Shown in pieces: positions 1-64,000 of a stretch of DNA of 64,000 bases. Numbering within the stretch: the stretch's first letter is position 1; each line of letters begins with the position of its first letter. Where the stretch lies: positions 496,001 to 560,000 of the forward strand of contig NZ_CP010907.1 of NCBI RefSeq assembly GCF_000971765.1. Reading direction: 5' to 3'. The notes beneath the pieces were generated by a model. The model saw only the letters and a program-made list of their open reading frames with translations, was not told where the DNA came from and ran no database searches. Both the position numbers and the translations under genes were made by a program. The stretch comes from Candidatus Pantoea carbekii. GTDB lineage: Bacteria > Pseudomonadota > Gammaproteobacteria > Enterobacterales > Enterobacteriaceae.

Positions 1-57
1 AAGATTTATCGTTCCATCAATATGAGCAATCGGCTCTAGAATTAATGAGTCCTGCAT
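1..57 (-). CDS. aroA: 3-phosphoshikimate 1-carboxyvinyltransferase, N-terminus (cut by window edge)
   Basis: Only the first 19 codons are present: on the minus strand an ATG at 57-55 opens the frame MQDSLILEPIAHIDGTINL, which matches the start of enterobacterial AroA (EPSP synthase, sixth step of the shikimate pathway, cytoplasmic). It lies 81 bases after the serC stop on the same strand, the classic serC-aroA operon pairing serine/pyridoxal and aromatic synthesis. The frame runs off the window, so I cannot tell whether the gene is intact. Identification rests on a short but very typical peptide plus the conserved neighbour. Confidence 0.85.
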   Translation of the reverse strand, partial: MQDSLILEPIAHIDGTINL

Positions 58-90
58 CAAACTACATCTCCATAAAAACAAAATACTAAC

Positions 91-116
91 ATCTTAATGG
101 AGCATTATATTAAGAT
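91..116 (-). promoter_or_regulatory. serC-aroA intergenic hairpin
   Basis: An inverted repeat with 8-base arms (ATCTTAAT / ATTAAGAT) and a 10-base loop sits between the serC stop and the aroA start. It has no long T-run, so it looks more like a processing or attenuating stem inside the operon than a full terminator. The role is inferred. Confidence 0.35.
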
Positions 117-138
117 AATGTGGTTAAGGTAAAAGCTA

Positions 139-1224
139 TCAACCATAGTATCTTTCAAATTCAACCATAAAATCAGTTAGCGCTTTTACACCTTCTAAAG
201 GCATTGCATTATAAATAGAAGCGCGCATACCGCCAACTACACGATGCCCTTTAAGTGCGTGTAATCCTTCTTTAAGAGACTCTTCTAAAAATATTTTATC
301 CATAGAAGAATCTGTTAAACGAAATGGTACATTCATATAAGAACGATTTTTAATGTCTACATCATTGTAATACAAACAACTATTATCAATAGTATTGTAC
401 AACAGAGTGGCTTTAACCTGATTTAATTTTTCTATTTCTGCTAAACCTCCCTTTTCTTTTAACCATTGAAATACTAAACCAGAAAGATACCAAGCAAAAG
501 TTGGTGGAGTATTAAACATAGAATAATTTTCAGATAATACTGCATAGTTTAAAATTGACGGTACCCAAGACTGTGTACTCTTAAGTAGGTCATCACGTAT
601 GACAACTACAGTTAAACCAGCTGGCCCAATATTTTTTTGTGCACTAGCATAGAACATAGCGTAGCTACTTACGTTAATAGGGTAAGATAGAATTGTCGAA
701 GAGAGATCAGCAACGATAATTTTTTCATCAAAATTAGGTTCTTCCTTAATTGCAAGACCTTCAATAGTTTCATTTTGACAAAAGTGAACGTACGCACAAT
801 CATTGCTTAAATGCCATTCACACATAGGCAATAATGAATATTTGCCCGCTCGCTTAGATTGAATATTTATAACATTAGTATAACAGAATTTTTTTGCTTC
901 TTCGATAGCACTTTTTGCCCAATATCCACTATCAATATAGTCTGCTTTTGTATTATTGCCTAATAAGTTACCTGGAACTGCAGCAAACTGCCCACGTGCA
1001 CCACCTTGACAGAATAAAACTTTATAGTTAGATGGCACATCAAGTAACTCACGAAAATTTTCCTCTGTTTCTGAAGCTAATGCAATAAATTCTTTGCTTC
1101 GGTGGCTAATTTCCATTACTGAAGTACCTAATCCTTTCCAATTTCTTAGTTCTTGTTCTGCACGATACATTACTTCCACCGGAAGCATAGCTGGGCCAGA
1201 ACTAAAATTATAAATTTGACTCAT
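139..1224 (-). CDS. serC: phosphoserine aminotransferase
   Basis: SerC transfers the amino group of glutamate to 3-phosphohydroxypyruvate (serine synthesis) and to the matching intermediate of pyridoxal phosphate synthesis; it is a cytoplasmic PLP enzyme. The frame starts [15 protein letters not shown] and contains the PLP-lysine region [11 protein letters not shown] near residue 200 and the C-terminal [14 protein letters not shown]. The open frame extends three codons upstream to a GTG at 1233, but family alignment supports the ATG at 1224. At about 361 residues it is full length. It leads the serC-aroA operon; the pflB/focA and dms genes that lie between serC and serS in E. coli are gone. 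Confidence 0.96.
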
Positions 1225-1573
1225 TTTTACCACACTATTGTTAAAAATTATTTTTTTAATTGTTTTTAAAAATTCTAATTATCAATCTAATATTTATTTA
1301 TATTCAAATAATGTTATCAATTTTCTATTGATAACATAAAAAGCAAATATAATCAATCGGATACAAATAAAATATTTTAAAAAAATAAGCAAGTATTCAA
1401 TTTTTTAGAATTTAAATTTTAACTTTCTATTTTAAAAGATGAAAAAATAAATTGAAATATATTTATAGATCAACGCATAACCTATAATCTTAGAGGTTCT
1501 GTTAAAAAATATGTTTTTAAAATTTCGGCAGATATAAAATATTCTACATTATATTAAAGAATAAAACTTAATT
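1225..1573. other. gap between serS and serC; no gene seen
   Basis: About 350 bases of A+T-rich DNA upstream of serC, where its promoter must lie. I see no open frame or stable hairpin worth naming. In E. coli several genes separate serS and serC here, so this is probably a deletion scar. Confidence 0.5.
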
Positions 1574-2863
1574 TTAACCGATAAAACTTAATCCACCCAT
1601 ATAAGAACGTAGTACTTTTGGAACTTCAATTTTTCCATCAGCATGTTGATAGTTTTCCAATACTGCTGCTAATGTACGACCAACTGCAAGACCTGACCCA
1701 TTCAATGTATGTACTAAGCATAATTTTTTGTCAATGTATCGACGGTAACGAGCCTGCATGCGACGAGCTTGAAAATCTCTCATGTTAGAACATGATGAAA
1801 TTTCACGATACGTGTTTTGTGCTGGCAGCCAAACTTCTAAATCATAAGTTTTAGCAGCCCCAAATGCCATATCACCTGTACATAATAAAACTTTTCGGTA
1901 AGGTAGATTTAACAATTGTAAAACCTGTTCTGCATCAGTAACAAGTTCTTCTAGTGCATGCATAGAGTTATTGGGCGCAACAATATTTACCATCTCAACT
2001 TTATCAAATTGATGCATACGAATAAGACCTCGCGTATCTCGTCCGTAAGAACCTGTTTCAGCTCGAAAACATGGAGTATGTGCTGCAAATTTAATAGGCA
2101 GATCTTTTTCTTCTAATATTTTCTCTCGTACTAGATTAGTCAAAGGTACTTCTGCTGTGGGAATGAGTGCATAGCTACTATCATGAATATCTTTTATAGA
2201 TTTGACATGAAAAAGATCGTCATCAAATTTAGGTAACTGACCAGTTCCGTAAAACGCTTCTTGGTTAAGTATATATGGTACATAAGTTTCAAGATAACCA
2301 TGTTTTTGAGTATGTAGATCAAGCATAAACTGACTTAACGCGCGATGCAAATGAGCAATTTCACCTTTCATTACAATAAAACGTGAACAAGTTAGCTTTA
2401 CTGCTGTTGCAAAATCCAACCCTCTTAATCCTTCACCTAATTGTATATGGTCTTTTATTGGGAAATTGAACATGCGTTTCTGACCCCAACAACTTATTTC
2501 TTTATTTTCTGTATTATCTTTACCAATCGGCACATCATCTGCAGGCAAATTAGGCAATAAAAGAACAAAATCACGGATTTCATTTTTTAAAGAATCCAAC
2601 TCTTTTTTATATGTATCTAAACATTTTCCTAGCATATTTACTTTTTGATATATTGGCTCAATGTTACAGCCACGTGCTTTAGTTTGACCAATTGTTCTGG
2701 ATAATGAATTGCGTTCAGCTTGTAAATTTTCAGTTTCCACCTGCACAGTTCTACGACGTTCTTCAAGATAACGCAGCATTTCTAAATCTAATTTGAACCC
2801 TCGGTGTGCTAATTTTTCTGCAACTATATCTGGTTGATTTCGCAATATATTTGGATCAAGCAT
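1574..2863 (-). CDS. serS: seryl-tRNA synthetase
   Basis: This class II aminoacyl-tRNA synthetase charges tRNA-Ser (and tRNA-Sec) with serine in the cytoplasm. The 429-residue frame begins [19 protein letters not shown] and has the N-terminal coiled-coil tRNA-binding arm (about 30-100). Class II motif 2 is visible in [20 protein letters not shown] and motif 3 in [19 protein letters not shown]. Its length equals the E. coli protein. It stands alone on the minus strand; rarA, which normally lies between lolA and serS, is missing. Confidence 0.97.
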
Positions 2864-3315
2864 ACTTATCCTATTTAATTTTAATAATTTAAGTCAATAC
2901 AGATGAAGCATCTATATTCAAATTGAATATTTTTATATCATACAACATGTATAATGTTTATTATCTTATCAAATTAATTTAGGTTGGTTAATTTGTAACG
3001 TTCATGTTGATTTGCTAATTAATTTGTAAAATTTTGTTTTTTAAGATTAATTCAATATGAGTAGTGTTGATCGATTTTTATGATATACTTCGATATATCA
3101 AATATCTCTATACTTAAGAAACACTCATTGGAAGATAAAATATGCAAGATAAAGTATATAAATTTTTATTGATGTAATATTTAAAACTTTCTATTTTTAT
3201 AAAAAGAAATTTTGAAAATTAGTTAATTTGAAAAACTTTTCAAATCATACTTTACAACGATAAATTACAAAAAATTTGGATATTATGATACTATGCGGTT
3301 TTTTATAATAATAAA
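2864..3315. other. gap at the expected rarA position; no gene seen
   Basis: About 450 bases between lolA and serS. E. coli has rarA (about 1.3 kb) here. I could not recover a convincing rarA fragment by hand translation, so most of the gene appears to be deleted rather than merely inactivated. The serS promoter probably lies at its left end. Confidence 0.45.
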
Positions 3316-3951
3316 TTATTCGCTGAAATGATCAGAATTGTATTCACGTTGATCATCTACAGTTACCCATTTTGGAAATTTAATAATAAATTTATCAGAA
3401 TTAATTTCACCATTATTCTGATTGTCAAATTGGTAGCTATTACACTGTCCATCTTGTTCAATAGTACTAAATTTTCGAATGATTCCTAGAGACGTTACAG
3501 TTATGGTGAATTTCTTCAGATTAGTGTCATTAGCTTTCGGTATTACTTCAAACTGATCGCCTTGTTGTTTTATTGTATAATTTTTCCAATCACTTTTTTT
3601 ATTGCGAGTAAATAATATAAATGGCGTATTATCAATCATGTTTTGTAAAAAATTTACGCTCACCTGAGAAATATAAGGATTATAAAACCAAAGATTTTTA
3701 CCATCAGAGATAATGAAATTTTCGTCAGGTAACTGTATATGCCAATTAAACAAATTTGGATGTTTAACCCATAGTTCGCCTTTTCCATTGTGTATATTCA
3801 CACCATTAGTATCAGTGACTGTTTGGCTAAAAAAAACGTGAAAACTATTCACTTGGTTTAAACGATACTGTAAATTATTTGAAGCATCTGCTAGAGCTAT
3901 TTTGCTACTACATCCGATTAAAAAACTACAAATTATAATAAGTAATTTCAT
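3316..3951 (-). CDS. lolA: periplasmic lipoprotein carrier LolA
   Basis: LolA accepts lipoproteins from LolCDE at the inner membrane and hands them across the periplasm to LolB. The 211-residue frame matches the family throughout, for example ELWVKHPNLFNWH, SDGKNLWFYNPY and GVTVDDQR-like VTVDDQREYN at the end. The N-terminus is a signal peptide, MKLLIIICSFLIGCSSKIAL. The ALA-D site at residues 19-22 fits signal peptidase I, but LIGC at 11-14 also reads as a lipobox, which is unusual for LolA. It follows ftsK on the same strand as in E. coli, after a 277-base gap holding a hairpin. Confidence 0.94.
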   Translation of the reverse strand: MKLLIIICSFLIGCSSKIALADASNNLQYRLNQVNSFHVFFSQTVTDTNGVNIHNGKGELWVKHPNLFNWHIQLPDENFIISDGKNLWFYNPYISQVSVNFLQNMIDNTPFILFTRNKKSDWKNYTIKQQGDQFEVIPKANDTNLKKFTITVTSLGIIRKFSTIEQDGQCNSYQFDNQNNGEINSDKFIIKFPKWVTVDDQREYNSDHFSE

Positions 3952-4038
3952 TGATTAAAATTTTTATTATCTATTAATATAATCACTTCTAACATTATAT
4001 CATAATTGCATTCTCGCTCACAATAAACATTAGCATTA

Positions 4039-4067
4039 AAAGAAATATTCATATGAAATATTTCTTT
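4039..4067 (-). terminator. hairpin between ftsK and lolA
   Basis: Perfect 11-base arms (AAAGAAATATT / AATATTTCTTT) around a 7-base loop. On the minus strand it follows ftsK and precedes lolA. A T-run follows on the plus side and a shorter one on the minus side, so it may work in both directions. Stem stability is modest because it is A+T-rich. Confidence 0.45.
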
Positions 4068-4228
4068 TTTTTATGATAGATAAAAAGATTTACCATTATT
4101 ATTAACAAATAGATTTTTCAAAAAAAACTCTACACTTTTTAAGTGTGTAACATTAATGCTTTTTGCTTTTTTAAAAAATTTAAACATATATTTTAAAAAT
4201 GCATCTCAATTTATCATTATTTGTAATT

Positions 4229-7033
4229 TTATAACTCTAAATTTAATCTTTTATGATCCTTATTATCATGAATACCATCGATATATTTTAATGAACGACG
4301 CATTTTCCAATCTTGTACTACAGCATGAACTTCTTGATCACAAATAAATGCACCATGTACACGTAATGGAGTTGACGAATTTGGCGGTATATAAAGCATA
4401 TCTCCAATGCCTAACAACGATTCTGCACCTCCTTGATCTAGGATAGTACGTGAGTCGATTTTGCTAGAGACAGTAAATGCTATACGTGTTGGAATGTTTG
4501 CTTTAATGGAACCAGTAATTACATCTACTGACGGACGTTGAGTAGCTAATACTAAATGAATACCTGCAGCCCGTGCTTTCTGTGATAATCGCAGAATAAA
4601 TTTCTCTATTTTTTTTCCTACGACCATCATTAAATCGGCGAATTCATCTATAATAACTACAATGTAGGGTAGCTTCTCATGCATTGGTTGCTGTGTATCC
4701 ATACTAGTAGTAGTAGATGATTTGTTGTAGTATGGATTTGAAATAGAATTAGTTACATTAATTGATTGTTTTATTTTTTCGTTATAATTTAATAAATGCC
4801 GCACTCCAAGAACAGACATTAATTTATATCGACGTTCCATTTCACTAACAATCCAGCATAATACATTAACCGCTTCTGTCATATCAGTTACAACTTCAGT
4901 TAAGAGATGAGGTATACCTTCATAGATTGAAAGTTCCAACATTTTTGGATCTATCATTATAAAACGTACTTCTTCTGGAGTTGATTTATATAACATACTA
5001 ATTATCATGGCATTAATGGCTACAGACTTACCTGAACCTGTAGTACCAGCAACTAACAGATGAGGCATTTTCGCTAAATCTGCTACTACTGGTTGACCAG
5101 CAATATCTTTGCCTAAAACTATAGAAATCGGTGAAGGATTTTTATAAAATGTAGTACTATTTAATATTTCTCGCAAATACACTGTTTGGCGATACTTATT
5201 TGGCAATTCTAAACCTACATATGGTTTTCCAGCAATTACTTCTACTATACGTAAAGAAATTGTCGATAATGATCGTGCTAAATCCCGAGATAAATTTGAG
5301 ATACGTGCAACTTTCACACCAGGTGCTAAATCAAGTTCGAATCTAGTAATTACAGGACCTACCGAAATACTTACAACTTTTGCTTTTATGCGGTAATCAG
5401 CTAATCGGGCCTCAATAAGACGTGCAGTTTTTTTAAGTATAAATCTATCGATAGGTTCTTCTACTGATTTTGGTAGTGTCAACAAATCAAGTGTTGGAAA
5501 AGATTTTGATATAGATGATTTTATTGTATTCATTGATATTTTTTTGTTAAAAATATTATGCGTATTTACTTGTTCAGACGATTGATTTGTTTTATTTAAC
5601 CACAATAAAGTTTGTGATAACTTTTCCCTTGGATTTAATTGATTTATTTCTTCAATAGGAGAAATATTTTTAAATGTTACTAATTTATTGTACGTAAAAA
5701 GTGTTGGATTAGTACTGTGTCGTGCCAAATTATTCATCGGTAAAATTGTGTACGGTAAAACAGTATTAGCAGAAAAAGGTTGTAAATTAATTAAAGACAT
5801 TTGCTTAAAATATGATGGATATCTGGGATAGAACATTTCTTGCGATCGTATACTTTGTTGTAAAACAGTTGATAGCGAGTACAAAATATTTTTTAATTTT
5901 GCTTTTTTTTTAGTATTTTTTTTACTGATATTTTTTGATAATCGTCTAATATAATAAGCAATTAACTGACTACGTATAAGCAATTTTATTTTTTTAATAT
6001 AAAATTTATTAGTAACATATTTAATTAAAATATTTTTTAAAAATCCTTTGAAATTTAAATTAATTAGTATTATATCTTTTATTTTCTTCATCTTGAATAA
6101 AAAATTTGTTTTTATAGTAGATGGTAATATAAAAAATTGATCATCATTGTTATTCAAAGAATGCTTTCTCAAAGCATGATGCTTGTTGCTTTTAAAGCAA
6201 GCTGAAGGCGTAGTTTTGATTGGTACTTTGAAGCAAGATGTTAGTGAGCACGTTCTTTTCGTATGTTTAATCGATTTAAATTTTAAAGAACTACGGTTAG
6301 AAAAAATATTAGTTTTCTTTTTAAGAAAACTAATATTTTGAAATGTATTATTCTTTTTTTGTTTTTTTTGATATTTTTTACTTTTTTGTATATTTTTACC
6401 ATATAATCGATAACTGAAACATACTAACATATTAAGTATTAAACTATAAATTTTATTTGCAATAGCTAACCAAGAATATCCAGAATATAATGTAATACCT
6501 GCTGCCCATAAAAACAAAAGTGCTAATAAACTACCAGTTATGTTCAAGCGTAAAACCATTGCATTACTAATGAAATTACCAATTATCCCCCCAGAAGGAA
6601 AATACAAAATATCATTAAAGATCAATGTAGCTAAACTACAGCTAGTAATAATCAATACAATTATACCAATGCAACGCAACCCAATAGAAAAATAATCAAT
6701 ATAACCTTTTCTATTGCGATTTTTAAAAAGAACCCAGCCTAATTCAATGAGCACCAAAGGGACTACATACGCTATGATGCCAAAAATAATTAATAGCACA
6801 TTAGCTAACCATACACCAAAACTTCCACCTAAGTTACAAATAGATTGACTATTAAAACTTGTTTTATAACAACTAATATTGGAAGGACTAAAACTTATTA
6901 ATGATACTATCATGTAAATAATACATAGTACAAAAATAATGCATAATACTTCCAGTAATCGATTACTGCTGCTTAAAGGTTTCCATGAAAGACTTCTATC
7001 TTTTTTTCTGTATTTTTTATATTCCTGGTTCAA
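4229..7033 (-). CDS. ftsK: DNA translocase FtsK lacking the gamma domain
   Basis: FtsK couples septum assembly to chromosome segregation. The 934-residue frame has the N-terminal membrane domain (several hydrophobic segments within the first about 200 residues), a shortened Lys/Asn-rich linker, and the alpha/beta motor: Walker A GTTGSGKS, Walker [12 protein letters not shown] and the following [20 protein letters not shown]. The frame ends soon after [11 protein letters not shown] with a short unrelated tail. The winged-helix gamma domain (about 60-70 residues after a short linker in E. coli), which reads KOPS and activates XerD, is therefore absent. E. coli FtsK has 1329 residues; most of the difference is linker. 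Between lrp and lolA as in E. coli. Confidence 0.95.
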
Positions 7034-7166
7034 AAGTGTTCTCCAGGTGATAATGAAGTAATAGCAATCATACTGAAAATACCTATTAATTTCGTCAATA
7101 ATTAAAATGGATAAATGTGTTACAATAGATAGCTCTAAGTTTCTTAAAAACTTTAAATTTATCTGA

Positions 7167-7664
7167 CTATCGAGTTTTGATGACTAATCGGCTACTATGT
7201 TTCACTTCTTCCATCACTACGTAAGTACGAGTATCGTTTACACCTGGCAAATGTAGTAAAGTTTCACCTAATAATTTGCGATATGCTGACATATCTGAAA
7301 CGCGTGTTTTTAATAAATAATCAAAATCACCTGAAACAAGATGACATTCTTGCGTTTCCTCGAGTTTTTGTACCGCAGCATTAAATTTTTCAAATACATC
7401 CACTGCATTACGATTCAAAGTTATTTCAACAAATACTAGCAATGAGGCATCAAGATAATGTGGGTTGAGCTGCGCAGTATAACCTAAAATAAAACCTTGT
7501 CGCTCTAAGCGACGTACGCGTTCAAGACAAGGTGTTGGAGATAATCCAATGCGTTTTGACAGTTCTACATTAGAAATACGTCCATCTTTTTGCAATTCAT
7601 TTAAAATATTTCTATCGATACGATCTAAATCTTTAGTGAAACGTTTTTTTTTGTAATCTCCCAT
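7167..7664 (-). CDS. lrp: leucine-responsive regulatory protein
   Basis: Global transcription regulator of amino-acid metabolism, DNA-binding octamer/hexadecamer. The 165-residue frame is nearly identical to E. coli Lrp. It has an N-terminal helix-turn-helix ([20 protein letters not shown]), then the ligand-binding RAM domain with [15 protein letters not shown] and [16 protein letters not shown]. The ATG at 7664 has an AGAGAG ribosome site. It is transcribed divergently from trxB across a 475-base gap. Keeping such a regulator suggests some regulated amino-acid metabolism survives. Confidence 0.97.
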
Positions 7665-10037
<2,373 letters not shown>

Positions 10038-10067
10038 TTTTCGTTCGTACACATTCTTGTTGACTTT

Positions 10068-10105
10068 CCTAAAAGACCGAGCGCACAAACCTTCGGTTTT
10101 TTAGG
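10068..10105. terminator. infA: bidirectional terminator between infA and clpA
   Basis: Arms CCTAAAAGACCGA (10068-10080) and TCGGTTTTTTAGG (10093-10105) pair with one mismatch around a 12-base loop, with A and T runs built into the stem. It sits between two converging genes, so it can serve both. One of the more G+C-rich stems in the window. Confidence 0.75.
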
Positions 10106-10142
10106 ATTCTAAAATATACGCATACCATCCGTATGGTTTTAT

Positions 10143-12383
10143 TTAAAATAAATATGTTAATTGATTTTTATTTTTATCTAAATCTATTGATACAGAACCA
10201 CCTTTTACTAATGAACCAAATAGTAATTCGTTTGCGAGCGGTTGTTTCAAATTTTCTTGCACTATACGTGACATGGGGCGTGCTCCCATAGTTCTATCAT
10301 AACCCATTTCAGCCAACCAACTACGAGCATTTTGACTTACTTGTAAAAAAACACCTTTTTTATTAAGCTGAGACTGTAATTCTACGATAAACTTATCTAC
10401 AACTTGATAAATGACTTCTATTGAAAGATGCTCAAACCAGATAATACTATCAAAACGGTTACGAAATTCAGGCAGGAAAATTTTTTTAATCTCTGCTATT
10501 GTATCTACGCTACAATTTTGCTTAACTAATCCAATAGAATTGCGTTCAGCTTCATATGCTCCAGCATTAGTAGTCATTACAAGTACTACATTGCGAAAAT
10601 CAGCTTTCCGACCATTATTATCTGTTAATATACCATAATCCATAACTTGTAGCATTAAATTAAAAATATCCGGATGAGCTTTTTCAATTTCATCTAATAA
10701 TAACACTGAATATGGATTTTTAATTATAGCATCAGTAAGGTATCCTCCATTATCGAAACCAATATAACCCGGAGATGTACCAATTAGGCGACTAATACTA
10801 TGACGTTCCATATATTCAGACATATCAAAACGCAATAATTTCATATCTAGTGCCTTTGACAACTGTACTGTCACTTCAGTTTTTCCTACGCCTGTCGGAC
10901 CAGCAAATAGAAACGATCCAACTGGTTTATATTCTTGTCTAAGACCGGCACGACTTACCTTGATAGCTTCAGTTAATGCTTCAATAGCTTTATCTTGACC
11001 AAATACTAATTTTTTTAATCGACTACTTAAATTTTTTAGTCTATCACGATCACTAGCTGATACACTTTGCTGTGGGACACGCGCAATATGTGCTACTACT
11101 CTTTCAATATCCGAAACATGAATAATTTTTCTACGTCGAGTAGCCGGTAGTAAACGTGAACACGCGCCTGCTTCATCAATAATATCTATTGCTTTATCAG
11201 GTAAATAACGCCCGTTAATATATTTTACTGCTAATTCTACAGCTGCACGTAATGATTTTGAAGTATAACGTACATTATGATGCGTTTCATATTTTGATTT
11301 TAAGCCATTAAGAATTTGTACTGTCTCTTCTAGAGAAGGTTCAAGAATATCAATTTTTTGAAAACGACGAGCTAATACTCTATCTTTTTCAAAAAGATTT
11401 CGAAATTCTTGATAAGTGGTGGATCCAATTATGCGAATTTTACCACTAGACAGTAATGGTTTAATAAAATTTGCTATATCTAGTTGACTACCTGATGCCG
11501 AACCCGTTCCTATAATAGTATGAATTTCATCAATAAACAAAATACTTTGTTTATCAAATTCCATTTGTTTTAATAGAATTTTAAAACGTTTTTCAAAATC
11601 ACCACGGTATTTAGTACCTGATAATAATGCTCCTATATCAAGAGAATATACAATACATTTTTGCATTACTTCTTGTATCTCATTACGCACTATACGCCAA
11701 GCAAGTCCTTCAGCAATTGCAGTTTTACCTACACCAGATTCACCTACTAGTAATGGATTATTTTTACGACGACGGCATAATACTTGAATAGTACGTTCTA
11801 ATTCTTTATCGCGAACGATTAACGGATCAATATGGTCAATATGAGCAAGGTGATTAAGATTAGTTGTAAACTTTTCTATATACTTTTCCATCTTTACTTG
11901 TTTTTTTTTAATAAAGCGTTTTGTATCACTACACAATGAATTTAACTTATTGTTAATTTTACCAGGAAACACAAGATTAGCTATATCAAAAGGGTTTACT
12001 TCATGTTTTTTAAGCAAATAAGCAGCTTGTGATTCTTGTTCGCTGAAAATTGCAATTAGTACATTTGCTCCGGAAACTTCTTTGCTTCCGGATGTACGAA
12101 CGTTAAAAATTGCTCTCTGTAATACACGTTGAAAACCGAGTGTTGGTTGTGTATTACATTCTTTGTTAGTTGCTGGGAACAATGGTGTAGTATGCTCAAT
12201 AAAAATTTCAAGTTCGTGTCGCATAGTCATAATATCCACTGTACAGGCTTCTAAAACTTTTTTAACCGATGGATTATTTAGTAAAACTAATAATAAATGC
12301 TCGATTGTCATAAATTCATGGCGATGCTGACACGCGCTAGCGAAAGCTATATTTAAAGTGAGTTCCAATTCTTGACTGAGCAT
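10143..12383 (-). CDS. clpA: ATP-dependent Clp protease ATPase subunit ClpA
   Basis: AAA+ unfoldase that feeds substrates to ClpP. The 746-residue frame has the N domain (1 to about 145), D1 with Walker A GESGVGKTA and Walker B ILFIDEIHT, and D2 with GPTGVGKTE and LLLDEIEKA. The ClpP-docking IGL loop is kept (SIGLVKQ), so ClpP binding should be intact. It is about 12 residues shorter than E. coli ClpA at the C-terminal tail. The adaptor gene clpS, normally just upstream, is not open; only a possible remnant is visible. Confidence 0.97.
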   Translation of the reverse strand: MLSQELELTLNIAFASACQHRHEFMTIEHLLLVLLNNPSVKKVLEACTVDIMTMRHELEIFIEHTTPLFPATNKECNTQPTLGFQRVLQRAIFNVRTSGSKEVSGANVLIAIFSEQESQAAYLLKKHEVNPFDIANLVFPGKINNKLNSLCSDTKRFIKKKQVKMEKYIEKFTTNLNHLAHIDHIDPLIVRDKELERTIQVLCRRRKNNPLLVGESGVGKTAIAEGLAWRIVRNEIQEVMQKCIVYSLDIGALLSGTKYRGDFEKRFKILLKQMEFDKQSILFIDEIHTIIGTGSASGSQLDIANFIKPLLSSGKIRIIGSTTYQEFRNLFEKDRVLARRFQKIDILEPSLEETVQILNGLKSKYETHHNVRYTSKSLRAAVELAVKYINGRYLPDKAIDIIDEAGACSRLLPATRRRKIIHVSDIERVVAHIARVPQQSVSASDRDRLKNLSSRLKKLVFGQDKAIEALTEAIKVSRAGLRQEYKPVGSFLFAGPTGVGKTEVTVQLSKALDMKLLRFDMSEYMERHSISRLIGTSPGYIGFDNGGYLTDAIIKNPYSVLLLDEIEKAHPDIFNLMLQVMDYGILTDNNGRKADFRNVVLVMTTNAGAYEAERNSIGLVKQNCSVDTIAEIKKIFLPEFRNRFDSIIWFEHLSIEVIYQVVDKFIVELQSQLNKKGVFLQVSQNARSWLAEMGYDRTMGARPMSRIVQENLKQPLANELLFGSLVKGGSVSIDLDKNKNQLTYLF

Positions 12384-12700
12384 TATGTATTTACTCCAAA
12401 GTATTCCATAGCATCTGTATTTTTTAATTTATCTAAAAATAATGTTAAGTTTTTTCTAGTTGTATATCTATAGAATAGACAAAACAAAACGAGTTTTTAT
12501 TTATTGCATCTAAAAATAACGTATATTGTCTACTGTAATATTGATTGAATAATATATAAATAAATATCATATCGTTAGACATTTTAAATGTTCAATGTTG
12601 TATTAATCATTCAATGTTGTTTTTTGTGATGCTGAGGATGTGTTTTTTGAAAACTCCATTGGAGATATATAACTATGCTGCTAAAAATATTTTTTAATTT
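12384..12700 (-). pseudogene. clpS: probable remnant of clpS
   Basis: Directly upstream of clpA the minus strand reads SPMEF near 12650, matching the TPMEF core of the N-end-rule adaptor ClpS. A QK..LND stretch follows. A terminal LWNTLE then a stop near 12394 sits where ClpS ends LLCTLEKA. The distance from SPMEF to the clpA start (about 265 bases) fits the missing part of a 106-residue ClpS. Stops interrupt it repeatedly and alignment in the middle is poor, so this is a tentative call supported mainly by position. Confidence 0.4.
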
Positions 12701-13096
12701 TTCTTTATTTAGATGTCAGAGTATGCGGATTAATGTAAAGAGATATTTATATATTATTTTGTTTATAAAAATTAAACAATATCTAAATCCATTTTCTGTT
12801 TTTAATAAAATCGGATTATTACTAATTTATAAGTAGTAATGTATCTTTAGATTAATTGCTACATTCCGCATCTCATTGAAATTTCAATAATTTAATTTTT
12901 AATCGAATATACAGTAGAATATTTCTGTTCATCGTATAAGTATAGAAATACCATTCTCTGTTAATTTATATTAATTAACAACATCAAAGAAAGAATAAAA
13001 TATAGAAAATAATAACGTTTTAAATATATTAAATTTGTTGTATTTAATTGTACTATTAATATAGTACAATAAGATCTTATTTAAATTAAGAAAATC
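12701..13096. other. gap upstream of moeA; no gene seen
   Basis: About 400 A+T-rich bases between the clpS remnant and moeA. Nothing recognisable; the moeA promoter should be at its right end. Confidence 0.4.
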
Positions 13097-14332
13097 ATGA
13101 AATATTTTAATTCAAAGCTCCTTTCTTTTAAAGAAGCACAGCAAAAAATGCAAGAACAGTTAATACCTGTTAGTGATTATCTAGAGCTTTCGCTTTTTCA
13201 AGCTTTAGGACGCATTACTGCCCAACCCATTTTTTCACCATCAAATAAGCCGTCTTTTGATAACTCAGCAATGGACGGTTATGCAGTTCGCATGAATGAT
13301 ATTACCATAAATCGTGTTATGCCTATTGCAGGTACAATTTTTGCTGGTATTCCTTTTACTGGGAAATGGCCAAATGGAAGTGTTCTTCGTATTATGACTG
13401 GTGCAAAAATTCCTACTACATGCAATGTGGTAGTAATGCAAGAACACATAGAACACTGTAATAATGGTATTGTTATTACTCAACCAGTATATGTTGGCCA
13501 AAATATTCGTCGTATGGGTGAAGAAATTAAGATAAATAGTAAAGTATTATCAAGTGGTACACGGCTTGGCATTGCTGAACTATCATTGCTAGCTTCACTG
13601 GGTATTAAAAAAATACATGTATTACGTAAACTTCGTGTAGCTATTCTCTCTATCGGTAATGAACTTCAAACTTTGGGTAAATCACTATTAGAAGGTAAAA
13701 TTTATGATATTAATCGTTTTACATTAATGTTCATGTTGAATCAGCTTGGTTGTGAAGTAATCGATCTTGGAATTGTTGAAGATAATATGCAAGATTTATG
13801 TGAAGCATTTAATACAGGTAATAGCGTAGCAGATGTAGTAATTACGAGCGGTGGTGTATCAGTTGGTGAAATGGATTTTACTAAAAAAATACTGGAAAAT
13901 TTAGGTACCATCATCTTGTGGAAATTAGCGATTAAACCTGGAAAACCATTTTTATTTGGCCAATTAAAAAACAGTTTGTTTTGTGGGCTACCTGGAAATA
14001 CAGTCTCCGCTACGGTAACTTTTTATCATTTAGTACAACCTATGTTACTTAGACTTATGGGTCAAACTGACCGGATTTACCCTCTACGTCAAAAAGCTCG
14101 TGCTATAGATTTTTTGAAAAAATCGCCAGGACGTCTTGAATTTCAGCGTGGTATTCTGAGTTGTGCAAAGGATGGTGTACTAGAAGTGTCTAGTACGGGT
14201 CTGCAAGATTCGCATATTTTTAGCTCATTTGTTATAGGAGATTGTTTTATTGTTTTAGAATGTGAACGTGGCAATGTATATCCCGGTGAATGGGTAGAAA
14301 TTGAATATTTCAATAACTTGTTTAGGAGATAG
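13097..14332 (+). CDS. moeA: molybdopterin molybdenumtransferase MoeA
   Basis: MoeA inserts molybdate into adenylated molybdopterin to form the molybdenum cofactor. The 411-residue frame equals E. coli MoeA in length. It contains the family segments NKPSFDNSAMDGYAVR near residue 55, MTGAKIPTTCN, the ITSGGVSVGEMD loop and KPGKPFLFG. It forms an operon with moeB, whose ATG starts four bases after the moeA stop. The ribosome site before moeA is weak (AAGAAA). Confidence 0.96.
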   Translation: MKYFNSKLLSFKEAQQKMQEQLIPVSDYLELSLFQALGRITAQPIFSPSNKPSFDNSAMDGYAVRMNDITINRVMPIAGTIFAGIPFTGKWPNGSVLRIMTGAKIPTTCNVVVMQEHIEHCNNGIVITQPVYVGQNIRRMGEEIKINSKVLSSGTRLGIAELSLLASLGIKKIHVLRKLRVAILSIGNELQTLGKSLLEGKIYDINRFTLMFMLNQLGCEVIDLGIVEDNMQDLCEAFNTGNSVADVVITSGGVSVGEMDFTKKILENLGTIILWKLAIKPGKPFLFGQLKNSLFCGLPGNTVSATVTFYHLVQPMLLRLMGQTDRIYPLRQKARAIDFLKKSPGRLEFQRGILSCAKDGVLEVSSTGLQDSHIFSSFVIGDCFIVLECERGNVYPGEWVEIEYFNNLFRR

Positions 14333-14336
14333 TGCT

Positions 14337-15083
14337 ATGGAATTAACTGATGAAGAAATATTACGCTATAATAGACAAATTGTAGTACCTGGTTTTAACT
14401 TCAAAGCTCAAGAAAAATTAAAGTTTTCACACGTATTAGTAGTAGGAATTGGTGGACTGGGTTGTGCTGCTTTACCCTATTTAGTTTCATCGGGCATTGG
14501 TCATATTACTTTATTAGATTTTGATACCGTTAGCCTAACTAATTTACATCGTCAAATTTTGCACAGTCAGACAGATATTAGATTACCTAAAATAGTTTCA
14601 GCCGCACAGAAGCTAACATTGATTAATCCTGATTGTAAACTAGAGCTTATTAATGGAAAATTAGATGATAATAAATTTGCAGTATTAATTGCTCGACACC
14701 ATGTAATATTAGATTGTACTGATAACATAATTACACGTGAACAGATTAACAGATTATGTTTTCAGAATAAAATACCATTAGTTTCTGGTGCAGCAATTTG
14801 GATGCAAGGTCAACTAAGCGTATTCACTTGGAAATTAGGTGAGCCATGCTATCATTGTATTAGTCGTCTATTTGGTGAACAGCATTTAAGCTGCACTGAA
14901 ACTGGTGTTATAGCTCCCTTAGTTGGTGTAATAGGTACAATGCAAGCTATGGAAACTATAAAAGTACTCACAGAATTTGGAACACCAGCTAGTTCATGCA
15001 TGTTAATTTACGATGCTATGCATGCTAAATTTCTTACAGTAAAAGTTATGCAAGACAAAAATTGTGAAGTTTGTACTAATTGA
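14337..15083 (+). CDS. moeB: molybdopterin-synthase adenylyltransferase MoeB
   Basis: MoeB adenylates the C-terminal glycine of MoaD so it can be sulfurated and used by molybdopterin synthase. It starts MELTDEEILRYNRQI, has the nucleotide-binding VVGIGGLGCAA and LDFDTVSLTNLHRQ, the catalytic-Cys region LVSGAAIWMQGQ, and zinc-binding pairs CYHC and CEVC. The open frame reaches back to 14301, overlapping moeA, but the ATG at 14337 with an upstream GGAG matches the family. Its partner moaD is intact about 11.5 kb downstream, while moaA-moaC look lost. Confidence 0.95.
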   Translation: MELTDEEILRYNRQIVVPGFNFKAQEKLKFSHVLVVGIGGLGCAALPYLVSSGIGHITLLDFDTVSLTNLHRQILHSQTDIRLPKIVSAAQKLTLINPDCKLELINGKLDDNKFAVLIARHHVILDCTDNIITREQINRLCFQNKIPLVSGAAIWMQGQLSVFTWKLGEPCYHCISRLFGEQHLSCTETGVIAPLVGVIGTMQAMETIKVLTEFGTPASSCMLIYDAMHAKFLTVKVMQDKNCEVCTN

Positions 15084-15781
15084 GGAGTAAATGAAGTAAA
15101 TTAATATTTTTAATAACGGAAGATGTTAAAAATATTTTTCTTTAAAATATGAGAAATAATTATTTCTATAAAAAATAGATTTAAATTTTTTTCATTAAAC
15201 AATAATATCTAAGAAATTAGATAAAATATCAGTATTATGATGAAGAATATTTTGCAAATTATTTTAATATTGAAATAAATTGTTAAAATTTTCTAAAAGT
15301 GTATATTATCTAGCCGTCAATATTAGTTCTAACATATTTTATAATAGATAAAATATTAATTTTTTTATTTTAAGAAAAAACCTCATCATATTTTACATAT
15401 TAGATTTTTTTATTTTTTTTATAAAAAAGATTTAATTTTTAAAAATTATTATTTATAATATCTTCTACTAAGTAAAAATGTTGTTTTTTTTAAAAAAATT
15501 ATTTTTCTGAAATTTACTTATTTAGTAGAGATAAAAAATATGAATTCTAGAGTATTATTTATAATATATTATAAAACATCTAACTTCTTTCTTTAAAAGA
15601 AATTAATATTACTAAGATAACTAAAAATATTAGAGAAATCATGTGCGCATTTTTTTAAATTAAACTAGATTCTATATATATTTACATATAATAAATTTAT
15701 ATTTTATTTATTGAAAATATTAAAAGAAAAAAGTCGGATTTAAATATTATTTCCGACTTTTAATTACTATTATTGTGCAAA
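15084..15781. other. gap between moeB and hns; no gene seen
   Basis: About 700 bases of extreme A+T, with many poly-A/T runs. It ends in the hns terminator. No recognisable gene fragment. Confidence 0.45.
15729..15761 (-). terminator. hns: hns Rho-independent terminator
   Basis: Perfect 10-base arms AAAAGTCGGA / TCCGACTTTT around a 13-base loop. On the minus strand it lies 20 bases after the hns stop and is followed by a T-rich run. A clear intrinsic terminator. Confidence 0.88.
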
Positions 15782-16183
15782 TTATTTAATTAAAAAATCG
15801 TCTAAACTTTTTCCTATTTCCATTGCTTTTTTGATTGCAGCAGGAGTTCGACCTTGACCAGTCCAGGATTTTTTTTCACCATTTTCATCAATATAAAAGT
15901 ATCTTGCAGGACGTGGAGGACGTTTGATTCGTTTTTTGCTAGTTTCTAACATTCCGAGTAATTCATTTGGATCGATGCCATCAGCTAATAGCATTTCGCG
16001 ATATTTAGAAAGTTTTTCTTCTTTTTCACGATTTTGAGCTTCTTCTGCTTCTACTTCTTCGCGACGTTCTTTCACTACTATAGTTAATTTTTCCAAGATT
16101 TCTTCTAAATCGGCTAAAGTTAGTTCACGTGCATGTGCACGCAATGTACGAATATTATTTAAAATCTTAAATGCATCACTCAT
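15782..16183 (-). CDS. hns: nucleoid protein H-NS
   Basis: H-NS binds and silences A+T-rich DNA. The frame starts [20 protein letters not shown], has a central acidic coiled coil for oligomerisation, and ends with the DNA-binding domain [16 protein letters not shown] and SLDDFLIK. Two ATGs are adjacent (16186 and 16183); the second has the better spacing to AAGGA and matches the family start. In E. coli hns is not near moeB or mntR, so its place here is a rearrangement or an insertion. It could also be a paralogue (StpA type), but the length and sequence favour H-NS. Confidence 0.94.
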
Positions 16184-16281
16184 CATAATGTCCTTTTTTA
16201 AAATTTTTTTTAAAATAGTAATCAGATTACCTAATTAATATAAAAAAATAAATTAATTTAAAAAACTTAATTGTTATTAAT

Positions 16282-16333
16282 AATATAAAATATTTTATTG
16301 CATTTTTAAAAATGCAATAAAATATTTTATATT
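16282..16333. repeat. 52-bp perfect palindrome upstream of hns
   Basis: Two 26-base arms with no loop at all; the left arm ends ATTGCATTTTT and the right begins AAAAATGCAAT. It lies about 100 bases upstream of the hns start. It could form a cruciform or a very long RNA hairpin. No base pair is broken over 26 positions, which stands out among decayed DNA. Confidence 0.85.
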
Positions 16334-16580
16334 TAAAAGAAAATAAATATTGATAAATTTTAGCACTTATACAAAGTGAAATTAATTTTTATTTAACATA
16401 AAAATGATGAATATTTATTTCAAATGAAATTTGAAGTATGAATCAAAATCAAAAATTAAAATTATTTAATAATAAGATATTCATCTTATAAATATTTTAT
16501 ATCATATAAATACGGTTAAAATTTTTTAAAACATGAAAATCAATAAAAAAGCTAGCTTGAATGCTAGCCTATAAGTAACT
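16334..16580. other. gap beyond the palindrome
   Basis: Featureless A+T-rich DNA between the 52-bp palindrome and the terminator that closes the decayed transporter gene. The hns promoter may start in this stretch. Confidence 0.35.
16545..16570 (-). terminator. orphan terminator of the decayed transporter gene
   Basis: On the minus strand AGGCTAGC, a 6-base loop and GCTAGCTT are followed by a run of T, a textbook intrinsic terminator. No intact gene feeds into it; it lies just past the C-terminal end expected for the transporter remnant upstream. Confidence 0.75.
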
Positions 16581-17745
16581 TAACAACTAAATATTACAAA
16601 TTTTCTACTTTTGACTTTTAAAGTATGTTAGTATATTTTATCAGATAACCAATATGTAAATAATGCTCAATTCATTCTAACGAATAATTGTAATTTCTTG
16701 CACATATTGAATAACAAAACATGCTCTTCTAAGCCCAATAATTGAAAAAATTACTTAATAATTCGCCAAAGAATGAAATTAAAATTGAAAATATGAAAGA
16801 GATAAAAAAGTTAGCAATCTATATAGAAAATATTGTTGCTTGGATAAATAATCCACTAAGACGTCTAAGAACATTTCTATAATACTCAGTAAGTAACTAG
16901 TGATGCTCCTTACTGAAAACTTCTATACATTAATATACCTAATAAAAACAATTACCCAATATATATTCATTTGAGCGTCAATACCTTCTGGCCTTACATA
17001 ATTGAATGTACAACTAGCAACTAAACGTCTAGTACAAGAAAATCAACATCATTATCATGCTGCGCCGTCTAATACAACTGATTAATTAATTTCTAAAAAA
17101 GTCATTAATAATTAATATTAAAATAATGGTTTTAAAAGTAGTAAAAAATAAAGCAACGTTATCATTCACATTTACTTTTCTTAACCTAGTTGGCGTAAAC
17201 TACATAATATTATTGACAACAGTTAAGTTTTGAATGAACATACATATATGGTTGTACCAATGAAAAAGTTTCAATAAAAAATAGTCTGCACAACTAACAA
17301 AAACGTGGGTAACATTTGTGTATATAAGATAATTAGTCTTTGTGTAGTTACAAGTGAACTTAGTTTTTTAGTTGTTAACATTGCAATAATAAATGCTTTT
17401 TCTGTTATTGAACGGCACGCGAGATTTTTCTTAATATTCAATAATATAAAATCATCTATTCAATATTGGGCAAAATTGCTGTTACAAATAGTACCATTGA
17501 AAAATTAATACTGTTAAAAGGATTTTGCTACTCGCTACCCTATGCTATGCTATCAAGATATGTAAAAATTAAAACCGAAAATGTAGCACTAGATAATTAC
17601 ACTAATTATTGATTAAATCTATGGTAAATGGTGTTAATAATGAGTATTCATACATAAATTAAGAATACTCTTTAAAATGGCGCCTGTATCATAACCCAAA
17701 ATTAGGAAACTACTAAAGATAACGATCACTTTTGCGTCACTTTAA
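16580..17745 (-). pseudogene. decayed sugar-porter (MFS) transporter
   Basis: Three stretches on the minus strand match the sugar-porter family (GalP/XylE/IolT type) in the right order and spacing. At 17637-17741 the frame reads FLILGYDTGAI (family LLFGYDTGVI, helix 1). At 17459-17527 it reads FSMVLFVTAILPNIE (family ILFVAGSLFSAAAPNVE). At 17274-17426 it contains LVTTQRLIILYTQML (family LVTQNELMIVSGQLL in inositol carriers). Stops and frameshifts lie between them and the C-terminal half is not resolved. Substrate cannot be told. Not expected here from E. coli gene order. Confidence 0.6.
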
Positions 17746-17881
17746 CAAATAGTTTTATTTTGTATACACGCTACTATTGCAACTCAATTCTTTATTGAAC
17801 GTAAGGTGTGTTTGCCAGTGCATATATAAAAATCGTTAACAGATAAAATATCAGCAAAAATAATGCGATGAAATTAAATTA

Positions 17882-17924
17882 GTCATTATAATATCTAACT
17901 TACATAGTTAAATATTATAATGAC
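17882..17924. repeat. two-tier hairpin upstream of the transporter remnant
   Basis: Outer arms of 13 bases (GTCATTATAATAT / ATATTATAATGAC), one mismatched pair, inner arms of 5 bases (TAACT / AGTTA) and a 5-base loop. It lies about 140 bases upstream of the first recognisable transporter segment, where an operator or leader hairpin would be. Confidence 0.6.
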
Positions 17925-18284
17925 CGTAATCTACTATAACGCATGATGATTCTAACCATCAATTAAAATTAAATATATAGCGAACAGTATGCATTGAATT
18001 AAATTTTTATTTTTAGAAATATTAATGGCGTAACCAGTCAAGAATCATATGTAATGTATCATTTCAATGTTTTTATTGTACTATAATAGAGCGCGAAATA
18101 CGATAAAGATGTTTTATGGTTTCTTGATTAACAATTAGTATATTTAATAAATAAGTAGATTCACAAAATATCGAGACAAATATTTCAGTTATAATTCAAT
18201 ATGTTATTAAAAATAGAACAGTATATGATGAACTATGGTTATATAACGTTGCTATAGTATTATTATTAATAATATATTGTTAAA

Positions 18285-18318
18285 CCAGAATATTTATTTT
18301 GCAAAATAAATATTCTGG
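18285..18318 (+). terminator. 34-bp perfect palindrome with downstream T-run
   Basis: Arms of 17 bases with no loop (CCAGAATATTTATTTTG and its complement), followed on the plus strand after a few bases by a run of seven T. Terminator-like on the plus strand, though no plus-strand gene precedes it now. Confidence 0.55.
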
Positions 18319-18475
18319 CGATTATTTTTTTGGATTGTCTGGTATGAAATCTTTTCAAGAAAAAGATGCTATCTAAATAAAAAATTTTTTAAAAATTAAT
18401 AGATAAGTATTTGCAAATATATCGTAAATATCTATCCATAAAAATTAATCACCTCTAATTTAATAGACAGACACC

Positions 18476-18498
18476 TGCCTACATAAAATTAGTAGGCA
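18476..18498 (+). terminator. terminator-like hairpin before mntR
   Basis: TGCCTAC / GTAGGCA arms with a 9-base loop, followed by TATTTTTAATTT on the plus strand. Orientation is opposite to mntR, so it probably ended a lost plus-strand gene or works weakly for mntR. Confidence 0.5.
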
Positions 18499-18625
18499 TA
18501 TTTTTAATTTATTTTTTCCTTGAAACTTTTCTACAAACCAATAATTGTAGCTTAAAGTTATTTAAGAGAAAAAATAATTACATTTAATTAAAAATATTTA
18601 ATAAAAAACAAACTAACACAAAATG

Positions 18626-19081
18626 TTATCTCTGATAAAATTTTTGAAAAGCAGCTAATGTTTCATCACTAACATGATGTTCTAGACCTTCAGAATCACG
18701 ACGCGCGGTTTCAATGCTAATTCCTATAGATAATAAAAAAGTTTCTACAATATGATGCCGCATTCGATTTGCCTCAGCCAATTTCTCACCTTCAATCGTT
18801 AGAAAAACAGCACGATATGGCATCTGGTCAATCAATCCTGTAATGCTGAGACGTTTGAGCATTTTAGCTACTGTTGGTTGTGAAACACCAAGACGTACTG
18901 CCATATCAATCTGACGTGCTTCACCAAATTCACACATCAAATCAAAAATTAATTCTACGTAATCATCAATTAACTCACGACGATGCGCTTTACGCGCCTG
19001 TCGAAATCCTTCAATATGTTGGTCTATATTTTTAAGAGATTCCTGGGGGCATGTGATTACGATTTTTGCACGACAATCCAT
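18626..19081 (-). CDS. mntR: manganese-dependent transcription regulator MntR
   Basis: DtxR-family repressor that senses Mn(II) and controls manganese uptake. The 151-residue frame has [16 protein letters not shown], the recognition helix [16 protein letters not shown] and the metal-binding/dimer region with [15 protein letters not shown]. The length is close to E. coli MntR (155). It sits near ompX as in E. coli. No manganese transporter is in the window, so its regulon cannot be seen. Confidence 0.94.
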
Positions 19082-19564
19082 TCAATGTCCTCTTGATATA
19101 TACAATATTGTTTGTATTTTGCAGTACAGAAGAACTATTTTTTGTACATAACTATACGAAAAGCAAAAATTCTGCATTTGCTGAAAAATGACTGGTTACG
19201 TATATTACTATTAATATCAATGCTATTGTTATCTTGTAGCAAAATGTGCTTAATGTTGTATATTAATGATTACATAATTATTTTATTGATATTATTTAAA
19301 TAATAAAATTTTTGTTTATTTTAGTTTTTTGTTTTTTAAGATTTAGATTTACACAGAATATTATTTAATAATCTTTTAAATATAATTTCATATTTATATT
19401 TCTCTTTGAAATGATCAAGATCATTTCATATTGTATATTCTATTATTATTAATAATAATGTGTTTTTATTTTTAATAGTTTCGATGAGAAGGTAAGAAAA
19501 TGAGATAAGACATATAAAAAGTGGCCCATGGTGGGCCGCTTTTTGATCTGTAATCTATAAAAAT
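19082..19564. other. gap between ompX and mntR
   Basis: Holds the mntR promoter region and the ompX terminator. A 63-codon plus-strand open stretch at 19112-19303 has no family resemblance, including to the small protein MntS expected nearby in E. coli. Treated as chance. Confidence 0.45.
19516..19544 (-). terminator. ompX: ompX terminator
   Basis: Arms AAAAAGTGGCCCA and TGGGCCGCTTTTT pair over 13 bases with one mismatch (T opposite G) around a 3-base loop. It lies 20 bases past the ompX stop. This is the most G+C-rich stem of the window and works in either direction. Confidence 0.88.
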
Positions 19565-20083
19565 TTAAAAATGACAGCCTATACCAAAAATCCAAGAACC
19601 TATATCTATAGTACCAACACGGCTTTTTTCATAGCCAATATCTAGAGTGATATGCTTATGTGGGTTTAACTGGATACCTGCAGCATAAGAAAATCCGGTA
19701 GCACTTTTTTTCTGATTCAGATCGTAGCATTTAGTATCGTTAGCATGGGCTTTTCCATAGCCTAAACCTATAATACTATAGACACCTGCCCAATTATTTA
19801 GATGGTATAAGGGGCCAACAGTCACACCATAATATTGACCTTTATGATACATGCCATTGAATTTAATATAATTTCCTTCAATTTCTGTAAAAGAAGCAAG
19901 CCAACTTATTGGGTTATATTGCTGTTCATAATGGTATTTTAAATTAAAGCCAATAACTTGCTCCATAACACCTTGCATCTCACCTTTCGCAAAACCCAAA
20001 TAAACGGTATTCTTTGCTACTGCTGAACCTGTGGACACAGCAAGTAAACAAGCTAGAGCTGAAAGACATGCAATTTTTTTCAT
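19565..20083 (-). CDS. ompX: outer-membrane protein OmpX
   Basis: Eight-stranded beta-barrel of the Ail/Lom/OmpX family in the outer membrane. The frame starts MKKIACLSALACLLAVSTG with a signal peptide cut after SAVA, then shows the strand repeats GFNLKYHYE, YYGVTVGPLYHLN, GFSYAAGIQLNP and ends in GIGCHF with the C-terminal aromatic residue needed for barrel insertion. The start is the ATG at 20083 (GAGGTGG upstream); an in-frame GTG two codons earlier is less likely. Keeping an exposed outer-membrane protein in so reduced a genome suggests a role in the host contact or in the envelope. Confidence 0.95.
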   Translation of the reverse strand: MKKIACLSALACLLAVSTGSAVAKNTVYLGFAKGEMQGVMEQVIGFNLKYHYEQQYNPISWLASFTEIEGNYIKFNGMYHKGQYYGVTVGPLYHLNNWAGVYSIIGLGYGKAHANDTKCYDLNQKKSATGFSYAAGIQLNPHKHITLDIGYEKSRVGTIDIGSWIFGIGCHF

Positions 20084-20133
20084 AACCACCTCAAATCTAA
20101 AGATACTTTTTTCATAATCAGTTCAAATCTGAA
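20074..20133 (-). repeat. duplicated start region of ompX
   Basis: The segment holding the ompX ribosome site and start (AGATTTGA..TG.TTATGAAAAAA on the minus strand) occurs twice about 32 bases apart with few differences. The downstream copy is the true start; the upstream copy creates a second ATGAAAAAA. Confidence 0.8.
20080..20115 (-). CDS. short upstream reading frame overlapping the ompX start
   Basis: From the duplicated ATG at 20115 a frame of 11 codons (MKKVSLDLRWL) runs to a TGA that shares its bases with the ompX ATG (ATGA). This is the geometry of translational coupling. It may be a by-product of the duplication; whether it is translated is unknown. Its ribosome site (TTGAACTG) is weaker than that of ompX. 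Confidence 0.35.
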   Translation of the reverse strand: MKKVSLDLRWL

Positions 20134-21975
20134 TTGAAATTCCTTTAATTCTTTCAAATAAAGAATAAAAAATCAGCAGTAAGAAATTCTATTTATATAT
20201 ATGTTTTCATAACTATAATGATTACATAAAGAAAATTTATCAAATTTAATTCATTCCTTTATTTGATTAAAAATAATTTTTTCTTTATTAAAATCTTAGT
20301 TTAACAAAACTCTTTAATGAAATTATTACAATTCTCTTACATTTTTTACTTAATTAAACTTATTAAAATTAATTTACTAGCTAGTAAGATATATTGTAAT
20401 TTTAGTTGTACCTCCTTAATCACTGAATTTCTACCTATCATATTATATCAACTAATATAGTTAATTATAAAAGATAATTGTATAATTTACATACTTTAAA
20501 TTATAATTACAAATCAATATTTTGCTTAACTTATAGTAATTTTTAAAAAAAGTATTTTTTTTTATATTTTTGAAATTAAATATACAAAATTATATGTATT
20601 AAAATATTGCATATCATATATATTGGTTATTTCAGTATGTTGTACTTGCAATGTTTTATTGATCTTGTTATTTGTCCTCTTCGGTTATAAGACATGTTAT
20701 GTTTATATAGTAATTTTTTTAGTAAAATACTTATTATTAAATTATTTAACCTGGTATTCAGAAATTCTGATTAGGTATTAAATTCATATTAATTTAGTGA
20801 ATACGAGACTTCATAGTACTAATCTGTTCTCTAATTTTATGTTTTAAAAAAAATGTCAAATTTCAATATGCCAGGATAATGTAATTATATAATACTTATG
20901 AATTTCTATATTGTAATTAGTCTGACAAAACATGTATAATAATAGTTTTTGTTTTCTTTGAAAATTATTTTTAAATAATAATAAAAATTTTTTACTATAA
21001 AATTATCAGATATTGTTTAAAAAGCATCAATAACACTATATTTGTCATTGAAAACGAATTACATTATGATAAATTAGCTAGCTGTCTTTTTTGCTAAAAT
21101 GCAGTAATGTTTTAAGATTTATCATATATGCAAATTTCATGTTAAATATAATAAAGTATTGGAAAAAAATGCAGTTAATATATAAATGAAATTTTCATAA
21201 ATAATCATATGTCTACATTAGAGATGATAATAAATCTAAATGCATAAGCTTGATATTTCTATTACTATCAATAATAGACCAGTATAAACGTCTTTTTCAA
21301 AACATTCCTCATATGTATAGGAAAATATGCATATTAATTAAATTTAATCTATATCATTAATATTATTACTAGAGATGTTAAGATTGTTCTTTAGTAAGAT
21401 AGCACACTTATCATAACGATATGCAAACATCATAGTAAAATTAAAGTAACATAATTGTGTATATCTTATCTTGATATCTAAAAATTAAAAACTATGTTAT
21501 TATATCTAACTTGAAATTTTTAACCTATTGATCTAAATAACTCATCCAATTGTATTATTTTTATTGCTATTTTACTAAAAATTTAATTATATTACCTTAT
21601 ATTCATTAAATTTTCCTATATTGCTTAAACTACTGCCATGTCAATATCTATGTGATTTTGGTTTTCAATAACATTATATATCAATCTGATCAACATTTTA
21701 TTAATTATATAATATTATACTTTGAGATTTAAATTTAAAAAATTTATTTAAAAAAAATAGATATTCTATTTCATTTGAAATATTTCTGAACGTAACTTAT
21801 AGTGTTGTTCAGATTATTTAATCATATTACTTCTGAATGTATTAATGATTAATTTAGCATAAGATTTACATGTATCTTAAATACACAATTATGAAGTATA
21901 CAGTTATTATAACGTACAAAGATTTCATTAAAAATATTTTTTTTACATATAAAATTAAAAATATAAACTATATTA
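20134..21975. other. 1.8 kb gap between ybiB and ompX; no gene recognised
   Basis: In E. coli this interval carries rhtA, dps, glnHPQ and others. I could not identify any of them in the six frames by eye. A 76-codon open stretch at 21870-22100 runs into ybiB in another frame and is not a gene. The ompX promoter lies at the left end. Confidence 0.45.
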
Positions 21976-22944
21976 TCAAATACCTACATGTTTTAAATGT
22001 GCTTGTGCCTGTTCTAAAGTTTTTGATTCTCCAGACGCAAGTAAACAGCATGCTAACTGCATACGCAATGATTGCGGTACCATGTGTTCACCGTTTATAA
22101 CCTCTTTAACCCAGATAGCTGTATCACGTGGACTTTTACTTTTCGGAAGCGTGACTGGTAATGCCGGTTCATATTTACACAAGACAGCTGATATAGGACT
22201 AGTACCTTGAATAATGTTCATTTTTGAACAACATAATGGATTGGCATATACTTCTCCTTCTGTCCCAATAAGCAAAATAGCACTTGCTTCTATAGACTGA
22301 AGAAACTTTGTTATTCGAGAGATATATATTAGATGAGAAACACTGGTAATGCGCAAAGCAGCATGCTCGCTAAAAGGATTCACTAATTTTACTAGTGTAT
22401 GTGCACTATTACGTACACCCATACGCCAACGTAAAAGTAACTGATTAGCTATAGGCTTACAAAGACGATCAATACTAATGAATACTAATTGTCCTTGATT
22501 TAATAGTAATTGCATTTCTTCTACTCCGCTTACTTCCTTAATACCCAATTCTGCTAATACTGCGTTTGTAGTAATTCGTGAGGGATCACTTTTAATGCCG
22601 TGTAGTAGTACAGGAAAACCTAGTTTTACTAATAATAAAGCCAGCAAAGGTGTTAGATTTGCTTGGCGACGTGCACCGTTATAACTAGGAATGATAATCG
22701 GCATAGGTCGGTTTAGTGGTGCTTGTAATTGTATTACATGTTGTTGCATCGCATAATAAAATCCGCGTATTTCTTCTACGCTTTCACTCTTAATGCGAAA
22801 TGACATTAAAATACTTCCCAACTCTAAATCTGCTATTTCACCAGCTAAAATCGAACTATAAATCATAACAGCTGTATTATAATCAAGATCACGTACCCGA
22901 TTGTACTTACAACCAATTTTTTTAATTATTTTTTTTATTTGCAT
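21976..22944 (-). CDS. ybiB: YbiB, TrpD-like nucleic-acid-binding protein
   Basis: Member of the TrpD2 group, built like anthranilate phosphoribosyltransferase but reported to bind nucleic acid rather than make tryptophan intermediates. The 322-residue frame matches E. coli YbiB (320) throughout: DLELGSILMSFRIK, PIIIPSYNGARRQANLTPLL, RMGVRNSAHTLVKLVNPF and GTEGEVYANP. dinG normally precedes it; only a doubtful fragment remains upstream. Physiological role is not established. Confidence 0.92.
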   Translation of the reverse strand: MQIKKIIKKIGCKYNRVRDLDYNTAVMIYSSILAGEIADLELGSILMSFRIKSESVEEIRGFYYAMQQHVIQLQAPLNRPMPIIIPSYNGARRQANLTPLLALLLVKLGFPVLLHGIKSDPSRITTNAVLAELGIKEVSGVEEMQLLLNQGQLVFISIDRLCKPIANQLLLRWRMGVRNSAHTLVKLVNPFSEHAALRITSVSHLIYISRITKFLQSIEASAILLIGTEGEVYANPLCCSKMNIIQGTSPISAVLCKYEPALPVTLPKSKSPRDTAIWVKEVINGEHMVPQSLRMQLACCLLASGESKTLEQAQAHLKHVGI

Positions 22945-23461
22945 TATAGACTTCCTAAGTTATCAATTGTATGCTGTCCTTAATATGCACCATCACTGAT
23001 TTATAATAATTATCAATATGTTAATAAATGATTAATATATTCTTTATTACATACATTAACAAATATATATCTTTGCTTAAGACAATATCTATAATTTTGC
23101 TTTTGAAACATATGAAAATAACAAGCATATCTAACATAACATGGTATAAATGCTATTTTAAATAGTTTATATTTTTAATATTTATCTAATAATCACAATT
23201 TTTATATATCAATTCTTGCTTATTAACATAAAGCAACATACCGATTTAGTGTGTAATTTTATAAATATTAAAGGAAACAATATGTTATTCTTTTATATAA
23301 GAATAACTATAATATTTTATCAAGGTATTATATCATGTAATACTTTCATAAAATCTTGAATAAGAAAATTTTTTTAAACTCAAAATTTACACTTTAGAAA
23401 TTTAATCAATAAATAGAGTAAATTTTATTCGTTTTAAAAACTCAGTCATTAAAGTTATTAC
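22945..23461. other. gap at the expected dinG position
   Basis: About 520 bases. Near 23090-23140 the minus strand can be read as CLLFSYVSKAKL with stops, which loosely follows the C-terminal RLLTKNYGKRLLDALP of DinG at about the right distance from ybiB. Too weak to call a gene remnant. Confidence 0.35.
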
Positions 23462-24052
23462 TCAAAATAATTTAGGTCCATATCCCCATAATAAAATAGT
23501 TAAACCTAGCAATATTTCAAGTATCAAAATTCCAATAGCTAACGTAGAACCAGAAAAACGTAAACTTTCTACACGATCAATGTTTAAAAATATTGGAATG
23601 CCAATATATAATAAATACCCAGTATGTACTAGACCTATTGACCCCACTAATAAACATAACCATACTAAAGGATATAAGGCTATTAATCCACTAAGCAATA
23701 ACGGTGTAGCCACATAGCTTATAAATATATTGCATTGTTGCAATTTAGGAGGATTAGGATAATATTTTAATGCCATGCGGTAAATTAGTTGACCCATTAA
23801 AGCGATACCACCTAAAATGATTAGGTAAAAAATTATTCCTAAAATAAGAGCAGTTATCAATGCAATTTTTACATATTGTCCATCTGCTAAACTCCAACCA
23901 TACTGTGTTGTACCAATAAAAGTACAAATTACCGGTATCGCTGCCATTAATAACATACAATAAGTATAATGATGCATAACACTTTCGTTTATTTGCTTAA
24001 TTTCCCGTATTTTTTTAGTAGGATGTACGAATAAATTCCATATATAATGCAT
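23462..24052 (-). CDS. yohC: inner-membrane protein YohC (Yip1 family)
   Basis: Integral membrane protein of unknown function with a Yip1 domain. The 196-residue frame follows E. coli YohC closely: LLMAAIPVICTFIGTTQYGW, YVATPLLLSGLIALYPLVWL and the final TILLWGYGPKLF. About five hydrophobic spans are visible. It is divergent from yohD across 143 bases, exactly as in E. coli, but there the pair lies near 48 min, far from ybiB/ybhQ. Confidence 0.92.
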   Translation of the reverse strand: MHYIWNLFVHPTKKIREIKQINESVMHHYTYCMLLMAAIPVICTFIGTTQYGWSLADGQYVKIALITALILGIIFYLIILGGIALMGQLIYRMALKYYPNPPKLQQCNIFISYVATPLLLSGLIALYPLVWLCLLVGSIGLVHTGYLLYIGIPIFLNIDRVESLRFSGSTLAIGILILEILLGLTILLWGYGPKLF

Positions 24053-24195
24053 ATAATCACTCCTAAATAAATATGCTATGTAAGCTAGTAAGATAAAAGA
24101 TGACTAATACAGGTGACTTCTACTAAGATTAGAAGAGATTTATTATTTTTTTTGAGATATTAATTTAAAAAAACCCGCTATGTTGCGACTATCAT

Positions 24196-24786
24196 ATGGA
24201 GAAAAATGAGTTGCACCTTTATTTAAATGGACTAATAAGCCATTACGGTTATTTGTCACTCTTAATTGGATGCATTACCGAAGGGGAGACTTTCCTACTA
24301 TTAGGTGGTTTGGCCGTACATGAAGGTCTGCTGCGCTTTAAAGGTGTTGTGTTAGCTGCAATGATTGGTGGGATTATTGGTGATCAACTGCTATTTTGGC
24401 TTGGTTATCGTTTCGGTACATGCATTTTACGCCGTTTTAGCAAATATCATCATACTATAACTAAAGTAAACGGGCTTATTCGAAAATGGCCGAGTCTTTT
24501 TATTATTGGTGTGCGTTTTATGTATGGATTTCGGATATTGGGACCAATTATTATTGGCACTAGCCGACTTAAACCATTGCGATTTTTTATACTTAATGTA
24601 ATTGGTGCAGCATTATGGTCATTGATTTTTGTTACACTAGGATATTTTTCTGGAGAACTGATATTACCTTACTTATATAAGTTAGATAAACATTTTAACT
24701 ACTTTCTTTGGCTAGGTATAGGGATAATAATTTTTTTGATAATACGCTATATTATTCGTTATTGTAATCATCACTATAATCGCTAA
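24196..24786 (+). CDS. yohD: DedA-family membrane protein YohD
   Basis: DedA proteins are inner-membrane proteins linked to lipid carrier flipping and membrane homeostasis. The 196-residue frame shows LISHYGYLSLLIGCITEGET, the glycine-rich MIGGIIGDQLLFWLGYRFG, and the family motif RFMYGFRILGPIIIGTSRL. The start is uncertain because the ribosome site is weak; the first ATG adds about eight residues over E. coli YohD. A strong hairpin follows the stop. Confidence 0.92.
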   Translation: MEKNELHLYLNGLISHYGYLSLLIGCITEGETFLLLGGLAVHEGLLRFKGVVLAAMIGGIIGDQLLFWLGYRFGTCILRRFSKYHHTITKVNGLIRKWPSLFIIGVRFMYGFRILGPIIIGTSRLKPLRFFILNVIGAALWSLIFVTLGYFSGELILPYLYKLDKHFNYFLWLGIGIIIFLIIRYIIRYCNHHYNR

Positions 24787-25150
24787 ATAATTCGTTATGT
24801 GTTTCAGCACATTATTTATTATGATGCTTACTTTTTTAACAGCTAATTTAAATAAATTTAAAATTTAATATATTTAGATAGTTATATATAATTACTATTA
24901 TTATATATAACTATCTTTCCTAAAAAGCAGTTGTTCATATAGAAAGGTAATAAATTATTTAAAATAAATAATATTTATGATGTGTGTTATATAAATGTAA
25001 TAGCAATAAAAGCAAATCAAATTTTAAACTATTATTTAAATTTCTCATTTACAATTACTGAAATTAAAAAAGAAACTTCCATAAATTGATCTAGAATAAA
25101 CCGTTAAACTAATTTTCGGTATATTCTTACAAGAATTTTTATTCTCTTTT
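24787..25150. other. gap between yohD and ybhQ
   Basis: Contains only the yohD hairpin; the ybhR-ybhF transporter genes found here in E. coli are absent without visible trace. Confidence 0.45.
24876..24916 (+). terminator. yohD: yohD terminator-like hairpin
   Basis: Perfect 17-base stem (24876-24892 with 24900-24916) with a 7-base loop, 90 bases past the yohD stop and followed by TTTCC. Very A+T-rich but unbroken. Confidence 0.6.
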
Positions 25151-25537
25151 TTAATGGTGTTCAATATATGAATTGGTTGTTTTAACAAAAATTGAAAACA
25201 AAGTTGGTCCTAGTAACATGACTAATCCAAAGAAAGAAATCAGTGCATAGTTGTGAATAAAACGAGATATCAAGAATAATATTAACATAGCTGTACTAAA
25301 ATAGTAATTAGTAGTGACTTCTTCTAAAGAATCATTAATGCGACGAAGACGGATATTGTATTGTGAAATAATCATAATTATAAAAACTATAATATATGTT
25401 AATACTAATGTAATACCTACCTCAAATAGCAAATTATTTTTCCAACCTATAATAAATGCTATAATTACCGATAAACGAATTGACAAATATAAACAAGTTT
25501 TTCCTGTAATAATATAAATTAAATTAAACCATTTCAC
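25151..25537 (-). CDS. ybhQ: inner-membrane protein YbhQ
   Basis: Small membrane protein of unknown function. The 128-residue frame has about four hydrophobic spans. It matches E. coli YbhQ (136) at its start MKW, in the soluble stretch DSLEEVTTNYYFSTAMLILF and in the end ISFFGLVMLLGPTLFS. It sits between ybiB and moaE as in E. coli, which supports the assignment. Confidence 0.82.
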   Translation of the reverse strand: MKWFNLIYIITGKTCLYLSIRLSVIIAFIIGWKNNLLFEVGITLVLTYIIVFIIMIISQYNIRLRRINDSLEEVTTNYYFSTAMLILFLISRFIHNYALISFFGLVMLLGPTLFSIFVKTTNSYIEHH

Positions 25538-26077
25538 TTTATTTTCCTATTATATTCAATAATGAATGAGATGTTTTATGAAAAAACTTTTACCAGATTT
25601 GTCGTATAATTATACATCTATAATTTTATATTACAGATTTTTGACCTTTTATCAAAATATTTATTGATTTAAATGGTTAAATAATTTCCGACCTATATGA
25701 TTTAATTTGATAATTTCGTACAGTATGAGAAAACGAATAAAATTTTAAATATATTATATATAGTTACTTTATATGTGTAGATATACAACATGTTAAATTA
25801 GCTAGAGAATATGCTACTATATCGATCATATTACTTTCTATAAACAGTAGCATATCGTGATTTCTTATATTCCTTTTATATACTATAAAATATATATCAA
25901 AAATAAGTAGTGTTTTATTAATATATAACTCAACTGCATTAGTTAATAATCATTTTGAAATCATAATCATCAAAACTTATCTTTAAGATAATCACACAGT
26001 GATTTGTAATGAAAATACAACAGTGTTTTAGAAAAAACAATTTAAATATTAATTAATCACAGTATTATATTAATATA
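25538..26077. other. gap between ybhQ and moaE
   Basis: 540 bases replacing ybhP, clsB, ybhN and ybhL of E. coli. No fragment recognised. Confidence 0.4.
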
Positions 26078-26533
26078 TTATTGCTGCCAACGTTCTAAAG
26101 ATTGCTGATCGCTATGATTTACATCAAGCCAACGACCGCCGTCAACGGTTGTTTCATATTTCCAAAATGGCGCATACATTTTAAGATAATCAACAATAAA
26201 TTGAATAGCTATAAAAGCACTACTTCGATGAGCGCTACTTAAACCAACAAATAAGATATCATCACCAGGAATAAACTTTCCAATTCTATGAATTACTGTA
26301 ACTTTTTTCAATGTCCATCGCTTGCGTGCATTTGCTACTATTGATTCCAGTTCTTTCTCTGCCATTGATGCATAATGTTCTAGGGTTAAGGTGAAAACAC
26401 TACTACCTAAATTGTAGCTACGTACTTTACCAATAAAAGTTACTACCGCACCATCGCTATTATTAGATGATAATAGTTTATATTCTTGAGAGATATTAAA
26501 CGGTTCAGAACTAATCCAAATACGCGTGTCCAT
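26078..26533 (-). CDS. moaE: molybdopterin synthase catalytic subunit MoaE
   Basis: Large subunit of molybdopterin synthase, which puts two sulfurs from MoaD thiocarboxylate onto precursor Z. The 151-residue frame has GAVVTFIGKVRSYNLG, LTLEHYASMAEKE, the active-site run GLSSAHRSSAF and the lysine-bearing YLKMYAPFWKYE. It starts two bases after moaD. Since the genes that make precursor Z are not intact here, its substrate may be missing unless they moved elsewhere. Confidence 0.95.
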   Translation of the reverse strand: MDTRIWISSEPFNISQEYKLLSSNNSDGAVVTFIGKVRSYNLGSSVFTLTLEHYASMAEKELESIVANARKRWTLKKVTVIHRIGKFIPGDDILFVGLSSAHRSSAFIAIQFIVDYLKMYAPFWKYETTVDGGRWLDVNHSDQQSLERWQQ

Positions 26534-26535
26534 AT

Positions 26536-26781
26536 TTAACCCCCAGTTACTGGCGGAAAAAATGCTATTTCATCACCTTCTTGAAGAGGATGGCACATTG
26601 GTACAAGTGTCTGATTGACGGATACTAGTACTTCGCTAGCTTCCAAAGCTATAGCCCAATTTTTACTTTTTTGAGATAACGCTTTTCTTAACTCAATAAC
26701 ATTATTATATTCTAGTGCTATGTCTAAAATACTGACACCAGTTAATTCGCGCACACGTGAGAAAAAAAGTACTCTAATCAT
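26536..26781 (-). CDS. moaD: molybdopterin synthase sulfur-carrier subunit MoaD
   Basis: Ubiquitin-like sulfur carrier: MoeB activates its C-terminal glycine, which then carries sulfur to MoaE. The 81-residue frame starts MIRVLFFSRVREL and ends EIAFFPPVTGG with the required Gly-Gly. A GGGAG ribosome site precedes the start. Upstream, where moaC, moaB and moaA belong, no open frame remains. Confidence 0.95.
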   Translation of the reverse strand: MIRVLFFSRVRELTGVSILDIALEYNNVIELRKALSQKSKNWAIALEASEVLVSVNQTLVPMCHPLQEGDEIAFFPPVTGG

Positions 26782-26817
26782 ATTATTGCTCCCTTTACAT
26801 CTGTTAATTTACTAATA

Positions 26818-27250
26818 TTTTTTACAAATCCAGTTTATCATATTGTCTTTTGGTAAATAAGCTTATGAATGAAATATTCATCGAATAATATTCTGAATTA
26901 TTATGTAAATAATTGACAAAAATTATACTTTGATATTGTTTTTCGTTTATTTCTGTTAATTTAGAAAAGTTAATTATAGGATAAATAATTTCCACTTTAA
27001 TTTTATAAAAAGTAAGAATTAGTAAAATAGATAAATTTTTTGTCTATCCAATTTTCTATTTAAGATAATCTAATCATGTTTTAATTTTAAAATATTTACG
27101 TTGAATACTATGTTATGTTTATTAACCAATATATATGTTAACAACACCACATATATCTCTATAACTTTTTATTAATTGTAATCTAATCAAATAACATTCA
27201 TTTTTATATACAAAAAATTATTTTAAAATTTACAATCAAAAATCATCTTT
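26818..27250 (-). pseudogene. moaC: probable remnant of moaC
   Basis: Just upstream of moaD the minus strand reads SMNISFISLFTK then KLDL and a stop, near 26820-26890. It follows the MoaC C-terminus DMVIGPVRLLAK...KSGDFK residue by residue (M, I, L, K, K and D kept). Position and orientation fit moaC exactly. The N-terminal part was not resolved and the right limit is a guess from the gene's normal size. MoaC acts with MoaA to form cyclic pyranopterin phosphate. Confidence 0.45.
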
Positions 27251-28309
27251 ACAACTTTGAAAATTGTTTATTTTAATAATAATTAATTAGATAACATTAT
27301 TTAATTAGCCAAATAGCCTTAGATGATTTTCATTTAAAGTGATAGATCTTATCCATAACCTGTTGAAAATTATAATTCACTACCGACTATATTAGTAGAA
27401 TAAATTAATTAGCTAGTACAAATGAATATAATATTATTTGTATTATATAAATTGTAAATCGATAAAATAATAATATTATAGTAAAAATTAGTATTATATC
27501 TCAATGTATAACTTCAATGTACAGCATGAAATACAACAGAGCATTAGAATCTAATTTTTAGGAAAATAAAATTTTTACATTTTTTCTGAATTATGTATGT
27601 TATTTCACGAAAATAAATACATATATAACGTATATGCTGTAGTTAATCAATTTTAGTAAAAATATTTTTTGTAACGTTTATAAACGAAATTATTAAAATC
27701 AGGGCCGTTTTTTTTAAATTTTAAGAAATAAATCGTATGTATAATATATCCATCATAAAGATACATTTCATATATGATAAAATTACAATATGTATGCTAA
27801 AGAGAAATGATGATTGAAAGCTTAAAGTATAGGAAACATGCGTTCTGTAGTACTGAGTAGTCACAATTTACTCGAATACATTATGTCTGCAATAGTATGA
27901 TTATAATGACATCTAATTAGGTAGGCAACTATCACTTATAATTGAAGTTATACTGGCATAATTAGACGTTCAGAAAAAAATATTAACTAAAATGATTTGT
28001 AAACTTCATTAACTTTTTAATTATTTAATTAAATATTGATTATATTATTTGAAAATTTTTTTTGATAGAGCTAGTTTATTATAATTTAGATAACTTAATT
28101 TTGAAAAATTGAATTATCTTAGTAAGAATCTACTCAAATCAATCAATGTCATAAATAATTTAATAAGAGTAAATACATCATTAATTCTAATATCAGAATA
28201 TCTTTCAATTAAAGAGTACCAAACGATAAATTCAAATTCAAATTATCAATGTAATTTGAATTTGAATTTATCGGAAAAAATTTTTACTACTGCTATAGTT
28301 ATAAAATTT
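27251..28309. other. moaA: decayed region at the moaA/moaB position
   Basis: Over 1 kb with no open frame. Around 27920-27950 the minus strand reads ITSIISDSC, loosely matching the MoaA radical-SAM start LRLSITDVC at the place its N-terminus should be; V-T and R matches follow downstream. The cysteine cluster CxxxCxxC is not preserved. Plausible but not proven moaA fossil. The uvrB hairpin lies at the right end. Confidence 0.35.
28224..28273 (-). terminator. uvrB: uvrB 3' hairpin with direct repeats in its arms
   Basis: Perfect 22-base arms (28224-28245 and 28252-28273) with a 6-base loop, 36 bases past the uvrB stop. Each arm contains TTCAAA-type units in tandem (AATTCAAATTCAAATTA). The T-run on the minus side is short, so termination strength is uncertain. 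Confidence 0.6.
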
Positions 28310-30331
28310 TTAAGTATTTTGAATCATAGTGCTACGTAACTTATACAATTGATCACGAATTCGTGCTGCTTCTTCAAATTCTAAATTTTTCGCATGTTTT
28401 TGCATTTTTTGTTCTAATTGGCGAATTTTTTTTTGTATTACCTGTGGTGTAAATGTTAGATAATTAATTGCTGTTTCTGGCATATCGAATAAGCACTGTA
28501 TTCTCTTAGTGCGTGATTTTATTATATTATTACCGCACTTAAGAATATCAGTAATGTTTTTTTTAATACCTTTTGGTATTAGACCATGTTTTTGGTTATA
28601 TTGTTTCTGTTTTTTTCGACGTCGTTCAGTTTCTGAAATAGCACGAAACATGGATGGTGTAACGCTATCCGCATAAAGAATAGCCTTTCCCTTTACATTA
28701 CGTGCTGCACGACCAATTGTTTGAATCAAAGAACGCTCAGATCTCAAAAAACCTTCTTTGTCTGCATCTAATATTGCTACTAGTGAAACTTCTGGTATAT
28801 CTAAACCTTCACGAAGAAGGTTAATTCCTACTAATACATCAAATTTACCTATACGAAAATCTCGAATTATCTCTACACGTTCTACAGTATCAATATCTGA
28901 ATGTAAATAACGTACTTTTTTACCATTTTCTTCAAGATATTCAGTAAGATTTTCAGCCATACGTTTGGTCATGGTAGTTACTAATATACGTTCATTAAAT
29001 TGAACTCGTTCACTAATTTCTGAAATTAAATCGTCTACCTGTGTTAAAATTGGACGAATTTCTAAAATAGGATCGAGCAGTCCTGTAGGACGTACAATTT
29101 GATTAATTACTTGACCATCAGATTTTTTAAGTTCATAATTGCCCGGTGTAGCAGAAATATAAATAGTTTGTAGCGATAATGCTTCAAATTCTTCAAATCG
29201 CAAAGGACGGTTATCTAATGCTGATGGTAAACGAAAACCATGTTCTACTAATGTTTCTTTACGTGCACGATCGCCACGATACATGCCAAAAATTTGTGGA
29301 ATTGTAACATGTGATTCATCTATTACTAAAAGACCATCAGACGGTAAATAATCTAATAAAGTTGGTGGTGGTTGATTAGCGTGCCGTTTAGAAAAATAAC
29401 AAGAATAATTTTCAATGCCTGAGCAATAACCAATTTCTTGCATCATTTCTAAATCGAATTGTGTGCGTTGTTTGATACGCTGGGCTTCTAAAAACTTATT
29501 ACTTTTTCTAAATTCATCGCAACGTATTTGAAGATCTTCTTTGATTTTTTGTATTGCTTGTAACATATATACCCGCGGTGTTACATAATTATTTTTAGGA
29601 TAAATAGTAAAACGTGCAATCAATGATTTTAACTGACCCGTGAAGGGATCGAATAATGATAAACGTTGTACCTGATCATCAAATAATTCAATACGCAATG
29701 CAACTGCATCTAATTCGGCAGGAAAAATATCAATCACTTCCCCACGTACACGAAACATACCTCGTTTGAAAGATTGATCATTGCGCACATATTGCAATTC
29801 AGCTAAATGGCCTAAAATGGTACGTTGATCAATAATCATACCATGCGATAGATGTAGGATCATCTTAAAATAAAGTTTTGGATCACCTAGACCATAAATT
29901 GCTGAAACAGATGCTATTATAATAACGTCACGACGTTCGAGTATTGCTTTAGTAGCTGACAAACGCATTTGCTCAATATGTTCGTTAACGGCAGTATCTT
30001 TTTCAATAAAAGTGTCGGAACTTGGAAGATATGCTTCAGGTTGATAGTAATCATAATAAGAAACAAAAAATTCTACTGCATTTTCTGGAAAAAATTCTTT
30101 CATTTCACCATACAACTGTGCTGCTAATGTTTTATTTGGTGCTATCAGTATTGCCGGCCTGTTAAGATCTGCAATAACATTAGCGATGGTAAAAGTCTTG
30201 CCGGATCCAGTAACTCCTAATAATGTTAGATGAGATACTCCATGTTTCAATTTTTCTTTCAAAGTGTTAATAGCTTTAGGTTGGTCTCCTGCAGGTTGGA
30301 AAGAGGAATTGAGTTTAAAAACTTTACTCAT
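28310..30331 (-). CDS. uvrB: excinuclease ABC subunit B
   Basis: UvrB is the damage-verifying helicase-like subunit of nucleotide excision repair, loaded by UvrA and then bound by UvrC. The 673-residue frame equals E. coli UvrB. It has Walker [10 protein letters not shown], the beta-hairpin region [22 protein letters not shown], helicase motif [11 protein letters not shown] and the C-terminal UvrC-binding helix pair [12 protein letters not shown]. The bio operon that precedes it in E. coli is decayed. Confidence 0.97.
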
Positions 30332-31190
30332 GATTTTACTGTTCCTCCTGAAGAAATTGTCAGGTTACATCTTTGATAATTATTTACTGTACTAATATTT
30401 TTATTATGATGGTTTACTGTTAACTAAATTTTCTAATGACAAGATAATCGTTTCATTCTGTAAAATATTTAATACATTAATAATCGCATAATTATAAGTA
30501 TTTACAATATATAAAATTTTAATAACTTTTTATTTTAAAACAATAAATTTTATATACTTAGAATAAGTATAGCGTGAATAATTGTGATATCAAGTTATAA
30601 ATTTATTATAAAGAAATGTAATTATACTACATCATAGTAATAAGAAATCGAAATAATAAGCTTCTAAGTGATCAATGTGCTATGGAATAATCTTAGTAAA
30701 ATAAATTTTGATGATAAAATTCTGTTGATTGATGTGATAGGACTTACATATAAATTTTTTTAAAGAAAACTTAAGTGTATACATTACATATATGCAAGAA
30801 TTTAGATATCCATTTTAAGATAGTAAATATGATTTATTTGACTTGTATGTTTATAAAACATACAGCGTTATATAATATGATTTCTTGTCTGAAAAGAGAT
30901 AGTTCATTAACTAATTAGAGATCTAGTGAGTAAAGTGAATCGATATTATTATAGTAATTTAATATATGTCTGCATTTTTAAAATTGAATTTGTTCGGTGA
31001 GATAAGCAATGCTACTTAAAAAAGTATATAGATGAATGAATGTGCTTTACAATATGGGCTAAATGAAATTATGAAGCTGCTTATAAATATAATGGTATTT
31101 TTGTATAGTTTGAGAAATTAGCATAGTATGATATGATTAATACAGTCTAGTTTTAGCCATTTAACCGCTGTAGTACTAAAAACCGAGACT
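30332..31190. other. gap at the bioF/bioC/bioD position; no gene recognised
   Basis: About 860 bases between uvrB and the bioB remnant. bioF, bioC and bioD together need about 2.6 kb, so most must be deleted. I could not read a convincing fragment of any of them. Confidence 0.5.
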
Positions 31191-32200
31191 ATCAGAATAA
31201 TCTGAGCTGCATATTAGCTTTTAATGCATTTCCTTTACATGGATTGATAATTTTAATATATTGATTTCATGAAAGTATAATCATCGCTATAATATTGTAA
31301 TATTGCTTTGCTGCTAAGGTAATTTTATAAAGTCAAGTTGACATAAACAGTGCTAATATAACGCATATTAATCATCAGTTCAATAGTCTAGTTTATTTAA
31401 GTTCTTTAGTATCATAAATAATCTTCTTAATTGGTAGAAAATAAAATAATTAGCTGTGCACATGGTAATTTTATTAGGTTTGTTTACAGTTAGTAATTTG
31501 TGATTGTAAAAATAGAGTTTGCAAAGGCAATAAAATACATTATTTACATTAATTCAACTATTTTATCAAGACTAGTAGAAAAATGGAACTTAGTTAGAGA
31601 TCATGCATAAAAGTGTTATTATTATGATAAGATCAAATAGTTAAATGTCAATTTCATTCAAAACGGAGCATTGTTAATATTTACCAACATATTCATTAGT
31701 ATATTTCTAGAATATATAAGTAAATTAGCTAATTGTACTAAATTTTTTGCATGGTATTGCATTATTTAAGTCAAACCAATTGTTACTTATACAACAAATA
31801 TTGATTCCTACTTTAGGTAATTTATACAAGGTATCATATTATGTTTAGCTAAATTTTGCCATATTGAACGAACCTATACAAAAACTGCTTCTATCATCCA
31901 TTGTGAACCTTTATAGTGCTGCTGCTTCTACTCACATATATTTCTCCATCTGAATATTGGTAAAATAACGAATTTTTTTGGAATATATTTATCTTTTTCA
32001 AGACCGACTTTTTTTATTTAAAATAACGTATTCATGTGTAGTTTACAATACAAAAATATTGGCAATATCTTTAAACATTCATTTAATAAAAGATTTATTA
32101 ATTAACTTTTAGATTTATTCTATGTCCAAAATATGATTGATAGACTTATTCGATGAAAAAAGATTTATTATAACAGTAAATACCATTATAATGGTAACTC
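31190..32200 (-). pseudogene. bioB: decayed biotin synthase gene
   Basis: BioB is the radical-SAM enzyme that inserts sulfur into dethiobiotin. On the minus strand YKITLAAKQ (31303-31329) aligns with YVRLSAGRE after a segment matching RIMMPTS. TIKVHNG with two stops near 31897-31918 follows TRFCMGAAW, continuing with K, R and Y at the spacing of KNPHERDMPY. LPKVGINI near 31790-31815 follows LANAGLDY. The order and spacing fit a 346-codon gene. The iron-sulfur cysteine cluster is not preserved. Orientation (with uvrB, divergent from bioA) is that of E. coli. Ends are approximate. Confidence 0.55.
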
Positions 32201-32252
32201 AATAATTTTAATAAAGATATTAATGTTTATTAAAATGATCTATAATTTAATC

Positions 32253-33235
32253 ATGAGTAGATCTGACATACTATATACTTTCGCACATACTGCACAATCA
32301 TTTTATGCTTTAGTAGCATCTAATAGAGATAGACTACGACTAGTACAGGAACGTGAATTTATACATAGTATGTTATGATAATAGGCTGAGCTATATATGG
32401 TAATAATTACTCTTGTCTAAATGCAGCACTGCAATTATCATTAACAAAATGTGCATATAATGTTTGAAGGTATTACATCCATGAGCAGTATCTTTAAGCT
32501 GTAAGTTTTTTACAATCACACTGAAATGTTTGAAAGCAGTATTTCTTTATAACTGTGATTCAATTGCATTTGAAGTGTCTATAAAAATTATATTATAACA
32601 TTTGGTTATCAAGATTTTGTAAATGAAATAGAAATATTTGACATTCAGATCTTCAGATATAATAGTTATTCTGTTTCAGCAGTATAAATCAGTAATTTTA
32701 AAAATCTATGCATAACCATTGCTGTTATGTACCTGAATATTGTTTTGTCAACACATTACAAACGGTGCATTCAATGACATGTGGAATGAGAACAACTTTT
32801 CTTATTTAGGCGAAGAGTACTATTTTAGTAGCAGTATACTCTTTCTTAGAGCCGATTGTATAAAAGGCCAAATTGCTACTGTTCTATGATTTACATGATT
32901 TAAAATTAGCGCGAGCACGCTGCTATCATTGTAGTTTTTAATGATTATCAACAAAATAACACTAGCTTTATTTGAAATTATAGTAACACATCAGAGTTTT
33001 ATCAATAATCCTCTAGTGTGTTTCAGAAATCATAGAAACCTAACCATTATTAATGAAGCATATTATTTAAAATCAGTTTTTCGCATTGAACATCAATTTT
33101 ACAATGATTTTGATTGATTGCATTGCGTAACCATTCTTCAGTTTAAAACATATGCGAATTAACTTCAATCTATCTTACTGTAAAGAAAAATGACCTTGTA
33201 TTAAAACATTTTTTATAGAATTTCATTTATGAATT
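32253..33235 (+). pseudogene. bioA: decayed bioA (DAPA aminotransferase)
   Basis: BioA makes 7,8-diaminopelargonate in biotin synthesis. Plus-strand segments line up in order with the family: DRLRLVQEREFIHSM (LRLADGREFIDGM) from the open stretch 32253-32378, followed by three stops at the SWW positions and then AELY. HIMFEGIT (HVMFGGIT) lies at 32454-32477, VFLYNCDSIAFEVSIKIIL (VFLADSGSVAVEVAMKMAL) near 32539, PEYCFVNTLQT (PENLFAPAPQS) from 32732, and LEPIV then a stop (IEPIVQ) at 32846-32863. At least one frameshift and many stops. A terminator hairpin follows at 33241. Clear fossil. Confidence 0.82.
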
Positions 33236-33240
33236 AATCA

Positions 33241-33264
33241 GTTAGGTAAATTTATTTACCTAAC
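33241..33264 (+). terminator. bioA: orphan bioA terminator
   Basis: Perfect 10-base arms GTTAGGTAAA / TTTACCTAAC with a 4-base loop, placed just where the decayed bioA frame should end. No strong T-run follows, so function is uncertain. Confidence 0.5.
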
Positions 33265-33449
33265 ATGATGATCTTAATTTCATTACTGTTCTTGAATGAA
33301 ATTACAGAATTAACTAAAATTGTATCGAAGATCACTGGTTAATATTAAAAACATGTTCAATGCCAAATTTTAATTATATAAACATATACATTTTACTGCG
33401 ATTTATGATAATATTAAGTATATAGTTTTTGTTGTAAAAGGTAGATAGA

Positions 33450-33926
33450 ATGATTTTATTTAGCAATGACTTCAATGATGGGGAAAAAATGCCAGAACGG
33501 CACGTCTTTAAAGGCATGGGCTACACAGGTCAAAATGTATCACCTCATTTGGCATGGAATCATGTTCCAATAAATACTCAAAGTTTTGTTGTAACTTGTT
33601 ATGATCCTGATGCACCAACAGGTTGTGGTTGGTGGCACTGGATAGTAGCAAATATTCCCTGTAAAATTAATTTTTTATTACAAAATTGCAGTTCTAACTC
33701 ATCTCTTCTTCCAAAGGGTGCTATCCAAACACGAACTGATTTTGGACAGTCGAGATACGATGGTGCTGCGCCACCAAAAGGTGAATCACATCGTTATATT
33801 TTTACCGTACATGCATTAAATGTAGATAAAATAGCGGTAGACAATAACTCTAGTGGAGCAATGGTTGCTTTCAATGTACACTTCAATAAATTGGAAAGTG
33901 CGTCTATTACTGTAATTTATCCTTAA
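33450..33926 (+). CDS. ybhB: YbhB, Raf-kinase-inhibitor-like (PEBP) protein
   Basis: Phosphatidylethanolamine-binding-protein family member, cytoplasmic, biochemical role not established. The 158-residue frame has CYDPDAPTGCGWWHWIVANI, the DYDGAAPP-type RYDGAAPPKGESHRYIFTVH and GAMVAFNVHF, and equals E. coli YbhB in length. AGG lies upstream of the ATG. It converges on pgl with only 12 bases between the stops. Confidence 0.95.
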   Translation: MILFSNDFNDGEKMPERHVFKGMGYTGQNVSPHLAWNHVPINTQSFVVTCYDPDAPTGCGWWHWIVANIPCKINFLLQNCSSNSSLLPKGAIQTRTDFGQSRYDGAAPPKGESHRYIFTVHALNVDKIAVDNNSSGAMVAFNVHFNKLESASITVIYP

Positions 33927-33938
33927 AGATATAAATAT

Positions 33939-34946
33939 TTACTGTAACAAGTTATTTTTTAGTTCATGTATAACAATCCACATTGGTCCTTTTCCTACAA
34001 AGTAACGCATTATCGGAGTGAGTAAACCACATTTCTTAATTTTGTATACTTGAACATGGTTCGATTTCTGTCCCGCTAATAAGAGATACTGTCCTGTTTT
34101 ATCAATGTTAAAACCACGAGGTTGCATTTCTGTTAATTGTAAACCAATTATTACTAACATTGCTCCATCTTTGAGAATGCGAAATGTAGTAATAATATTG
34201 TTAGTACGATCACAAGTATAAAGAAATTTTCCGTTTGGAGTAATATGTATATCTGATGCCCAACAAATATGAAAGTTTTTTGGCATCATATCTATTCTCT
34301 GTATACATTCAACGTATTTATCTAAATTATTTACACGCCATACAGTTACCGTGCTATCTAATTCATGTATGCAATAAACATAATTACCGTTTGGATGGAA
34401 AACTATATGACGTGGACCAGAACCTTTTATTGCACTTAAATATTTTTGTTTTTCCGATAGCAACATACCATTTGAATTTAATTGAAACATGTAAATTCGA
34501 TCTTCCTTAAGTGCTGGGACAAACAACTTTTGATTAGTAGGATTAATTTGCACTGAATGGCATCCTAGTAAATTTCTAATTACTTGAATGGGTAATTGTG
34601 GTAATCCATTATGATCAATAGGATTAACACTAAGACAGCAATCATTATAAGAACTACAAAATAAATATTTTCCTTGACGATCGGTAGAAATATATGTTGG
34701 ACTTCCTGGCAATGCTGCCTCACTAACTAAGCTCAAAGTTCCATCATCCGCAATACGGTAAGTTAATACGCAAAAATTTGGACGCATACCCATATATAAA
34801 AAATCTTTCGTTGGACTTACTACCATTGGTTGTATTTGACCATTAAAATTTAATATTTGTAATAATATTAATGTTCCATCTTTATGTAATGTCCAGGCAT
34901 ATACTTGATTGCTCTCCGGACTAGCAATATATACGACTTGCTTCAT
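33939..34946 (-). CDS. pgl: 6-phosphogluconolactonase
   Basis: YbhE-type lactonase of the oxidative pentose phosphate pathway, hydrolysing 6-phosphogluconolactone in the cytoplasm. The 335-residue frame folds as a seven-bladed propeller; repeated blade motifs include YIASPESNQVYAW, GCHSVQINPTNQKLFVPAL, GPRHIVFHPNGNYVYCIHE and ASDIHITPNGKFLYTCDR. Divergent from gpmA; the gal and mod genes that separate them in E. coli are gone. Confidence 0.95.
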   Translation of the reverse strand: MKQVVYIASPESNQVYAWTLHKDGTLILLQILNFNGQIQPMVVSPTKDFLYMGMRPNFCVLTYRIADDGTLSLVSEAALPGSPTYISTDRQGKYLFCSSYNDCCLSVNPIDHNGLPQLPIQVIRNLLGCHSVQINPTNQKLFVPALKEDRIYMFQLNSNGMLLSEKQKYLSAIKGSGPRHIVFHPNGNYVYCIHELDSTVTVWRVNNLDKYVECIQRIDMMPKNFHICWASDIHITPNGKFLYTCDRTNNIITTFRILKDGAMLVIIGLQLTEMQPRGFNIDKTGQYLLLAGQKSNHVQVYKIKKCGLLTPIMRYFVGKGPMWIVIHELKNNLLQ

Positions 34947-35075
34947 GCATTTTCCTTACATTTTATTTTTTTCTTTATAGATAGATACAACATGAACATA
35001 ACAAGGATATAATGTATTCTAAATAGTAAATTTTATTATTTGTATGTTAATTATTTAATAATATGGAGTATATAC

Positions 35076-35780
35076 ATGTCTATAAATAAACTGGTTATTG
35101 TGAGGCACGGTGAAAGCTGTTGGAATAAAGAAGGACGCTTTACTGGATGGCATGATGTAGATCTATCTGATAAAGGTTGTATTGAAGCTAAAAATGTTGG
35201 TAATTTGCTTAAAAAGGAAGGCATGCATTTTCATTATGCTTATACTTCTGTTCTTAAACGCGCTATTCATACTTTATGGAATATATTATACGAACTAGAT
35301 CAGACCTGGATACCGGTTGAGAAAACTTGGCGTTTAAATGAACGTCACTATGGCGCGCTACAAGGTTTAAATAAAGCAGACACAATTGCTAAATATGGAG
35401 AAAATCAGGTAAAAAGATGGCGCCGTAGCTTTCATTGTGTACCTCCCCATATGGATCGAAATGATGACTGTTTTCCAAAATATGATATTCGTTATCAAAG
35501 ACTAACCGATACAGAATTACCAACTTCAGAAAGTCTAGCTATGACTGTTGATCGAATCATTCCATTATGGAATGGTAGCATTTTACCACGTATTAAACAA
35601 GGTGAACAGGTAATCATTGTTGCACATGGTAATTCATTGCGCGCATTGATAAAATATATCAGTAATATCAGCGAAACGGATATCGTACAATTGGATATTC
35701 CAACCGGCATGCCATGGATTTATGAATTTGATGAAAATTTTAAACCAATTACACATTACTATTTACAGGATAATAAATAA
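35076..35780 (+). CDS. gpmA: 2,3-bisphosphoglycerate-dependent phosphoglycerate mutase
   Basis: Glycolytic enzyme interconverting 3- and 2-phosphoglycerate. It starts [14 protein letters not shown] with the phosphorylated histidine in RHGE, followed by NRFTGW-type [24 protein letters not shown] and the second histidine in [10 protein letters not shown]. The open frame extends to 35040, but the ATG at 35076 with GGAG upstream fits the family. The lysine/alanine-rich C-terminal tail of E. coli GpmA is missing (234 versus 250 residues). Confidence 0.96.
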
Positions 35781-36061
35781 ATATTATTAATAATAATAGT
35801 ATTGATATATTAATATTACGGAATTAAATTAAAATACAATAACTTATATTTATTATGATTTAATCATTTTTATAAAACGACAGAATTCTCGTCTATATTT
35901 TTAGTTACCCTTTTTGTGCAAGCATATTACATTAATACGTATAAAATATTAATTTTTTCTTAATAATGTAAATTTATTATTGCGAGGTCTTTAAAAGAAC
36001 ATCAACATTAATTCATAACTAATGATAAATAAATTTTGAATTTTATTAAATTATAGTGTTA

Positions 36062-37108
36062 TTACCTCATTGTTAATGATTGTGTGAAAGAGAGCATGCG
36101 ATTTAGGGGTAGTAATGCTGCCTTGCATAATGCTGCATCAACATGAACTTCATGTGCATTGCCACCATGTTCCAATCCATTTGCCATATCTTTTAAATTA
36201 TTCATAGCCATCCAGGGGCAGTGCGCACAACTGCGGCAAGTAGCTCCTTCTCCCATGGTAGGTGCTGCTAGCAATTTTTTATCTGGTACTACCTTCTGCA
36301 TTTTGTAAAAAATACCTTGATCAGTGGCTATAATAAGTTGTGGATGGGACAAAGATTTTGCTGCTTGAATTAGTTGGCTAGTAGATCCTACTATGTTTGC
36401 AAGATCAATAATACCTTGTGGTGATTCTGGGTGCGCTAAAACGGCTGCTTTTGGATACAGTTTTTTCATGCGTTTCAATGCTTGGATTTTAAATTCTTCA
36501 TGTACAATGCATGCTCCCTGCCAAGACAATATGTCTGCTCCTGTTTTTTTTTGAATATAATTGCCAAGATGACGATCTGGTGCCCATATAATCTTTTTTC
36601 CAATACTATCAAGATACTCGATTAATTTAACAGCAATGCTAGATGTAACTATCCAATCAGCACGTCCCTTGACAGCTACTGAAGTATTAGCATAAACCAC
36701 TACAGTGCGATCGGCATGCATATCACAAAATCGACTAAATTCATTGATTGGACAACCTAAATCAAGGGAACATTCAGCATTTAAAGTTGACATTAGAACG
36801 GTTTTTTCGGGACTAAGTATTTTTGCTGTTTCGCCCATGAAACGTACGCCTGCTACCAATAGGTTAGGAGCCGAATGCATACTACCGAAACGTGCCATTT
36901 CCAAAGAATCTGCAACACATCCACCAGTTTCTTCAGCTAATGATTGAATATCGGGATCAGTGTAGTAGTGAGCTATAATTACGGCATTTTTCTTTTTTAA
37001 TAGTACTTTAATTTTATTGCGCCAGTAAGCTTTCTCTTCTGTGCTAATAGATATTGGTTTTGGTGGAAAGTGACGATTTATACTTTTAAAATCGAAAGTC
37101 AAGTTCAT
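36062..37108 (-). CDS. nadA: quinolinate synthase A
   Basis: Iron-sulfur enzyme that condenses iminoaspartate with dihydroxyacetone phosphate to quinolinate for NAD synthesis. The 348-residue frame contains the [4Fe-4S] ligand regions: [26 protein letters not shown] and [13 protein letters not shown], plus [12 protein letters not shown] near the start. Its partner nadB is not in the window. pnuC, next in E. coli, is lost. Probably the genome still makes NAD from aspartate. Confidence 0.96.
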
Positions 37109-37804
37109 GAGACAGCTCTCGTTGTATTATTGCAAATATTATTCAATTAAAAAATAAAGTAGTACAAAAACAATCATATTACCTTAAAGCTAAAATAAAA
37201 TATCTAAATCATCTAAACATATTTTTTTATTTTAAACATTATATTCAATGTTTCGTCAAACCTTATTGATTTTTAATTTAATTATTAAAACTATTCTGGT
37301 AAATTGTATACATTAACATTAATTAAATTTAAAAATTAAAGTTAAATCATTACACTAAAATTCTTTAAAGAATAAATAATGATATTTTTATCAGAAAGAT
37401 AAATTCTATTATGCAAAGCATAATAGAATTTGTTAACATTTTAAATATTAGTAATTAATACATTAAATGAAATTAATTTTACCAATTCTTATCTGAATAA
37501 TATTTCAAATTTTTTCTAAAAAAATAAAAAAATTTTTTTAATATAAACAGTAATATTTTTTTTGTTAGTAAAAAGAGCTGTAAGTAAAATTTACGCAAAT
37601 TTCTTTTTAAAGAGAGAACTCAACTAGATTGCTGTTTATTTACAATAAATAATAAAGTAAATTTATAAACTCACTGAATGTTATTCAGAAACTTAGGTTA
37701 AATAAAGGGAAGGATTACAAGTTAGATAATAATAATTAGTAATACTATTTATATACAATAGTAACGTTTCTATAACTACCTATACATTTTTAATAATGCA
37801 ATAG
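37109..37804. other. gap between nadA and tRNA-Lys
   Basis: About 700 bases. E. coli has a run of lysine and valine tRNA genes before nadA; only one remains at the far end. A 14-bp hairpin (37401-37431) is the only clear structure. Confidence 0.45.
37401..37431. terminator. 14-bp perfect hairpin upstream of nadA
   Basis: AAATTCTATTATGC, a 3-base loop and GCATAATAGAATTT. It may terminate the tRNA transcript or be a leftover of the lost tRNA cluster. On the minus strand a T-rich ATCTTTCT follows. Confidence 0.5.
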
Positions 37805-37877
37805 TGGGTCGTGCAGGATTCGAACCTGCGACCAATTGATTAAAAGTCAACTGCTCTACCAACTGAGCTAACGACCC
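37805..37877 (-). tRNA. tRNA-Lys (anticodon UUU)
   Basis: The minus strand gives a complete cloverleaf: acceptor GGGTCGT / ACGACCC, D-arm AGCTCAGTTGGTAGAGC, anticodon loop CTTTTAA and T-arm with GGTTCGAATCC. It is nearly identical to E. coli tRNA-Lys. The three bases after the discriminator A are CTA rather than CCA, so the tail is not encoded correctly and must be added by tRNA nucleotidyltransferase. In E. coli it belongs to a seven-gene Lys/Val cluster between nadA and cpoB; only this one remains. Confidence 0.97.
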
Positions 37878-38030
37878 TTTTTAAGAAACTATACTAGTTT
37901 AGTTGAATTATTCACCAACTACAATATAAACTATAGGATACGAATTTGATCACTTTCATGCAACCTTTATTTTTATATTTTTTTAAGTTTAGGTAAAATT
38001 GAATTACGTAAATCAATTCATATGATCGTT

Positions 38031-38858
38031 CTATCCCTCTTTTTCGTATATTATGCATAATCTATCAAGAGATTTATAGGATAACTTAGCGAATTCGCTC
38101 TTAGGAAATCTTTTAATGACTTCCTGACATGCTGCCTTAGCTTTTTGAGTATCTTGCTTATGTTGCTTTATTAAAGCAATATTAAATACACATTCACAAA
38201 CCTTAGAAGATTTAGGATATTTTTTTATTACTATAGTAGAAAAATAATAATCGGAATCTTCGTTATGACCTTTATTGAACAACAATTGACCGAGCTAATA
38301 ATTTGAATCTGCCTGATAAGCAGAATGCGGATAATTTTTAATCCATTTCTTTAAATAATCAATTGTATCCTCATATTATTTTTTATTCACAATCCGATTA
38401 ATAGCTGTATCATAACGACTGCTTGCACTATTAATTTTTAATAATGAATCCATAGTACGATTATTACTACAAACTAAGTCTTTAGTCTTTTCTATTATCA
38501 GGTTTCTATTATCTTGACCAGGTCTTTGATCCATTTTACTAGTAAGATTATTTAAAGTATTTATTTGTTGGCAGATTCTTTTTTGCTGAATAATGATTTG
38601 ATTTAGTTCATAACGATTTTGTTGGATTTCTTCACGTAATATCTCGATATCACTTCCATTTTTAATACTTTTTTGATGTAATTTCTGTAACAACGAAGTT
38701 GCTGAATCAAAAACATGTTCAAGAATATTAAGACGTTGCTTAATTGAGTCTCTATCAATATTACTCTCTATTGCTTGAGCTCTAGTATTGCCAAAAATTA
38801 ATATAACAATCATCAAAAATAATCTTAAAAAATTCAGTCTAACATCATGATTAAACAT
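38031..38858 (-). pseudogene. cpoB: cpoB (ybgF) with two nonsense codons
   Basis: CpoB is the periplasmic TPR protein that coordinates PBP1B with Tol-Pal during constriction. The frame is open end to end apart from TAA at 38376-38378 and TAG at 38295-38297. The N-terminal half has a signal peptide ending TRAQA and the coiled coil with EIQQNRYELNQI. The first stop stands just before YEDTIDYLKKWIKNYPHSAY, and the second replaces W in the family NYWLGQL (here NY*LGQLLFNKG). TPR repeats then continue to the end. No frameshift. Very recent pseudogene, or two short products. Confidence 0.9.
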
Positions 38859-38871
38859 ATAATACTCGTTA

Positions 38872-39380
38872 TTAAATGATTACAGAACGTCGATTTTTAG
38901 TATTTATTTGATCATGCAGGCATATTACAGCAGATCTTTATTTCCCATATGATACTACAGATATTTAATCGCTAATTAACCTTAACTCTATCTATATATC
39001 TGAACTATATTAATACGTTAACTCTATTAGCATGCAACTTAAAGTAAGCATATTTAAATACCGCATTCATATGTATGAGAATAATATCTTTATAAAATGA
39101 ATTGTTACGCACTAAAAGTACATGTCTATAGAATTTTAGGGTAATTAGATTGTAGATCATATTTGTTCAGACCGAAATAAATAATATTTTTTTGCATTTT
39201 ATTAAAAAGTATTTTTTACTGAAGAACAGCATTATTATTCTGAGAAAAAGCACAATTGTAAATACCTGCATGGAGATGCATTTTAATTTAATCAATTCTA
39301 CTACTCTTAATTTGAACTATAAACCCTCAGTTAATAAACTGTATGGCTACTATTATAGTCCTTAATATTTGTTTATTTAT
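38872..39380 (-). pseudogene. pal: decayed pal (peptidoglycan-associated lipoprotein)
   Basis: Minus-strand reading gives MQKNIIYFGLNKYDLQSNY starting near 39196, matching Pal QQNNIVYFDLDKYDIRSDF. RNNSFYKDIILIH follows RSNPSYKVTVEGH, HANRVNVLI follows RRANAVKMYL, and ISVVSYGK then a stop and HDQINTKNRRSVII match ISIVSYGKEK...HDEAAYSKNRRAVLVY, ending at TAA 38872. These are in order, with a few stops and frameshifts. The lipoprotein N-terminus was not resolved. Sits directly before cpoB as in E. coli. Confidence 0.85.
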
Positions 39381-39390
39381 ATATTTTACC

Positions 39391-40600
39391 CTATTCATTG
39401 TGAATATAGCGACTAAACAAGAAATTTAACATCTTGTATATTGTAAGCAATAAATACTTGAAACTCCCCCATTCGTTGAAAAAATTTAAAATAGACATTA
39501 TTTTTCGTATCGCTATAAATTACCATTAATATTAGCAGAAAGACTTGGAGTCTTATTTTAAAGAGTGTCATTTACTCTTTGAATTAATACTGTTTGTAGA
39601 TTTTTTTTAAAAAAATCTTAAATCTTTTTTTATGTCAATTATCATCATGATTTTCGATATCAACAAAAATTAGTATCTTGATTTTCTTATTTAACTAAAT
39701 ACATTAAAATACAACCACAATAATTAATGATATAACTTTGAAGTGCATAAGATCGATCAAAAATATATACCAAAAATTACTATTATGCACTAAGAGGATT
39801 AGTACTATTTATTGTATAACCTTTAATAAGTTGATGCATCTGATCTGAAATTAAAGATATGGTATATATATTTAAACTACTAGTGTTCGATAGTACTAAT
39901 CATAATTTACGACTCTGTAGTTAAAATACTGCTTTACTATGTATGTATAACAAAGGAGATTAAAAACCTGAGGTATTGAATTGTCAATTAATGTTTCTAT
40001 TACTTACTAATATTAATGCAAATTTTTTCATTTAAAGGTAAGTATGGTAATCTTTTTAATATCCGTAGATCAATCTGAGACAATATGGTGGGTTTTATAG
40101 AATAATGAATTATGTAGATTTTCACTATCATAATCGATAACGCAATTCATACGGTAACGTTTTGAGTATTATTTGTTTTACTATATCAACCATAGGTATG
40201 CACGCATGATGCTAGTTCAATATCTATTCATTTTTCAAATACTTCATTGTTAATAGTATTATGCAGATACTAAAATCATTTCTCGGTGATTTTAATAGAT
40301 ATTTAGTATCAATATATTGCTTCTATTAATACCAATATTTATTAATTTATAATAAACTTTACACAATGACTTGAATCAGGACTATTTATAAAAACTTAAT
40401 TCATTCTAAACAGTAGGTGTGATCATGTGCTTTTTTATTCGGTTTTTTGGTACATTACTAATATTGATTGTACAAAATTTGTTAAATCATATAATTTATT
40501 TGAAATAATATTTGAGATATTTTGTATATTGCTTCATTGGATTATCGACTGAAATGATACTACAGCAATTAAAAGATTTGCATGTGTACTTTTCATAATT
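39391..40600 (-). pseudogene. tolB: decayed tolB
   Basis: TolB is the periplasmic propeller of Tol-Pal. The last third is readable on the minus strand. NQDTNF near 39675 follows NQDADV, and SKIMMIIDIKKRFKIFLKKN from 39657 follows GKFMVMVSSNGGQQHIAKQD. Then VNDTL*NKTPSLSANING follows STFLDETPSLAPNG, IFSTNG follows LVSTDG, and NFLFSRYI follows KFPAWSPYL, ending at TAG 39391. Upstream parts are not resolved and the right end is a guess. tolA, tolR and tolQ were not recognised and are probably deleted. Confidence 0.78.
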
Positions 40601-41220
40601 ACGTACAAGCCATAATAAAACAATAACTCAAAATCACATAGGAGCATCTACTTGATTCATTCTTTGGTTTGTATTCCACACTATAATGATAGAAAATTTT
40701 AATAAGTAATTATACAATCTAATAATCATAATCTAGTTGAATTTATTTTACTTTACCTAGAAAGCATTAGTGCATTACCAAAAAAATTTTCACTTTTTAT
40801 AAAGCTAGTTTTGGAATTTTAATTTCTTAGCCATTGCAATAACAAAGTGTATTCATTATATTGAATGCTGCATTTCTTTTTCTAGTTTTATTTTCATAAA
40901 ATAGAAAATATTCAGATAACTTGCTATGTAAATTACAGTTCTTACTTCGATAAACATCCGTATTATAGAGTTGTTATTGAATTGTGATAGCAATTTTTCT
41001 AAGCTAAGAACTCATTGAGATTGCATTAAGTATATAAGATTGATATTTATAATTTTTATTATAATATACCACTACCACTTAGTTACATGACATATTAATT
41101 TTTTTATCTTTAAAAAGGAGTTAAGTAAATTTTTACAGGTATGTTGACTCAAGATCATCCATAATTTGTTTAATATTTTACATTTTTTGTCTTCATTAAT
41201 GTTTTTTATAAACTATAAAC
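40600..41220 (-). pseudogene. cydB: probable remnant of cydB
   Basis: On the minus strand at 40872-40898 the frame reads YENKTRKRN, which matches CydB YRSKIEETRWRN with three residues missing. A weaker match to WLITA lies upstream near 40985. The distance to the end of the cydA remnant fits residues 100-120 of cydB. The C-terminal half is absent, since tolB remains begin too soon. CydB is the second subunit of cytochrome bd oxidase. Confidence 0.5.
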
Positions 41221-41289
41221 TTCAACTTTATTTTTTTGTTAATTGTGATCTCTAAAATTTACTGAATGTTTAGTTAGTCTTTTATTACT

Positions 41290-42930
41290 ACTACATATAA
41301 GTAATTTTTTGTTGAAAATTTTTAAAAATTAATTTTTAAAAATTGTGATTTTTTTATGTTTTCTGTTTTTTTCTTTTAATTACATAATACTTAATATTAT
41401 CTTACAATGAAACTTTCAATAGTTACCTTTTTAATGACCTACTACTCTATCAAAAATTATGATTACCCATTATTGTTTTAACTTATTAATTTTTATATTG
41501 AATTTATCATGATTTTTCTCAGAAATATGCATTCAGAAAACGATTAAAATAATATCAGTTTTTGAATTTTTTATAAGTTAGCTCCGTTATTAATCGATAG
41601 TTAATTACATGAATTTTATATAGTATATGAACTACTAGAATCATTTCATCGATCATATGGCATGATTTTTGTAACGGCAATCCAGCAGATAGGCATTTTA
41701 AATTATATCGCTAGTGTTTTATACGATATCTATTAATGACCAACCTCTACCATTCTATAGATATTATTTTAATAATTATAGCTAGATGACGATTTTTAAA
41801 ATCGGTATTTGATTTATGAGATTTTGGTAAATTCACTTTATACTGTGTGTAATATTTAGAATAATAGTTATAAATATCAATACAAGTATGCACAACTGCA
41901 TCGAGTAATAGCATTATATTAATTTTTCATGCAATATAATGATGCTACGTCTAAATATTCTCACTATTTTAAACCATCTTAATTTACTGCCATGTGATCT
42001 GCTTAATTTATAAGATTTAATGATAATATGAAAACAATTATACATTCTTCTACAAAATTGTAATAGCTTTATTGTGAGTTATCCACACGTTGTCTTAGAA
42101 AAGGATAACAGCTATAATGTCAACAATAACTTTGAATAAATTAATAGCAATAAAAATGTTTGTCGTCGAAATTAGGAACTGTTATTGACACTATAATATG
42201 TTTTACATCTAGCATAGAAAAAACTATGTGCAATAAATACGACACATCCTATGTTTTGCTAACAAACTAATATACCTTCTAATTTAAATAATGGCACTAA
42301 GAAAAGAAATGTAGTTTTCTAAAAATTTTAGTTGACAATTAACAATTATACGTATAACTCATCTCGTTAATTTTAGTTTTACTGACCTATTTCGATTAAC
42401 ATATTTAAGATGAATAAATTCTATAAAAACTAAGTATAATATTTTTTAGCACCACTGAGTTTATTTTAGCACTTGGCCTTTTTAATATGATGTAGATAAA
42501 TTAATTAGAGTAAATTTTACTTTTTTTCTAATTTTATTAATAGGTCAATGTGCATAAAACTAAAAATATTGACATAAGTAACTATTGAAACTTTATCACA
42601 AAATCAACTGACAATAATAAAATCAAAAGTCAAAATTGAGTTGTAGATGTATTATTCATGCTAACAATTACAATTTTTATTTCACTATCTGAAAGATTAA
42701 AAATTACTTTTGTTAATTATATTTCATCGAACAATGTTATCAACATCAGATGATAGATAAACTGGCTTTTGTCAGACTAGATATCCAAAATAGTCTATTC
42801 TCGTTAAGTTGATCTAAATAAATCAAAATATTAGATCATATTCAAAAAAAGATTTTCATTCAAGGTTTATCATTTCTGATGTTAGTACTTGGCAAAAGTA
42901 GTAATCATGCAAATCAAAAAATATAGGTAT
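41290..42930 (-). pseudogene. cydA: decayed cydA (cytochrome bd oxidase subunit I)
   Basis: Minus-strand segments align in order and spacing with CydA. LVC*QNIGCV then VFI near 42235-42300 follows FVHTVASGYV...MFI. RQTFLLLLIY near 42160 follows KRSFAIAASF. AVILF*D near 42095-42115 follows SVIVLGDE. RYRIKH*RY near 41725-41750 follows RNRIGEKKW, and MPICWIAV (WIAV at 41673-41684) follows IPLPWIAV, then PYDR follows EYGR. The heme ligands cannot all be checked. The gene lies downstream of sucD on the same strand, as cydAB does in E. coli. Ends are approximate. Confidence 0.72.
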
Positions 42931-43045
42931 AGATAATAAAAGCATATTAAGTTCTAATAATGCAGTTATTGATTAAGTTGAATAAATTCTGGATACATCC
43001 TATTTTATATGATTAAAAGGTTAAACCTATTTAACATTAAAATAG
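42931..43045. other. sucD: short gap after sucD
   Basis: Contains a small AGGTTaAACCT palindrome but no clear terminator for the suc operon. Confidence 0.3.
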
Positions 43046-43936
43046 TTAAAATTTAGATGATTCATGGAATAACATTATTTCTTTGACTGCTGTTCCAATA
43101 TCACATAAATTATGAACAGTTTTTACACCAGCTTCTTCAAGAGCAGAAAATTTTTCCTCGGCAGTGCCTTGTATCCCTGAAATAATAGCACCTGCATGAC
43201 CCATACGTTTTCCTTTCGGTGCAGTTACACCAGCAATATAGCTAACAACAGGTTTAGTGATGTGTTTTTTGATAAATTCAGCTGCTTCCTGTTCTGAACT
43301 ACCACCAATTTCACCAATCATTACAATTACTTTAGTTTGTGTGTCATTTTGAAACATCTTTAAAATATCAATAAAATTAGAACCTAAAATTGGGTCACCT
43401 CCAATACCTACACATGTTGACTGACCATAACCCATATCTGTGATTTGTTTAACTGCTTCATAGGTTAAAGTACCTGAACGCGATACAATACCAATACTAC
43501 CAACTTGATGAATATGGCCTGGCATAATACCAATTTTACATTGTCCTGGTGTTATTACACCAGGACAATTTGGACCAATCATTCTTACACCTGTTTCATC
43601 TAATTTTATCTTCGTAATTAGCATATCAAGTATTGGTATACCTTCTGTAATAGTAATAATTAACTTCATTCTTGCATCAATTGCTTCTAGAATGCTATCT
43701 TTGCAGAAGGGTGCAGGAACATATATCACTGTAGCGGTTGCGCCAGTCACTTCTATAGCTTCGCGAACAGTATTAAATATAGGTAGACCTAGGTGACTAG
43801 TACCACCTTTACCAGGCGTTACACCACCAACTAACTTTGTACCGTAAGCTAACGCTTGTTTAGAATGAAAAGTGCCTTGGTTACCACTAAAACCTTGGCA
43901 AATTACTTTGGTATTTTTATCAATTAAAATAGACAT
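43046..43936 (-). CDS. sucD: succinyl-CoA synthetase alpha subunit
   Basis: Converts succinyl-CoA to succinate with phosphorylation of ADP or GDP, in the TCA cycle. The 296-residue frame starts [20 protein letters not shown], carries the CoA-binding [11 protein letters not shown] and the phosphorylated histidine in GHAGAI. It is slightly longer than the E. coli protein at the C-terminus. Its ATG overlaps the sucC stop by one base (TAATG), indicating coupled translation. Last gene of the suc operon. Confidence 0.97.
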
Positions 43937-45108
43937 TATTTGCCTGCCTGAGCCGCTATGACGACACTTTGCACAGCATGTCTTAGATTAGTACAAGCAA
44001 TGATATTTAGACCGCTATTTTCCAATTTTTTAGTCCCTATTTCAGCCTTATTACCTTCTAAACGTACTACTATCGGTACATTAATGCTGATTTCATTTAC
44101 TGCAACAATGATACCTTCTGCAATTAGATCACAACGCACAATACCACCGAAAATATTAATAAATACTGCTTTTACAGTATGATCAGACATGATGATCTTA
44201 AAAGCTTCAGTAACGCGCTCTTTAGTTGTACTACCGCCAACATCGAGAAAATTGGCTGGTTGACCACCATAATATTTTATCATATCCATCGTACCCATTG
44301 CTAAACCAGCACCATTAACCATACAACCGATATTGCCTTTTAGTGCGACATAATGAAGATCTAACAGCATTGCGTGAGCTTCACGTGGATCTTGTTGACT
44401 GACATCAAACATTGTATGTAATTTAGGCTGACGAAATAACGCATTTTCATCCACACTTAATTTACCATCAAGACATATTAAATCACCTTTTTTCGTAGAG
44501 ACCAAAGGGTTTATTTCTGCCATCATAAGATCACATTCTAAAAACATAATGGCTAATTTATTAAATATATTAGAGAATTTGATTATTTGTTGATGTGTAG
44601 TTAAACCCAATTTCAAGGCCATTGCTCTTCCCTGATATAATTGCACACCTGTTAATGGATCGAGCACTGTTTTATGAATTAAATGCGGAGTTTCTTCCGC
44701 TACTTTTTCAATTTCAACTCCGCCTTTAACTGAAGCCATCAAAATTACACGACGTGTGCTACAATCGATAACTGCACCAAGGTACAATTCCTGCTCAATA
44801 TCTGTTACTGATTCAACTAATATCTTATTTACTAACTGACCAACAGTATTAGTTTGATAAGTGATCAGACGTTTACCTAACCAATTTTCACAAAATTTAT
44901 AAAGTTCTTGTTGATTCTTAACAATTTTCACACCACCTGCTTTGCCACGACCACCTGCATGTACTTGACATTTTGCTACCCAAGGTGCTAAACCAATTTT
45001 TGAAGCTGCGTTTTCAGCTTCATGTATTGCAGTGCATATATAACTAACTGGTACTGGGATATCATACTGCTGAAACAATTGTTTCGCTTGGTATTCATGT
45101 AAATTCAT
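43936..45108 (-). CDS. sucC: succinyl-CoA synthetase beta subunit
   Basis: ATP-grasp subunit that binds nucleotide and pairs with SucD. The frame starts [15 protein letters not shown] and includes [33 protein letters not shown] and [16 protein letters not shown]. The open frame could begin four codons earlier at 45120, but the ATG at 45108 gives the family start and 390 residues (E. coli 388). It lies 72 bases after sucB. Confidence 0.97.
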
Positions 45109-45180
45109 GATGCTATCCATTCATATTTGAAAAATTAATAAAGATACAATACAACATAAAGATAGAACAATTGATGAAAA

Positions 45181-46419
45181 TCAGATATCTAAAAGTAGAC
45201 GTACTGGATCTTCTAACATTTCTTTCACAGTAACTAAGTAACCTACTGCTTCACGTCCATCTATTAGACGATGATCATAAGACAGAGCTAAATACATCAT
45301 CGGTAATACAACTACCTCACCATTACGCGCTATAGGACGATCTTTAATAGCATGCATGCCCAAAATTGCGCTTTGCGGTGGATTAATAATAGGTGTTGAC
45401 ATCAACGAACCAAATACACCGCCGTTAGTTATAGTAAAGTTACCACCCGTTAACTCCTCTACAGTTAGCTTACCATTACGGCCTTTTATTGCTAACTCTT
45501 TAATTTTTTTTTCAACTTCAGCCATACTAAGTGCATCGATATTTTTTAACAAAGGTGTTACTAAACCACGCGGTGTAGAAACTGCTATATTTATATCGAA
45601 ATAGTCATGATATACTATATCGTCACCATCAATCGATGCGTTTACTTCAGGAAAACGTCTTAACGCTTCTAATACTGCTTTAATATAAAATGACATAAAC
45701 CCTAAACGTACTGCATAACGTTTTTCAAAGTTCTCACCGTACTGTTTACGTAAATCAATAATCGGTTGCATGTTAACTTCATTAAAAGTAGTCAACATTA
45801 CAGTATTGTTTTTTGCTTCTAATAAACGTTCTGCTACGCGTTTGCGTAAACGCGTCATTGGCACACGTTTTTCTCTATCATAATTAGTTGATTGTTTGTC
45901 AGGAATGATAGGAATTGATATATTTTTATTAAGATTTTTTGATGAATCTATCAATCTTTTTTCTACATCTTCACGTGTAATCCGACCATCTAAGCCAGTA
46001 CCTTCAATACAACTAACTTCAAGTTCATTTTCAGCAATGAAACGACGTACACCGGGACTTAACGTATCATTCATCTTCTGTTTGAGAAGATTATTATTAG
46101 AGCTCTCTTGAAAAATAGAATCTTTAAAAATTAATTCATTATCTGGAATTTTTTTTTCATTGCATTGTTTATGACTATCTATTTCTTTTAGCTGTCCTAG
46201 AATTTGACGAGAAGTGACGATAGTACCTTCTGTTTGTAGAATTACTTCTAATATTCCGTTAGCAGAAGCAGGCACTTCTAGTATTACCTTATCGGTTTCA
46301 ATTTCAACGATGACTTCATCGCGTTCTATCAAATCGCCAGGTTGTTTGTGCCATTTTGCAACCGTTGCATCCGTTACAGATTCAGGTAAATCGGGAACAA
46401 GAATTTCTACGATATTCAT
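45181..46419 (-). CDS. sucB: dihydrolipoyl succinyltransferase (E2 of 2-oxoglutarate dehydrogenase)
   Basis: Core of the 2-oxoglutarate dehydrogenase complex. The 412-residue frame has an N-terminal lipoyl domain with the lipoylated lysine in [14 protein letters not shown], a charged linker, the peripheral-subunit-binding domain near residue 110-145 ([13 protein letters not shown]) and the catalytic domain ending in [16 protein letters not shown] with the active histidine. It starts 15 bases after sucA. The E3 gene lpd is not in the window. Confidence 0.97.
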
Positions 46420-46434
46420 TGGTTTTCCTTTTTA

Positions 46435-49245
46435 TTAATCAAGCTTCAGCGCACTATTAACCAAGTCTTGCTGCTGTTTTTGATGTACGGACATGTACCC
46501 AACCGCTGGTGAAGCAGAAGCCTGACGACCTGCGTAACGCAGTGATGCACCAACTGGCAGCACCTCACGGAAATGATGCTGACTACAGTACCATGCCCCT
46601 TGATTCAGTGGTTCTTCTTGACACCAAAAGAAATCCTGAACATGACAATAGTTTTTTAAAATTTCTTTTATTGCCTTATGCGGAAATGGATAAAGTTGTT
46701 CAATACGTACAATAGCAATATTGATTTGCTTATTTTTACGACGTTCTTTTAATAGATCATAGTAAACTTTACCAGAGCATAAAACTACACGTTTGACTTC
46801 TTTTGGATTTAAACTATCCACCTCACCAATAGCCGGTTGAAACGTACTACTTGCTAACTCTTCTAAAGAAGAAACTGCTAATGGATGGCGCAACAACGAT
46901 TTTGGCGACATAACAATTAATGGGCGACGCATTCTACGCAGTACTTGTCGACGTAAAATATGATATATTTGTGCTGGAGTAGATGGTATACAGACCTGTA
47001 TATTCTGTTGTGCGCACAGTTGCAAATAACGTTCTAAACGAGCCGAAGAATGTTCTGGTCCCTGTCCTTCATAACCATGTGGCAATAACATCACTAGTCC
47101 ACACATGCGTCCCCATTTCTGTTCACCAGAACTAATAAATTGATCAATTACTACCTGTGCTCCATTAGCAAAGTCACCAAATTGCGCCTCCCAAATAGTC
47201 AGTACTCGTGGTTCTGTCGTTGCATAACCATATTCAAATGCTAGCACTGCTTCTTCCGATAACATGGAATCCCATACTTTAAATTGACCCTGTGCACTAT
47301 GAACATGATGTAATGGTGTATAGGTTTTACCATTTTTCTGATCATGGATTACTGCGTGACGATGGAAAAATGTGCCACGACTAGAGTCTTCACCAGATAA
47401 ACGAATACTAATACCTTGATCTACTAAGCTAGCATAAGCTAGGTTTTCTGCGCCTCCCCAGTCAAATAATTTTTCACCTTTTGCCATTTCTTGACGATCT
47501 TTATAAATTTTAGCAACACGTAATTGCATTTCAACCGACTCTGGTACATAACTTATTCGCAATGCTAGTTCTTGTAAGTGCTGTAGTTGAAGCTTTGCCT
47601 CATAGTGCTCATTCCAATCGTGATTCAGATACGGCGACCAAGTACGAGATTGAAGTTTCGTTGAACGCCACTCAGGTACTACGCATTCACCTCTATCTAA
47701 TCCGGTACGATAAAGGTTAACCATTTCAATAGTATCATGAAGTGTTACAATACCTTCTTTTACTAATTGATCGGCATAGATTATTCGAGGTGTTGGATGT
47801 TTTCTAATTTTTTCATACATCATCGGTTGTGTAGCAGTTGGCTCATCAGCTTCGTTATGACCGTGACGACGGTAACATACTAGATCAATAAAAATATCGC
47901 GTTTAAAAGTATTACGGTATTCCAATGCTAGACGAGTAATAAAAACAACTGATTCCGGATGATCAGCATTAACATGAAAAATAGGTGCTAAGACCATTTT
48001 GCCAATATCGGTACAGTAGAGTGTTGAACGAATATCTTTTAAATTAGAAGTAGTAAAGCCGATCTGGTTATTAATAACGATACGTATAGTACCACCAACT
48101 TCGTAACCGCGAGCTTGTGACATATTTAGTGTTTCTTGGACTACACCTTGACCAATTACCGCAGCATCTCCATGAATAGTAATAGGAAGCACTTCATTAG
48201 TGGTGTTATCTCCTATTAAACGATCCAAACGGGCTCGTACTGATCCCATTACCACCGGGCTAACAATTTCAAGATGAGAAGGATTGAAAGCTAGTACCAT
48301 ATGTACTAAACCATAACAAGTTTCAATATCTGAAGAGAAACCCATGTGATATTTTACGTCACCTGTACCCATGCACTCTTTATTGTTACCAGAAAATTCA
48401 TCAAATAAATCTTGAGGTTTTTTACCTAATACATTTACTAATACGTTCAGGCGACCTCGATGTGCCATACCTAGTACTACTTCACGTGTACCATTTTGAC
48501 CAGCGTAATGAATTATTGCACGTAACATAGGGATTAATGCATCCCCACCTTCTAAAGAAAAACGTTTTGCACCAGGGAATTTTGCGGCAAGATATTTTTC
48601 TAAACCTTCTGCAGCAGTCAGTTCTTTTAAAAAAGTTTTTTTTTGCTCGTTACTGAAACTAATATGATTCATTTCTGATTCAATTCGACGCTGGATCCAA
48701 TGTTTTTCTTCAATATTATTAATGTGCATGTACTCTACACCGATGTAACCACAATAAACTTTTTTCAGTAATGCATAAAGATCATCCAGCTTCATAGTTT
48801 CTTTAGGAATGGCAAAAGAACCAACGCTAAAGCTTGTTTGAAAATCATTTTGATCTAAATCGTAATAAGCCGGATTAAGAGCTAATATGGTCTCTTGCTT
48901 CGAAAGACACAATGGATCAAGCTTAGCATTTTCATGACCACGTAGACGAAATGCATTAATTAGTTGTAATACTTTAACTTGTTTGAAATTAATTATTGGG
49001 TTAATAATTCTAGAAGAGCAGTATGTTGTGTTTTTAGCCAATCGACGAAAGTACTCACGCATGGTAGAATGAAACACTTCAGGTTTTACACTAGCAGCAG
49101 CAAGTTGTTGGAATATCACACGCCATACTGTATCAACAGATTCAGGATCGGTGAGAAATTCTTCATAGAGTTGCTCTATGTAAGATTGATTCGCGCCAGC
49201 TAGCCAGGAGGAGTCCAGCCAGAATTTCATCGCGCTGTTCTGCAT
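46435..49245 (-). CDS. sucA: 2-oxoglutarate dehydrogenase E1
   Basis: Thiamine-diphosphate enzyme that decarboxylates 2-oxoglutarate and passes succinyl to SucB. The 936-residue frame starts MQNSAMKFWLDSSWLAGANQ, has GMAHRGRLNVLVNVLGK, HGDAAVIGQGVVQETLN, the TPP-binding region with VCYRRHGHNEADEP, and HGYEGQGPEHSSARLERYLQ. Full length compared with E. coli (933). It leads the suc genes, 220 bases after sdhB. Confidence 0.97.
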   Translation of the reverse strand: MQNSAMKFWLDSSWLAGANQSYIEQLYEEFLTDPESVDTVWRVIFQQLAAASVKPEVFHSTMREYFRRLAKNTTYCSSRIINPIINFKQVKVLQLINAFRLRGHENAKLDPLCLSKQETILALNPAYYDLDQNDFQTSFSVGSFAIPKETMKLDDLYALLKKVYCGYIGVEYMHINNIEEKHWIQRRIESEMNHISFSNEQKKTFLKELTAAEGLEKYLAAKFPGAKRFSLEGGDALIPMLRAIIHYAGQNGTREVVLGMAHRGRLNVLVNVLGKKPQDLFDEFSGNNKECMGTGDVKYHMGFSSDIETCYGLVHMVLAFNPSHLEIVSPVVMGSVRARLDRLIGDNTTNEVLPITIHGDAAVIGQGVVQETLNMSQARGYEVGGTIRIVINNQIGFTTSNLKDIRSTLYCTDIGKMVLAPIFHVNADHPESVVFITRLALEYRNTFKRDIFIDLVCYRRHGHNEADEPTATQPMMYEKIRKHPTPRIIYADQLVKEGIVTLHDTIEMVNLYRTGLDRGECVVPEWRSTKLQSRTWSPYLNHDWNEHYEAKLQLQHLQELALRISYVPESVEMQLRVAKIYKDRQEMAKGEKLFDWGGAENLAYASLVDQGISIRLSGEDSSRGTFFHRHAVIHDQKNGKTYTPLHHVHSAQGQFKVWDSMLSEEAVLAFEYGYATTEPRVLTIWEAQFGDFANGAQVVIDQFISSGEQKWGRMCGLVMLLPHGYEGQGPEHSSARLERYLQLCAQQNIQVCIPSTPAQIYHILRRQVLRRMRRPLIVMSPKSLLRHPLAVSSLEELASSTFQPAIGEVDSLNPKEVKRVVLCSGKVYYDLLKERRKNKQINIAIVRIEQLYPFPHKAIKEILKNYCHVQDFFWCQEEPLNQGAWYCSQHHFREVLPVGASLRYAGRQASASPAVGYMSVHQKQQQDLVNSALKLD

Positions 49246-49465
49246 TTTGATCCCTTAAGCATCATTTATGTTTTGAGGTTTTATTTTTTGCTAAAGTCGC
49301 GACTTGTTATGATAAGCATCAGCGATATTAACATTATTGCAATACGAGGTCGAACTACTTCTATCTATACATTACATTTTATAATTATTAAGGATGGTTT
49401 ATACCGAATTTACAAGTTTTTTAAAAAAATAGGAATATCATTTTGATGAAACAATTTTTTTCTAA

Positions 49466-50185
49466 TTAACATACTTCCTGTCGTACAAGGAGCGATTTAA
49501 TTTTTCCAATAGCTTGTGCTGGATTAAGTCCTTTAGGACATACATTTACGCAATTCATAATACTATGGCAACGAAATACACTGAAAGCATCTTTGAGATT
49601 AGCCAAACGTGTTTGAGTTTCTGTATCGCGGCTATCGATTAGAAATCGATATGCAGTTAACAAGCCAGCTGGACCAATGAATTTATCTGGATTCCACCAA
49701 AAAGACGGGCAGGCAGTAGAACAACATGCACACAGAACACATTCGTAAAGGCCATCTAACTGTTTACGTTCATCAAGATTCTGTATATATTCTCTTACAG
49801 GTACATTTTCAGAATTATTCAATAGGAAAGGTTTAATCTTTTGATATTGAATATAAAATTTTTCCATATCAACTACAAGATCTCGAATAACTGGCAGTCC
49901 TGGTAAGGGACGTACCACAATTTTACGCTGACTATTTTTTATTGAACAAATTGGAGTAATACATGCTAAACCGTTTTTTCCATTTATATTTAGACCATCC
50001 GAACCACATACACCTTCTCGACAAGAACGACGAAAAGTTAATGTTGGATCCTTTTCTTTTAAACGAATCAATACTTCTAATAACATCATTTTACCATCAT
50101 CGTCTACTTTTAAAATGAAATCCTGCATATATGGTTTGTCATCAAAACTCGGGTTATAACGATAAATAGATAATTGCAGTTCCAT
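49466..50185 (-). CDS. sdhB: succinate dehydrogenase iron-sulfur subunit
   Basis: Carries electrons from SdhA to quinone through three iron-sulfur clusters at the inner membrane. The 239-residue frame shows the [2Fe-2S] ligands in SCREGVCGSDGLN and the later LACI, then CVLCACCSTACPSFWW and CHSIMNCVNVCPKGLNP for the [4Fe-4S] and [3Fe-4S] clusters. It follows sdhA by 18 bases. Confidence 0.97.
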   Translation of the reverse strand: MELQLSIYRYNPSFDDKPYMQDFILKVDDDGKMMLLEVLIRLKEKDPTLTFRRSCREGVCGSDGLNINGKNGLACITPICSIKNSQRKIVVRPLPGLPVIRDLVVDMEKFYIQYQKIKPFLLNNSENVPVREYIQNLDERKQLDGLYECVLCACCSTACPSFWWNPDKFIGPAGLLTAYRFLIDSRDTETQTRLANLKDAFSVFRCHSIMNCVNVCPKGLNPAQAIGKIKSLLVRQEVC

Positions 50186-50203
50186 GATGACCTGCCTAAT
50201 TGA

Positions 50204-51973
50204 TTAATAAGTACGAATTTTTGGCGGAAAAGCCGCACGTAATTTTGGACTCATGTTTACTTTACGATTTATTACAATTTCAGTTTGTGGTATATAGAGA
50301 CTATGACATAGCCAATTTTCATCATCGCGTTCAGGATAGTCAAAACGGCTATGTGCACCTCGACTTTCAGTACGAAAGTTAGCCGAAACAGCTGTGGCAT
50401 ATGCGGTTTCCATCAAATTATCTAATTCAAAACATTCAATGCGTTGAGTGTTAAAATCGCGCGAACGGTCGTCGAGCCGCGCCAATTTTAATCGTTTACG
50501 AATAGATTGTAATTCTTCTAAACCCTGTTTCATTGATTTGCCTTCACGAAAAACTGAAAAATTGTTTTGCATACATTTCTGAAGTGCCTTATAAACATTT
50601 ATTGGATCTTCACCCGTAGTATTATTTTGCCAATGGTTAAAACGTTTTATAGCCGCATCAATTTCATCCAATGTTGCATTACGCAATGGTCCTTGTTCTT
50701 GAATACATTCCATTAAATGAATACCAGCTGCACGACCAAATACTACTAAATCTAACAGTGAATTACCACCAAGACGATTAGCGCCGTGTACTGATACACA
50801 TGCCACTTCCCCTACTGCAAATAAGCCAGGTATTATTTCGTCCTCACCTTTTTGGTTCAGGCGTAATGCTTGACCAGTAATTTTAGTTGGAATACCTCCC
50901 ATCATGTAATGACAAGTTGGAATAACAGGGATTGCTTCTTTAAGGGGATCGACATGGGCAAATGTACGAGATAGTTCTAAAATTCCTGGCAAACGAGATT
51001 CCAATATTTGAGAGCCAAGATGATCAAGTTTTAATTTAATATGTGGTCCCCATGGAGCATTATCAAAACCACGACCTTCTCGAATTTCGATCATCATTGA
51101 ACGTGCTACCACATCACGACTCGCTAAATCTTTAGCATTAGGGGCATAACGTTCCATTAAACGTTCACCATATTTGTTTAATAGATAACCTCCTTCACCA
51201 CGACAAGCTTCCGTTATAAGTATACCAATGCCTGCAATACCAGTTGGATGAAACTGCCACATTTCCATATCTTGTAAAGGTACACCTGCACGTAATGCCA
51301 TACCTATACCATCACCAGTATTGATATGTGCATTGGTAGTAGATTGGTAAATACGACCAGCACCACCTGTTGCCAAAATCGTAGCCTTTGCTTTAAAATA
51401 GACTATCTCACTTGTTTCAATACAAATAGCAATGCAACCTACAATGGCGTGATCAACATTTTTTACTAGATCTAAAGCGTACCATTCTGAAAAAATAGTA
51501 GTTTTATTTTTTAAGTTTTGCTGATAGAGTGTATGCAATAAGGCATGTCCAGTACGATCTGCAACTGCTGCAGTTCGTGCTGCTTGCTCACCGCCAAAAT
51601 TTTTAGATTGTCCACCAAAAGAACGCTGATACACTCGTCCATCTTGAAGACGAGAAAACGGCATGCCCATATGTTCTAATTCTAACACTGCTTCAGGACC
51701 AGTTTTACACATATATTCAATTGCATGCTGATCACCAATGTAATCAGAACCTTTAACTGTATCGTACATATGCCATTCCCAGTTATCATCATGGGTATTA
51801 CCTAATGCAACTGTAATACCTCCCTGTGCCGATACAGTATGGGAACGAGTTGGAAACACTTTAGATAACAACGCACAATTATGACCTAATTGAGAAATCT
51901 GCAAAGCGGCACGCATACCTGCACCACCTGCTCCAATGACTATAGCATCAAATTCTCTGATTGAGAATCTCAT
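50204..51973 (-). CDS. sdhA: succinate dehydrogenase flavoprotein subunit
   Basis: Oxidises succinate to fumarate with covalently bound FAD. The frame starts [19 protein letters not shown] with the dinucleotide-binding glycines. It holds the flavin-linked histidine in [10 protein letters not shown], the active-site HPTGIAG and the catalytic arginine region [21 protein letters not shown]. An upstream in-frame start at 51985 exists, but the ATG at 51973 overlaps the sdhD stop by one base (TAATG) and matches the family. Confidence 0.97.
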
Positions 51974-52323
51974 TATATACCCCACACAACAATAACTCCA
52001 TAAATTACATAGAATAATAAAATTATCATAATTATAAATTGTAATACTAAACGTATTGCAATTGGTTTTACATAATCAGTTAAAACTTGCCACATTCCAA
52101 TCCAACCATGTAATAAAATTGCACATAATGTTAATAGAGTGAATATTTTAGTAAAATAATAAGCAAAAAATTTACACCAAATATTATATGTTAAAGGATA
52201 CTTAATGATCAAAAATACCGTAATATATAAAATGTAAAAACTAATGAGAACCGCAGAAATGCGTAATAATAACCAATCATAGATGCCATTTCGCCCTAAC
52301 GCAGAAGAAGCTTTACTTACCAT
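51973..52323 (-). CDS. sdhD: succinate dehydrogenase membrane anchor SdhD
   Basis: Membrane subunit holding heme b and the quinone site with SdhC. The 116-residue frame has three hydrophobic spans and the family segments [36 protein letters not shown] (heme-ligand histidine in LLHGW) and [11 protein letters not shown]. It overlaps sdhC by seven bases and sdhA by one, so the operon is tightly coupled. Confidence 0.96.
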
Positions 52324-52694
52324 ATAATGACTCCAAAAAAAATTGAGAGCAGCACAGTCAAAGCAAAAACTACTTTTGCAGCACGCACTCCCACTATTAA
52401 TGTTTCTGGCAAATAGCCAACATCCATCATTATATAACGAAAACCACTAATTACATGATATGCTAATATAGTTAGAATAGACCAAAGAATGAATTTCATG
52501 AAAAATCTATCTATAATACATGCGACTTGTCCAAAGCCTTTAGGAGAAGAAAGAGAAAGGTCCAATAACCAAAGCAGTACTCCTAAAGCAAAAAAAATAC
52601 TTACGCCAGAAACACGATGTAAAATAGAAGATATGGCAGTAAGAGGGAAACGGATAGTTGTTAGATTCAAATTAACAGGTCTTTTTTTTTTCAC
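52317..52694 (-). CDS. sdhC: succinate dehydrogenase cytochrome b556 subunit SdhC
   Basis: Second membrane anchor. The 125-residue frame has RPVNLNLTTIRFPLTAISSI, HRVSGVSIFFALGVLLWLLD with the quinone-site residues, and LAYHVISGFRYIMMDVGYL with the heme histidine. No ATG exists in frame upstream of a stop, so the start is GTG at 52694 with AGG seven bases before. Ten consecutive A follow the start codon at 52682-52691, a run prone to slippage. First gene of sdhCDAB-sucABCD. Confidence 0.94.
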   Translation of the reverse strand: MKKKRPVNLNLTTIRFPLTAISSILHRVSGVSIFFALGVLLWLLDLSLSSPKGFGQVACIIDRFFMKFILWSILTILAYHVISGFRYIMMDVGYLPETLIVGVRAAKVVFALTVLLSIFFGVIIW

Positions 52695-53333
52695 AGTTTT
52701 ACCTACACAAATCTTTTGATTTTGAAATCTTCCATTTTAGAATTACAATTAGTCTACAGTTTATTGGAGTCCACTGTAACTATTGCTGAAACAAAATGGC
52801 GGCATATATGCATACTACCTAATCATATCAATAAATTCAAAAATATTAGGCGACTTCTTGTTCTAGGATATTTGCACATTGAAAATGCAGTATAGAATTA
52901 TCAATTCATGATTACAATTGCTTACTTATAATAATCAATTAATTACATTAAACTTAATAGTAATTCTTAATTATTTATTTTAGGACTAAATTATTTTAAT
53001 TATTTAAATAAAAAGTAATTAATTTTAATAATTAAATAAATTTATTTAATAAAAATTGTAAAAATATGCTGTTCCTGAAGCTTAGATTATGTAAGATTAC
53101 TTATGTGACAATATATAAGCTATAACATAACAGGTTTTTAAAATCTATACTGTATAATATATAATACCTTTACATTGTCAGTAGCTTGAAAATATCTTCC
53201 GCTCTGTAATTTTGGACGATATTTTTTAAGCAAAAAGTAATGCTATGAAATTTTAGTATTACTTAATTATTAAAATTTTTTCCAGTGTCTCAAATCCTTA
53301 CATGCATGTTTAGAAGCGCTATGGAGACGAAAA
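52695..53333. promoter_or_regulatory. divergent sdhC/gltA control region
   Basis: 639 bases between the divergent sdh-suc operon and gltA, similar in size to the same interval in E. coli, where ArcA, CRP and others act. The A+T content hides individual sites. The interval's retained size, among many shrunken ones, suggests it is still in use. Confidence 0.5.
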
Positions 53334-54620
53334 ATGACAGATAATAAAATCACTGTAAATTTACAAGATGACACTTTTCTTGAACTGAATGTAATACAAG
53401 GCACGCTAGGACCGGCTGTTATTGATGTGCGTCTACTCGGTTCTAAGGGTCTGTTCACTTTTGATCCCGGTTTTACTTCAACTGCATCATGTAAATCTAA
53501 AATTACTTTTATTAATGGCGATGAAGGAATTTTATTACATCGTGGTTTTCCTATTGACCAGTTAGCAATCCACTCTAACTATCTTGAAGTTTGTTACATT
53601 TTGCTTAATGGGGAATCACCTACTCAGATACAGTATGATGAATTTCGCACTACCGTTATTCGTCATACTATGATTCATGAACAAATTACTCGTCTATTCC
53701 ATGGTTTTCGACGTGACTCACATCCTATGGCAGTAATGTGTGGCGTTACTGGTGCATTAGCAGCATTTTACCATGATTCCCTGGATGTCAAAATTAAAAG
53801 TCATCGCGAAACTGCAGCCTTTCGTTTACTTTCAAAAATGCCAACTATGGCTTCTATGTGCTATAAATACTTAATTGGTCAACCCTTTATATATCCGCGT
53901 AATGATCTTTCCTATGCGGCTAATTTTCTGTATATGATGTTTTCAACACCCTGTGAAGAGTATAAAGTGAATCCAGTACTAGAACGGGCAATGGATCGTA
54001 TTTTAATATTGCATGCTGATCATGAACAAAATGCATCGACTTCTACTGTACGCACTGCTGGTTCTTCAGGTACTAACCCTTTTTCCTGTATCGCATCCGG
54101 TATTGCTTCACTATGGGGACCTGCACATGGCGGAGCTAATGAAGCCACATTACGTATGTTGGAAGAAATTAGAACTATAGAGCACATTCCAGAATTTATA
54201 CGACGTGCTAAGGATAAAAATGATTCATTTCGGTTAATGGGTTTCGGACATCGTGTATACAAAAATTACGATCCTCGTGCAACTGTGATGCGTGAAACAT
54301 GTCACGAAGTATTAAATGAACTAGGAATGAAAGATAATTTATTAGAAGTAGCAATGGAGTTGGAACATATTGCTTTGAATGATGCGTACTTTATCGAACG
54401 CAAGCTATATCCAAATGTGGATTTTTATTCTGGCATCATTTTAAAAGCAATAGGTATCCCATCTTCAATGTTTACAGTAATTTTTGCTATGGCACGCACG
54501 GTAGGCTGGATTGCGCATTGGAAAGAAATGCATGATGAAGGCATGAAGATCGCTCGACCTCGTCAGCTGTATACAGGTTACGCTAAACGTGATTTTCATT
54601 CAGTTTTAAAAAAATTGTAA
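53334..54620 (+). CDS. gltA: citrate synthase
   Basis: Type II citrate synthase condensing oxaloacetate and acetyl-CoA. The 428-residue frame has the catalytic histidine regions [17 protein letters not shown] and [14 protein letters not shown], and the C-terminal [20 protein letters not shown] lies before the ATG. Divergent from sdhCDAB. With suc and sdh it gives most of an oxidative TCA cycle from this one locus. Confidence 0.97.
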
Positions 54621-55082
54621 AAAACAATCCATGAATATAAAGTCATATGATGATGAACATCATCTACAAAGTAGATAACTACCATACTAGCTGTAACTAT
54701 AAATAGTCCGAGTCCGAATATTAGCTAGTTGTTTAATCTTTACTTGTATGCTAATGTTACAAACAGTCTGTGGCTTTATAAAAGGTAATTTAATTTCTAA
54801 AAACATAGGTTATATAAACACATGTAAGAAAGAAAAAAATAGAATAAGAAAATTATATATTTTATATGTAAAGGATAATAGACATAGACATTAATATATG
54901 TGAAGATCTAAAGATAATTACGCAAGCATAATAGTAGTGATTTTCTTGATTTTAAAATAATGCAAATATTGTAGAAGTACTGTTATATTATTATTCTGAA
55001 AGAATTTACTAGTAATGAGTATTGATACGATGTATTAATTCAATTCTTCTTGAATTGAATTGATTATAAATCTAACTTTATA
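54621..55082. other. gap between gltA and nif3
   Basis: About 460 bases. E. coli has nei and the pxp genes here; none is recognisable. The nif3 hairpin lies at the right end. Confidence 0.45.
55037..55061 (-). terminator. nif3 3' hairpin
   Basis: AATTCAATTC / GAATTGAATT, 10-base arms with a 5-base loop, 21 bases after the nif3 stop on the minus strand. A+T-rich, no long T-run. Confidence 0.5.
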
Positions 55083-55826
55083 TTAGACAGGATTGTATAT
55101 ATCAATAAAGTTAATATCAAGGCTATAATGCTTTGCGAGCCATTCGCCTAATGCTTTAATACCACTCCGTTCAGTGGCATGGTGTCCAACCGCAAAAAAG
55201 TGCAATCCCTGCTCTCGTGCACTATGTATAGTCTGTTCTGAGACTTCACCAGTAATAAAAGCATCAACACCAAATTCAGCAGCATCATTGATAAAGTTTT
55301 GACCACTACCACTGCACCAAGCAACACGTTTAATTATAGCCGGTGCATTATCACTGCAATGAAGCGGTTTATGACCTAAACAATTAGTAATCATTTTAGC
55401 TAACGCTGAACCACTCAATGAGTTTATAAATTCCCCCCAAAGCACCAAAGGTAAAATATAACCTTTTACTTCAATGTTAAATAAGCGCGATAACTGTATA
55501 TTATTACCAAATTCTGGATGTGCATCGAGAGGTAAATGCCAGCAGTATAAGTTAATATCATTTGAAAGCAGTGTACGGAGACGTTGACGTTTCATACCCT
55601 TAATGATCTGTGATTCTCCTTTCCAAAAATAGCCATGATGAACTAATACTCCATCAACATTATACTGTACTGCTTGATCTAATAAAGCTTGGCATGCAGT
55701 AACACCAGTTATAAGATTTTTTACTTCAGATCGACCTTCAACTTGTAAGCCATTTGGTGCATAATCTTTAAAAGAAATAGTGTTTAATTTTTTATTAACT
55801 ATTTGTTCTAAATCTATATTTTTCAT
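55083..55826 (-). CDS. ybgI: Nif3-like dinuclear metal protein (YbgI)
   Basis: Toroidal hexamer of the Nif3/GTP cyclohydrolase type 1 type-2 family with a dinuclear metal site; in E. coli its true substrate is not settled. The 247-residue frame equals E. coli YbgI. Metal ligands are visible in VLVHHGYFWKGE near residue 62 and in GHHATERSG near 215, together with GVDAFITGEVSEQTIHSARE. It stands alone; the pxpABC neighbours are lost. Confidence 0.94.
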   Translation of the reverse strand: MKNIDLEQIVNKKLNTISFKDYAPNGLQVEGRSEVKNLITGVTACQALLDQAVQYNVDGVLVHHGYFWKGESQIIKGMKRQRLRTLLSNDINLYCWHLPLDAHPEFGNNIQLSRLFNIEVKGYILPLVLWGEFINSLSGSALAKMITNCLGHKPLHCSDNAPAIIKRVAWCSGSGQNFINDAAEFGVDAFITGEVSEQTIHSAREQGLHFFAVGHHATERSGIKALGEWLAKHYSLDINFIDIYNPV

Positions 55827-56956
55827 AAAATCCTCTTACAAAATACTCTGTTACAAATTTAGAATTTGTTAAGAATATTGAGATAAAAGACATATAATGT
55901 TACTAAGACTATGATACTCTAAGACTGTTGAAATATAATTTAATGATTATATTAATAAATAATATCATATTATTTAGTTAATTGCGATACGTTTCAATAC
56001 ATGCAATTATCAAGCTAAGTGATTAAATGAAAGTCTTTTAATTTTTGTAAAATAAATCTTAAATTATAAATTAGCTCTTAACTTATCTCTATATTATGAA
56101 AAACTCAAAAAAAGTAATATTATCTCTTGATTCACTTTAATATCACCATGAAAGAGCATTTTAAAATTTACAGATAAATATCTAATTTTCTAAAATAATT
56201 AAATAGTTAAAATTTAAAACGCTTTAATGTTTATTTATTATCAATGAATTTTGAATTGATAATATCTTTGAGTAATATTGCAAAATAAGGATTTAATAGA
56301 AATGTGAAAATTAAAATTATAATACATAAAGTCTATATTGAATGTATCATGAGTCTATATCAAATTTTATTGTATGTTTAAGACAAGTATTACATTGCTG
56401 CTACTAATTATCGAATAAAAATTTGATTTTTAAAATCTAAAGCATAGTGTAAAAAGTTCATTAACTTAAAAAATTAATTTCAATAGATTAATTTCATCAA
56501 ATATTTATTTTAATAAATATTAATATTTTAAATTTTGATTATTTATATGATTTAAATAGATTAAATGATATTTGATACGACAGATTTTTATGTATTTATT
56601 AAAAATAAGAATATCTCATATAAAAAATTCAAATCACTTTAATTGAAAGGTAATATTTACAATTGCTATAATCTGTAATATAATTTCAGCATTACAAATT
56701 ATATCAAAATATGTAAAATGGCTAATGTATACTCTAGATACGTTGCTTAAGGTATTTATAGAAGAAGAATTCTAGAAAATAGCTCTAATAATTTATTGGA
56801 TCTTTCTTAGATTGTTCATAAATTTTATATAACATTCATGCTTATATTTTGAATTCAAGATGTATATGTTATAGTTATTGCATATTGAACGTATATAACG
56901 TGTATTTTTATCAGTAAATCATCTAATAGATAATAGAAATGTACTTTTTTAAAATT
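55827..56956. other. 1.1 kb gap between nif3 and pgm; no gene seen
   Basis: In E. coli kdp, phr and other genes occupy this interval. I found no readable fragment. Very A+T-rich, many short palindromic runs typical of such composition. Confidence 0.45.
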
Positions 56957-58600
56957 TTATGCAGTAGAATTCAGAACTTCATTAACAAAATTTTCTGCTT
57001 CTTTTTCAATCTGTTTACGGTGATCAGTATTTATAAAACTTTCAGAATATATTTTATAAGCATGTTCAGTGCCTGAAGGACGTACAACAAACCAACCATT
57101 GTTTGTTATTACTTTTAGACCATTGATTAAAATACCGTTTCCAGGAGCAGTGTTAATGGATGAAATAATTCGATCGCCAGCTAACATGTTCGTATTGAGC
57201 ATGTCTGGTGAAAGTTTAGATAATAAAGCTTTTTGCTGTGCTGTTGCCCATACTTGAATACAATTATAGCTAGGTGAACCAAAGCGTCGTGATAATTCAT
57301 CATAATGTTGTTGTGGATTTTTACCAGTTACTGCAGTAATTTCTAAAGCTAGCAGACACATTATAATACCATCTTTATCGGTTGACCAAGCAGAACCATC
57401 CAAACATAAAAATGAAGCACCTGCACTTTCTTCAGCTGCAAAACCAAAACTACCATCGAATAATCCATCAACAAACCATTTAAAACCTACCGGTACTTCT
57501 ATTAACTTACGTCCTATGCTATTAACAACGCGATCAATCATTGTACTAGATACTAGCGTTTTACCTACACTAAGCTTTTTGCTCCACATTGGACGATTTT
57601 GAAATAAATAGTTAATTGCTACGGCTAAATAATGGTTTGGATTCATCAAACCAGCTTTTGTCACAATACCGTGTCTATCGTAATCTGGATCATTAGCAAA
57701 AGCTAAATCAAACTTATTACGATACGATAATAAATTGGCCATTGCATATTCAGATGAACAATCCATACGCACTAAACCATCTCTATCTAAATGCATAAAT
57801 CGGAATGTCTGATCAATGCTACTATTAATAATAGTAATATCTAATTTATAATATTCAGCAATATATTGCCAATACGCTATACCAGCACCACCTAATGGAT
57901 CGACTCCTATTTTCAATCCCGATTTTTGAGCAGCTGAAAAATCGATTACCTCTACTAAATTTTCTACATATGATTTCAGTAAATCTTTTTGGATAATATA
58001 GCCACTTGAAAATGCCTGAGCTAACGGTAAGGATTTAACTTCTTTTAATTCATCTTTTATCAATTGATTAGCACGATTTTCTATTAATTTAGTTATATAT
58101 GAACTAGCAGGCCCACCATGTGGCAAATTATACTTCATACCTCCATCTTCAGGTGGGTTATGAGAAGAGGTGATAATAATACCATCAGCCTGTAAGTTAC
58201 CTTGCTTATTATGTTCAATAATAGCATTGGAAATAGCTGGAGTAGGTGTATATTCATTGTGTTTCTGAAAAATAATATCAACTTTATTAGCCGCTAACAC
58301 CCCTATCACTGAAAAAAAGGCTGGTTCAGACAATGCATGAGTATCTTTACCAACATAGCAAGGACCATCAATACCGTTTTTTTTTCTTTCTTCAACGATT
58401 GCTTGCGTAATCGCCAAAATATGTGCTTCATTAAAACTATGACGTCTTGCACTACCACGATGACCTGAAGTGCCAAATTGTACTACTTGTTCAGGATTAC
58501 TTGCATCAGGTTTTAAAACGTAATATTGTGAAGTTAATTGTGCAACATTAATTAAATCGCTCTGCTGGGCGAGTTGACCAGCTCGAGGATGGTTGATCAT
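56957..58600 (-). CDS. pgm: phosphoglucomutase
   Basis: Interconverts glucose 1- and 6-phosphate, supplying sugar nucleotides for the envelope. The 547-residue frame starts [17 protein letters not shown], has the phosphoserine loop [16 protein letters not shown], the metal-binding DPDYDRHG, the sugar-binding EESAGASFL and the C-terminal phosphate loop [14 protein letters not shown]. Length equals E. coli Pgm. seqA, its usual upstream partner, is not open. Confidence 0.96.
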
Positions 58601-59491
58601 TGTCGATTTTCCTTAAAAAATTTTAGCAATATTATAAATTTTATTTAATTAGTTGCTAAAATAACTATGTTAATGAAGGATAACTTACTCCAACATGCTA
58701 AAGTAAAATTTACTATAAATACCATGTTGTTTATCGGAGCAAAGATACTTAATCTAAACCATAGGATATGATTGTATTAATAACACATTATTCATATATA
58801 TTGAAAATAGCGTATTACAAAAGTAAATATTTAAAATAGCTACATTCACTACTTATGATATGAAATTATTTATATAAAAATTTTTATCAGTATATAATAA
58901 ATTATTTATATTGTTTTTACTAACTATAGATGGAATTTTATAAAGATAACCCTATTTATAATAAAAAAAATTATTATCTAACTTTCTAAAATTAGCTGAG
59001 AACTAAAAATATTACTTGATATTAGTATTTTAAATAAAAATGCTAAAAATTACTTTTCTAATAATCTCTAAGAATAAAAAATTTCTCGATCTAAAATAAG
59101 TTAGATGATAATTTTTATCTTAAAAGATAATTACTTGTTATAATCTTTTCTATTATATATTGTATTTTTTAATAGTTAATTAAAATATATTATATCATGA
59201 AAATTTGATATAACCAGCATATGCATGAATGTGCATTTTATTAAAATTAATTAATTAGTTATTTGTATCTATGGATTTTAAATAATTCTATTTTTTTAAT
59301 TAAATAAACGCATACAGCATTAGTAGAAAATTTAAAATTCAATGTATAAAGAATTAGAAATCTTTATCGGACTATAAATATAAATTTAAAATATTTAATT
59401 TATATTTGTATTTATATTATTTAAATACTTCATGAGTATATATTTATTGTAATATTATATTATAATAAATAGCATTTAAGAGGTTACTAAC
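58601..59491. other. gap at the expected seqA position
   Basis: 890 bases between pgm and fldA. Near 58690-58770 the minus strand can be read YPMV*IKYLCSDK and, 11 codons on, SM, which follows SeqA TPYWVITNTNTGR...SM at identical spacing but with few identities. A seqA fossil is possible, not shown. fur, ybfE and ybfF are also absent. Confidence 0.35.
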
Positions 59492-60001
59492 ATGGCAATT
59501 TTAGGTATCTTTTTTGGAAGTGATACAGGTAATACTGAAAAAATTGCAAAAAAGATTCAAATAAAGTTTGGAAAACATATAGCTGAATTATATGATATAG
59601 CAAAAAGTACTAAAGAGGATTTAGAATCTTTTAATATTTTATTATTTGGTATTCCGACATGGTATTATGGAGAAGCTCAATGCGATTGGGATGATTTTTT
59701 TCCAACTTTACGAAAAATAGACTTTAATGGTAAAAAAATAGCTTTATTTGGTTGTGGCGATCAAGAAGATTATGCAGAATATTTTTGTGATGCAATGGGA
59801 ATTATACACGATATTATTAAACCAAGTGCAACATTGATAGGAAAATGGCCAACTAAAGGTTATTATTTTGAATCTTCTAAAGGTTTGGCAGATAAAAAAC
59901 ATTTTTTTGGTTTAGCGATTGATGAAGATAGACAGCCAGAATTAACTGATGCACGTATAGAAAAATGGGTTCAACAGCTCTCTCGAGAGCTTGATATATA
60001 A
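59492..60001 (+). CDS. fldA: flavodoxin 1
   Basis: FMN electron carrier needed for reactions such as those of IspG/IspH and radical-SAM enzymes. The 169-residue frame has the FMN phosphate loop [13 protein letters not shown], the loops [16 protein letters not shown] and [18 protein letters not shown], and [17 protein letters not shown] near the end. Slightly shorter at the C-terminus than E. coli FldA. fur, which follows in E. coli, is absent. Retention of the essential flavodoxin fits the NadA and isoprenoid needs. Confidence 0.96.
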
Positions 60002-60040
60002 CATATTATCAATAAATTTTTTAAATTATTTATGCAAACT

Positions 60041-60069
60041 GAAAATATTATATGCATAATAATATTTTC
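60041..60069 (+). terminator. fldA: fldA 3' hairpin
   Basis: GAAAATATTAT, a 7-base loop and ATAATATTTTC, 40 bases past the fldA stop between converging fldA and glnS. A+T-rich stem followed by GTCTTG; a plausible weak terminator. Confidence 0.45.
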
Positions 60070-60260
60070 GTCTTGTAAGTACAGTTTCTTTTATATAAAC
60101 ATTTTCCTTGAAAAAAATAAAATGATTGTTAATCATATAGTTATATATGTCTATTTTAATCAGCGATATCTTACTACGATTACAATATTCCGAATACTGT
60201 ACTTAATTTCATTTAAAAAAACCATGATAATATCACCGGATATTAATAAACAATCACACA

Positions 60261-61922
60261 TCAATTTTTTTGAAAGGAATTACGTAAGGTAACTGTACGG
60301 TTGAAGACTAGATTTAAGTTATTAGAAAGTACACTATCGACACAAAAATAACCTTCTCGTTCAAACTGATAAGTAACCATTGCTACAGCATTCTTTAACA
60401 TTGGCTCAACAAACCCTCTTTTAATTTCTAAAGAATTTAGATTAATCGTACTCAAAAAATTCTCATTGCTATCGGGATTAGCAACATTAAATAAATTATT
60501 ATATAAACGAAATTCCGCAGAAAGTGCATGTTCCATGGAAACCCAATGAATGACACCTTTTACTTTGTGGCCATCGGCCGGATCTTTGCCTAATGTATCT
60601 AAATCACAAACACAATAGATGGCAGTAATATTGCCATCTTGATCTTTTACTATACGTTCAGCACGAATAATATAGGCATTTCGTAGTCTTATTTCTTTAC
60701 CTAAGCGCAAGCGTTTATATTGTTTATTTGCTTTTTCGCGAAAGTCAGCCCGATCAATCCATAATTTTCGACTAAATGGTACGGATCGTGTTCCCATGTT
60801 TGAAATATTAGGATGATTAGGCATATTCAGCATTTCCTTATAACCAATTGGCAAATTTTCAAGTATTACTATTACAGGATCTAATACAGCCATTGCTCGA
60901 GGTGAAGTTTTATTCAGATCATCGCGAATACAAGATTCTAATAATGCCATTTGCACTAAATTATCTTGTTTAGTTATACCTATACGACGACAAAACTCAC
61001 GAATAGATGTAGGAGTATAACCACGACGACGTAACCCAGAAATAGTTAGCATGCGTGGATCATCCCAACTTTCAACAATCCCTTTATCAACTAATTGAGT
61101 TAATTTTCGCTTTGATAATAACCCATATTCTAAATTTAAACGAGAAAATTCATACTGCTGTGGATGTTTAGAAATAGTGATGTTATTTAAAATCCAATTA
61201 TATAATTGCCGATTATCTTGAAATTCAAGAGTACAAAACGAATGCGTAATACCTTCAATTGCATCAGAAATACAATGAGTAAAATCGTACATTGGGTAAA
61301 TGCACCATTGATTATCTGTTTGATGATGTTTAGCAAATTTGATCCGATACAATACTGGATCTCGCATTACAATAAATTTCGAATTCATATCAATTTTAGC
61401 TCGCAGACAAGCTTTACTTTGTTCGAAATCTCCATTGCGCATACTTTGAAATAGTTTTAAATTTTCTTGTATGGTACGATCGCGATATGGACTATTTTTA
61501 CCCGGTTTACTTAAGGTACCACGATATTTACGAATTTCTTCTACGGAAAGTTCATCTACATATGCTAATCCTTTATTAATTAATTCAATAGCATAATTAA
61601 ATAATTGTTCAAAATAATCCGAAGAGTAGCGAATTTTTCCATTCCATTTAAAACCTAACCATTGTACATCATGTTCAATGGATCGAATAAACTCTCTATT
61701 CTCTTTAACAGGATTAGTATCATCAAAACGTAAGTTACATTGCCCTTGATAATCTTGTGCTATGCCAAAGTTTAAACAAATTGATTTTGCATGGCCTAAA
61801 TGAAGATAACCATTAGGTTCAGGTGGAAAACGAGTGTGTATACTGTTATACTTGCCACTTGCTAAATCTTGTTCAACAATTTGACGAATAAAATTAGTTG
61901 GACTAGCTGTATTTTCAGTCAT
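60261..61922 (-). CDS. glnS: glutaminyl-tRNA synthetase
   Basis: Class I synthetase charging tRNA-Gln. The 553-residue frame has the HIGH-type motif in [16 protein letters not shown] near residue 40, [27 protein letters not shown] and the KMSKS-type LLSKRKL, followed by the anticodon-binding beta-barrels. Length equals E. coli GlnS (554). It converges with fldA. Confidence 0.97.
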
Positions 61923-64000
61923 CTCACGATCCTTAATAAATAGAGATTAGCAAGTATTATAAATCCGAACAATACAAAAAATATATCAAGATTAATCCGA
62001 TTAATTTAGATAAAAAATTATAGAACTAAATGAATAGTATGGCCTATTTAATACATAATATGAAGAATAAAATCATCTAGCTCTATTTGTACAAGTAGGA
62101 AAAACTCTTATTGGTTAAATTTTTTCGTTATTAGAATACCAAAACTATTTCATTATGAATGAAGCATATTTAAATCTTAATAATTTTAATATATTATTTT
62201 AAACGAAAACATTGCTCAATTTGCTATATATATATTAACAAATGTGATCAATTGTATTTTGTATTTATAAAATAAGATTTTATAATATATATTATATACA
62301 TGAAAAAAACAATATCTATTGATATTTTATAGATCAAGTTATTATTTTTCTAAAACTTTTAAATATAATAGTGATTTGTTTTGAAATAACATTTGATCCA
62401 TCAAACATTGTTGATAAATTATAAAAATTTTATTTTTTTGTATTTAATTATTAATTTGAAATATTAACTGAAATGATTTTTCAAAACTCACTACATATAT
62501 TTTATTTTAAATTTAAAATACAATATTATTTTATTGTATACTTTTTTCAATTTATTAATTATTTTTCTATTAAAATTTAAACATCTAGCGGTTTACCTTT
62601 TATTATAAAACATAATGTTTTATTCTTATTAAAAAATATACAATCAATAAAACAGATTTATATCGAATATAAATTTATTTAATAGACGTACTTATCAAGA
62701 AGGTATTAATATAATTTACAATTCAATAAGATAGCCGATTTTAATAATAATTAAATATTTCATTATTCTAAAACACACTTATTAATTCAGTTGATTTTAA
62801 AATAAATATTTTTAATCATAAATTTTGTCTAAAAACCTTAAAGGTTATTATAAATAATAGCAATCAATTAGTTTAAAATAAGATATTATTAACATTAATT
62901 TTTTTAATAAAGAATTATATTCATAATTCGCTGATTTATAAATGTTCATATAATAATAAATTTATTTTATAATTTTTCACATCTCTAAATTTCTTATATG
63001 AATTTTCATAAAATTTATTTTTTAATTAATAAAATGAAATATTTAATATATAAAATACATAATTTATCAATATTGATTATTCAAGTAATTACAATATTAA
63101 CAGTATGTATTTTGTTCTATATAAATTGATTAAACATAAAAACTGTTAAAATATTGGGTTAATGATAAAAAACTGTTGATTAACATCCATACAAAATTTA
63201 AACATTACAAAATATTAGATGGTATTCTCATCACTCGTTTATTTATATACAATTCTTATAAATAATACTGAACTTATTTTTCTAAACAGATTAATAGTAT
63301 AATTAATTTTTTAAGATTATTGTAATAATTTAAATGAAGAAAATGCTAACATTTATCAAATAGATAATATTATTGCTCTAGTTAATTTAAAATATATAGT
63401 AATTTTTATAAAAAATTAATTTATTTCTTCTATACAGATAGGTTTATTTAATATGTATAAGTTAGTTTTAAAAAATTCATTTAAATCATATTTGATAATA
63501 TGACATAGAATCATAATTCTTTTATTTTTAAAAATTAAGAGTATAGATATAGTTCATATATACTAACAACTTTTAAAAACGAATTCTTTTATATTCGCTA
63601 ATGACTTATATTAAATTTAAATAATATTTATAACTTAAAAATTAAGTATTCATTATGCTACTCTTTGATTTAAAAATTTTTTTAGCTAAAATGCTACAAG
63701 ATTAAAGTTAAATTTAAACTCGAATAATATTTCTTTTAATTGGATTTTTTAAAAATTATTGCGAGTATTACGATGAAAATTTTAACTAAATATTCATTAT
63801 TATAAATATTTTTATAAATTTAATATTATTAATGATTTTAAAAAAACGAGTATACATTGACTAATTAGTCAAATAGATTTCTTACTGCTATGATAATAAT
63901 TAATATTAGAATATCTCTCTTTAATAGAGACAGTTTGAATTGTTAACAAAAAAAATTAACAAATATTTTTTCCTAGATAAATATGCATTTCGATGGTACT
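61923..64000. other. 2.1 kb very A+T-rich region without genes
   Basis: From the glnS start to the window edge there is no open frame of note on either strand and no tRNA or strong terminator. By eye it is the most A+T-rich stretch of the window, with long AAAT/TTTA runs. In E. coli the nag genes begin upstream of glnS; I could not read any of them here. The glnS promoter is in the first about 100 bases. Confidence 0.5.

Follow-up and report, generated by a model that had tools for sequence, protein, structure and literature searches.

A long perfect palindrome upstream of hns in Candidatus Pantoea carbekii: one of a genome-wide class of exact hairpins, probably formed by template switching

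The 52-bp perfect palindrome that is found upstream of hns in Candidatus Pantoea carbekii is one member of a class of hairpins, unrelated in sequence and mostly exact, that occur genome-wide, and it is probably the mutational product of a template switch (quasipalindrome correction), which is a known process. Any effect of the palindrome on hns is probably incidental. The organism is the symbiont of Halyomorpha halys, with a reported size of 1.151 Mb and a GC content of 30.4% (PMC8032781). The window, by which the whole stretch of 64,000 nucleotides that was analysed is meant, covers positions 496001–560000 of a contig of 1,150,626 bp, in an assembly of 1,196,948 bp and 5 contigs.

A preliminary description of this DNA had reported a loop-free perfect palindrome of 52 bp upstream of hns, and this was confirmed exactly: window positions 16282–16333 are their own reverse complement, with 26 of 26 pairs, arms of 26 bp and a loop of 0, ending 96 bp upstream of the hns ATG. 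Exactly complementary arms with a short spacer or none are what a template switch is expected to leave. The first three positions outward of the arms are all mismatched, so that complementarity breaks off abruptly where the arms end. At the local base composition, a loop-free 26-pair palindrome is expected by chance about 2e-7 times per 64 kb. Folded with its flanks as DNA, the sequence reaches −21.5 kcal/mol against a shuffle mean of −8 (z −6.7), and as RNA −23.5 kcal/mol against −7.35 (z −6.0). It is present in a single copy, since a genome search with a 30-base half, allowing at most 3 mismatches, returned one plus-strand and one minus-strand match, which are its own two halves. An Rfam scan of the window gave one match only, a tRNA at 37805–37877, and none at the palindrome. 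The features that matter for the discussion are the following.

16282–16333, no strand: palindrome with 26-bp arms and no loop (self-complementarity, DNA and RNA folds)
15782–16186, minus strand: hns, H-NS family, 134 aa, the moeB-linked copy (ORF; PF22470 and PF00816 over cut-off)
16224–16259, minus strand: nearly invariant block, putative hns core promoter, with TAATCT at 16229–16224 as candidate −10 (alignment of carbekii and 12 relatives)
16376–16389, minus strand: possible degenerate counterpart of an inverted repeat conserved in relatives, about TGAAATCGATTTCA (spacing; weak match in carbekii)
16541–16570, minus strand: intrinsic terminator of a lost upstream gene, stem 16549–16570 plus T-run (terminator scan; counterpart in several Pantoea)
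16654–17235, minus strand: remnant of an MFS sugar-transporter gene (tblastn with a Pantoea septica ORF)

The palindrome does not stand alone. A sample consisting of the window and 15 further stretches of the carbekii genome (364 kb) contains 34 perfect stems of at least 13 bp with loops of 0–12, of which that at 16282–16333 is the longest, whereas shuffles gave 0, 1 and 0 for the sample, 0, 0 and 0 for the window, and averages of 2.0 and 0.4 in other sets. Stems of at least 16 bp number 19, against 0 in shuffles. By eye the hairpin sequences differ from one another; an excess of unrelated repeats of this kind over chance (34 in 364 kb against averages of 0–2) is what template switching is expected to produce. 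Although ORFs cover about 60% of the DNA, 31 of the 34 hairpins lie outside called ORFs (at least 90 aa), a count that includes 5 hairpins at stretch edges, where cut ORFs went uncalled. Of the 34, only 4 are non-ORF hairpins that lie no more than 60 bp from the 3′ end of a gene. Seven further perfect hairpins occur in the window itself (6303–6339, 18285–18318, 24876–24916, 28224–28273, 37401–37431, 41317–41344 and 43540–43569), with stems of 13–22 and loops of 0–7; those at 6303 and 43540 are inside ORFs, and that at 18285 is located downstream of an mntR-like gene.

Imperfect stems (1–4 mismatches) are comparatively few in carbekii, with 7 against the 34 perfect ones, and with 0.6–0.8 in shuffles. 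If long stems only are considered, 19 perfect ones (at least 16 bp) stand against the same 7, all of which have arms of at least 17 bp; these counts come from a scoring that favours perfect stems. With stricter scoring the 19 carbekii stems are all perfect, which says little by itself, because the same holds for every sampled genome, G015 included, and because of the bias of the scoring. Decaying DNA abounds in this genome, yet half-decayed hairpins are outnumbered by exact ones, which suggests that the hairpins are young or are kept corrected. The preliminary description had proposed recent origin or selection for the palindrome. The best fit is a recent origin, or else continuing self-correction, given that hairpins of the same kind, unrelated in sequence and for the most part exact, occur throughout the genome; selection for control of hns found no support.

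Among the genomes sampled, exactness is marked in carbekii only. Two relatives with large genomes (G020 and G009) have one perfect stem of at least 16 bp in 200 kb each. In the reduced relative G013 (1.1 Mb) there are 8–9 in 200 kb, depending on the scoring, and a laxer setting gives 22 perfect and 12 imperfect stems. In G015 (1.0 Mb, 20% GC) 4 perfect stems of at least 16 bp were found, and the laxer setting gives 20 perfect and 33 imperfect ones, many of the latter being expected by chance, with 14–18 imperfect stems in shuffles. G007 and G008 have 4 and 2 perfect stems of at least 16 bp, respectively, in 100 kb each. Close direct repeats, counted without a shuffle comparison, number 3 in carbekii, 21 in G013 and 40 in G015.

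Perfect inverted repeats are reportedly generated in bacteria by quasipalindrome correction or template switching, as van Noort in 2003 and Ladoukakis and Eyre-Walker in 2008 are said to have described. During replication, a short, imperfect inverted repeat would let the nascent strand fold back and serve as its own template, so that approximately the length of one arm would be replaced by the reverse complement of its partner and the repeat would become exact. Such hairpins would arise throughout the non-coding DNA of a reduced, AT-rich symbiont, and their persistence may be due to the apparent absence of enzymes that attack hairpins or suppress switching; their exactness would then reflect youth or repeated re-correction. 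The conversion of quasipalindromes to perfect ones by template switching is described in PMC7202029, and PMC8794818 proposes that perfect stems can also be created and maintained in this way.

The enzymes that are relevant here were searched for by protein family. SbcD, ExoI and the large subunit of ExoVII gave no match in the carbekii genome, and for SbcC the ATPase domain family PF13476 gave one sub-threshold match, which we guess to be RecF; the E. coli control was positive every time. In E. coli, ExoI and ExoVII restrain template-switch mutations. In four genomes without SbcD (G000, G013, G007 and G008) there are 33 perfect stems of at least 16 bp in 764 kb, against 1 in 300 kb for two genomes with SbcD (G009 and G027) and 0 in 100 kb for G030, which has a sub-threshold SbcD match only. 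This comparison leaves out G015 and G020, and a link between loss of SbcCD and abundance of perfect stems is suggestive only, because GC content and descent are confounded with it. With more doubt than confidence, it may be proposed that loss of SbcCD and of single-strand exonucleases allows reduced symbionts to accumulate long inverted repeats and to re-perfect them continuously, the arms evolving in concert as in Nematomorpha mitochondria, and that this process put one such repeat next to the promoter of the sole H-NS gene.

The surroundings of hns agree with the earlier description of the palindrome as lying in decaying DNA. Between hns and the mntR-like gene (18626) only one ORF of at least 60 aa lies wholly inside, of 67 aa, and at 16654–17235 there is a transporter remnant with 30% identity over 205 aa (E 3e-13, tblastn) to a P. 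septica ORF (L054) that is a PF00083 Sugar_tr protein. A galU remnant, the first guess for the upstream gene, was ruled out by this tblastn match and the PF00083 assignment, which identify an MFS sugar transporter. On the other side, a moeB-like (ThiF-family) gene at 14301–15083 adjoins hns, and relatives have the same neighbour. In P. septica and in a Nezara symbiont (L068) the same H-NS gene is situated between the moeB-like gene and another ORF, which is a sugar transporter in the former and has a similar start, by eye, in the latter. As in carbekii, the hns of edessiphila SoEO (L076), of 77% identity, is found downstream of ORFs that by eye resemble ompX and mntR. The sole H-NS match in the carbekii genome is the moeB-linked copy at 15782–16186, and the H-NS copy that P. 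eucrina (L090) has adjacent to thymidine kinase shows only 65% identity to it; for these reasons a tdk-linked hns seems to have been lost in carbekii.

In an alignment of the hns upstream region of carbekii and 12 relatives, the block 16259–16224 is nearly invariant and is the most conserved stretch upstream of hns, from which we infer that it is the core promoter. The palindrome begins about 22 bp beyond this block, away from hns, in a region where the relatives are variable. The preliminary description had called for a comparison with relatives, and the palindrome is shared by none of those examined: no counterpart exists in the 12 aligned relatives, and by eye it is absent from four edessiphila-group strains and from Brub. 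A conserved regulatory site would be found at the same place in relatives, which the palindrome is not. Neither of its arms resembles the relatives beyond chance (permutation p at least 0.08 for every arm and relative), a comparison that has no power to pick the ancestral arm. Among the matches to plasmid records listed (best 20 of 122), only the hns part of the query was covered. Promoter-like hexamers in 16100–16700 number 10, against 6.7 ± 2.8 in shuffles, and those inside the palindrome are therefore no evidence.

What is conserved in the relatives is another element. An inverted repeat (about TGAAATCGATTTCA) was located by pattern in 10 of 11 relatives (L054, L053, L052, L056, L074, L058, L033, L059, L055 and L062; about 390–397 bases into stretch 3401–4003), each time 132–133 bp away from one reference position inside the block, and a degenerate, weakly matching carbekii counterpart lies 134 bp from the block. 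Since its spacing to the promoter block is nearly fixed, this repeat suggests a regulator site that would be lost or decayed in carbekii. The old terminator and the block are separated by 289 bp in carbekii and by 287–304 bp in eight relatives, L055 also allowing a second reading of 273 bp. A net insertion of about 52 bp was first suspected, and the spacings in relatives gave no support for it. Because both the terminator and the operator-like site keep the spacing of the relatives, the palindrome seems to have replaced sequence rather than to have added any, an argument that leans on the weak operator match and on a variable region.

Other explanations of the palindrome have to be weighed against template switching. 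The preliminary description had suggested a protein site or a cruciform affecting hns, and a selected control element of this type, for instance a site for H-NS itself, would profit from the location some 22 bp upstream of the putative promoter block and from being the longest such stem in 364 kb. Furthermore, edessiphila SoET (L084) carries a 34-bp perfect palindrome with 17-bp arms (about 3845–3878) in an overlapping stretch upstream of hns. The SoET palindrome is unrelated in sequence, however, and hairpins of this sort abound in reduced genomes; moreover, the carbekii sequence is common to no relative examined, with a counterpart in 0 of the 12 aligned, and the upstream inverted repeat that Pantoea does conserve is a different one. 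Control of hns is thus unlikely to be the reason for its presence. The same description had offered a strong RNA hairpin in a leader, which could act on mRNA stability or translation and for which the RNA fold (−23.5 kcal/mol, z −6.0) speaks. Because the putative core promoter lies between the palindrome and hns, the palindrome is probably outside the leader RNA: transcripts starting in the block would have a leader of about 30 nt that does not include it, and read-through from the lost upstream gene would meet the terminator at 16541–16570. A role in the leader is therefore very unlikely.

That the palindrome is an intrinsic, possibly two-way, terminator that insulates hns would agree with its long stem and intergenic position, and is scarcely credible for a structure with very few G-C pairs and a T-run on neither side, where a G+C-rich stem followed by a T-run would be expected; a scan of 16100–16700 found 16549–16570 only, and the hairpin class is not clustered at gene ends (4 of 34). 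Misassembly does occur at inverted repeats, but an assembly artefact is extremely improbable here because an ordinary read would presumably be longer than 52 bp, and the palindrome has sharp junctions with flanks that differ. Its shape might also point to a small mobile element or to membership of a dispersed repeat family, readings to which we give just as little credence: the other hairpins look unrelated and no net insertion is seen relative to the relatives, and the several copies expected of a dispersed family are not there, the palindrome being single-copy.

Template switching, which we prefer, connects the carbekii hairpins to systems that have been described before. They share with the bacterial quasipalindrome-correction repeats (PMC7202029) that exact, closely spaced and unrelated inverted repeats exceed chance, and differ from them in that stems reach 21–26 bp, in a decaying symbiont genome, and that the ancestral imperfect repeat was not recovered. 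Nematomorpha mitochondria (PMC6649704) likewise have exact long repeats in an AT-rich genome, with few imperfect or decaying intermediates, and template switching is one possible mechanism that is named for them; those repeats have longer arms, of up to 142 bp, and are located inside coding genes, whereas the carbekii hairpins mostly avoid ORFs. AT-rich endosymbionts such as Buchnera (PMC10434271) are similar in being small symbiont genomes rich in inverted repeats, but that survey counts predicted repeats generally, whereas exact long stems are set against shuffles here. In the open literature on palindromes, inverted-repeat excess and endosymbionts, nothing on the carbekii palindrome was found among the titles and abstract openings of the matches listed, and neither of the terms 'palindrome' and 'inverted repeat' occurs in the main text of PMC8032781.

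As a single feature the palindrome is ordinary. Exact palindromes in decaying genomes should, with due caution, not be read as control elements. The hairpin class as a whole offers a natural test of whether the loss of hairpin-cleaving and single-strand nucleases alters the origin and persistence of inverted repeats.

Follow-up and report, generated by a model that had tools for sequence, protein, structure and literature searches.

Candidatus Pantoea carbekii is the symbiont of the brown marmorated stink bug. CpoB (YbgF) is a periplasmic protein which adjusts PBP1B, a peptidoglycan synthase, to the Tol machine. We here analysed a stretch of 64,000 nucleotides of the P. carbekii genome, hereafter called the window, in which the cpoB gene is found in a broken state next to the remains of the Tol-Pal genes (Table 1). 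The window is carried by a contig of 1,150,626 bp, which together with four small contigs makes up a genome of 1,196,948 bp. The published P. carbekii genome, with a G+C content of 30.6% and four plasmids, amounts to 1,197,048 bp (PMC5091035), i.e. 100 bases more, and the chromosome has been published with a size of 1.151 Mb and a G+C content of 30.4% (PMC8032781).

Table 1. Features of the cpoB locus (coordinates refer to the window).
Feature	Coordinates	Strand	Evidence
cpoB (ybgF) pseudogene, two internal nonsense codons	38031..38858	-	translation, profile matches; orthologue intact at the corresponding position of G013
internal TAA of cpoB; column Lys in G013, Arg in free-living relatives	38376..38378	-	translation, alignment
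internal TAG of cpoB, codon of an invariant TPR Trp	38295..38297	-	translation, alignment
pal relic with three stops, split into two fragments in different frames	38875..39239	-	
tolB relic, at least a dozen stops, broken frame; sole tolB match in the genome	39531..40299	-	
tolA relic (C-terminal domain)	40866..41051	-	
tolQ relic	42263..42445	-	
tRNA-Lys(TTT), intact, between cpoB and nadA	37804..37877	-	
nadA, intact neighbour, functional control	36062..37108	-	

Translation of the cpoB frame confirms what a preliminary description of the locus had put forward, namely an extended reading frame with a TAA and a TAG as the only internal stops. Hereby, 275 codons and a terminal stop (38033-38031) follow from the ATG at 38858 without any frameshift. 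In 5000 shuffles of the gene at constant base composition, the frame contains 25 stops on average and at least 11, so that the open frame cannot be attributed to chance. The TAG replaces a Trp (NYWLGQL) which is invariant in the five relatives compared, and the earlier assignment to a conserved Trp therefore stands. For the TAA, an origin from the Gln codon CAA had been suggested; this is rejected, since the column is occupied by Lys in the nearest relative and by Arg in the free-living ones. Apart from the two stops, the TPR part contains one additional in-frame codon (FSTIVIKKYPKS vs. FAN-VVKKYPKS), and many conserved residues are gone. With TAA and TAG inside, the gene lacks the uninterrupted frame of a CpoB.

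The identity of the gene is evident from profile comparisons. With the stops treated as X, as also for TIGR02795 below, the NCBIfam model PRK10803.1 matches residues 5-265 with 201 bits, compared to 510 bits for an intact CpoB of a free-living bacterium and 250 and 258 bits for two intact CpoB proteins of smaller genomes. TIGR02795 (ybgF) matches residues 147-262 with 88.4 bits (E = 5e-25), slightly below the cut-off of 90.1, and TPR_6 scores 40.6 bits against a cut-off of 26.3, so that TPR repeats of the ybgF type are present in the C-terminal part. In the N-terminal part, the match to TolA_bind_tri (PF16331) is weak (27.2 bits, E = 4e-6, cut-off 30.1); the N-terminus itself has, as judged by eye, a signal-peptide-like start. 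The position of the gene is likewise that of cpoB, with the pal relic upstream and tRNA-Lys and nadA downstream, in the same order as in G013, a related reduced genome of about 1.1 Mb. The cpoB/ybgF locus is single in the genome.

In G013, the complete series sucD-tolQ-tolR-tolA-tolB-pal-cpoB-nadA is open. The corresponding interval between cpoB and position 43045 in P. carbekii (38859-43045, 4.2 kb) holds only relics, all of which contain stops, and the tolB pieces, like those of pal, lie in different frames; no piece of tolR was detected in this interval. Each of its three sense-strand frames contains 119-139 stops, and in none of them does a stop-free stretch exceed 59 codons. The tolQRAB-pal interval has decayed through substitution rather than deletion. 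Its length is still near the ancestral one (4.2 kb vs. 4.7 kb in G013), with a sequence that is almost randomised. A search of the whole genome found no intact TolB or Pal elsewhere; for Pal, it yielded only an open frame for an OmpA-like protein of 362 residues, which scores below the cut-off. The reverse order of loss is seen in G007, a relative with a 0.6-Mb genome, in which tolB is intact, but the trimerisation domain of CpoB finds no match. Elsewhere in the window, positions 62001-64000 and 20001-22000 show G+C contents of 0.16 and 0.20, respectively, compared to about 0.29 in the rest, and are probably further eroded regions.

To place the decay of cpoB relative to that of Tol-Pal, we used conserved columns, amino-acid branch ratios and stop density, because the codon model is saturated (omega of 0.77-0.92 for cpoB) and thus does not separate relaxed from neutral evolution. 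Of the columns conserved in G013 and the free-living relatives, P. carbekii retains a fraction of 0.59 in cpoB and of 0.81-0.92 in the intact genes nadA, sucB, sucC, sucD and gpmA; the 0.44 retained in the Tol relic fragments is a maximum, as only pieces that still match could be found. Compared to intact orthologues, cpoB therefore combines nonsense codons with a loss of conserved residues, as is characteristic of a pseudogene of genome reduction. The ratio of the amino-acid branch lengths of P. carbekii and G013 is 5.9 for the Tol fragments (bootstrap 4.1-8.0), 1.5 for cpoB (1.1-1.9) and 0.7-1.3 for the intact genes, the value of cpoB overlapping with some of the latter in a protein that is fast-evolving anyway. 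If stops were as dense in cpoB as in the Tol fragments, about 13 would be expected, against two observed (P for at most two about 2e-4), even though the gene has slightly more ways than the relics of acquiring a stop by a single change. In a simple simulation which assumes an AT-biased mutation pattern, two stops are compatible with a neutral change of at most about 0.1 per site since the loss. Since cpoB is thus far less decayed than the relics, it would have lost its constraint later, and the sequence comparison points to Tol-Pal as the first to be lost, with cpoB after it. The earlier suggestion that the gene died very recently accordingly holds in a relative sense only: the stop density puts the loss of cpoB much later than that of its operon neighbours.

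An alternative is that the N-terminal 160 residues, with the putative signal peptide and trimerising coiled coil, or else both halves of the protein, are still made and used. The frame preceding the TAA indeed has an ATG, a signal-peptide-like start and the weak TolA_bind_tri match (27 bits, below the cut-off), and a TTG at 38285, from which a restart had been proposed, opens a frame of 84 codons. This TTG is, however, not preceded by a Shine-Dalgarno-like stretch, and its product would begin inside the TPR domain and thus be devoid of the signal peptide of the periplasmic CpoB; for these reasons we reject a restart at this position. Moreover, in the three parts into which the stops divide the gene, the conserved columns have been lost evenly (0.57, 0.50 and 0.64, from the first part to the last), so that no part looks retained and neither half is better conserved, and TolA, known alongside PBP1B as the ligand of CpoB, has been lost. 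Separately made or partly used halves are therefore very improbable. Even less credence can be given to the view that the gene is alive and was misread in sequencing or assembly: assembly errors do not typically take the form of two independent base substitutions, conserved residues are missing throughout cpoB, the partner genes are relics, and the locus, independently amplified by PCR and Sanger-sequenced in about 250 insects, has been published as a pseudogene (PMC7595193, PMC13252635). The seven or eight haplotypes in these sequences likewise render the mixed population considered in the preliminary description unlikely, although the 206-bp amplicon may not span both stops. Finally, readthrough or a changed code, for which only the frame open beyond both stops would speak, can practically be dismissed, as it would need the reassignment of two different stop codons, TAA and TAG, both of which terminate other genes in the window (of its frames with 150 codons or more, 26 end in TAA, 6 in TGA and 2 in TAG), and as the control genes contain no internal stops.

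Taken together, cpoB of P. carbekii is very probably a young pseudogene and as such an ordinary product of genome reduction, with Tol-Pal long lost beforehand. The lineage would have lost tolQ, tolA, tolB and pal long ago, while cpoB would have remained constrained for longer before its function, too, was lost; missense changes scattered over the gene would then have accumulated, together with the two nonsense codons and the additional codon. Without Tol, a coupling to PBP1B would have no purpose, and CpoB might act as a permanent brake that is useless or even a burden. Most likely, the loss of Tol-Pal thus rendered CpoB dispensable, and its decay followed.

The lag of cpoB behind its neighbours may reflect a role that does not depend on Tol, a delay by mere chance or a mild residual use. 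In E. coli, LpoB stimulates the transpeptidase of PBP1B; CpoB holds this stimulation in check, a restraint that is relieved by energised TolA (PMC4458516). The genome of P. carbekii retains an intact PBP1B, the other partner of CpoB, together with an open LpoB-like frame below the family cut-off. LpoA is absent from both P. carbekii and G013, and in neither genome is a class A penicillin-binding protein apparent apart from PBP1B. According to E. coli genetics, CpoB gains in importance when the cell relies on PBP1B and the TPR domain of LpoA is missing, which would fit the lagging decay of cpoB. A persistence of selection on cpoB long beyond the death of Tol-Pal would imply that CpoB acts independently of Tol, e.g. 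on PBP1B; such a persistence appears somewhat doubtful. Stink-bug symbionts at different stages of decay provide a natural test of the usefulness of CpoB without Tol.

That cpoB is a pseudogene in P. carbekii is already known. As delta-ybgF, a putative pseudogene, it has been published as a marker of insect invasion and populations (PMC7595193, PMC13252635), and since the genome contains a single cpoB/ybgF locus, the broken gene described here must be identical to this marker. Two studies sequenced a 206-bp amplicon, one from 194 insects and the other from 56, and obtained seven and later eight haplotypes; the 194 sequences contain six variable sites at more than 99% identity, and the authors regard the gene as a pseudogene throughout (PMC7595193, PMC13252635). 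Gene and species are thus the same as here, while the two stops and the Tol-Pal relics are not described in the parts available. The relics upstream of cpoB are a new context for a known pseudogene. Compared to CpoB (YbgF) of E. coli and other Enterobacterales (PMC4458516), the P. carbekii gene is alike in its TPR repeats and in its place between pal and nadA and probably also in its domain order, with a putative signal peptide and coiled coil ahead of the repeats, but differs by its two nonsense codons and the loss of its Tol-Pal partners. Recently broken genes are also known from other insect symbionts, Sodalis and Symbiopectobacterium, whose pseudogenes can still be partly transcribed but rarely give protein (PMC7067036, PMC13345370).
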